From: an uncultured Woeseiaceae bacterium
GTDB lineage: Bacteria; Pseudomonadota; Gammaproteobacteria; Steroidobacterales; Woeseiaceae
Assembly: GCA_945788575.1 (NCBI GenBank)
Contig: CALZMR010000003.1
Coordinates: 1 to 33,108, forward strand
DNA length: 33,108 bases
Direction of reading: 5' to 3'
Shown here: positions 1-33,108 of the stretch, in pieces
Layout of the letters: each line of letters opens with the position of its first letter
How positions within the stretch are numbered: position 1 is the first letter of the stretch
Translations under genes and position numbers: made by a program
The notes under the pieces: model-generated
What the model was told of the DNA's origin: nothing
The model's database searches: none
The model's input: only the letters and a program-made list of their open reading frames with translations

Positions 1-1
1 G

Positions 2-82
2 CCGCGCACTCGAACGGAAGCGGCCACGACTAAGAAGAAGCCGGCGAAAAAGAAAGCGAACAAGAAGAAAGCCGGCAACTGA
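2..82 (+). CDS. 3' end of a protein with a lysine-rich tail (partial)
   Basis: An open frame enters from the left edge and ends at TGA 80-82. It gives 26 residues dominated by Lys and Ala, with runs such as KKKPAKKKANKKK. Such basic tails occur on DNA topoisomerase I, histone H1-like proteins and some RNA-binding proteins, so the tail probably contacts nucleic acid. It is too short to name the protein. The next gene starts 12 bases after this stop, so the two are probably cotranscribed. Confidence 0.5.
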   Translation, partial: PRTRTEAATTKKKPAKKKANKKKAGN

Positions 83-94
83 AGAAGCGAGGCA

Positions 95-1129
95 GTGACG
101 GAACAAGGGGGAGACAGGCTAACCTGCCTGAACTGCGGGGCGCCTCTGAGCGGTCAGTATTGCGGGCAGTGCGGTCAGCGATCGACGAACCGCCTCATCA
201 GTCTGTTCGAACTGATACGCGACGCGTTCGGCGACCTCTTCGAACTCGACTCCAGGCTTTGGCGTACCTTGCACCCTCTGCTGCTACGTCCGGGGCAGCT
301 CACGCGCAACTATCTCGAAGGGCGTCGCGCCCGATACATGCCACCATTCCGCATGTACCTGGTTCTGAGTCTTATTTTCTTCGTCGTCGCCTTCTTCAAC
401 CCTCGAGACGACTTCGCAATACTTTACGAGCCGGCCGGGAGCGGCGAGGTTGCGGACGAGGATCAGGCCGAGCAGATCGAAGAGGCGCGCGGTCAACTCG
501 AGGAACTGGTCGAAGAAGGCGTCATCGCCCCCGAGGTTCTCGAGCAAGACGTCTTTAGTGAAGACTATGTACCGCCGGAGGGCGATGGCTTCCGCATCGA
601 CTGTGATCCGAACGAATTCCAGATAAACCCTGACGATGGCGCCTTCGAGAGCTGGCTGAGCCGGCGCGTGACGCCGGAACGCGCCGTCGAGATTTGCGAG
701 CGCCTGCAGGTGCTCGGTCCACGCGGCTTCGGCGCGGCGGTGCTGGACAAGGTTCCGGCAGCCCTGATCCTGCTGCTGCCGATCATGGCTGTGGTGCTCA
801 AGCTGCTGTATCCGTTGTCGCGACGCTTCTACGTGGAGCACCTGCTGTTCTTCGTACACTTCCACAGCTTCTTCTTCTTGCTGCTGGCGCTGCAGATACT
901 CTGGGCGAGGCTGATCGGCTGGATGCCGCTGCACACGTCCATCGTCGTTCTGCCGATCGTCGCGTCGTCCTTTTACGTGCCGGTGTACCTGTTCGTTTCC
1001 ATGCGCCATGTCTATGGCCAGGGGCGACTGGCGACCTTTGCAAAGTTCTTGCTGTTGGCTACAACCTATGTCATCGGTTTCGCGACGGTGATGCTCGGAG
1101 CGTTGTTGCTGGCGGTCATGTCCGTCTGA
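95..1129 (+). CDS. DUF3667-type zinc-ribbon membrane protein
   Basis: The 344-residue product starts with a CxxC...CxxC zinc ribbon (Cys11, 14, 23, 26). An amphipathic stretch follows, then the segment RARYMPPFRMYLVLSLIFF (about residues 78-96), which is typical of DUF3667 proteins and leads into the first membrane helix. An acidic soluble loop spans about 105-215, and three or four further hydrophobic helices fill residues 220-344. The function of the family is not known to me. The start is GTG at 95, preceded by a purine-rich GAAGCGAGG. The zinc ribbon probably faces the cytoplasm and the protein sits in the inner membrane; this topology is inferred from hydrophobicity only. Confidence 0.75.
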   Translation: MTEQGGDRLTCLNCGAPLSGQYCGQCGQRSTNRLISLFELIRDAFGDLFELDSRLWRTLHPLLLRPGQLTRNYLEGRRARYMPPFRMYLVLSLIFFVVAFFNPRDDFAILYEPAGSGEVADEDQAEQIEEARGQLEELVEEGVIAPEVLEQDVFSEDYVPPEGDGFRIDCDPNEFQINPDDGAFESWLSRRVTPERAVEICERLQVLGPRGFGAAVLDKVPAALILLLPIMAVVLKLLYPLSRRFYVEHLLFFVHFHSFFFLLLALQILWARLIGWMPLHTSIVVLPIVASSFYVPVYLFVSMRHVYGQGRLATFAKFLLLATTYVIGFATVMLGALLLAVMSV

Positions 1130-1208
1130 AGAACCTCGGATCATTCGCGATTTTGGCCGCGCGACGCACTATCATTGCAATCAGAACACCACAAAGGAGT
1201 CCATGATC

Positions 1209-1715
1209 ATGAAGTTGCCGAAGACCGCTGCACTGCCGATCGTCGCCAGCCTGCTGCTCGCCGCCTGCGGCGGCACAGAGGACTCGGAAACAAACGCCGT
1301 GCCGACAACCGAAGCGCCGGCTGCCGAAGCGCCGGCTGCCGAATCGGCTGCGGGCCTTCCGCGAACCCCGGCCGCGGACGGCGCAAGCGTGTTTTTCATA
1401 ACTCCGGTCGATGGCGAAACGGTCAGCAATCCGATCTCGATCGAATTCGGCATCGAGAGCATGAGCGTGGCCAGAGCGGGCGACGCCACGCCCGATTCGG
1501 GCCACCACCACCTCATTATCGATGCGGAGCTGCCGAATCTTTCCATGCCGATCCCGGCCAACGACAATTACATTCATTTCGGTGATGGCAGCACCAGCAC
1601 CGAAATAACGCTCGAGCCCGGGACACATACGCTCAGGCTGCTGCTCGGCGACCACTTGCACGTGCCTCACGATCCACCCGTTACGTCCGAAACGATCACG
1701 ATCATGGTCGAGTAG
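1209..1715 (+). CDS. DUF4399-domain lipoprotein
   Basis: The 168-residue product has a lipoprotein signal peptide ending in the lipobox LLAAC, so it should be lipidated and exported. A low-complexity Ala/Pro/Glu linker follows, encoded partly by a 15-bp tandem repeat at 1311-1340. The C-terminal domain has the DUF4399 features: a FFITPVDGETVSNPI strand, a GHHHLIID motif and a closing HTLRLLLGDHLHVPHDPPV segment. The His-rich motifs could bind metal, but that is inference. AAGGAG at 1194-1199 lies 9 bases before ATG 1209 and only 3 before the in-frame ATG 1203, so 1209 is the better start. Confidence 0.8.
   Translation: MKLPKTAALPIVASLLLAACGGTEDSETNAVPTTEAPAAEAPAAESAAGLPRTPAADGASVFFITPVDGETVSNPISIEFGIESMSVARAGDATPDSGHHHLIIDAELPNLSMPIPANDNYIHFGDGSTSTEITLEPGTHTLRLLLGDHLHVPHDPPVTSETITIMVE
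1311..1340 (+). repeat. 15-bp tandem repeat inside lipoprotein gene
   Basis: Two exact copies of GAAGCGCCGGCTGCC lie head to tail, followed by a decayed third copy. They encode EAPAA units in the linker between lipid anchor and folded domain, so copy number could vary without breaking the frame. Confidence 0.8.
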
Positions 1716-1785
1716 CGGTCGAGTATTCCGGAAAGATAATTCAGGACTTGAAACGCGACTGAGCCAGCCGCACCGTGGAAAGTGG

Positions 1786-1814
1786 TTGAGCAGCAGGGCC
1801 GGGACAACTAAAAT
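1786..1814 (+). promoter_or_regulatory. Sigma-70 promoter of HMG-CoA synthase
   Basis: TTGAGC (1786-1791) and TAAAAT (1809-1814) are separated by exactly 17 bases, giving 4/6 and 5/6 matches to the -35 and -10 consensus. Transcription would start near 1821, about 22 bases before ATG 1843. This also argues against the in-frame TTG at 1786 being the start codon. Confidence 0.5.
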
Positions 1815-1842
1815 CCCCGGGCCTGTTCATGGCCCACTTGAA

Positions 1843-3333
1843 ATGAGTATCCAGACAAAAAATCCCATAGGAATCAGCGGACTCGCGGCTTACGTCCCGC
1901 CGTACCGGGTATGGCTGGAGGACTGGTGCGACTGGACGGGCAATCAATGGCCGAAAATTCGCGAGGTCGTCGGGCGCAGTTTCAGGCTGCGGGGGCCTGA
2001 TCAGAGCGTTTACACCATGGCCGCCACGGCCGTAATTCGCCTGATCGACCAGTACGACGTTGACCCGAAACGCGTGAAATTCCTTGGTCTGGGCACGGAA
2101 TCGAGCACAGATAACTCCGCGGGCGCCATCATCGTAAAAGGCATGGTGGATCAGGCACTGATGGCGCGGGGCCTGGCTCCGATCTCGCGCAGCTGCGAAG
2201 TTCCCGAATTCAAGCACGCCTGTCTCGGCGGCGTATACGGCATGAAGGGAGCGATCCGGCACCTGGCGCTCGACGGCGCGGGTAGCCAGGCGATCGTCGT
2301 CTGCGCGGACATCGCCGAGTATGCGCGCGGCTCGAGCGGCGAACCAACGCAGGGCGCTGGCGCTGTAGCCATGCTTCTCGAGGAGAATCCGAAGCTCGCC
2401 GTCGTGGATCTCGTCGGTTCCGGGTCGGCGTCGGACTACCGGATCATGGACTTCCGCAAGCCCATGTCGAGATTCTGCGGCCAGGATCGCTCCGAGACAC
2501 ACCAGGTTCAGGACTTTCCGGTGTTCAACGGCAAATACTCGACGACTTGCTACATCGGTTACGTGGACGAAACGCTGCACGCGCTCAAGGACATGTACGA
2601 GAAGCGCGACCTGAACGCCATGTCGTACGTGCGCTCTCTCAAGACTCTATTCATGCACCGGCCTTACCGCCGGATGCCGGAAACCGGTTGGGCCGTCTCC
2701 TATCTGTTCGCCCTCGCGGACGGTGACTCGCGCGACCGAGCCGAGTTGGACTCGTACTGCTACGAAGTCGGCGTCGATCCCAAGGACGTGCGCGCCGAAA
2801 TGCAGGGCGCACCCGCGGTATCGACGCTTGCCGGTCCGGAGAGTCTCAACGTCGAGGCCTATCCCCTGACCATGGCGGCGCTGCGCGCGTTTCGGGCCTC
2901 GCGTCACTATCGGCGTGAGATTCTGGACAAGCTGGCGCTGGGCAGCGACACGATGCTCGATTTGGGCAACCTGTACACGGCAGCGCTACCCGCATGGATT
3001 GCAGCCGGAGTCGAGCAGGCGCTCGATGAGGACTCTCTCAGCGCAGGCGAGGAGATCCTCACGCTCGGCTACGGGTCTGGCGACGCCGCGGAGGTCATCC
3101 CGTTCTTCATGGCCGACTCCTGGCGCGAGGCGGCATCACGGATCGGCTTTGCATCAGTGATGAATCAATTCGTCGACCTCAACCGCGACCAGTACGAAGC
3201 CATGCACGACGGCAAGCGCCCCGCCGGCTTGAACTATCTGCATCGTAATGAGTTCGTGATCGATCGAGTCGGCGCAAGTGACGAGCGGCATTTTTCGGAT
3301 TTCGGGATTGAGTACTACCGGTACGTCGGCTAG
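1843..3333 (+). CDS. Hydroxymethylglutaryl-CoA synthase
   Basis: The enzyme condenses acetyl-CoA with acetoacetyl-CoA to HMG-CoA, the committed entry to the mevalonate pathway. The catalytic triad of the family is visible: Glu86 in GTESS, the acylated Cys127 in EFKHACLGG, and His272 in MHRPYRRMP. A glycine-rich GYGSGDAAE motif lies near the C terminus. At 496 residues it is longer than compact bacterial HMGS enzymes (about 380-420); the extra length lies mainly after the catalytic His. ATG 1843 fits the domain start and the promoter at 1786-1814; the Shine-Dalgarno sequence is weak. The gene converges on idi with a 25-base gap, so it is a separate transcription unit from the other mevalonate genes. 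Confidence 0.9.
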   Translation: MSIQTKNPIGISGLAAYVPPYRVWLEDWCDWTGNQWPKIREVVGRSFRLRGPDQSVYTMAATAVIRLIDQYDVDPKRVKFLGLGTESSTDNSAGAIIVKGMVDQALMARGLAPISRSCEVPEFKHACLGGVYGMKGAIRHLALDGAGSQAIVVCADIAEYARGSSGEPTQGAGAVAMLLEENPKLAVVDLVGSGSASDYRIMDFRKPMSRFCGQDRSETHQVQDFPVFNGKYSTTCYIGYVDETLHALKDMYEKRDLNAMSYVRSLKTLFMHRPYRRMPETGWAVSYLFALADGDSRDRAELDSYCYEVGVDPKDVRAEMQGAPAVSTLAGPESLNVEAYPLTMAALRAFRASRHYRREILDKLALGSDTMLDLGNLYTAALPAWIAAGVEQALDEDSLSAGEEILTLGYGSGDAAEVIPFFMADSWREAASRIGFASVMNQFVDLNRDQYEAMHDGKRPAGLNYLHRNEFVIDRVGASDERHFSDFGIEYYRYVG

Positions 3334-3358
3334 TCGATCGCGCGCCACCGGCCGCGCC

Positions 3359-3943
3359 CTACTCAGCAATCAGATACTTATCCAGCTGCTGCCGGTGGTC
3401 GGTCCGTAACGCACGCCACTCCGATTTGAACCAGGGAGTGAATAGAGCTGCGCGGCCCTCGATTTCTTCGTCCAGCGCATCCGGTCTCACGAAGCGCACC
3501 GCCTCGATCTCATGTCTGTTGAAATCGACTTCCCCGTCGACGCGGCCCAGGTAGACGTGACACAGCTCATGCTCCGAACCGAGATCCTCGTAACGCGCCT
3601 GGTAGCTGAAGCGATAGATGTACTCGAGCTCCGTGTCCAGATTGAGCTCGTCACGAAGACGCCGCGACGTCGCGAACTCCATGGACTCGCCGCGTCGCGG
3701 GTGGCTGCAGCAGCTATTCGACCAGAATCCGGGCCAGAGGCGCTTTGTACGCCCGCGCTGCTGCAATAGCAGTCGGCCAGCCGAGTCGAACAGAAACACC
3801 GAGAATGCGCGATGCAACACACCGTCACCGTCGTGGCATGCCGCCTTCGACAGATGTCCGGTCTCATTGTTTTCGCTGTCGACGAGGATCAGTTCCTCGG
3901 CTTCTGACGAGACGATCCTGTGCGCGCTCTCCATGCCGCTCAT
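3359..3943 (-). CDS. idi: Isopentenyl-diphosphate delta-isomerase, type I
   Basis: The enzyme interconverts isopentenyl and dimethylallyl diphosphate, the last step before prenyl chain building. The 194-residue Nudix-fold protein has the catalytic Cys79 in NSCCSHP and Glu124/Glu126 in EHELCHV, which are the type I hallmarks (metal and Cys/Glu acid-base chemistry, no flavin). It is the last gene of the leftward operon: its ATG lies one base after the stop of the HMGR-mevalonate kinase gene, which suggests translational coupling. An in-frame ATG three codons in (MESAH) is an alternative start. A type I isomerase beside mevalonate genes is less common in bacteria than the flavin-dependent type II. 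Confidence 0.93.
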   Translation of the reverse strand: MSGMESAHRIVSSEAEELILVDSENNETGHLSKAACHDGDGVLHRAFSVFLFDSAGRLLLQQRGRTKRLWPGFWSNSCCSHPRRGESMEFATSRRLRDELNLDTELEYIYRFSYQARYEDLGSEHELCHVYLGRVDGEVDFNRHEIEAVRFVRPDALDEEIEGRAALFTPWFKSEWRALRTDHRQQLDKYLIAE

Positions 3944-3944
3944 T

Positions 3945-6098
3945 TTACAGGTCCGCGATGCTCAAGGTTCTGAATCCTGCCGCGCGAAAGGCCGCGTCGA
4001 CTGCGGCCTCTGCGCCCGGACAAAGTGCGACGACGGAACCGCCGCCGCCTGCACCGGTCAGCTTGGCGCCGGCTGCGCCGTACTCGCGAGCGAGTGACAC
4101 CATGCTCTCGAGCTCCGGGGTCGAGACGCCAATCGCGTTCAGTATTCCGTGGCACAGGTCCATGCGGGCACCGAGTGCCGCATAGTCGCCTGCCCTGAGC
4201 GCCGCCGCGCCATCGACACTCAGCGCGTCGATCTCGGCGAACAACGCGTCGAAATGCTTGGGGTTGGCATCGTAACGGCGCCGCACGGCGGCGACCTGTT
4301 CCGCCGTGTTGCCTCGTTGACTGCTGCAGGCGACCACGAGTGGCGGCAGCGTGTCGAAGACTTCAATCACCTCACCGGCGCGAAACAGTATCGGCTGGCC
4401 ATGGCTCGCAATCGTATTGTCCACGCCCGAGGGCGTGCCGTGCGCGAGCTTCTCGCACTGGAAGGCAATCTCATTGACGCGCTCCACATCGAGATCGATA
4501 TCCGCCATCTTCGCAAGCGCTCGTATCGCAACCACCGCGACCGCGGCCGACGACCCCAAACCCATCGCGCCGGGCACACTCGCGTCGATGACGAGCTCGA
4601 AGTTCCGGTCGGCAATTCCCAGCTCGGAAGCGATCAGTGAGATGGCTCGGCCAACGGGCGTATCGTCCGGCAACGTTTCCTTGATTCCCCAGCGCGGAAT
4701 CGCAATTGTTGTTTCCTGAGCGTCGTCAGCCCATGCCCGCATCGCGTTGTGAATGGGAATCGCCAGCGCGTGCTTGCCGTAGACCGCCGCATGCTCACCG
4801 AGCAGGATGACCTTACCGGCCGCGGCAACGCCAGCGCGCTCGCTCGAGCGTCGGCGCTTGACGATATCAGCAACCTTCCAGTCTTTTATCTCGCCGCTCT
4901 CGACGAGTTCGTCGACAACCGAGTCGAACTCGTGATCGCTGACGCCGGCACGCGCGACGAGATTGCGCGCATGCAGATGCATGTGTCCGGCCTGAATTCC
5001 CTTGGTCGCAAGCGCTCTCAAGGCCGCGAAATTCTGTGCAAGCCCCACGGCGGCCATGAGTTCTGCAAGTTCTCCAGCCGAATCGACCCCGGTTAGCCGG
5101 AGCGCAGCGGCGGCGGCCGAATTCGCTTCGAGCGTGCCGCCGACTATGCCGAGCTTCAGCGGAACCTGAATCTCGCCCACGAGGTCGTCGCCGTCGACGC
5201 GCCAGCTCGTGAGAGATCCGTATCGCCCCTCGCGCGCTGCCCACGCGTGCGCGCCGGCCTCGATCGCCCGCCAGTCATTGCCGGTCGCGATGGCAACCGC
5301 ATCGATGCCGTTCATGACTCCCTTGTTATGGGTCGCGGCGCGGTACGGATCCACCGCGGCTATCTGCGCGGCAAGCACGACTCCATCCCGAGTCTCGGCA
5401 CCGATGTCACCGAGCCTGTACCGCGCGCTCGCCGTTACCAGTGACCGGTCGCAGAGATTCGAAAGAATCCGGAGAACCGCACGTCCGCCGGCGAGTTCTT
5501 CGAGTCTTGGCGCCAGCGTCTCACACATCGTGTTGACGAGATTCGCGCCCATCGCGTCGCAAGTGTCCACCAATAGATGCACTGCAATGACGTTCCGGCC
5601 ATCGTCGAGCTGCAGCGTGCGTAACTCCAGTTCCCGCGCGCCGCCTCCGCGCGCGATCAGTCTCGGCTGTGTCTCGTTGACGAACGACAGGAGATCTTCT
5701 GCCGCCTCCTGAATAGATTGCTTCGCCGCGTCATCGGCGTCGACGAGATGTATCTGCCCGATGAGCAGCGACTCCTCGGCACTGGCCGCAAATCCATCCG
5801 CGCGCCTGGCGAGTGCGGCCGCCATGCTCAATCCGGCAACGATCGACGGCTCCTCGACGACCAGCGGCACGACGTAGTCGCGCCCGTTCACCCGAAAATT
5901 CGGTGCGACCGCGAGCGGCAGGCCGAATGTGGAAACGACGTTCTCGATGATGCGATCCGCGGCCGCCACCGAGAGTACGAATCTTCCATGCTTGAGTGCG
6001 CTCGCGTCGCCGGACGACAGGAATCCGGCACGCTCGAGGGCGTCGAGCCGCTCGGCGACACTTCGCCTGTGAAAGCCGGAGATTCGTGAATCAGCCAT
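3945..6098 (-). CDS. HMG-CoA reductase (class II) fused to mevalonate kinase
   Basis: One uninterrupted 717-residue frame holds two pathway enzymes. Residues 1 to about 415 are a class II HMG-CoA reductase with all catalytic positions: Glu83 in EEPS, the nucleotide motif DAMGAN at 181-186, Lys259 in HNKG, Asp275 in TGNDWRA and His372 in GHMHLH. These align with E83/K267/D283/H381 of the Pseudomonas mevalonii enzyme; DAMGAN is typical of NAD-preferring forms. Residues from about 424 to 717 are a GHMP-family mevalonate kinase: GKVILLGEHAAVYG at 428, PGAMGLGSSAA at 509-519 and AKLTGAGGGGS at 678-688. Together they convert HMG-CoA to mevalonate and then to 5-phosphomevalonate. ATG 6098 overlaps the previous stop by 8 bases. 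Upstream in-frame codons give low-quality sequence. Confidence 0.92.
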   Translation of the reverse strand: MADSRISGFHRRSVAERLDALERAGFLSSGDASALKHGRFVLSVAAADRIIENVVSTFGLPLAVAPNFRVNGRDYVVPLVVEEPSIVAGLSMAAALARRADGFAASAEESLLIGQIHLVDADDAAKQSIQEAAEDLLSFVNETQPRLIARGGGARELELRTLQLDDGRNVIAVHLLVDTCDAMGANLVNTMCETLAPRLEELAGGRAVLRILSNLCDRSLVTASARYRLGDIGAETRDGVVLAAQIAAVDPYRAATHNKGVMNGIDAVAIATGNDWRAIEAGAHAWAAREGRYGSLTSWRVDGDDLVGEIQVPLKLGIVGGTLEANSAAAAALRLTGVDSAGELAELMAAVGLAQNFAALRALATKGIQAGHMHLHARNLVARAGVSDHEFDSVVDELVESGEIKDWKVADIVKRRRSSERAGVAAAGKVILLGEHAAVYGKHALAIPIHNAMRAWADDAQETTIAIPRWGIKETLPDDTPVGRAISLIASELGIADRNFELVIDASVPGAMGLGSSAAVAVVAIRALAKMADIDLDVERVNEIAFQCEKLAHGTPSGVDNTIASHGQPILFRAGEVIEVFDTLPPLVVACSSQRGNTAEQVAAVRRRYDANPKHFDALFAEIDALSVDGAAALRAGDYAALGARMDLCHGILNAIGVSTPELESMVSLAREYGAAGAKLTGAGGGGSVVALCPGAEAAVDAAFRAAGFRTLSIADL

Positions 6099-7011
6099 GC
6101 GCTGCGTCCTGTGCAACGCCGCGCAGGTCGAGCGCCGACTCGAGACGGCGGACTCCGTTCGCCGCCGCGCGATCCGCGAAGGCATCGAGCCGCCCCGGGT
6201 CGCCGGACAGTGCGATCCCGACATCGCCGCCACCTGCCCCGCAAGGTTTGTAGATCAATCCGGGTTCGGCCACCGCAAGCGCCTCGTGGCCCCCGTCGAA
6301 GATGCCCAGCCCGTGCGCCTGGTCAAATGCCCTCAGTATCTCGATATACGGCGCGTACTCGGCCAGCACCTCGTCGCTCCGCCCGCCGCGCCATGCATTC
6401 GCGGCAACACTCGCTGCGGCGGCCAGAGCATCCGTAGCGGGTGAATCGGCTGCCGCATCGAATCGCGCGACACGCTCGCTCGTGCTCGCGGAGACGCCAG
6501 TCCAGAAAAGCGAATAGTGGAGCCCTTCGGGCCAGCCGATGGATTGTGTAGCGGCCTGCTGCATCTGGTAGACAATGATGCCACCAGCCGAACTCGCCGC
6601 AACATCCACGCCGCTCCCGAAGCCGCCCTGGAACGTTCGATGAGCATCGTGCGCCGCCTGCTCCTGCGACACGGCATCCGCGCCCTCCGGAGCAAGTGCG
6701 GCGGTAAGGGCTACGGCGAGCGCCGCGCTGGAACCGATGCCGAGTTTGTATGGACCGTCGCTGAACGCGGCCGTATCCAGTATCAGCCGCCCTCTCGGCG
6801 ACTCGCGCCCCAGAGCCTCGAGCACACATTCGACGAGCCGCGTGTCGGTCCGTCCCTCGAGGCCGACGCAGCGAACCTCGAATTCGCCAGGCTCGATCGT
6901 GACAGTCGCGCGCCTGTCGACCGCCATCGCCACGGCAGGCGCACCGCGCAGCACGGCATATTCGCCTGACAGAACGACTTTTCCCGGAGCGCTGAATTGC
7001 AACGGCGTCAT
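6091..7011 (-). CDS. Phosphomevalonate kinase
   Basis: This GHMP kinase phosphorylates 5-phosphomevalonate to the diphosphate. The 306-residue protein shows SAPGKVVLSGEYAVLRG at 7-23, the ATP-binding KLGIGSSAA at 89-97 and the C-terminal KPCGAGGGDVG at 255-265, the combination typical of phosphomevalonate rather than mevalonate kinases. Its ATG overlaps the stop of the decarboxylase gene by 4 bases (ATGA) and its own stop overlaps the next start, so the operon is translationally coupled. Having mevalonate kinase, this kinase and the decarboxylase together indicates the classical pathway through mevalonate 5-diphosphate. Confidence 0.88.
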   Translation of the reverse strand: MTPLQFSAPGKVVLSGEYAVLRGAPAVAMAVDRRATVTIEPGEFEVRCVGLEGRTDTRLVECVLEALGRESPRGRLILDTAAFSDGPYKLGIGSSAALAVALTAALAPEGADAVSQEQAAHDAHRTFQGGFGSGVDVAASSAGGIIVYQMQQAATQSIGWPEGLHYSLFWTGVSASTSERVARFDAAADSPATDALAAAASVAANAWRGGRSDEVLAEYAPYIEILRAFDQAHGLGIFDGGHEALAVAEPGLIYKPCGAGGGDVGIALSGDPGRLDAFADRAAANGVRRLESALDLRGVAQDAAHG

Positions 7012-7958
7012 CCAAGCAGATGGGCGCCTTCGCCCAGGCCGCTTGTCATGACGCGCTCGACACCATCGACCCCTGTGAGTGCATCTCGGACCCGGTCAGC
7101 GTCTTCCGGCAAGCAGACCGCTTTGACCTGGGGGCCTGCGTCGATCGTGAAAAAAACACCGGCGCCGTCCGCCCGGAGCTGTCGCACGGCCTGCATACAG
7201 TCCAGCGTCGCCGCGTTCCAGTAAACCATCGGCGGCCGCGACGCCCACATCACCGAATGCATCTTGAGGCAGTTGTGTTCCGCGACATCGGCAAGCGCCT
7301 CGAAATCCCGAGCGAGGATCGCCGTCCGGGCTCGTTGCAGATCGTCGCCCTGGGCGTCGATCCAGCGCTCGTAGAACGGCGAGGTGCGGCGGCTGATCTC
7401 CATGGCTTCTCCCGAGCCAACCGACTTTGGCAAGGTCGATGTAATCGCAACGACGACGCTGAGCGGCCAGCTTGCGGAGTCGCAAATGGTCCGCACTTGA
7501 ACGCGCTCGGCGGCGTTCTCGAGCTCGACGAAACCCTCATAGAGTGAGCGCGCCGCTGACCCCGATGCCCGTCCGGCGAGGTTCGCAAGTTCCTCCCGCT
7601 CCAGCTTTCGACCGGAAATGGCGGCAGCGGCAACGACCGCCGCGGCGAATGCCGATGCCGAAGACGCGAGCCCGGCGGCTACAGGGAAATTGCTGTGGCT
7701 CGACACTGACATTGGTTGCCGGTCGTCCCCGGCAACCAGATCGAGGCACGAAGCGATCCTCGGCAGCAGGTCCGGACGAGAATCGCCGTTGACCGACAGC
7801 TCATCGGCCTCGGCGTCAGCCTCGAGGCGCATGTCGGTCCACAGGTCGCCGAGGGTTATCGATATCGATCCGACGGCCGGTAGATTTCGCGCGCTGTCGC
7901 GCTTGCCCCAGTACTTGACCAAGGCGATGTTCGGGTGGGCCCTTGCGGTGACGTGCAT
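7008..7958 (-). CDS. mvaD: Diphosphomevalonate decarboxylase
   Basis: This GHMP-family enzyme performs the ATP-dependent decarboxylation of mevalonate 5-diphosphate to isopentenyl diphosphate. The 316-residue product opens with ARAHPNIALVKYWGKRD, the signature N terminus of this enzyme. It then has AGLASSASA (95-103), ASGSAARSLYEGF (131-143) and a C-terminal GPQVKAV segment. It is the first gene of the leftward operon. ATG 7958 was preferred over the in-frame ATG 7997 because a perfect TATAAT at 7987-7992 places the transcription start near 7980, downstream of the longer start codon. The longer form would add 13 residues. Confidence 0.9.
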   Translation of the reverse strand: MHVTARAHPNIALVKYWGKRDSARNLPAVGSISITLGDLWTDMRLEADAEADELSVNGDSRPDLLPRIASCLDLVAGDDRQPMSVSSHSNFPVAAGLASSASAFAAAVVAAAAISGRKLEREELANLAGRASGSAARSLYEGFVELENAAERVQVRTICDSASWPLSVVVAITSTLPKSVGSGEAMEISRRTSPFYERWIDAQGDDLQRARTAILARDFEALADVAEHNCLKMHSVMWASRPPMVYWNAATLDCMQAVRQLRADGAGVFFTIDAGPQVKAVCLPEDADRVRDALTGVDGVERVMTSGLGEGAHLLG

Positions 7959-7986
7959 GGCGGCTCGTGACGGTGAATCGACGCAG

Positions 7987-7992
7987 ATTATA
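7987..7992 (-). promoter_or_regulatory. -10 element of the mevalonate operon
   Basis: On the minus strand this reads TATAAT, a perfect -10 hexamer, 29 bases from ATG 7958. I see no convincing -35 at 16-18 bases upstream, so it may be weak or activator-dependent. The 155-base gap is shared with the divergent ispA. Confidence 0.45.
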
Positions 7993-8113
7993 GACATCGT
8001 TCGCGGCCGGCGTGCTTGTGAACGATCTTCGGCCGGCTTCTGACCCGATCCCATGAGGGTGCCGGGCGCCAAATCGTGTACGCTATCGCACCGTTTTGCC
8101 TGGAAGCGCAGCG

Positions 8114-9004
8114 TTGGCGCAGCCCTTCGAAGACAGAATCGACTACTACTGCGACCGCGTCGCAATGAAGCTCGATGTCGCGCTGCCGGCCTCGACCGAA
8201 CGGCCGGAGCGTCTCCACGATGCGATGCGCTACGCGGTGTTTGCCGGCGGCAAGCGCGTGCGGCCGTTACTGGTGTACGCGACGGGCGAGTGCCTGCAGG
8301 CCGACCCGGCGCTGCTGGACGCTCCGGCAGCATCGATAGAGCTGATCCACACGTTCTCGCTGGTCCACGACGATCTGCCCGCGATGGACGACGACGATCT
8401 GCGTCGTGGCAAACCGACTGTTCACCGCGCCTACGACGAGGCCACGGCGATTCTCGCCGCCGACGCGCTACAGCCATTGGCGTTCTCGGTGCTTGCGGAT
8501 ATCCCGTCCGTCGCCGGCAGCAAGCGTGCCGCGCTCGTCCGTTTGCTCGCGGACGCCTGTGGCTCGATCGGCATGACGGGCGGCCAGTCGATCGATCTGG
8601 CCGCTGAAGGCAAAGAACTGTCGGCCGAAGAACTCGAACACATGTACGCATTGAAAACGGGCGCGCTGATCCATGCCGCTGTCATGTCGGCCTGTCTGCT
8701 TGGCGACGAAGTGCCCGAGGAAGAAGCCGTCGCGTTGGACGCATTCTCGCGTGCCGTCGGCGTAGCCTTTCAGATCCGTGACGATCTGCTGGACGTCGAA
8801 GGACAGACGGAAGTCATCGGCAAACCCGCCGGTTCGGACGTGGCGCTCTCGAAAGCCACCTATCCGGCATTGATCGGAATCGACGAGTCGCGAGCGCGAT
8901 GCACCGAACTGCTCGAAGCCTGCGTCGCCGAACTCGACGTATTCGGCGAGCGAGCGGAGCCGCTTCGCTGGCTCGCGCGTTACATCGTCGAACGCGGGAA
9001 TTGA
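8114..9004 (+). CDS. ispA: Farnesyl diphosphate synthase (polyprenyl synthetase)
   Basis: The enzyme condenses isopentenyl diphosphate with DMAPP and GPP. The 296-residue protein has the first aspartate-rich motif DDLPAMDDDD, followed by LRRGKPTVH, and the second motif QIRDDLLDVEG. The residue five before the first motif is Phe and the fourth is Ser (FSLVHDD), which fits a C15 product as in E. coli IspA (Tyr-Ser). The start is TTG 8114, with GGAAG at 8102-8106 seven bases upstream; an earlier in-frame TTG at 8096 has no ribosome site. It diverges from the mevalonate operon, whose product it uses. Confidence 0.9.
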   Translation: MAQPFEDRIDYYCDRVAMKLDVALPASTERPERLHDAMRYAVFAGGKRVRPLLVYATGECLQADPALLDAPAASIELIHTFSLVHDDLPAMDDDDLRRGKPTVHRAYDEATAILAADALQPLAFSVLADIPSVAGSKRAALVRLLADACGSIGMTGGQSIDLAAEGKELSAEELEHMYALKTGALIHAAVMSACLLGDEVPEEEAVALDAFSRAVGVAFQIRDDLLDVEGQTEVIGKPAGSDVALSKATYPALIGIDESRARCTELLEACVAELDVFGERAEPLRWLARYIVERGN

Positions 9005-9008
9005 TTGC

Positions 9009-10175
9009 GTGGACGCTCGCTGCATCCTGCACGTCGATATGGATGCTTTCTACGCGTCGATAGAACAGCGCGATAAGCCGGAGCTCCGCGGAAAGCCCGT
9101 GGTCGTGGGTGGCGAAAACCGCGGCGTCGTTGCCGCCGCGAGCTATGAATCGCGGGAGTTCGGCATTCGATCGGCGATGCCGATGGTGGAAGCCAGGCGC
9201 CGGTGTCCGGACCTGATCCGGGTCGCGCCGCGCATGTCGCACTACCGAGCCGTATCGCGACAGATATTCGCTGTCTTCCGCGAGTTCACGCCGCTCGTCG
9301 AGGGTCTCTCGCTCGACGAAGCCTTTCTCGATATCACCGGCAGCCTGAAGCTGCTCGGCGACGGCGAACGCGTTGCGGTCGAGGTGAAAAAGCGGATTCA
9401 GGAACGAACCGGATTGACTGCCTCGGTCGGCGTCGCCGAGAACAAACTCATCGCCAAGATCGCCTCCGATCTCGATAAGCCCGATGGTCTCGTCGTCGTT
9501 CCCGCGGACAGCGTGACCGCAATACTCGATCCGCTGCCGGTCGCCGTCATCCCGGGCATCGGCCGCAAGACGCTGCCCAGACTGGAGCAACTCGGCGTAC
9601 GCACGGTCGGCGATCTGCGCACGGCACCCGAAGGCCGGCTGGAGTCGATCTTCGGCCGCTACACGTCGACAACGCGGCAGCGCGCTGCGGGCATCGACTC
9701 CCGCCCGGTCGTCGCCGAACGCGAGGAGAAGTCCATTAGCGCCGAGGAGACCTTCGATCAGGATCTCGATGACCGGCACGACATGGAGCACAAGCTCATG
9801 CAGCTTTCCGAGCGAACCTCCGCACGGCTGCGCCGCGCCGGTCTGCAGGCCGCGACGGTGCAGGTGAAGATCCGACAGTCGGACTTCACGACGAGCACCC
9901 GGCAGACGTCTCTCAGGCCACCGGGCAACGGCACAGAAGCGATCTACGCTGCGGCCCGGGGGCTCTTGTCGGCATGGTTGGCCGACAATCCAGGGGCTCG
10001 CGTGCGTCTTCTCGGGGTGGGCGGCGGCAGCCTGAGCCCGGCGCAGCAGGCCGATCTCTTCGAAGACGCCCATTCGCCGTCGGCCGTAGACGAAACCGTG
10101 GATGCGATCCGGGAGCGTTTCGGCAATACCGCGATGAGCCGCGCCAGCGGCCTCCCGCGCCGGGATGACGGCTGA
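9009..10175 (+). CDS. dinB: DNA polymerase IV (Y-family)
   Basis: This is an error-prone translesion polymerase. The 388-residue product has the Y-family catalytic acids Asp10 (HVDMDAFYAS), Asp103 and Glu104 (SLDEAFLD). A thumb with helix-hairpin-helix follows (VIPGIGRKTLPRLEQLGVRT), then the little-finger domain. A QADLFE motif at 347-352 looks like a beta-clamp binding peptide, but it is followed by 36 more residues, whereas in E. coli the clamp motif is at the very C terminus. The start is GTG 9009, four bases after the ispA stop, with no clear Shine-Dalgarno sequence, so it is probably translated by coupling to ispA. No LexA box was noticed. Confidence 0.92.
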   Translation: MDARCILHVDMDAFYASIEQRDKPELRGKPVVVGGENRGVVAAASYESREFGIRSAMPMVEARRRCPDLIRVAPRMSHYRAVSRQIFAVFREFTPLVEGLSLDEAFLDITGSLKLLGDGERVAVEVKKRIQERTGLTASVGVAENKLIAKIASDLDKPDGLVVVPADSVTAILDPLPVAVIPGIGRKTLPRLEQLGVRTVGDLRTAPEGRLESIFGRYTSTTRQRAAGIDSRPVVAEREEKSISAEETFDQDLDDRHDMEHKLMQLSERTSARLRRAGLQAATVQVKIRQSDFTTSTRQTSLRPPGNGTEAIYAAARGLLSAWLADNPGARVRLLGVGGGSLSPAQQADLFEDAHSPSAVDETVDAIRERFGNTAMSRASGLPRRDDG

Positions 10176-10177
10176 GA

Positions 10178-10186
10178 TGGTAGAAT
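10178..10186 (+). promoter_or_regulatory. Possible extended -10 promoter for gspAB
   Basis: TGGTAGAAT (TGn followed by TAGAAT, 5/6 to consensus) lies 32 bases before the gspA ATG. No good -35 is present, as is common for extended -10 promoters. Confidence 0.3.
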
Positions 10187-10217
10187 CGGGACCGCGTTTG
10201 AGAGGCGCAATAACAAT

Positions 10218-11864
10218 ATGTATACGAGCTTTTTCGGCCTCAACGAGAAGCCATTCTCGATAACGCCGGATCCACGGTACCTGTTCATGAGCGAGCGTCA
10301 CGGCGAGGCGCTCGCGCACCTGGTCTACGGCGTTACCGAGTCCGGCGGATTCATCCAGCTCACGGGCGAAGTCGGCACCGGCAAGACGACGCTTGTACGG
10401 ACGCTATTGCAGAGCCGCCTTCCCGATAACGCCGACGTCGCCGTCGTGCTCAATCCGCAACTGTCCGCAATGGAATTCCTGCAGGCGATCTGCGAAGAAC
10501 TCGGCGTGCCTGAGCCGGACGACGCCCGAAGCATCAAGTCGCTGGTCGATTCGCTCAATCACTTTCTGCTTATGGCGCACGCGGAGGGCCGGCGCACCAT
10601 CCTCGTCGTCGACGAAGCGCAGAACCTGTCACGGGACGTTCTCGAACAGGTGCGCCTGCTGACCAACCTCGAGACGTCAAAACAGAAACTGCTGCAGATC
10701 ATCCTGATCGGCCAGCCGGAGCTGCGCGATTTACTCGCACGCAACGATCTGCGCCAGCTCGCGCAGCGCATCACGGGCCGGTATCACCTCGAACCGTTGT
10801 CGCGCGCCGAGTCCGCGCAATACGTCGAGCACCGCCTGAGGGTGGCGGGCGCTCTCGGCGAAATATTCGACAGCGCCGCGAAAGCCGAATTATTTCGCCT
10901 GTCTCAGGGCGTGCCCCGGCTCATCAACGTCATTTGCGACCGCGCGCTTCTGGGCGCCTACAGCATGGAGTCGAGGCGGGTCAGCAAGCGCCTCGTCAGG
11001 CGCGCCGCAAGCGAGATTTCGGGCAAGGCCTGGCAGGTGCGCACGCTCAACTGGATGGCGCCCGCGATGCTTGCCGCGGGAGCCGCTGTCATCGCAGTCG
11101 GCGCCTGGTCGTATTTTGCCGGACAATCGCCCAGCGCCGAGCCGCAGACCACGGCACCGGTCGAGACGGTGGTTGAAGAACCCGCACCTGCGGCGCCGAC
11201 GCCCGCCGTCACCGAAGAGCCTGAAGAGCCCGACCTCGACGAACAGCTCGTCGTTGCGCGCGACCTGACCGACCTCGAGTCTGCGCTCGGAGGGCTGCTC
11301 GATCTCTGGGGCGTCGAGTACTCGCCGGACACCAACCCCTGCGAGCAGGCAGCAAGTGCCGGCTATCAGTGCCTTGCGCAGCGCGGCAGCTGGAACAATC
11401 TGCGGCAGCTCGACCGGCCTGCCGTCCTTAGCCTGACCGACCGGCGCGGCGACTCCCATTGGGCTGTGCTGACAGCCATCGAGGGGGGCCGGGTCGATCT
11501 CTCGATTGGCGGCGTGCTCGTATCGCATCGGATCGACGCGGTCGCGGATTTCTGGTTCGGCCGGTTCTACCTGATCTGGAAACCGCCCAACGGCGTTTCC
11601 ATTGATTTGATCCCGGGCGTTCGCGACCAGAATGTCGTTTGGCTGCGGGAGAGTCTCGCGGAGATCGACGACGGCTACCGCGCCGAGCCCGTCGAGTCCG
11701 ACCTCTACGATGCCGCTCTCGAGCAGCGGGTTCGACAGTTTCAGCGCGACCACCGGCTGACTGTGGACGGCCTCGCGGGACGACAGACTCAGATCATCAT
11801 CAACTCGTTACTGGCGCCGGACGATATTCCGCGCCTAACCACGCCCAGGCTGGCTCGGGACTAA
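10218..11864 (+). CDS. gspA: GspA-type AAA ATPase with peptidoglycan-binding domain
   Basis: The family partners GspB to open the peptidoglycan for assembly of the type II secretion secretin. The 548-residue protein starts with FFGLNEKPFSITPDPRYLF, diagnostic of ExeA/GspA. It then has Walker A GEVGTGKTT (50-58) and Walker B VVDEAQ (130-135), and one membrane helix at about 279-302. A Pro/Glu/Ala-rich periplasmic linker leads to a domain resembling a C39-like papain fold (about 345-460, with DSHWAVLTAIEGGRV) and a C-terminal peptidoglycan-binding repeat (about 470-545, with VRQFQRDHRLTVDGLAGRQT). The ATPase is therefore cytoplasmic and the cell-wall domains periplasmic. The rest of the secretion system is not in the window. 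Confidence 0.88.
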   Translation: MYTSFFGLNEKPFSITPDPRYLFMSERHGEALAHLVYGVTESGGFIQLTGEVGTGKTTLVRTLLQSRLPDNADVAVVLNPQLSAMEFLQAICEELGVPEPDDARSIKSLVDSLNHFLLMAHAEGRRTILVVDEAQNLSRDVLEQVRLLTNLETSKQKLLQIILIGQPELRDLLARNDLRQLAQRITGRYHLEPLSRAESAQYVEHRLRVAGALGEIFDSAAKAELFRLSQGVPRLINVICDRALLGAYSMESRRVSKRLVRRAASEISGKAWQVRTLNWMAPAMLAAGAAVIAVGAWSYFAGQSPSAEPQTTAPVETVVEEPAPAAPTPAVTEEPEEPDLDEQLVVARDLTDLESALGGLLDLWGVEYSPDTNPCEQAASAGYQCLAQRGSWNNLRQLDRPAVLSLTDRRGDSHWAVLTAIEGGRVDLSIGGVLVSHRIDAVADFWFGRFYLIWKPPNGVSIDLIPGVRDQNVVWLRESLAEIDDGYRAEPVESDLYDAALEQRVRQFQRDHRLTVDGLAGRQTQIIINSLLAPDDIPRLTTPRLARD

Positions 11865-11878
11865 TCAGGGACTGACGT

Positions 11879-12553
11879 ATGTCTTTCATCTTGGATGCGC
11901 TCCGGAAATCAGAGAACGAACGGCAGCAGCAGTCGGACGCTGAGTTCGCGACCGTGCCGTCAGGCTCGGACAATCCTGCCCCTCCAAGGTGGCTATGGGT
12001 CCTCGGCGCACTGCTCATCGTCAACGTCGTCGTCGTGACCGGTCTGCTCCTGCGCCCGGACGCGCCGGCCGCAGATTCGCCCGCCGCACAGACCATGCCC
12101 GAGACCGCGCCCGAGACATCGGCCTCGAACAGACCTGCGGTACGGAACGTGCTCGAGTCCGCGCCCGAGACGTCGGCGGCGCCGGAGCAGAGTTTTGCCG
12201 ATCGGGTCGATGCGGCGCGACAAAACCAACCCGTGCGGACTACACCCGCGCCGGAACCGGCCGTCGAGACATCGACGCCCCAGCCGGCCTACGTCGCGCC
12301 TGCGCAAACCGGCGAAGCATTCTTGCTGCCAAGCATGCAGGAGGTGGTCGCGAACGGTACGCTGCAGCTACCGCCAATGCACATCGACATTCACGTCTAC
12401 AGCGACACGCCGGGCGATCGATTCGTTTTTATCAATATGAATAAGTACCGCGAGGGCGAGCGACTGGATGAAGGCCCGGTAGTCCGGGAGATCACGCGTG
12501 AAGGCGTCGCCCTCGAACATCGCGGTACCGAGTTCTTCTTGTCGCGCGATTAG
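11879..12553 (+). CDS. gspB: GspB-type secretion assembly protein
   Basis: The 224-residue product begins MSFILDALRKSE, the usual N terminus of GspB proteins. It has one membrane helix at about 38-58, a long Ala/Pro/Glu/Thr periplasmic linker and a C-terminal beta-rich domain from about residue 160 (MHIDIHVYSDTPGDRFVFIN ... EGVALEHRGTEFFL) that matches the GspB C-terminal domain. It follows gspA by 14 bases with AGGGA upstream of its ATG, so the pair forms one operon. The linker contains imperfect repeats of an APETSA-like unit. Confidence 0.87.
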   Translation: MSFILDALRKSENERQQQSDAEFATVPSGSDNPAPPRWLWVLGALLIVNVVVVTGLLLRPDAPAADSPAAQTMPETAPETSASNRPAVRNVLESAPETSAAPEQSFADRVDAARQNQPVRTTPAPEPAVETSTPQPAYVAPAQTGEAFLLPSMQEVVANGTLQLPPMHIDIHVYSDTPGDRFVFINMNKYREGERLDEGPVVREITREGVALEHRGTEFFLSRD

Positions 12554-12566
12554 ATTGGAAGTTACC

Positions 12567-14405
12567 GTGTCCACACACCTGACCGGCGACAGCCTGTCGC
12601 AGGCCCTGACGTCCGGCATACACAGGGTGATTGCCGAGCAGGATCTGCTGAACCGAATCAACGTCTTTCCGGTCGCTGACGGCGATACGGGAACGAACCT
12701 CAGCCTGTCACTTGGCTCGGCGCTGCCCGTCCTTGCCAACGACGATGAGCGGCACCTCGGCACCATGCTCGCGGCCGTTGCCGACGCCCTGCTCGACGGC
12801 TCGCGCGGCAACTCCGGCGCGATCGTGGCCCAGTTCTTCCAGGGCGTAAGCGACTCGGCTGGCGAGATCAGCCGCTTTACGACATATACGTTCAGCAAGG
12901 CCGTGCGCCTCGGCAGCGAATACGCTCACGATGCGCTGGCTGAACCGCGCGAAGGCACGATCCTATCGGTGATCGCCGCTTTCGCTGACAGCGTCCACCG
13001 GCAGGCTATCGAGTTCAAGGAAGAACATTTCCCGAAACTGATCGGAGATGCTTTGACCCGCGTCGACGAGGCGCTGGCGCGAACTCCCGAGCAATTGGAC
13101 GTTCTGCGCAAGGCCGGCGTGGTCGACGCCGGGGCGAAGGGCTTCGCCACGATGGTCGCTGGCGTCGCTGACTATCTGATCCATGGCCGCGTCGCGCCGA
13201 AGCCCGACCTGTCCGTGCTGTTTTCCGAGGAGATGTCCTTCGAAGGATCGGCTGAAGGAGAGGAATCGAATTACAGGTACTGCACCGAGTGCATCGTCAA
13301 CGGCACCGACATTGACCGGCGTAAACTCCGTGAGAAGCTCTCGGAACTCGGTGATTCGCTCGTGCTCGCAGGCACCAAGCGGAAAGCCAAGATCCATATC
13401 CACGTGGACGAGCCGGACGACGTCTTCGAACTCGCCGGCGCGTTCGGTGAAGTCACGGCCCAGAAGGCTGACGACATGCATCGCCAGCACGTATCCAGCC
13501 ACAACAAGGCGCGCCGCTTCGCCGTAATCACCGACTCGGCCGCCGACATCGCCGAGGAGGACCTCGAGCGGCTCGACATACACGTCGTCCCGGTGCGGGT
13601 CCAGTTCGGAGAGCGCGGCTATCTCGACAAAGTCAGCATTACTCCGGACGAGTTCTTCCGCGAGCTGGCAACGAATCCGATTCATCCGACGACATCGCAA
13701 CCATCGCCGGGCGATTTCCGTCGCCAGTTCCAGTTCCTTGCGAGCCATTTCGCCGACGTCGTCTGCATCAGCGTAACTTCCAAGGTCAGCGGTACCTGTC
13801 AGGCCGCCGCTTCCGCGGCAGAGCGAGTCAACGCGCCTGGACACATCCGCGTCGTCGACTCGCGCAGTGCGTCGATGGGTCAGGGACTCATCGTCGTCTA
13901 CGCCGCGGAGTGCGCGAATGCCGGACTAACGGCCGACGAGACCGCAGCGCGGCTCGAGGAGGCCATTGACCGAACCCGGACGTTCGCCGTCCTGAAGGAC
14001 CTCCGTTATGCCGTGCGCGGCGGCCGGGTCCCGGGCTGGGTCAAGACGATCGCGGACCTGTTCAGACTGACGGCGATGCTGAAGACGACGCCCGACGGGC
14101 GGGTTGCCGCGGCCGGCTTCCTGCTCGGCCGCAAAGCACGGATTCGCAAGTTCGCCCGCTATGTGTCCAAACGCATCGACATCGACGGCCCGATGGATAT
14201 GGCCATCGGCCACGCCGGGTGCCCGGAGGATGCAGACGAACTCGCGGCTCTGCTGCGCGTTGGTTTCCCCAACGTCCGACGTGTCTCCAAAACCGAGCTG
14301 GGCACGGCCTTCGGCGTGCACGGGGGGCCAGGAACGGTCGTGGTCTCGATGCAGCCGTGGGAGGAGCCGGTGTCCGGCTCGCGCCCCATCGAGCCTGAGC
14401 GCTAG
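12567..14405 (+). CDS. DAK2-DegV fusion (FakA-FakB-like fatty acid kinase)
   Basis: A 612-residue protein joins both halves of the two-component fatty acid kinase of Gram-positive bacteria. Residues 1 to about 205 are a DAK2 kinase domain: NVFPVADGDTGTN, SRGNSGAIVAQ and VDAGAKG. Residues about 235-300 match the FakA middle domain (YRYCTECIV ... LGDSLVLAG ... IHIHVDEP). Residues from about 317 are a DegV domain (FAVITDSAADI, TTSQPSPGDF, VSGTCQAA), which binds the acyl chain. The predicted reaction is ATP-dependent phosphorylation of a bound fatty acid to acyl phosphate, feeding PlsX/PlsY; this activity is inferred from homology. The start is GTG 12567, five bases after GGAAG. Confidence 0.85.
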   Translation: MSTHLTGDSLSQALTSGIHRVIAEQDLLNRINVFPVADGDTGTNLSLSLGSALPVLANDDERHLGTMLAAVADALLDGSRGNSGAIVAQFFQGVSDSAGEISRFTTYTFSKAVRLGSEYAHDALAEPREGTILSVIAAFADSVHRQAIEFKEEHFPKLIGDALTRVDEALARTPEQLDVLRKAGVVDAGAKGFATMVAGVADYLIHGRVAPKPDLSVLFSEEMSFEGSAEGEESNYRYCTECIVNGTDIDRRKLREKLSELGDSLVLAGTKRKAKIHIHVDEPDDVFELAGAFGEVTAQKADDMHRQHVSSHNKARRFAVITDSAADIAEEDLERLDIHVVPVRVQFGERGYLDKVSITPDEFFRELATNPIHPTTSQPSPGDFRRQFQFLASHFADVVCISVTSKVSGTCQAAASAAERVNAPGHIRVVDSRSASMGQGLIVVYAAECANAGLTADETAARLEEAIDRTRTFAVLKDLRYAVRGGRVPGWVKTIADLFRLTAMLKTTPDGRVAAAGFLLGRKARIRKFARYVSKRIDIDGPMDMAIGHAGCPEDADELAALLRVGFPNVRRVSKTELGTAFGVHGGPGTVVVSMQPWEEPVSGSRPIEPER

Positions 14406-14411
14406 GGCACG

Positions 14412-14978
14412 TTGAACGAATTGATCTGGTTGGTCGGGATCCCGATCGTGCTGGTCGGGCTCGCCGCGTGGCACCGATCGCTGCTTTCTGCGATTCCAGC
14501 AGCTGTCGGCGTCTACATAGTTTTCCTCGCGGGGCTTTTCGCCGCAACCATTGCCACGGTCGGCATCGTCTGGGCCGCGTTTGCGGCAATCACCGTTCCT
14601 CTGCTGCTCTACAAATTCCCGGGACAGTACACGGCGGCGAGAACGCTCACGGTCTTGCCGCTATGGCCGGTGCTGGCCGTGATCGCCTTCGTTGCCGAGC
14701 GTGACCTGCCCGTCGAGATACTGCCTGATGAGATTCCGGGCCGGTTCGACGCGACAGTCTCGTTCATAGAATCTGCCGGTACCGCAGGCGAATACCTGAT
14801 CGTGTTCTTCGAGGAATTCGGTGACACCGCGTTCTTCTGCGACGCCCAACTCGAATCGGCCGATGGGCTGCGGGAGAACGCCAGGTTGACGCTGCACGTC
14901 GAGCACAGAAATGTGGACGAACTCGGCGACGACGTACTGTGGATCAGCGCGGCCGATTCATTGGGCAACGAATCTTAG
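14412..14978 (+). CDS. Unknown protein, N-terminal membrane helices
   Basis: The 188-residue product was not recognised. Three or four hydrophobic helices fill about residues 4-22, 27-50, 52-68 and 80-95. The soluble acidic C-terminal part (about 96-188) looks like a beta-rich domain that would face the periplasm. The start is TTG 14412, six bases after the previous stop with AGGG just upstream, so the gene is likely cotranscribed with the fatty acid kinase fusion and might act at the membrane with it; that link rests on position alone. Confidence 0.6.
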   Translation: MNELIWLVGIPIVLVGLAAWHRSLLSAIPAAVGVYIVFLAGLFAATIATVGIVWAAFAAITVPLLLYKFPGQYTAARTLTVLPLWPVLAVIAFVAERDLPVEILPDEIPGRFDATVSFIESAGTAGEYLIVFFEEFGDTAFFCDAQLESADGLRENARLTLHVEHRNVDELGDDVLWISAADSLGNES

Positions 14979-15012
14979 TTGCGTCCTGGCTCACCGACCC
15001 GCGCGTTCGAAA

Positions 15013-15681
15013 CTAAGCCAGTACGGGTCCGGTCGCATCGATAAGGTCCGCTCCTTCGTTCCTCGCGTTGTTGACTCGTCGGTCGACCGGCCAGGCCCGC
15101 ATCGGCGGCGTATCCTCGCTGGCGGTCTCGATCATCGTCTCGTCCCCGCCGAGCCAGTCGTCCGCGCGATCGGGTTCGAGCACCATCGGCATGCGGTGGT
15201 GCAAGGGCTCCATGAATTCATTTGCGGCCGTCGTGATCAGCGTCGCCGACTGCACGTGCTCGCCCGTTTCCTTGTCCGTCCAGTTCTCCCATAGGCCTGC
15301 GAGTCCGAATGGCTCGCCGCTCGCGAGTCCGATCAGATACGGAGTCTTGGTGCTGCCTTCCCGGCGCCACTCGTAGAAGCCGTCGGCCAGCACGATGCAG
15401 CGGCGGCGCCGATACGCCGCGCGGTAGGAGGGTTTCTCCGCAACGGTCTCGGCGCGGGCGTTGATCATACGATTGCCGATGGACGGGTCCTTCGCCCAGA
15501 AGGGGATCAGGCCCCAGCGCAAAAGCGCGAACTCACGATCGCCGTCCTCGCCGTTGCGGACCGCGGCAATATCCTGGGTGGGGGCGATGTTGTAGCGCGG
15601 TTTGAGTTCGGAGGCGCCGGTCACACCGAACAGTGCGGCCGTTGCCTCGCTGGGTGAATAGAATGCAAAGCGGCCGCACAT
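15013..15681 (-). CDS. yedK: SRAP family protein (YedK/HMCES), abasic-site shield
   Basis: Members of this family form a covalent thiazolidine link to abasic sites in single-stranded DNA and protect them. The 222-residue protein carries the required pieces: Cys2 immediately after Met (MCGRF), Asn31 in RYNIAPTQ, Glu104 in GFYEWRR and His161 in HHRMPMVL. Cys2 being the N-terminal residue after Met removal fixes the start at 15681. It lies downstream of the ABC exporter genes on the same strand with a 22-base gap. The C-terminal tail ends WPVDRRVNNARNEG, also typical of the family. Confidence 0.93.
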   Translation of the reverse strand: MCGRFAFYSPSEATAALFGVTGASELKPRYNIAPTQDIAAVRNGEDGDREFALLRWGLIPFWAKDPSIGNRMINARAETVAEKPSYRAAYRRRRCIVLADGFYEWRREGSTKTPYLIGLASGEPFGLAGLWENWTDKETGEHVQSATLITTAANEFMEPLHHRMPMVLEPDRADDWLGGDETMIETASEDTPPMRAWPVDRRVNNARNEGADLIDATGPVLA

Positions 15682-15703
15682 AATCGATCCCTACCGGCGG
15701 CCG

Positions 15704-16477
15704 CTATTCACGGATACCGACGCCGCGCCGCATGAGCATGAGGCAAGCGGTGAACAACACGATGACGAACACAATCAGGATGGCATAAGCGTTCAGGATG
15801 CCTATGTCCGACCGGCCGAGAATCCCGTATCGGAATGCATTGACCATGTACAGGATCGGATTCGCCTTCGATGCTGTCTGCCAGAACTCCGGCAGCAGTG
15901 AGATCGAGTAGAAGACACCGCCAAGGTAGGTCAGCGGCGTCAGCACGAAGGTCGGAATAATCGAGATGTCGTCGAATTTCTTCGCGTAGACGGCGTTAAT
16001 GAAGCCCGCCAGCGAGAACACGACGGATGACAGGAGCACGATCGAAATCGTGATCAGCGGATGCTGCACGTCAAGTCGCGTGAAGAACAGTGCGATGGCC
16101 GTCACGAGCGTGCCGACGAACAAACCGCGCAGTACGCCGCCTGCAACGTGACCGATGATGATCGCCGAATTCGACATCGGCGACACCAGCATTTCCTCGA
16201 CATGCCGCCCGAACTTGGCGCCGAAGAACGACGAGACCACGTTGCCGTAGGAGTTCGTGATGACCGACATCATGATCAGCCCGGGTGCGATGTAGGACAT
16301 GTAATCGATGCCGTCCATCTGGCCGACGCGCCGCCCGATCAGGTTGCCGAAAATGATGAAGTACAAAGTCATCGTTATCGCCGGCGGCACGATCGTCTGT
16401 ATCCAGATGCGCAGCACGCGGATCACTTCCTTGCGGACCAGCGTACGGATCGCGATAAGGTTCAGTGCAACGTTCAT
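15704..16477 (-). CDS. yadH: ABC-2 type transporter permease (YadH-like)
   Basis: The 257-residue permease has six predicted membrane helices and an ABC-2 fold with the segment YMSYIAPGLIMMSVITNSY and the motif GGVFYSISLLPEFWQ. Both are characteristic of the YadH/NodJ-type exporter permeases. It overlaps the ATPase gene by 4 bases (ATGA arrangement), so the two proteins are made together and should form a homodimeric permease with two ATPase subunits in the inner membrane. The substrate is unknown; family members have been linked to drug or glycolipid export. Confidence 0.9.
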   Translation of the reverse strand: MNVALNLIAIRTLVRKEVIRVLRIWIQTIVPPAITMTLYFIIFGNLIGRRVGQMDGIDYMSYIAPGLIMMSVITNSYGNVVSSFFGAKFGRHVEEMLVSPMSNSAIIIGHVAGGVLRGLFVGTLVTAIALFFTRLDVQHPLITISIVLLSSVVFSLAGFINAVYAKKFDDISIIPTFVLTPLTYLGGVFYSISLLPEFWQTASKANPILYMVNAFRYGILGRSDIGILNAYAILIVFVIVLFTACLMLMRRGVGIRE

Positions 16478-17397
16478 TCGGCGCCCTGCTTGTTCTCTAC
16501 GAGGCGCATGAAGAGTTCTTCGAGGCGGTTGGCTTTGTTGCGCATGCTCACGACGGCGATTCCGCGCCTGCCGAGCTGCTCGAACATATCGTTGAGCGTC
16601 TGACCGGCGCCGATCGCGACTTCGAGTTCACCATCGCCACGAAGCTCAGCCTCGAATCCGTCGAGCTCCGGCGTGCTGTCGATTGGCTCACCGAGGCTCA
16701 GCACGAACACCTCGCGCTGCAGCTTGCGCAACACGTCGCCCATGCGCGCATCCTCAATGATCGTGCCCTCGTCGATGATGGCCACGTGACGGCAGAGCGA
16801 CTCCGCCTCTTCGAGATAGTGCGTCGTCAGGATGATCGTCGTTCCTTCGCTGTTTATCTGTTCCAGGAACTCCCACATGGAACGCCGGATCTCGATGTCC
16901 ACGCCCGCCGTCGGCTCGTCGAGGATCAGCAGCTTCGGTTCATGCACGAGTGCGCGAGCGATCATCAGGCGTCGCTTCATGCCGCCGGACAGGCTGCGGG
17001 CATTTTCGTCGCGTCGGTCCCAGAGTCGCAGCGCGCGCAGATACTTCTCGGTACGCTCGCGGGCAAGCTTGCGGCCAAGGCCGTAGTAGCCGGCCTGATT
17101 GAGGACGATGTTGCCGCAGGTCTCCCAGAGGTTCAGATTGACCTCCTGCGGCACGAGGCCGATGCAGGACTTCGCGGCCTCGAGGTCGGAATCGATGCTG
17201 TGCCCGAAGACCTCGACCTCGCCGCCCGACTTGTTGACGAGCGAGCTGACGATACCGATCGCAGTCGTCTTGCCCGCGCCGTTCGGCCCGAGCAGCGCAT
17301 AGAAGTCACCGGCTTCGACCGAGAGATCGATGCCTTTGAGCGCCTGGTTACCGTTGGCGTAGGTCTTGGTCAGCGATTTGATGGACAGTGCTTTCAT
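16474..17397 (-). CDS. yadG: ABC transporter ATP-binding protein (YadG-like)
   Basis: The 307-residue ATPase has Walker A GPNGAGKTT (37-45), signature LSGGM (136-140), Walker B LLILDEPTAGVD (with Asp160/Glu161) and the switch His in TTHYLEEAE. A C-terminal extension of about 85 residues is typical of the YadG/CcmA group of export ATPases. It powers the YadH-like permease encoded immediately downstream. The 5' end overlaps the 3' end of the upstream 237-codon gene by 50 bases in another frame, an unusually long overlap for one operon. Confidence 0.93.
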   Translation of the reverse strand: MKALSIKSLTKTYANGNQALKGIDLSVEAGDFYALLGPNGAGKTTAIGIVSSLVNKSGGEVEVFGHSIDSDLEAAKSCIGLVPQEVNLNLWETCGNIVLNQAGYYGLGRKLARERTEKYLRALRLWDRRDENARSLSGGMKRRLMIARALVHEPKLLILDEPTAGVDIEIRRSMWEFLEQINSEGTTIILTTHYLEEAESLCRHVAIIDEGTIIEDARMGDVLRKLQREVFVLSLGEPIDSTPELDGFEAELRGDGELEVAIGAGQTLNDMFEQLGRRGIAVVSMRNKANRLEELFMRLVENKQGAE

Positions 17398-18061
17398 CAG
17401 GCCGCGTATTGTAGCCGCGACTATCGGATTTCAACACCGCCGAGCGTTGCCCCGACATCGATCGAGCGGCGACAGGCAGCCCTACGGGTACATCCTCGCC
17501 GGTCATCGTCAGCAGCGTGTGCAGTGCCGACAATTGCGCGGCCTCACGCACCTCTCGCTCGTCACTCGTACCTGCGACCAGCAACTTGCGCCAGAACGCC
17601 TCGTCACCGGCCAGCCTCAGATCGACGAGGCCGGGCTCGGTTGCGGCGAACTGCGACGCGGCGACCAGAGTGCTTGCGGCCAGCCGCTCGCACCAGACCA
17701 GTGGAGCGCCGGACACGACCCGTGCCGCATAGGGCCGGCGGCGAGCGAACTGCCAGAGAAAACCGAGCGTCACGAGCGCGAGCCGGACCAGTTCGTCGTT
17801 CGGTTTCGCCAACGCGGCCACGAGATCCTGCTGTGCGTCTTCGCGAAAAGCCCGCTCCCAGAGCAAGCCGTTGTGCTCACTGAGCGAGAACAACAGAAAC
17901 GGGCAGCCAGCGAGATGCGCGGACCGATGCTCGTCGAGCGCCGCTATGCCGCCACCCGGTTCGCTGCACTGGGCCCGCCGCTGTCTGACGAGATCGATAA
18001 AGGCGCCGTTGAGCGCGCGAACGTTGGCCAGATCGGCCGGCTCGGGTCCTGAAAAGAGCAT
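17348..18061 (-). CDS. Conserved-looking protein of unknown function, divergent from FlhC-like gene
   Basis: The 237-residue product was not recognised. It is mostly helical, with a pattern NVRALNGAFIDLV near the N terminus, then AGCPFLLFSLSEH and LALVTLGFLWQFARRRPYAARVVSG. The last 45 residues are polar and low in order, and overlap the start of yadG. AGGAG lies seven bases before ATG 18061, so initiation should be strong. It is transcribed divergently from the FlhC-like gene across a 131-base AT-rich spacer. It could be a partner or target of that regulator, but this is inferred from position only. Confidence 0.65.
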   Translation of the reverse strand: MLFSGPEPADLANVRALNGAFIDLVRQRRAQCSEPGGGIAALDEHRSAHLAGCPFLLFSLSEHNGLLWERAFREDAQQDLVAALAKPNDELVRLALVTLGFLWQFARRRPYAARVVSGAPLVWCERLAASTLVAASQFAATEPGLVDLRLAGDEAFWRKLLVAGTSDEREVREAAQLSALHTLLTMTGEDVPVGLPVAARSMSGQRSAVLKSDSRGYNTRPDESTVHQIADQDLRQR

Positions 18062-18192
18062 CGTTGGTCTCCTGGTCGGGCGAATCTTTAGGTATGTCTG
18101 AGTTTCTGTATATTTGCTTTTGCGCCCATAAGTGGATCATATTCAGACAGTATAGAACTTATATGGTCTTTTTCTAGCATAAGGAGACGAAT
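18062..18192. promoter_or_regulatory. Divergent AT-rich control region with inverted repeat
   Basis: This spacer is clearly richer in A+T than the genes around it and holds both ribosome sites (AGGAG on each strand). An inverted repeat is formed by CCATAAGT (18126-18133) and ACTTATATGG (18157-18166), whose arms match except for an AT insertion. Such an arrangement can be an operator. I could not fix a clear -35/-10 pair on either strand. Confidence 0.45.
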
Positions 18193-18786
18193 ATGCGGCT
18201 CACCGATGATCGTTACGCCGCCGAGCGCTCGCAGTTCGAGCTGGCTCTGCGAATGATTCGCCACGAAGCGCGTACGCGCACGATTCGCGAGTGCACGGGG
18301 CTATCGGATGACCGTATTCGCAAACTCTACGCCACGTATTTCCGGGACTCGGGCGTCTCGGACGTGCGCCGCCGCCGCGGCAAGTCGCCGCAGCAGATCA
18401 CCCGATTCGTGAAGAATCCCGCGCATCAGCTTCAAGCCACGACGCTGGTCGCCCTGTTCTGCGCGGGTCTGTTGCTGCGCGTCTCGGAGGACAACACGGT
18501 CCGCTGCTGCTGGCCGCGCCCGGACGTCGAGTTCGGTCATCGCGTGTGCCGGGCCTACGAACACTATCTTCTCCTTCATCCCGAAGCGCTGCTCAGTTTC
18601 GAGTGGACGTGGAACCTCTTGAAGAGCATTTCCTGGAACGACGAGCTGTATCTCGCCGGCTGTCGCAGTTGCGGCGCCCGCTACGTTCAGGATGCCTATG
18701 CGCTCGACCTCAAGACATGCCCGGCCTGCGAGATCGAATCGCACCAGCGCCGCCGGCCCGGGGTCCGGTCATTCTCATCCGCGTGA
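18193..18786 (+). CDS. FlhC-family zinc transcriptional regulator
   Basis: The 197-residue product matches the whole length of FlhC, the flagellar master activator subunit. The N-terminal helices FELALRMIRHEARTRTIRECTGLSDDRIRKLY correspond to the FlhC region with LSRGRLIKLY. AYEHYLLLHPEALLSFEWTWNLLK corresponds to its AYRLYLEQCP...RAWTLV. The zinc cluster is Cys157, Cys160, Cys176, Cys179 (E. coli C137/140/157/160). In enterobacteria FlhC binds DNA only with FlhD; no FlhD gene precedes this one. AAGGAG seven bases before ATG 18193 gives a strong start. No flagellar gene is in the window, so its target may not be flagella. Confidence 0.82.
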   Translation: MRLTDDRYAAERSQFELALRMIRHEARTRTIRECTGLSDDRIRKLYATYFRDSGVSDVRRRRGKSPQQITRFVKNPAHQLQATTLVALFCAGLLLRVSEDNTVRCCWPRPDVEFGHRVCRAYEHYLLLHPEALLSFEWTWNLLKSISWNDELYLAGCRSCGARYVQDAYALDLKTCPACEIESHQRRRPGVRSFSSA

Positions 18787-18820
18787 CAACAGGTACACTG
18801 CGCCCCGCAAGGGAGCGTTT

Positions 18821-19708
18821 ATGGACAGATTCAACGTGTTCGCCGGTGCGTTTGTCGACCGCAGCGGTGAGCGCCGTATGGATGCCGCATGGCTCAATTC
18901 TGCGGTAGCAAGCCCGGACAGTCGTTTCGTGCCGGTGCACGCAGACAAATGTCTGGTAATCGGCGATCCACCCCGGATCGCGCTGCTCGACAGAACGGAT
19001 GTCGCAGACTATCTCGCGTCCGGCGCCGAGACGATATTTCTCGGCCTGTTCAGAGACAGCCCGGCGTTCGCGGTCGTCATCGACGCCGACGCGGAGCCGC
19101 CAACCGCCGAGCTCGGCCAGTATCAGGACCTGAGATTCATCGGCACCATGCTGCCCGCGGACGAGGCCAACCTCGCGGCACACGCCCGAGCGTTGGCTAT
19201 CTGGCACCGATCCCAGCTCTTCTGTGGCACCTGCGGTTCACCGAGCAAAGCCGATGCGGGCGGCAATCTGAGACGCTGCGAGAATCCGGACTGTGGACGC
19301 TCTTTGTTCCCGCGTGTGGATCCGGCGATCATCGTGCTCGTCGAGAACGGCGACCGATGCCTGCTGGGCCGGCAGGCCAGCTGGCCCGAGGCCCGGTACT
19401 CGACGATCGCGGGATTCGTCGAGCCCGGCGAGAGCCTCGAAGACGCGGTGCGCCGCGAAGTCTTCGAGGAGACCAACATTCACGTCGGAGATGTGCGCTA
19501 TCACAGCTCGCAACCGTGGCCCTTCCCGTCATCGCTCATGCTGGGCTTCCTCGCAAAGGCAACGTCCGGCGACATCGCATTGAACGATGGCGAGCTCGAG
19601 GACGCGCGCTGGTTCACACGTGAGGAACTCGGCTCGGATTTCCCCAAGCTGCCGTTCCGGATTTCTATCGCCCGCCGGCTCGTCGACCGCTGGATCGCGG
19701 ACGGCTGA
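18821..19708 (+). CDS. nudC: NAD(H) diphosphatase / deNADding enzyme NudC
   Basis: The enzyme hydrolyses NADH to NMNH and AMP and removes NAD caps from RNA. The 295-residue protein has an N-terminal NudC-like domain and a zinc ribbon (Cys135, Cys138, Cys153, Cys158). The Nudix box GFVEPGESLEDAVRREVFEET spans 198-218. SQPWPFPSS (230-238), the motif that separates NADH diphosphatases from other Nudix enzymes, is intact. The start at ATG 18821 has GGGAG five bases upstream. It is followed two bases after its stop by the TANGO2-like gene. Confidence 0.94.
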   Translation: MDRFNVFAGAFVDRSGERRMDAAWLNSAVASPDSRFVPVHADKCLVIGDPPRIALLDRTDVADYLASGAETIFLGLFRDSPAFAVVIDADAEPPTAELGQYQDLRFIGTMLPADEANLAAHARALAIWHRSQLFCGTCGSPSKADAGGNLRRCENPDCGRSLFPRVDPAIIVLVENGDRCLLGRQASWPEARYSTIAGFVEPGESLEDAVRREVFEETNIHVGDVRYHSSQPWPFPSSLMLGFLAKATSGDIALNDGELEDARWFTREELGSDFPKLPFRISIARRLVDRWIADG

Positions 19709-19710
19709 CG

Positions 19711-20481
19711 ATGTGCCTGCTGATCGTCGCGCATCGGGTTCACCCTGAGTATCCGCTGATCGTTGCCGGCAATCGCGACGAGTTCTACGCACGGCCTACG
19801 CTCGACGCACATTGGTGGGAGGACCGGCCGGACGTGCTCGGCGGGCGCGACCTGGAGGCAGGAGGCAGCTGGCTCGCGGTCAGCAGGCAGGGCCGCTTCG
19901 CGGCCGTCACGAATTACCGCGACGGCTCGCGAGGACCCGCCTCGAACACCTCGCGCGGGGAATTGATCAACGACTTCCTTGGCAGCGATCTGCAACCCGC
20001 CGAGTGGTTGGAGTCGGTCGATGGCGATGACTATTCGGGATTCAATCTCTTGGTGGCGAGCAATGAACGGCTCGGCTACCTCTCAAACCGCGGCGCCGGC
20101 TCCCGGGAACTGGCCCCGGGCATCTACGGTGTCGCCAACGCCACGCTCGATACGCCGTGGCCGAAGGTCTCGAAGACCAGGGCTGCGTTGGAGTCGCTGC
20201 TGGCGGAAGATACGGTCAGTGAATCGGCCCTGTTGTCGATCCTTGGCGATCGTGCGCTGGCCGACCCCGACGAACTGGCTGCTGCGAATCTGCCGCTACC
20301 CGACACCCACGGGTTGAGTTCAGCCTTCGTCATTGCCGGGAAATTCGGGACGCGCTCGTCGACCGTCCTGCTTCGACGCCACGACGGCGACGTGCGGTTC
20401 ACCGAGGAACGCTTCGATGCTGCCGGCGAGCGTACCGGCCGGTCGGATTTTCGTTTCGACGTGGGCGCTCAGTCCGAGTAA
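19711..20481 (+). CDS. TANGO2/NRDE family protein
   Basis: The 256-residue product starts MCLLIVA and has the hallmark NRDE at 21-24 (VAGNRDEFYARPT), then GGRDLEAGGSWLAV and FAAVTNYRD, all typical of the NRDE family. The N-terminal Cys suggests an Ntn-type fold, but the reaction is not established; eukaryotic TANGO2 has been linked to lipid and heme handling. It follows nudC by two bases and is presumably cotranscribed. Its last 13 bases overlap the end of the convergent esterase gene. Confidence 0.88.
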   Translation: MCLLIVAHRVHPEYPLIVAGNRDEFYARPTLDAHWWEDRPDVLGGRDLEAGGSWLAVSRQGRFAAVTNYRDGSRGPASNTSRGELINDFLGSDLQPAEWLESVDGDDYSGFNLLVASNERLGYLSNRGAGSRELAPGIYGVANATLDTPWPKVSKTRAALESLLAEDTVSESALLSILGDRALADPDELAAANLPLPDTHGLSSAFVIAGKFGTRSSTVLLRRHDGDVRFTEERFDAAGERTGRSDFRFDVGAQSE

Positions 20482-21122
20482 ACGTTCACGAGCCAGTCGC
20501 GGATATCGCGGATCTCTTGCGGACATACGCCATGAGCCATCGGGTACTCATGCCATTCGACCTGGGCTCCCTTCGACTCGAGTGCGGCGGCCGACTGTTG
20601 ACCGGCGGCAAACGGCACCATGGGATCGAAAGTCCCGTGCGCCATGAACGCGGGAACCCCGTCGGCACTGCCCGGCTCGTTGGGCAGCGCGAGGTAGGTC
20701 GATATCGCAATCAGGCCGGCCGGCGCGTCCTTGCGCTCGAGCACGTTATGAATGGCGACAGCGCCGCCCTGCGAGAATCCGGCGATAACGATCTTGTCGA
20801 TGTCGATTCCCCGCTCGCGCTCTCGTTCGATCAGGAGGCCGACAATCTCGCTGCTGGCACGGATGCCGTCGATGTCCGCCCTGCCCTCGGCGTCGAGACT
20901 GACGATGTCGTACCAGGCGCGCATGACCATGCCGCCGTTGATGGTGACCGGGCGTTCGGGAGCGTGCGGAAACACGAATCGAAGCGGTAGCGCCTCGGGT
21001 AGCGCGAACTCGGCAACGATCGGTTCGAAATCGTGGCCGTCGGCGCCGAGGCCGTGTAGCCAGATCACACTGCCGATCGGGTTCGGTCCGGTCTCTACTT
21101 CGACCGCCGCGATATCGCTCAT
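20469..21122 (-). CDS. Carboxylesterase/phospholipase-type alpha/beta hydrolase
   Basis: The 217-residue protein belongs to the small esterase/acyl-protein thioesterase group. It opens with VIWLHGLGADGHDF, holds the nucleophile Ser117 in GFSQGG, Asp166 in GTFDPMVP and His197 in MAHGVC, with the usual spacing of the triad. AGGGAG lies eight bases before ATG 21122. There is no signal peptide, so it is cytoplasmic. The natural substrate is unknown; family members hydrolyse short acyl esters or lysophospholipids. It diverges from the arginine operon. Confidence 0.9.
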   Translation of the reverse strand: MSDIAAVEVETGPNPIGSVIWLHGLGADGHDFEPIVAEFALPEALPLRFVFPHAPERPVTINGGMVMRAWYDIVSLDAEGRADIDGIRASSEIVGLLIERERERGIDIDKIVIAGFSQGGAVAIHNVLERKDAPAGLIAISTYLALPNEPGSADGVPAFMAHGTFDPMVPFAAGQQSAAALESKGAQVEWHEYPMAHGVCPQEIRDIRDWLVNVYSD

Positions 21123-21200
21123 TGCGCAAACTCCCTGAAATGAGCGCCGAAGTGTACTCGAACCGTAGCGCCGATCCGGAGAATTGTGTGATCTGAGCGG

Positions 21201-21256
21201 TTGACGGCCTATGCGCATTAGTTTACTTTCATGCGCATAAATATTCATATCAGATC
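21201..21256 (+). promoter_or_regulatory. argR-operon promoter with ArgR-type operators
   Basis: A -35 TTGACG (21201-21206) is followed after 17 bases by TACTTT (21224-21229). Two copies of the 8-bp palindrome ATGCGCAT lie at 21211-21218 and 21231-21238, exactly 20 bases apart, one inside the spacer and one at the likely start site. The second runs into GCATAAATATTCAT, which matches the right half of the ARG box (ATTCA with an AT-rich centre) well and the left half in 3 of 5 positions. ArgR binding here would block its own operon. Confidence 0.55.
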
Positions 21257-21259
21257 GAC

Positions 21260-21712
21260 ATGCCACATTCGAACACCGAACAGTCGGAGCGCCGCGAGGC
21301 GATCCGCGAATTGCTCTCCGGCGGAGCCGTCGAGACGCAGCAAGTACTCGTGGACCTGCTGTCGTCGCGCGGTCTGGCTGCGACGCAGTCGAGCGTGAGT
21401 CGCGACCTGCGAGACCTGGGAGCAATCAAGACCCCGGAAGGGTACACGCTGCCCGGCGGCGAACGCGATGGCGAGGCGGAACTCGCGAATGTCTCCAGCC
21501 TGTTACGCCGCGCAACGCCGGCGGGGGCGAACCTTCTGGTGATCAAGACGGCCATCGGTGCCGCACAGCGAGTTGCTCTGGCTTTGGACCGGGCGGAGTG
21601 GCCCGAGATCGTCGGCAATATCGGCGGAGACGACACGGTGTTCGTGGCGACCGCGTCGTCGGCCGGGCAAAAACATCTGATCGCGAAGATCGAACGGGCG
21701 CGGGGGCGCTGA
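21260..21712 (+). CDS. argR: Arginine repressor
   Basis: ArgR is a hexameric arginine-sensing repressor. The 150-residue product has a winged-helix N-terminal domain with the recognition region QSSVSRDLRDLGAIK (about 43-57) and a C-terminal arginine-binding domain ending in GNIGGDDTVFV, the conserved GDDT site. It is the first gene of the arginine operon and lies directly behind a promoter with operator-like palindromes, so autoregulation together with the biosynthetic genes is likely. The ribosome site before ATG 21260 is weak, which would keep the level low. Confidence 0.92.
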   Translation: MPHSNTEQSERREAIRELLSGGAVETQQVLVDLLSSRGLAATQSSVSRDLRDLGAIKTPEGYTLPGGERDGEAELANVSSLLRRATPAGANLLVIKTAIGAAQRVALALDRAEWPEIVGNIGGDDTVFVATASSAGQKHLIAKIERARGR

Positions 21713-21720
21713 GGACCGAC

Positions 21721-22935
21721 ATGTCGAACGATACTTCTCCAATTATTCTTGCGTTCTCAGGCGGCCTCGACACGTCGTTCTGCGTTCCCTGGCTCAAGGA
21801 AAATTACAGCCGTGAGGTCATTACGGCGACGGTCGATACCGGCGGTATCGACGCGGCAGCGGCGGCCGATCTCGAAGCAAGGGCTAGCAAGCTGGGTGCG
21901 ATCGAGCACGTATTGGTCGACGCGCGGCAGGCGTTCTTCGACGATGTGATTCGTCATCTGATCGCCGGCAACGTATTGCGCGGCAATGCATATCCGCTTT
22001 GCGTCGGCGCGGAACGCGGGCTGCAGGCGGCGCGTCTCGCCGAACTGGCGAGGCAACGTGGCGCAACGACCGTTGCGCATGGCTGCACGGCGGCCGGCAA
22101 CGATCAGGTGCGTTTCGAAGTTGCGCTCAGAACGCTCAATCCGGGACTCGATGTGCTCGCCCCTGTTCGCGACAACAGCTGGGTCCGCGAAGAGCAGCTC
22201 GCGTTCCTCGAGTCTCGAGGCATGCCGCTCCCGGCTCAGGGCTCCGCGTACTCGATCAACCGCGGCCTCTGGGGAATTACGATCGGCGGCCAGGAGACCC
22301 TGACGTCGGAGAACTCGATTCCCGAGAGTGCGTGGGTACTCTCGGCGAATGCGTTCGGCGATCCGCAACCGGAGTCGCAGCATTCGCTGAGCTTCGAAGC
22401 GGGCATTCCGGCCGAACTGGACGGCGAGGCTCTTGGCCCGGTCGAACTGATCGAGAAACTGGAGCAAATGGCCGGCGCCTATGGCATCGGCCGCGGCATC
22501 CATCTTGGCGATACCATTCTCGGCACGAAAGGACGAGTCGCCTTCGAGGCCCCGGCCGCCATCACGCTGATCACGGCCCACCGCGAACTCGAGAAGCTCG
22601 TGCTGAGCGGGCAACAGGCGCGCACCAAGGACGCCGTGGCCGCACAGTACGGAGACCTCGTGCACGAGGGCAAGCAGCTCGATCTGGTCTGCGCCGACAT
22701 AGAAGCGTTGCTGAGCTCCTCGCAGCGCCGGGTGACGGGAACCGTGTCCTTCACGCTGCGACCGGGCAACCTGTTCATCAACGGCGTCACGTCGCCACAT
22801 TCGCTTCTCGCCGCCACGCGCGGCGTCTACGGAGAAGCGGCCGGCGAATGGACCGCCGGCGACGCGCTCGGTTACTCGAAAGTTCTCTCGCTCCCCGGCA
22901 GCCTGCAGACACGCGCCGGTAAAGGAACGTCGTGA
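21721..22935 (+). CDS. argG: Argininosuccinate synthase
   Basis: The enzyme joins citrulline and aspartate using ATP to give argininosuccinate. The 404-residue protein begins with the pyrophosphatase-type P-loop AFSGGLDTS (11-19) and retains the family segments GCTAAGNDQVRFE, EDNSIPE-like SENSIPESAW and the C-terminal GVTSPHSLL. GAGG lies six bases before ATG 21721, eight bases after argR. Its TGA overlaps the GTG start of the P-loop gene. GCTAAGNDQ and the rather divergent middle section set it apart from the E. coli-type enzyme. Confidence 0.93.
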   Translation: MSNDTSPIILAFSGGLDTSFCVPWLKENYSREVITATVDTGGIDAAAAADLEARASKLGAIEHVLVDARQAFFDDVIRHLIAGNVLRGNAYPLCVGAERGLQAARLAELARQRGATTVAHGCTAAGNDQVRFEVALRTLNPGLDVLAPVRDNSWVREEQLAFLESRGMPLPAQGSAYSINRGLWGITIGGQETLTSENSIPESAWVLSANAFGDPQPESQHSLSFEAGIPAELDGEALGPVELIEKLEQMAGAYGIGRGIHLGDTILGTKGRVAFEAPAAITLITAHRELEKLVLSGQQARTKDAVAAQYGDLVHEGKQLDLVCADIEALLSSSQRRVTGTVSFTLRPGNLFINGVTSPHSLLAATRGVYGEAAGEWTAGDALGYSKVLSLPGSLQTRAGKGTS

Positions 22936-23987
22936 AGTCCGTCATCGTCGACAAGCTTGCCTCGGTCGCCCAGCATAACGAGATCGGCGACGAACTCAGA
23001 CTGTCTTCCGAGATTCCGTGTGAGGAAGGCGTGCTCATAGCCGTGCGCGTGACGAACAACAAGACTCGCTACAACCAGCTCGAGCTGACGTCCGGGCGGA
23101 TGGCCACGGTTACCCAGGGCGACATCGTCGTCGGTGCGCTCGGCCATCGAAACGCGCTCCGAGGCTATTCCGGTCATCTGCCGAAGAACCTCGAAGTGGG
23201 CGATCGGGTCCAGCTTCTGAACATCGGTGGCGTGCTCGGCATCTGCGACTCGGCCAATCCCGACGTCGGGCCGCCGTTCGAATGCGAGGTCCTCGGCGCG
23301 GTGCTGCACTTCCCCTACCTCGGCGAGCGAATCGGCGTGCCAGCAAGAGCGGGTGCGAAGCAACTGGACGCCGAAACAGAGCTCGATACGCATGGCGTAC
23401 CCGTTGTCGCGTTGGCTGGAACCTGCATGGACTCCGGTAAGACAGCGGCAGCCTGCGCGATCGTCGGACGGCTGCGTCATCTGGGGCTCCGCGTCGCTGC
23501 CTGCAAGGCAACCGGCGTCTCTCTGCGCCGCGATATCCTGGCGATGGAAGACGCCGGCGCGCGCGACACGATGATCTTCTCGGACCTGGGCATCGTGACG
23601 ACCACGGCGGAAAACGGGCCAGCACTGACGCGCGCGTTGCTGTCCGGCCTGGCTGCCCGGCACCCCGACGTCATCGTGCTCGAGCTCGGCGACGGCCTGT
23701 TGGGCGCCTACGGCGTCGAGGCGATCCTGAGCGATTCGGCGATACGTGACGCGCTAACGGCGGTCGTGCTCTGCGCCAACGATCCCGTCTCCGCATGGGG
23801 CGGCGCCAAGCTGCTGCGGGAGCAGTTCGAAATCGAGCCCGTCGTCGTTACCGGTCCCGCGACCGACAACGCAGTCGGCATCGACCAGATCGCCGAACGC
23901 ACCGGACTCAAGGCTATCAACGCGCTGTCCCACGGTGTCGCCCTGGGCGATCTGCTGCACACAGTCGTCGAAGAGCACGCGGCATGA
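22932..23987 (+). CDS. P-loop (BioD/DUF1611-like) protein of unknown function in arg operon
   Basis: The 351-residue product has two parts. Residues 1 to about 120 form a beta-rich domain without a family I recognise (MATVTQGDIVVGALGHRNA ... VGDRVQLLNIGGVLG). Residues from about 155 form a nucleotide-binding domain: Walker A GTCMDSGKT at 163-171, resembling GTDTxVGKT of dethiobiotin synthetase and GTDCxVGK of DUF1611. It also has CKATGVSLRRDILAMEDAGA and a Walker B-like DVIVLELGDG (246-255). Start GTG 22932 overlaps argG and its stop overlaps argC, each by 4 bases, so it is coexpressed with the pathway. I cannot assign a reaction; acylation or amide/phosphoryl chemistry on a pathway intermediate would fit the position. 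Confidence 0.75.
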   Translation: MKSVIVDKLASVAQHNEIGDELRLSSEIPCEEGVLIAVRVTNNKTRYNQLELTSGRMATVTQGDIVVGALGHRNALRGYSGHLPKNLEVGDRVQLLNIGGVLGICDSANPDVGPPFECEVLGAVLHFPYLGERIGVPARAGAKQLDAETELDTHGVPVVALAGTCMDSGKTAAACAIVGRLRHLGLRVAACKATGVSLRRDILAMEDAGARDTMIFSDLGIVTTTAENGPALTRALLSGLAARHPDVIVLELGDGLLGAYGVEAILSDSAIRDALTAVVLCANDPVSAWGGAKLLREQFEIEPVVVTGPATDNAVGIDQIAERTGLKAINALSHGVALGDLLHTVVEEHAA

Positions 23988-25045
23988 GTGCCCCCATACA
24001 GGCGGTCGTCCTTGGCGGAACCGGCTACGTCGGCGGGGAGCTGCTGCGACTCATCGCTACCCACCCAAGCCTCGACCTCGCCGCCGCGGTCTCGGAAAGC
24101 AAGGCGAACCAGCCCATCGGAGAGACGTTCGCGCATCTTGCGCCCGCCTATGGAGACATGCGCTACGTCTCCCACGATGCCTGGCTGGACGAGCTCGAGG
24201 AAGGCGGTCGACTCGCCCTGTTCGCTGCGGGCCCCCACGGCGCATCCGCGGCGATGATTTCGGCAGCGCTGAGCGCCGCAGAGAGCAAGAACATCGAGGT
24301 GCATTGCGTCGACGCGTCCGCGGACTTTCGCTTCTCGTCGCAGGCGGAATATGAAGCGGTCTACGGTCCGGGGCACGGTGCGCCGGCACTCCTGTCGGCA
24401 TTCTCGTCCGGCGTTCCGGAACTGGTCGACGAGGTGAGCACGCCCCACATCGGCAGCCCCGGTTGCTTCGCGACCGCCGTCCAGCTGGCGATCGTCCCGT
24501 TGCTGCGCGCAGGCATTGTCGAAGGTGACTTGTTCGTGACTGGAATCACCGGCAGCACCGGGTCGGGCAAGAGCCCCAAGCCGGGCACGCACCACCCGGA
24601 ACGGCACAGCAACCTGTATGCCTATAAGCCGCTCGCGCACCGGCACGCGCCGGAAATCGTGCATCACGCGACGCTTGCCTCGGGCACGAAGCCGACGCTG
24701 CATTTCGTGCCGCATTCGGGCCCATTCGCTCGCGGCATCCACGTAACCGTGCACGCGCGCGCCGCATCCGGAATCGGCCAGGCGGCGCTCGATGCCGCCT
24801 TTGCTCAGGCTTACTCGGAGAAGCCGTTCGTCAACTACGTGGACGGCGCGCCGAAACTCAAAGATGTGGTGGCAAGCAACTACTGCCACATCGGCGCAAC
24901 CCACGCGGACGATGCGCTCGTCGTCATGTGCACAATCGACAATCTCGTCAAAGGCGCCGCTGGCGGCGCCATCCAGTGGATGAACAGGCTCTGGTCGCTG
25001 GCCGAGACGACGGGTCTCGATGCGCCGGCGCCAGCCTGGACCTGA
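23984..25045 (+). CDS. argC: N-acyl-gamma-glutamyl-phosphate reductase
   Basis: The enzyme reduces N-acylglutamyl phosphate to the semialdehyde with NADPH. The 353-residue protein starts with the Rossmann motif VVLGGTGYVGGELLRL and has the active-site Cys161 in GSPGCFAT and the catalytic His region LAHRHAPE near 217-224. The insert GSTGSGKSPKPGTHHPERHSN is of the LysY/Bacteroidetes-like type rather than the short E. coli form. Its ATG overlaps the upstream stop by 4 bases. Confidence 0.9.
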   Translation: MSAPIQAVVLGGTGYVGGELLRLIATHPSLDLAAAVSESKANQPIGETFAHLAPAYGDMRYVSHDAWLDELEEGGRLALFAAGPHGASAAMISAALSAAESKNIEVHCVDASADFRFSSQAEYEAVYGPGHGAPALLSAFSSGVPELVDEVSTPHIGSPGCFATAVQLAIVPLLRAGIVEGDLFVTGITGSTGSGKSPKPGTHHPERHSNLYAYKPLAHRHAPEIVHHATLASGTKPTLHFVPHSGPFARGIHVTVHARAASGIGQAALDAAFAQAYSEKPFVNYVDGAPKLKDVVASNYCHIGATHADDALVVMCTIDNLVKGAAGGAIQWMNRLWSLAETTGLDAPAPAWT

Positions 25046-25056
25046 GAGGACGAGCC

Positions 25057-26223
25057 ATGACCGCACTCAACGACCCGCGTGCACGCGAGATCGAAACGAC
25101 GATTCCCGTTTACGGTCAGTTGCCCTTCGTTCCCGTGCGTGCCGCAGGCTGCGACATCGTGACCGATGACGGCCGCCGGATTCTCGACCTTTACGGTGGC
25201 CATGCCGTCGCCGCGCTTGGCTACAGCCATCCGCGTCTGTCCGAAGCGATCCAACGGCAAAGTCGCGAGTTGCTGTTCCAGAGCAACGCCGTCGCGCTCG
25301 ATATCCGCGCCCAGGCGGCGGAATCACTGACCTCGGTCGCGCCCGGATCCCTGAACCGCGCGTTCTTCGTCAACTCGGGCGCCGAGGCAAACGAGAATGC
25401 GCTGCGAATGGCACTCGTCGCGACGGGCCGGAAGAAGGTCCTGGCGATCACGCATGGCTTTCACGGCCGCACGGCAGCAGCCGGCGCGGTGACATGGAAC
25501 TCCGCAGGCTGGTACGGATTTCCGACTACGCCGTTCGAAGTCGACTTCATTCCCCGCGACGACTGCGGCGCGGCCGCTTCGATGATCGACGCCGACACGG
25601 CAGCGGTGATCTTCGAACCCGTGCAAGGGGTTGCGGGTGCGTACGACCTGTCACACGAGTTCATTGAAGCTCTGCGCGAGAATACCGCTCGGCACGGTGC
25701 GCTCCTGATTGCCGACGAAGTGCAATCGGGCATCGGCCGCTCGGGTCAGTTTTTCGCCGTGCAGACCGTCGGCATCGAACCCGACATTCTTACCAGCGCG
25801 AAGGCGCTGGGCGGCGGCATTCCCTGCGGGGCCGTGCTGTGCGGCGACGGCATCGCGAAACGCTTCGGCCCCGGCACTCTCGGGACGACGTTCGGTGGCG
25901 GCCCCATCGCCGCGGCGGCGATCGTCGCCGTGATCGAATCGATCCGCGATGAACGCATTCTCGACAACGTGCGCCGCCGGGAAGCGCAGATTCGCGAGAT
26001 GTGCGTGACCGGGCCGGTACGAAAGATCCAGGGCATCGGCCTGCTGCTCGGTCTCGTATGCGACCGTCCCGCCGTCGAGGTCAGGGACTACCTGCTGGAT
26101 CACGACATTCTGACCGGCACGAGTGCAGACCCCGAGGTACTGCGGATACTCGCGCCGTTGGTCATTGAGGACATTCACGTCAACCGGCTCGCCGAAGCGC
26201 TTGCTTCGATCGCGCCAACCTGA
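25057..26223 (+). CDS. argD: N-acylornithine aminotransferase
   Basis: This class III PLP aminotransferase converts N-acylglutamate semialdehyde to N-acylornithine. The 388-residue product has NSGAEANE (106-113), DEVQSGIGRSG (220-230) and the PLP lysine Lys249 in TSAKALGGGIP, followed by TTFGGGP. GAGAGGA sits seven bases before ATG 25057, and the gene follows argC by 11 bases. Paralogues can also act on succinylated or lysine-pathway substrates, so the exact acyl group is open. Confidence 0.9.
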   Translation: MTALNDPRAREIETTIPVYGQLPFVPVRAAGCDIVTDDGRRILDLYGGHAVAALGYSHPRLSEAIQRQSRELLFQSNAVALDIRAQAAESLTSVAPGSLNRAFFVNSGAEANENALRMALVATGRKKVLAITHGFHGRTAAAGAVTWNSAGWYGFPTTPFEVDFIPRDDCGAAASMIDADTAAVIFEPVQGVAGAYDLSHEFIEALRENTARHGALLIADEVQSGIGRSGQFFAVQTVGIEPDILTSAKALGGGIPCGAVLCGDGIAKRFGPGTLGTTFGGGPIAAAAIVAVIESIRDERILDNVRRREAQIREMCVTGPVRKIQGIGLLLGLVCDRPAVEVRDYLLDHDILTGTSADPEVLRILAPLVIEDIHVNRLAEALASIAPT

Positions 26224-26237
26224 TCGGAAGAAGAACC

Positions 26238-27242
26238 ATGAAATCATTCCACGACCTTGCCGAACTCACGACCGAAGAAATCACCGAGCTGCTGGCGCTC
26301 GCGAATCGACTCGACAAGCATCCCGAGCCCGAGGCGCTGCGCGGCAAAGTCCTGTCGCTTCTGTTCCTGAGCCCATCACTTCGAACGTTGACGTCGTTTC
26401 AGGCGGCGATGACCCGCCTCGGCGGCGGCTCGTTCGTCGTTTCGCCGGAGATGTCGATCCACGGTCTCGAGACCCGTCCCGGGATTGTCATGGACGGCGC
26501 TGCCGCCGAGCACATCCGGGAGGCCGTACCGGTGATTGCATCGTACGGCGACGCCATCGGCATCCGCGCCTTCGCGCAGCGCTCCGATCTCGAACACGAC
26601 GTCGCGGACCAGGAATTCGCCGAGCTCGTCGACCTGGTCGATAAGCCCTGGATCAACATGGAATCGGCCATGCAGCACCCCTGCCAGAATCTCGCCGACT
26701 GGAAGACGCTCGACGACTACGATGTTCCCGCCAACGGCGGGAAGTTCGTGCTGAGCTGGGCTTACCACCCGAAGGCGCTGCCGCTCGCCGTGCCGTCGTC
26801 CACCCTGTACACGGCCGCGCGACGCGGCATGGACGTCACCGTCCTTCGCCCGGAAGGCTTCGAGCTTCCCGAGTCCGTAATGCAGAAAGCCAGCGCCGCC
26901 GCCGAGGCCGCCGGTGGTTCCGTAAAGGAGAGCGACGACCGGGTTGAAGCGATGGAGGGCGCGCACATCATCTATGCCAAGTCCTGGTCGTCCACGAAGC
27001 ACTACGGCGACAAGATCAAAGACAAGGAGGCGCGCGACGAACTCGTCGACTGGTGTGTCGACGAACCGTGGTTCGACAATGCCCGGCAGGACTGCCGCTT
27101 CATGCACTGCCTGCCGGTCCGTCGCGGCGTCGTCGTCGCCGAGAACATTCTCGACGGTCCACGCAGCATCGTGATCCACGAGGCGCGCAATCGCATGCTT
27201 GCGCAGATGGCGGTTCTGCACCGGATGATGGGAGCGTCCTGA
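26238..27242 (+). CDS. argF': N-acylornithine carbamoyltransferase (ArgF')
   Basis: This transcarbamylase acts on N-acylornithine rather than free ornithine, giving N-acylcitrulline. The 334-residue product has the carbamoyl-phosphate loop SPSLRTLTSF, the segment VMDGAAAEHIREA, HPCQNLADW and the C-terminal HCLPVRR. The VMDG...EH segment and WAYHPKALPLAVP are specific for the acetyl-/succinyl-ornithine enzymes of Xanthomonas and Bacteroides and absent from ordinary ArgF. At the position that is Glu92 in the Xanthomonas acetyl enzyme and Pro90 in the Bacteroides succinyl enzyme this protein has Ala, so its acyl specificity cannot be read off. The start is ATG 26238 with a GAAGAAG ribosome site. 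Confidence 0.9.
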   Translation: MKSFHDLAELTTEEITELLALANRLDKHPEPEALRGKVLSLLFLSPSLRTLTSFQAAMTRLGGGSFVVSPEMSIHGLETRPGIVMDGAAAEHIREAVPVIASYGDAIGIRAFAQRSDLEHDVADQEFAELVDLVDKPWINMESAMQHPCQNLADWKTLDDYDVPANGGKFVLSWAYHPKALPLAVPSSTLYTAARRGMDVTVLRPEGFELPESVMQKASAAAEAAGGSVKESDDRVEAMEGAHIIYAKSWSSTKHYGDKIKDKEARDELVDWCVDEPWFDNARQDCRFMHCLPVRRGVVVAENILDGPRSIVIHEARNRMLAQMAVLHRMMGAS

Positions 27243-28168
27243 TGATACCGAGCAAGAATCACGCGATCATCGTCTCGGCGCTGAAGCACGCAGCACCCTA
27301 CATTCGGCTATTCAAACGCAAGGTCTTCGTTCTCAAGGCGGGCGGCGATGTATTCGCGGACCCTGCGCAGACCAAAGCACTCATGGAACAGGTCGGAATC
27401 CTCCATCAGGTTGGCATCAAGGTCGTCCTCATCCACGGCGGCGGACCGCAGTCGACCAGGCTCGCGACAGCGCTGGGCATCGACACCACTTTCGTGGACG
27501 GCCGGCGAGTCACCGATGGCGACTCGCTCGACGTCGCGACGATGGTGCTCAACGGCCAGATCAACACGCGCATCCTGGCCTCCTGCCGCGATCTCGATAT
27601 TCCCGCGGTCGGCATCTCGGGGCTCGACGCCGGCCTTATACGTGCCAAGCGGCGTCCGCCCGTCGATCGCGGCGATGCGGAACCCGTGGACTACGGCTTC
27701 GTCGGAGACATTGTCGGAGTCGACGCTGACATTCTGAGGAAACAGATCGACAGCGGCATCATGCCGGTCGTCAGTCCGCTCTCCTGCGACGAAGACGGTA
27801 CGATCCTGAATATCAACGCGGACACGGTCGCCGCGGCGATCGCCGCCGAGCTCGACGCGGAGAAACTGATCCTCGCGACGGGCGCTCCTGGCATCCTGGA
27901 AGACGTCAACGATCCGCAATCCCGGATCAGCTACATCGATCGCGCCGCCCTCGACAAACTCAGAGACGAGGGCAAGCTGGCGGACGGCATGCTGCCGAAG
28001 GCGGCTGCAATCGACGCCGCGCTGGCCAATGGCGTCGAGCGGGTGCACGTAATCTCCTGGAAGCTCTCCGATAGCCTGCTGCTCGAGGTGTTCACGAACG
28101 AGGGCACCGGCACGCTCGTCGTCAACGACATCGGCGCGCTCACGGCCGCCGAGCAGGCGCCCGCATGA
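27242..28168 (+). CDS. argB: N-acylglutamate kinase
   Basis: The enzyme phosphorylates N-acylglutamate. The 308-residue amino acid kinase shows VFVLKAGGDVF (Lys32, Gly34-Gly35), HGGGPQ (65-70), DGRRVTDGDSLDV, a LNGQIN segment and NINADTVAAAIA. It is a stand-alone kinase: unlike Xanthomonas there is no fused acetyltransferase domain, and no N-terminal extension that would make it acetylglutamate synthase. The first motif reads KAGGDVF instead of the common KYGGNAM. ATG 27242 overlaps the argF' stop by one base (TGATG). Confidence 0.9.
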   Translation: MIPSKNHAIIVSALKHAAPYIRLFKRKVFVLKAGGDVFADPAQTKALMEQVGILHQVGIKVVLIHGGGPQSTRLATALGIDTTFVDGRRVTDGDSLDVATMVLNGQINTRILASCRDLDIPAVGISGLDAGLIRAKRRPPVDRGDAEPVDYGFVGDIVGVDADILRKQIDSGIMPVVSPLSCDEDGTILNINADTVAAAIAAELDAEKLILATGAPGILEDVNDPQSRISYIDRAALDKLRDEGKLADGMLPKAAAIDAALANGVERVHVISWKLSDSLLLEVFTNEGTGTLVVNDIGALTAAEQAPA

Positions 28169-29352
28169 CCCGTCTCTGGGACAAAGGCCTGCCGCTCGAC
28201 GAGCGGGTGCTCCGCTACACGGCAGGCGAGGACCATCGTCTCGACTCGAGACTCGTCGAGTACGACGTGCGCGGCTCTTCCGCCCACGCTCGGATGCTGG
28301 CGAAGCAGGGCCTGATCTCGGAGGACGACGCCGAGGCTATCTGCGCCGGTCTTCAGGATCTTCAGGAGGCTCATAAACGCGGCGAGTGGCAGATCGAACT
28401 CGAGGACGAGGACGTACACACGGCGCTCGAGATCCGGCTGACGACCAAGGTCGGTGAACCGGGCGCAAGGCTACATCTGGGCCGCTCGCGGAACGATCAG
28501 GTGCTTACCGCACTTCGTCTGTACCTGAGCGACGCGGCCGACGAGCTTGCCGCACGCGTCGGCGGGCTCCGCGACGCCATCGCGGGACTCGTCGACCGGC
28601 AAGGTGCTCTTCGGATTCCGGGCTATACGCACATGCAGCAGGCGATGCCGTCGTCCGTCGCGCTCTGGTGCGGCGCCTTCGATGAAGCCTTCGCCGATGC
28701 GGCCGAAGGGCTCGAAGGCGCTAAGCGGCGCATCCGCAAGAACCCGCTGGGCAGCGCCGCCGGCTACGGCACACCGGGCCTGCCGCTCGACCGCGCCATG
28801 ACGACCGAGCTGCTGGACTTCGAAAGCACGCAGGACCCGGTGACCGCGGTTCAGCTATCGCGCGGTAAGGCCGAGAGCGGGCTCCTGTTCGAGATCGCGC
28901 TCCTGATGCAGGACCTCGGGCGGATGGCGAGCGATCTGCTGCTGTTCTACACCCAGGAGTTCGCCTACGTCGGCCTTGGGAAAGACGTTACGACGGGGTC
29001 TTCGATCATGCCGCAGAAGCGAAACCCGGATGTGCTCGAACTGGTCCGCGCGGCATCGGCGACGTCGCTGGCCTGCCTGGACGAAACGCTCATGATCACG
29101 GCCAAGCTCCCATCAGGCTATCAGCGTGACCTGCAGCGCTTGAAGCCGCCGCTCTTCCGCGGCATCGATCTCTGCATCGAGAGCGTGGACATCATGGCGC
29201 ATCTCATCGGCACGCTGGAGTTCAAGGGTGACAATATCCGTTTGGACGACGGCATTTTCGCGACAGAAGAAGCGTACCGCCTCGTCGTCGAGGAAGGCCT
29301 GCCGTTTCGGGACGCCTATCGTCGCGTGGCGAAAAGTCTGGCGGAATCGTGA
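28165..29352 (+). CDS. argH: Argininosuccinate lyase (short form)
   Basis: The enzyme splits argininosuccinate into arginine and fumarate. The 395-residue protein carries the catalytic elements: SRNDQV (108-113), GYTHMQQAMP with His156, and the flexible signature loop GSSIMPQKRNP at 278-288. It ends soon after the segment ATEEAYRLVVEEGLPFRDAY, about 60 residues earlier than the E. coli enzyme (457), so the C-terminal helical domain is mostly missing. The end is a genuine TGA coupled to the next GTG start, and I see no continuation in other frames. Its ATG overlaps the argB stop by 4 bases. Confidence 0.9.
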   Translation: MTRLWDKGLPLDERVLRYTAGEDHRLDSRLVEYDVRGSSAHARMLAKQGLISEDDAEAICAGLQDLQEAHKRGEWQIELEDEDVHTALEIRLTTKVGEPGARLHLGRSRNDQVLTALRLYLSDAADELAARVGGLRDAIAGLVDRQGALRIPGYTHMQQAMPSSVALWCGAFDEAFADAAEGLEGAKRRIRKNPLGSAAGYGTPGLPLDRAMTTELLDFESTQDPVTAVQLSRGKAESGLLFEIALLMQDLGRMASDLLLFYTQEFAYVGLGKDVTTGSSIMPQKRNPDVLELVRAASATSLACLDETLMITAKLPSGYQRDLQRLKPPLFRGIDLCIESVDIMAHLIGTLEFKGDNIRLDDGIFATEEAYRLVVEEGLPFRDAYRRVAKSLAES

Positions 29353-29804
29353 ATCGCGACGATCTCAACTGGTGGCTCACGCTAGCAGCCAACGCCGGTG
29401 TCATTGCCGGCCTGATCTTCCTGGGCTACGAGGTTCGCCAGAATACGCTGCAGCTTAGGGCCGAAGCCTCGTATTCGATCAGCGAGAGCATGAATGCGAT
29501 GAATGCCGACCTCTATGGTGACGCGAGGCTGGCGCAGACACTTCTACAAGGGGAGCAGGACTTCGCCTCCCTTACCGAAGTCGAACGTGCACAGTTCGTT
29601 GCCTTTCAGTTCTCCCGTATTAACCTCGCCGAGTACATATTGGAACTCGAAGGCGAAGGCGTCTCGGATTTGCATATCCGCTACGTAGACTTCCTCGTTG
29701 CGGACTACCAATCCAAGCCCGGACTCCGGGACTTCATGATTTCTATCGAGAACATTTGGGCGGGATCCGACTACCTCTACGCGCGGCTGACCGATAAAGA
29801 GTGA
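29349..29804 (+). CDS. Small protein with one N-terminal membrane helix, unknown function
   Basis: The 151-residue product has a single helix at about 8-26 (WLTLAANAGVIAGLIFLGYEVRQNT) followed by a helical soluble domain. The pattern of a helix ending in YEVRQNT and a conserved-looking tail is common among short uncharacterised proteins of marine bacteria, but no role is known to me. GTG 29349 overlaps the argH stop by 4 bases, so it is read as the last gene of the arginine operon; nothing in the protein itself points to arginine. Confidence 0.7.
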   Translation: MNRDDLNWWLTLAANAGVIAGLIFLGYEVRQNTLQLRAEASYSISESMNAMNADLYGDARLAQTLLQGEQDFASLTEVERAQFVAFQFSRINLAEYILELEGEGVSDLHIRYVDFLVADYQSKPGLRDFMISIENIWAGSDYLYARLTDKE

Positions 29805-29837
29805 CGAACATCCTCGCGCGCAGGGAACCGCGACCGA

Positions 29838-29843
29838 TATAAT
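29838..29843 (+). promoter_or_regulatory. -10 element upstream of lptM-polA
   Basis: A perfect TATAAT lies 29 bases before the lptM ATG. The matching -35 window is GC-rich and unlike the consensus, so only half a promoter is visible. Confidence 0.35.
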
Positions 29844-29872
29844 CGTCGCTCTCATCGAGCGGAACATTTCTC

Positions 29873-30046
29873 ATGACATCCATCCTCAAGACGCTTACCG
29901 CGTTCGCCCTGGTGCTGCTGTTGTCAGCCTGCGGGCAGAGCGGCCCTCTGTATATTCCCGGCAATCCCAGCGAAGTTCGCGAGCCGCCCGCCGAGACGAG
30001 CGAGACCGACGACGAAGACGAAGACCGAAGGCGCGATGACGGCTAG
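29873..30046 (+). CDS. lptM: LptM (YifL) LPS-translocon lipoprotein
   Basis: A 57-residue lipoprotein with signal peptide and lipobox LLSAC (Cys20), followed directly by GQSGPLYIPG. CGxxGPLYxP is the LptM signature. LptM helps oxidative maturation of the LptDE outer-membrane translocon. The tail is unusual: after the short motif it runs into a highly charged stretch, TSETDDEDEDRRRDDG. Such small genes are easily missed by length cut-offs. It is followed after 20 bases by polA. In E. coli the homologue lies next to dapF instead. Confidence 0.85.
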   Translation: MTSILKTLTAFALVLLLSACGQSGPLYIPGNPSEVREPPAETSETDDEDEDRRRDDG

Positions 30047-30066
30047 GTTAGCCGCGGGCCGCTGAC

Positions 30067-32760
30067 ATGGCCGGCCCCGATCTCGTCCTCATCGACGGCT
30101 CGTCGTATCTCTACCGAGCCTTCCATGCTTTGCCGGCGCTGACGAGTTCGTCGGGTGATCCGACGGGCGCGCTGCACGGCGTGCTCTCGATGATCGCCAA
30201 ACTCGTCCGCGAGCAGCCCAATGCGCGGTTCGCGGTCGTGTTCGATGCGCCCGGCAAGACCTTCCGCGACGAAATCTTCGCGGACTACAAGGCCAATCGT
30301 CCACCGATGCCGGACGAGCTGCGCTCGCAGGTCGAGCCGATACTCGACGCGGTCAAGGCGATGGGACTTCCTTTGCTTCGCGTCGAAGGCGTCGAAGCCG
30401 ACGACGTCATCGGCACTCTGTGCCAGCAGGCCTCCGACGCCGGCCAGAGTGTGCTCGTTTCGACCGGCGACAAGGATCTCGCGCAGCTCGTCGACGGCGG
30501 CGTGACGTTGATCAATACGATGAACGACAGCGTCATGGACCGCGACGGCGTGAAGAGCAAATTCGACGTCTGGCCGGAACAGTTTGTCGACTATCTCGGC
30601 CTCGTCGGCGACAGTTCCGACAATATCCCGGGCGTCCCCAAGGTCGGACCCAAGACAGCCGCGAAGTGGCTGAACGAGTGGGGCAGTGCCGACGGCATCG
30701 TCGCCAACGCTGATGCGATCAAGGGCAAGGTCGGCGAGAGCCTGCGCGACAACATCGATTCGCTGCGGCTGTCCTGCGACCTGGCGACGATCCGTCGCGA
30801 CCTCGACCTGCCGGTCGCGGTAGAAGATCTGGCTGCAACCGATGCCGATGTCGCCGCATTGCGCGAAATCTATGCGCACTACGAGCTGCGGTCGCTTCTG
30901 AAACAGCTCGACGACGCGACGGGCGAGCCCGAAACACCGGCCGCTGAGCAAAAGGGCGATTACGAGACGGTGCTCGAATGGGATGCGTTCGATCGCTGGT
31001 TCGAAAAGATCACGAATGCCGATCTGGTCGCCCTCGACACCGAGACCACGAGTCTCGACTACATGTCGGCCGAGCTCGTCGGCATCTCGCTCGCTGTCGA
31101 GCCCGGCGAAGCGGCCTATATCCCGCTTGCGCACGATTACCCCGGCGCCCCGGATCAATTGTCGCGCGACGAGGTTCTCGCGAAGCTCAGAGACTGGCTC
31201 GAAGATCCCGCCGCCGCCAAGGTCGGCCACCACCTGAAGTACGACGCCCATATTTTTGCGCGCTATGACACTGCGCTCGGCGGCATGGCCTATGACTCCA
31301 TGCTGGAGTCCTACGTTCTGAACAGCGTCGCCACGCGCCACGACATGGACTCGACGGCACGTCACTATCTCGGTCACGAGACGATCCACTACGAAGATGT
31401 CGCCGGCAGGGGCGCGAAGCAGCTGACATTCAATCAGATCGATCTCGAAACGGCAGCGCCGTATGCCGCGGAGGATGCGGACGTGACGCTGCGGCTGCAC
31501 CGGACGCTTTGGAAGTCGCTGTCCGAGATCGCCTCCCTGAAATCCGTCTATGAGCAGATCGAGCAGCCCCTCGTGCCCATCCTGCTCGCGATGGAGGAGA
31601 CTGGCGTGTTGCTGGATCGGCAGATGCTGGCAACCCAGAGCCGGGAACTCGCCGGCGAGATGCAGAAACTCGAGCAGCAGGCACACGAGCTCGCAGGCGG
31701 GCCGTTCAATCTCGGCTCACCGAAGCAGCTTCAGGAGATCCTCTTCGAGCGTCTCGAGCTGCCCGTGATCCGCAAGACGCCGAAGGGGCAGCCGTCGACG
31801 GCCGAAGACGTGCTTGCCGAACTCGCCCACGACTACGAACTGCCGCGCGTCATCATCGACTACCGCAGCGTGTCGAAGCTGAAGAGCACCTATACCGACA
31901 AGCTGCCGCTGCAGATCTCCAATCAGACCGGGCGGGTGCACACCTCCTACCATCAAGCAGTCGCGGCGACAGGCCGGCTCTCGTCCACCGACCCGAACCT
32001 GCAGAACATCCCGATCCGCACGGCCGCCGGCCGCCGTATCCGGCAGGCCTTTATTGCGCCCGAGGGCTATCGGCTGCTCGCGGCCGACTATTCTCAGATC
32101 GAGTTGCGCATCATGGCCCATCTGTCCGCCGACGAAGGGCTGCTGGGTGCCTTCGCCGCGGGCCAGGACGTGCACCGTGCGACCGCGGCCGAGGTCTTCG
32201 GGGCCTCGCTCGACGACGTCAGCGCCGATCAGCGCAGGTCGGCCAAGGCCATCAACTTCGGACTTATGTACGGCATGTCGGCATTCGGCCTGGCGAAGCA
32301 ACTCGACATTAGCCGCGGCGAGGCTCAGGAGTACGTTGACCTGTATTTCGATCGCTATCCGGGCGTCAAAGCCTATATGGACGGCATCCGCGAGCAGGCC
32401 CGTGCCAATGGTTATGTCGAGACGGTATTCGGTCGCCGGCTGTATCTGCCGGAGATCAACGCGAAGAACGTGCAGCGGCGCCAGTATGCGGAACGCAGCG
32501 CAATCAACGCGCCGATGCAGGGAACCGCGGCGGACATCATCAAGCGGGCGATGATCCGAGTGCAGGAAAGTCTCGCCGCTGAGAAGCTCGATGCCCGAAT
32601 GATCATGCAGGTGCACGACGAACTCGTCTTCGAAGTCGCCGACGGTTCGGTCGAGCCGCTCAGGGAACTGGTCGTCAATCTGATGGAAGGTGCGGCGGAA
32701 CTTGCGACGCAGCTTTCAGTGGACGTTGGAGTTGGTCACAACTGGGACGAAGCGCATTAG
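30067..32760 (+). CDS. polA: DNA polymerase I
   Basis: The 897-residue protein has all three activities. The N-terminal 5' nuclease runs from LVLIDGSSYLYRAFHALP through EGVEADDVIGTL, GDKDLAQLV and DNIPGVPKVGPKTA (about residues 4-290). The 3'-5' exonuclease is intact, with Asp324 and Glu326 in LDTETTSLD. The polymerase domain has motif A DYSQIELRI (674-682), motif B RRSAKAINFGLMYG from Arg723, and motif C QVHDELVFE (848-856). It removes RNA primers and fills gaps. The length is near the usual 900-930. A candidate regulatory RNA follows the stop. Confidence 0.96.
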   Translation: MAGPDLVLIDGSSYLYRAFHALPALTSSSGDPTGALHGVLSMIAKLVREQPNARFAVVFDAPGKTFRDEIFADYKANRPPMPDELRSQVEPILDAVKAMGLPLLRVEGVEADDVIGTLCQQASDAGQSVLVSTGDKDLAQLVDGGVTLINTMNDSVMDRDGVKSKFDVWPEQFVDYLGLVGDSSDNIPGVPKVGPKTAAKWLNEWGSADGIVANADAIKGKVGESLRDNIDSLRLSCDLATIRRDLDLPVAVEDLAATDADVAALREIYAHYELRSLLKQLDDATGEPETPAAEQKGDYETVLEWDAFDRWFEKITNADLVALDTETTSLDYMSAELVGISLAVEPGEAAYIPLAHDYPGAPDQLSRDEVLAKLRDWLEDPAAAKVGHHLKYDAHIFARYDTALGGMAYDSMLESYVLNSVATRHDMDSTARHYLGHETIHYEDVAGRGAKQLTFNQIDLETAAPYAAEDADVTLRLHRTLWKSLSEIASLKSVYEQIEQPLVPILLAMEETGVLLDRQMLATQSRELAGEMQKLEQQAHELAGGPFNLGSPKQLQEILFERLELPVIRKTPKGQPSTAEDVLAELAHDYELPRVIIDYRSVSKLKSTYTDKLPLQISNQTGRVHTSYHQAVAATGRLSSTDPNLQNIPIRTAAGRRIRQAFIAPEGYRLLAADYSQIELRIMAHLSADEGLLGAFAAGQDVHRATAAEVFGASLDDVSADQRRSAKAINFGLMYGMSAFGLAKQLDISRGEAQEYVDLYFDRYPGVKAYMDGIREQARANGYVETVFGRRLYLPEINAKNVQRRQYAERSAINAPMQGTAADIIKRAMIRVQESLAAEKLDARMIMQVHDELVFEVADGSVEPLRELVVNLMEGAAELATQLSVDVGVGHNWDEAH

Positions 32761-32796
32761 ATAAGCACTGATTTTTCAGATGGTTATCTATGACGC

Positions 32797-32824
32797 GGAA
32801 CTTAATCGGCGTTCTGCAATCTCA
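32797..32824 (+). promoter_or_regulatory. Sigma-E/AlgU-like promoter of the post-polA RNA
   Basis: GGAACTT (32797-32803), the exact -35 of extracytoplasmic stress factor sigma-E/AlgU, is followed after 16 bases by TCTCA (32820-32824), which fits the TCnnA -10 class. Transcription would start near 32830, just at the first hairpin of the RNA. Confidence 0.5.
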
Positions 32825-32829
32825 ATTCC

Positions 32830-32947
32830 TGAGTGCATTAGTCACTCGCCTGTTTACCTCCCTAAGCAGGCGGGCAACCCGGTTACCCCAAGCCGGTTGC
32901 TTCTCGGACCCCCCTCTGTCACCCGCACAGAGGGGGGTCAATTTTTT
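32830..32947 (+). ncRNA. Candidate small regulatory RNA downstream of polA
   Basis: About 118 nt between a sigma-E-like promoter and a strong terminator, with no open frame. Four consecutive hairpins are visible: (1) GAGTG/CACTC, 32831-32847; (2) a stem of up to 10 bp with one G-U pair, 32847-32856 with 32863-32872, loop CCTCCC; (3) a 10-bp stem with one bulged C, 32874-32884 with 32891-32900, loop ACCCCA; (4) the terminator, loop CACCCGC. Loops 2-4 are C-rich, so they could pair with Shine-Dalgarno sequences. Spot 42 and ErsA lie beside polA in other Gammaproteobacteria, and C-rich loops are known from sX13 of Xanthomonas. Primary sequence relation to any of these is not shown. Confidence 0.65.
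32907..32947 (+). terminator. Rho-independent terminator, perfect 13-bp stem
   Basis: GACCCCCCTCTGT (32907-32919) pairs without mismatch with ACAGAGGGGGGTC (32927-32939) across a 7-base loop, and six T follow at 32942-32947. It terminates the small RNA and any polA read-through. On the minus strand no T-run follows, so it acts mainly rightward. Confidence 0.92.
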
Positions 32948-33057
32948 GCCCGTTTGGCTTCGCCGTCACCCGCCCATACTGAAGATTCTTGCTACGTCGG
33001 GCCAGGCGGCTTCGCTACAAGCCCGCAACGGCCGCGGTCATTTTCTTTCGCCCGGAC
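32948..33057. other. Non-coding spacer, nothing recognised
   Basis: This stretch lies between the terminator and the end of the leftward gene. I found no credible frame, hairpin with T-run or promoter in it. Together with the RNA locus it makes up a gap of about 297 bases without a protein gene after polA. Confidence 0.5.
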
Positions 33058-33108
33058 TCAGGCCTCGAGGAATCCCACGAGTACGGCGCGCGCCTCGTCT
33101 TCGCCGTC
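33058..33108 (-). CDS. 3' end of a leftward gene (partial)
   Basis: Read on the minus strand from the right edge, an open frame gives DGEDEARAVLVGFLEA and stops at TGA (33060-33058). Codon use resembles the other genes. Sixteen residues are too few to name the protein, and chance cannot be ruled out for so short a frame. Confidence 0.4.
   Translation of the reverse strand, partial: DGEDEARAVLVGFLEA

Follow-up and report, generated by a model that had tools for sequence, protein, structure and literature searches.

Behind the polA gene of the window, by which the whole stretch of 33,108 nucleotides analyzed here is meant, lies what looks from its sequence like a real small-RNA gene. The comparison with related genomes supports the conservation of the RNA structure, the loops, an ECF-type promoter and the place of the gene. 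From these features we infer that the RNA is transcribed, depends on sigma-E, and pairs with and represses a set of targets. We regard it as likely that it is a sigma-E-induced trans-acting sRNA whose C-rich loops pair with G-rich ribosome-binding sites. As RNAs of this kind, with the same type of promoter and position, recur across many related bacteria, the stress regulator is probably ancient, although it has received little study, and it would silence messages at these sites. Among the matches listed from the open-licence full-text literature, the RNA is undescribed in Woeseiaceae and anti-hemB is not joined to sigma-E.

Locus, fold and conservation of the RNA

The original prediction had described an exact GGAACTT-N16-TCTCA string followed by four hairpins, the last being a 13-bp terminator, and all of these are present in the window (Table 1). 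The predicted fold of the four hairpins has an energy of -60.9 kcal/mol compared with -35.6 +/- 3.7 kcal/mol for shuffled sequences (z = -6.9), and 0 of 200 shuffles were as stable. The terminator carries two adenines between its stem of 13 pairs and the T6 tail. The putative start of the RNA was deduced from the distance to the -10 element. The last 61 bases of the window form the 3' end of engB on the opposite strand, giving the order polA, RNA and a convergent engB.

Table 1. Features of the putative sRNA gene and its neighbours in the window.
Feature	Position	Strand	Basis or remark
polA, DNA polymerase I, upstream neighbour	30067..32760	+	897-aa ORF, stop at 32760
-35 element GGAACTT, ECF/sigma-E type promoter	32797..32803	+	conserved upstream of the RNA
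-10 element TCTCA	32820..32824	+	16 bases after the -35 element
Candidate sRNA gene, ~117 nt	32830..32947	+	fold and covariance model match (32827-32907); start approximate
Hairpin 1, GAGUG/CACUC	32831..32847	+	predicted fold
Hairpin 2, anti-Shine-Dalgarno-like loop CCUCCC at 32857-32862	32848..32871	+	fold, covariation
Hairpin 3, loop ACCCCA at 32885-32890	32872..32902	+	fold, covariation
Hairpin 4, 13-bp terminator 32907-32939, loop CACCCGC at 32920-32926, T6 tail 32942-32947	32907..32947	+	sequence
engB (yihA) 3' end, convergent, clipped by the contig end	33048..33108	-	read by eye against the engB C-terminus

A BLAST search with positions 32797-32947 found the stretch in its own genome and in 34 of 36 other genomes of the genus, and none of the 23 genomes from other genera gave a match. 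The genus alignment A1 was calculated with MAFFT without structural information and comprises 34 sequences including the window's own; the locus L010 as well as second copies in L019, G003 and G009 were left out due to N or contig ends. Across these 34 sequences the letters CUCCC of loop 2 are invariant, and so is CCCCAA of loop 3 except for one nearly invariant column, which makes both loops more strongly conserved than the stems. The 24 pairs of the structure are paired in 91.8% of the cells and show compensatory changes in nine pairs (22 cells), values which 0 of 500 shuffles reached, and the covariation score is 0.140 versus 0.04-0.07 with the partners slid by one column. Compensatory changes in stems 2 and 3 together with conserved C-rich loops had been named in the original prediction as support for it, and such changes were found in five of nine and four of ten pairs, respectively. 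Stem 1 is paired in 98.2% of the cells and has no double change among the genus sequences. RNAalifold, unprompted, arrived at nearly the same structure.

A terminator hairpin followed by a T-run was found downstream of the RNA in 33/33 genus, 57/60 order and 96/97 class matches examined. All three C-rich loops that had been predicted are present in the window, and loops 2 and 3 are kept in the genus. The third, in the terminator, is not: CCC occurs in this loop in only 3 of 33 genus terminators, in 26 of 57 from the rest of the order and in 66 of 96 from the class, so that a C-rich terminator loop is a loose feature.

Going beyond the genus, the covariance model R1 matched 125 of 246 genomes, representing 40 of 66 genera, from the order, which probably also holds Steroidobacteraceae-like members. 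Model R2, which was built from 78 matches, raised this to 182 of 246 genomes (53 of 66 genera) and also matched 95 of the 369 class genomes, which represent 71 of 271 genera and, by our own count, 57 family labels. The class in GTDB usage includes the beta-proteobacteria. Since the E-values of the covariance models are rough, the position of the matches, with polA as the anchor for locating the loci of the relatives, served as an independent check. In the genus set, polA lies upstream in 30 of 34 loci, the other four having less than 400 nt of contig upstream, and a convergent engB follows in 33 of 34, the exception being the window's own clipped copy. In the order set (60 of 78 non-genus places, mostly the higher-scoring ones), 55 loci have polA upstream in the same orientation, 47 of them within 600 nt, and 56 have a convergent engB downstream. 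The class set consists of 98 matches in 87 loci of 84 genomes, with four genomes of the own order and the matches of G425, G454, G324, G461, G550, G556, G420 and G424:C35 left out. Here 76 matches are accompanied by polA, at most 600 nt upstream, by engB, at most 800 nt downstream, or by the two genes together (34 both, 28 engB only, 14 polA only), and the other 22 by neither. One locus (L170) has the RNA inverted with respect to polA and engB. The wider alignments A2 and A3, which were fitted to the structure, contain double changes in 21 and 24 of the 24 pairs, respectively (0 of 500 shuffles). These compensatory changes extend over stems 1-3 and include all five pairs of stem 1 in both alignments.

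A tandem duplication within the genus was rejected: G016 and G009 do have second copies, but these adjoin N runs containing repeated sequence and seem to be products of the assembly. In the class, L268 (G426:C33) and L279 (G533:C8) each contain four tandem RNA copies between polA and engB, with a GGAAC box before every copy as judged by eye.

A coding role of the window's RNA found no support, as the frames starting in its 81-nt core stop after two codons or run three codons to the edge. Two long ORFs over the RNA stretch start upstream of the promoter. A 10-codon GTG frame (VRKSLACLPP-like) starting from hairpin 1 recurs in 17 of 34 genus RNAs, e.g., in L013, L017 and L026, and is cut to two codons in the window; other members of the genus may make a tiny product from it.

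Related RNAs and the polA locus

No Rfam family matched the window at its gathering score. The anti-hemB family (RF02837) reached 30.1 bits in the window, below its gathering score of 49.5, and an E-value of 3.4e-4 against the whole host genome, again below the cut-off. In the relatives, the RF02837 cut-off was passed in 9 of 40 loci scanned (7/20 and 2/20). Two of the nine are the Steroidobacteraceae-titled loci L078 and L086, which belong to the training set of R2, and the other seven are class loci found with R2, six of them by polA or engB. The window RNA is linked to RF02837 via these intermediates, which were found with a model built on this very RNA. Among the 369 class genomes, RF02837 passes its cut-off in 20. 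At an E-value of 1e-3, it matches 168 of the 369 and 87 of the 95 R2-positive genomes, an overlap counted by genome and not place by place; matches below the cut-off also occur in 3 of 14 control genomes, including that of E. coli. The rule for placing the RF02837 matches (the CTCCC nearest to the middle of the locus) was crude and missed in several loci, and only single loci and the overlap by genome were used from it. Several RF02837 matches per genome were observed in G518, G404, G406, G517 and G576.

Hairpin 2 with its CCUCCC loop, hairpin 3 and the terminator of the window RNA align with anti-hemB. In contrast, the Rfam model starts at hairpin 2 and comprises neither hairpin 1 nor the promoter nor the locus, and the name implies an antisense to hemB, which is not applicable to the window RNA. 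Around the strongest RF02837 match (locus L306), neither polA nor engB was matched within 1.5 kb, and a promoter of this kind is missing as well. In Burkholderia cenocepacia, anti-hemB (Burkholderia RNA 7) corresponds to ncS04, which is given with its start and a length of 105 nt and which co-purified with Hfq (PMC5688073; PMC4603805); by qPCR, one study saw no significant change of it under the conditions tested (PMC5688073), which counts against the reading favored here. This ncS04/anti-hemB RNA is a likely relative, and, judged by the model matches, the RNA family includes at least part of Rfam's anti-hemB.

The place agrees with that of Spot 42 and ErsA, as the original prediction had proposed. 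E. coli K-12 has the order polA, spf and a convergent yihA (engB), and the ErsA family (RF01719) was found behind polA in all five Pseudomonas/Halopseudomonas loci. In contrast to the window RNA, spf is repressed by cAMP-CRP. E. coli Spot 42 also carries an annotated small protein, SpfP. No Spot 42 family was among the Rfam matches of the window, and R2 gave chance-level scores over E. coli spf (8.4 bits, E-value 6). ErsA resembles the window RNA in its place and in a GAACTT-type -35 element, which three of the five ErsA loci have by the strict rule. ErsA is described as dependent on sigma-22 (AlgU) (PMC5819304; PMC7565897), and the window RNA shares with it both the polA-adjacent place and a promoter of the sigma-22/sigma-E type. 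RF01719 did not match the window at its gathering score or at E-values up to 10, and R2 on ErsA remained at chance level (L109, 8.8 bits, E-value 5.1); at the end of ErsA or just past it, L080 and L096 gave 14 bits (E-value 0.5).

A precedent for the mode of action is sX13 of Xanthomonas, to which the original prediction had aptly pointed: it is polA-adjacent like the window RNA, folds into three stable stems with C-rich loops and represses mRNAs having G-rich motifs near their translation starts (PMC3771888). Stress conditions such as high salt or a temperature of 37 C raise its level (PMC3771888). The window has three C-rich apical loops, of which the genus keeps those of hairpins 2 and 3 and retains CCC in few terminators. 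sX13 acts without Hfq; the host of the window encodes hfq. R2 scored 18.2 bits (E-value 0.08) on the Rhodanobacter polA locus L098, the sole locus compared from the sX13 side, where GCAACTT-N16-TCTAA and a terminator loop including UCCCCCU were found. A further stress-related sRNA is GsrN of Caulobacter, which is driven by the stress factor sigma-T from a promoter with a GGAAC -35 element and whose co-purified RNAs are listed with G-rich sites (PMC5869019). It resembles the window RNA in this type of control and differs in being alphaproteobacterial and sigma-T dependent; polA is not mentioned in the paper that describes it (PMC5869019).

The sX13 study had raised the question of whether further bacteria also have sRNA genes at the polA locus (PMC3771888). 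Until now, polA-adjacent sRNAs were known as separate cases, i.e., Spot 42, ErsA, sX13 and alpha-r7, and here one RNA family with mostly one type of promoter was followed across the 57 family labels of the class. The name anti-hemB and the shorter Rfam model hide this promoter and locus, and an orphan annotation becomes a testable stress regulator. Tentatively, and with more doubt than belief, the polA-engB gap may be read as an ancient output of sigma-E in gamma- and beta-proteobacteria, where a single ancestral sRNA of three hairpins, one of them with an anti-Shine-Dalgarno-like loop, was the source of the Woeseiaceae RNA, of anti-hemB, probably of sX13, and also of ErsA and Spot 42. If so, ErsA would have diverged by faster change and Spot 42 likewise, with a loss of the sigma-E promoter, and envelope stress would damp the translation of many mRNAs whose ribosome-binding sites are strong and G-rich.

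Proposed action on ribosome-binding sites

The RNA would be the product of a stand-alone gene between polA and engB. Under envelope stress, it would be transcribed from about 32830 by RNA polymerase with RpoE (sigma-E), the sigma factor of the envelope stress response, and the intrinsic terminator would end it. The product would consist of three rigid hairpins and the terminator, in which the loops CCUCCC and CCCCAA supply the conserved unpaired letters. These would pair with G-rich stretches, chiefly Shine-Dalgarno sequences such as GGGAGG and also UUGGGG-like motifs near start codons, and the pairing would lower the translation of a set of mRNAs. Calculated duplex energies of the loops are -16 to -18 kcal/mol with sites of the GGGAGG or UUGGGG type and -12 kcal/mol with a plain AAGGAGG, for six made-up sites and excluding the cost of opening the stem. 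By analogy, translational repression appears most likely, because the repression by sX13 requires both its C-rich loops and the G-rich motifs of the targets (PMC3771888). The fixed loops offer a model for a target choice that is predictable from sequence. The hfq gene, a target of sX13, was considered and is not an obvious target here, since neither GGGG nor GGGAGG was found just upstream of the hfq start of the host.

We consider it unlikely that the RNA, although real and driven by sigma-E, acts mainly in another way than by blocking ribosome-binding sites, e.g., as a sponge of G-rich RNA, as a protein-binding RNA or as an activator of mRNAs. Such roles would suit its high degree of structure and short free loops, and they have parallels in GsrN, whose pairing with the katG leader activates katG (PMC5869019, where the term C-rich loop is used three times), and in ErsA, which is reported to activate amrZ besides repressing algC (PMC5819304). 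However, the nearly invariant CCUCCC loop is complementary to the Shine-Dalgarno sequence, and this, like the requirements of sX13, argues for repression at ribosome-binding sites.

Promoter and sigma factor

The combination of GGAACTT with a TCTAA-like -10 element at a spacing of 16-17 is the RpoE/AlgU type. The consensus used for scoring was GGAACTT-N15-17-TCAAA. In the relatives the -10 element often reads TCTAA, TCCAA or TCAAA. The covariance models contain no promoter sequence, and L022 was too short to be counted. Of the loci, 32 of 33 from the genus and 57 of 60 from the order matched at least 9 of the 12 promoter positions, compared with a share of 2.4% among 6,020 other windows and of 6.4% among 1,860 shuffles. 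The best match lies at the same place in 90 of 93 loci, with a spacer of 16 in 84 and of 17 in 9. A promoter of the sigma-E type is kept at a fixed distance from the RNA. Directly before the RNA, a simpler rule (NGAAC, followed at 15-17 by TC or NCTAA) was satisfied by 32/33 genus, 58/60 order and 79/98 class matches versus 192 of 13,355 control windows; the latter were recounted for every match within a locus, and some may contain the promoter of a tandem copy.

In a test which was not selected on the RNA, the strict motif was found in sense orientation within 300 nt behind polA in 14 of 77 named loci, compared with 0 of 77 in antisense, 7 of 2,366 control windows and 16 of 3,850 shuffles (p = 3e-17). 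The 14 loci include L033 of the same genus, the R2-matched L045 and L052, three ErsA loci and gammaproteobacteria beyond the clear reach of R2, such as L038 (Methylococcaceae), whose predicted RNA also has a C-rich loop. In the 3.68 Mb host genome, the bare string GGAACTTN15-17TCTNA is not enriched (two exact matches versus four of the reversed string). The bare string does not exceed chance; what speaks for the promoter is that it recurs at a constant position before the RNA.

The host encodes RpoE (293 bits, cut-off 236), with rpoE, rseA (PF03872) and rseB (PF03888) in a row, and AGAACTT-N16-TCTAT is found upstream of rpoE. Within the order, RpoE was detected at an E-value of 1e-50 in 171 of 182 RNA-positive versus 31 of 64 RNA-negative genomes (Fisher p = 2.5e-14, weakened by shared ancestry and incomplete assemblies), and outside the genus in 125 of 133 versus 31 of 63. 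Against RpoE as the factor, it was not found at this threshold in 11 RNA-positive genomes of the order, three of them from the same genus (G004, G011 and G214), some of which may be incomplete assemblies. G011 has a decayed -35 element (TGAATTC), yet TGAACTC is kept in G004.

That another ECF sigma factor or sigma-70 transcribes the RNA in place of RpoE seems improbable to us. The host genome has 15 RpoE-like matches, 14 of which fall below the family cut-off, and 19 of the 98 class matches lack the motif of the simpler rule, which leaves room for other factors; RpoE is favored by the consensus of the promoter, the similar element upstream of rpoE and the co-occurrence of the RNA with RpoE. 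Finally, the position between two convergent genes and the closing terminator would also suit mere transcription ends of polA and engB without a separate gene, a reading we regard as far-fetched in view of the promoter conserved between polA and the RNA, the loops 2 and 3 that are more conserved than the stems, the RNA lying more than 600 nt from polA in 8 of the 55 order loci that have polA upstream, all with at least 9 of 12 promoter positions, the fourfold copies of L268 and L279 with GGAAC upstream, and ncS04 (anti-hemB) being listed with its own start and length (PMC5688073; PMC4603805).

Some further observations were made around the promoter. An imperfect hairpin without a T-run (TAGATAA..TTATCTA) extends from the polA stop codon (32758-32792). 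At about 32768-32792 and at the same place in the genus loci, a block upstream of the -35 element looks conserved by eye, consisting of a T-rich run, TCA, a few bases and an ATTTACG-like string, often with TCTAAACTAT before it; an UP element or a binding site for an activator would be possible. The RNA relatives in L220, L228 and L235 have no GAAC promoter and show TTGNNN-N16-TANACT boxes by eye, as if their control had moved to sigma-70. Five genomes of 1.3-2.0 Mb from the same family or genus (G130, G204, G208, G238 and G198) have neither an RNA nor an RpoE match. In addition, promoters of the GAAC/GAAAC type together with C-rich stretches were seen behind polA in L038, L044, L060, L067, L075, L083 and L095, which are named gammaproteobacterial polA loci outside the clear reach of R2 and likely hold further sRNAs of the polA locus.
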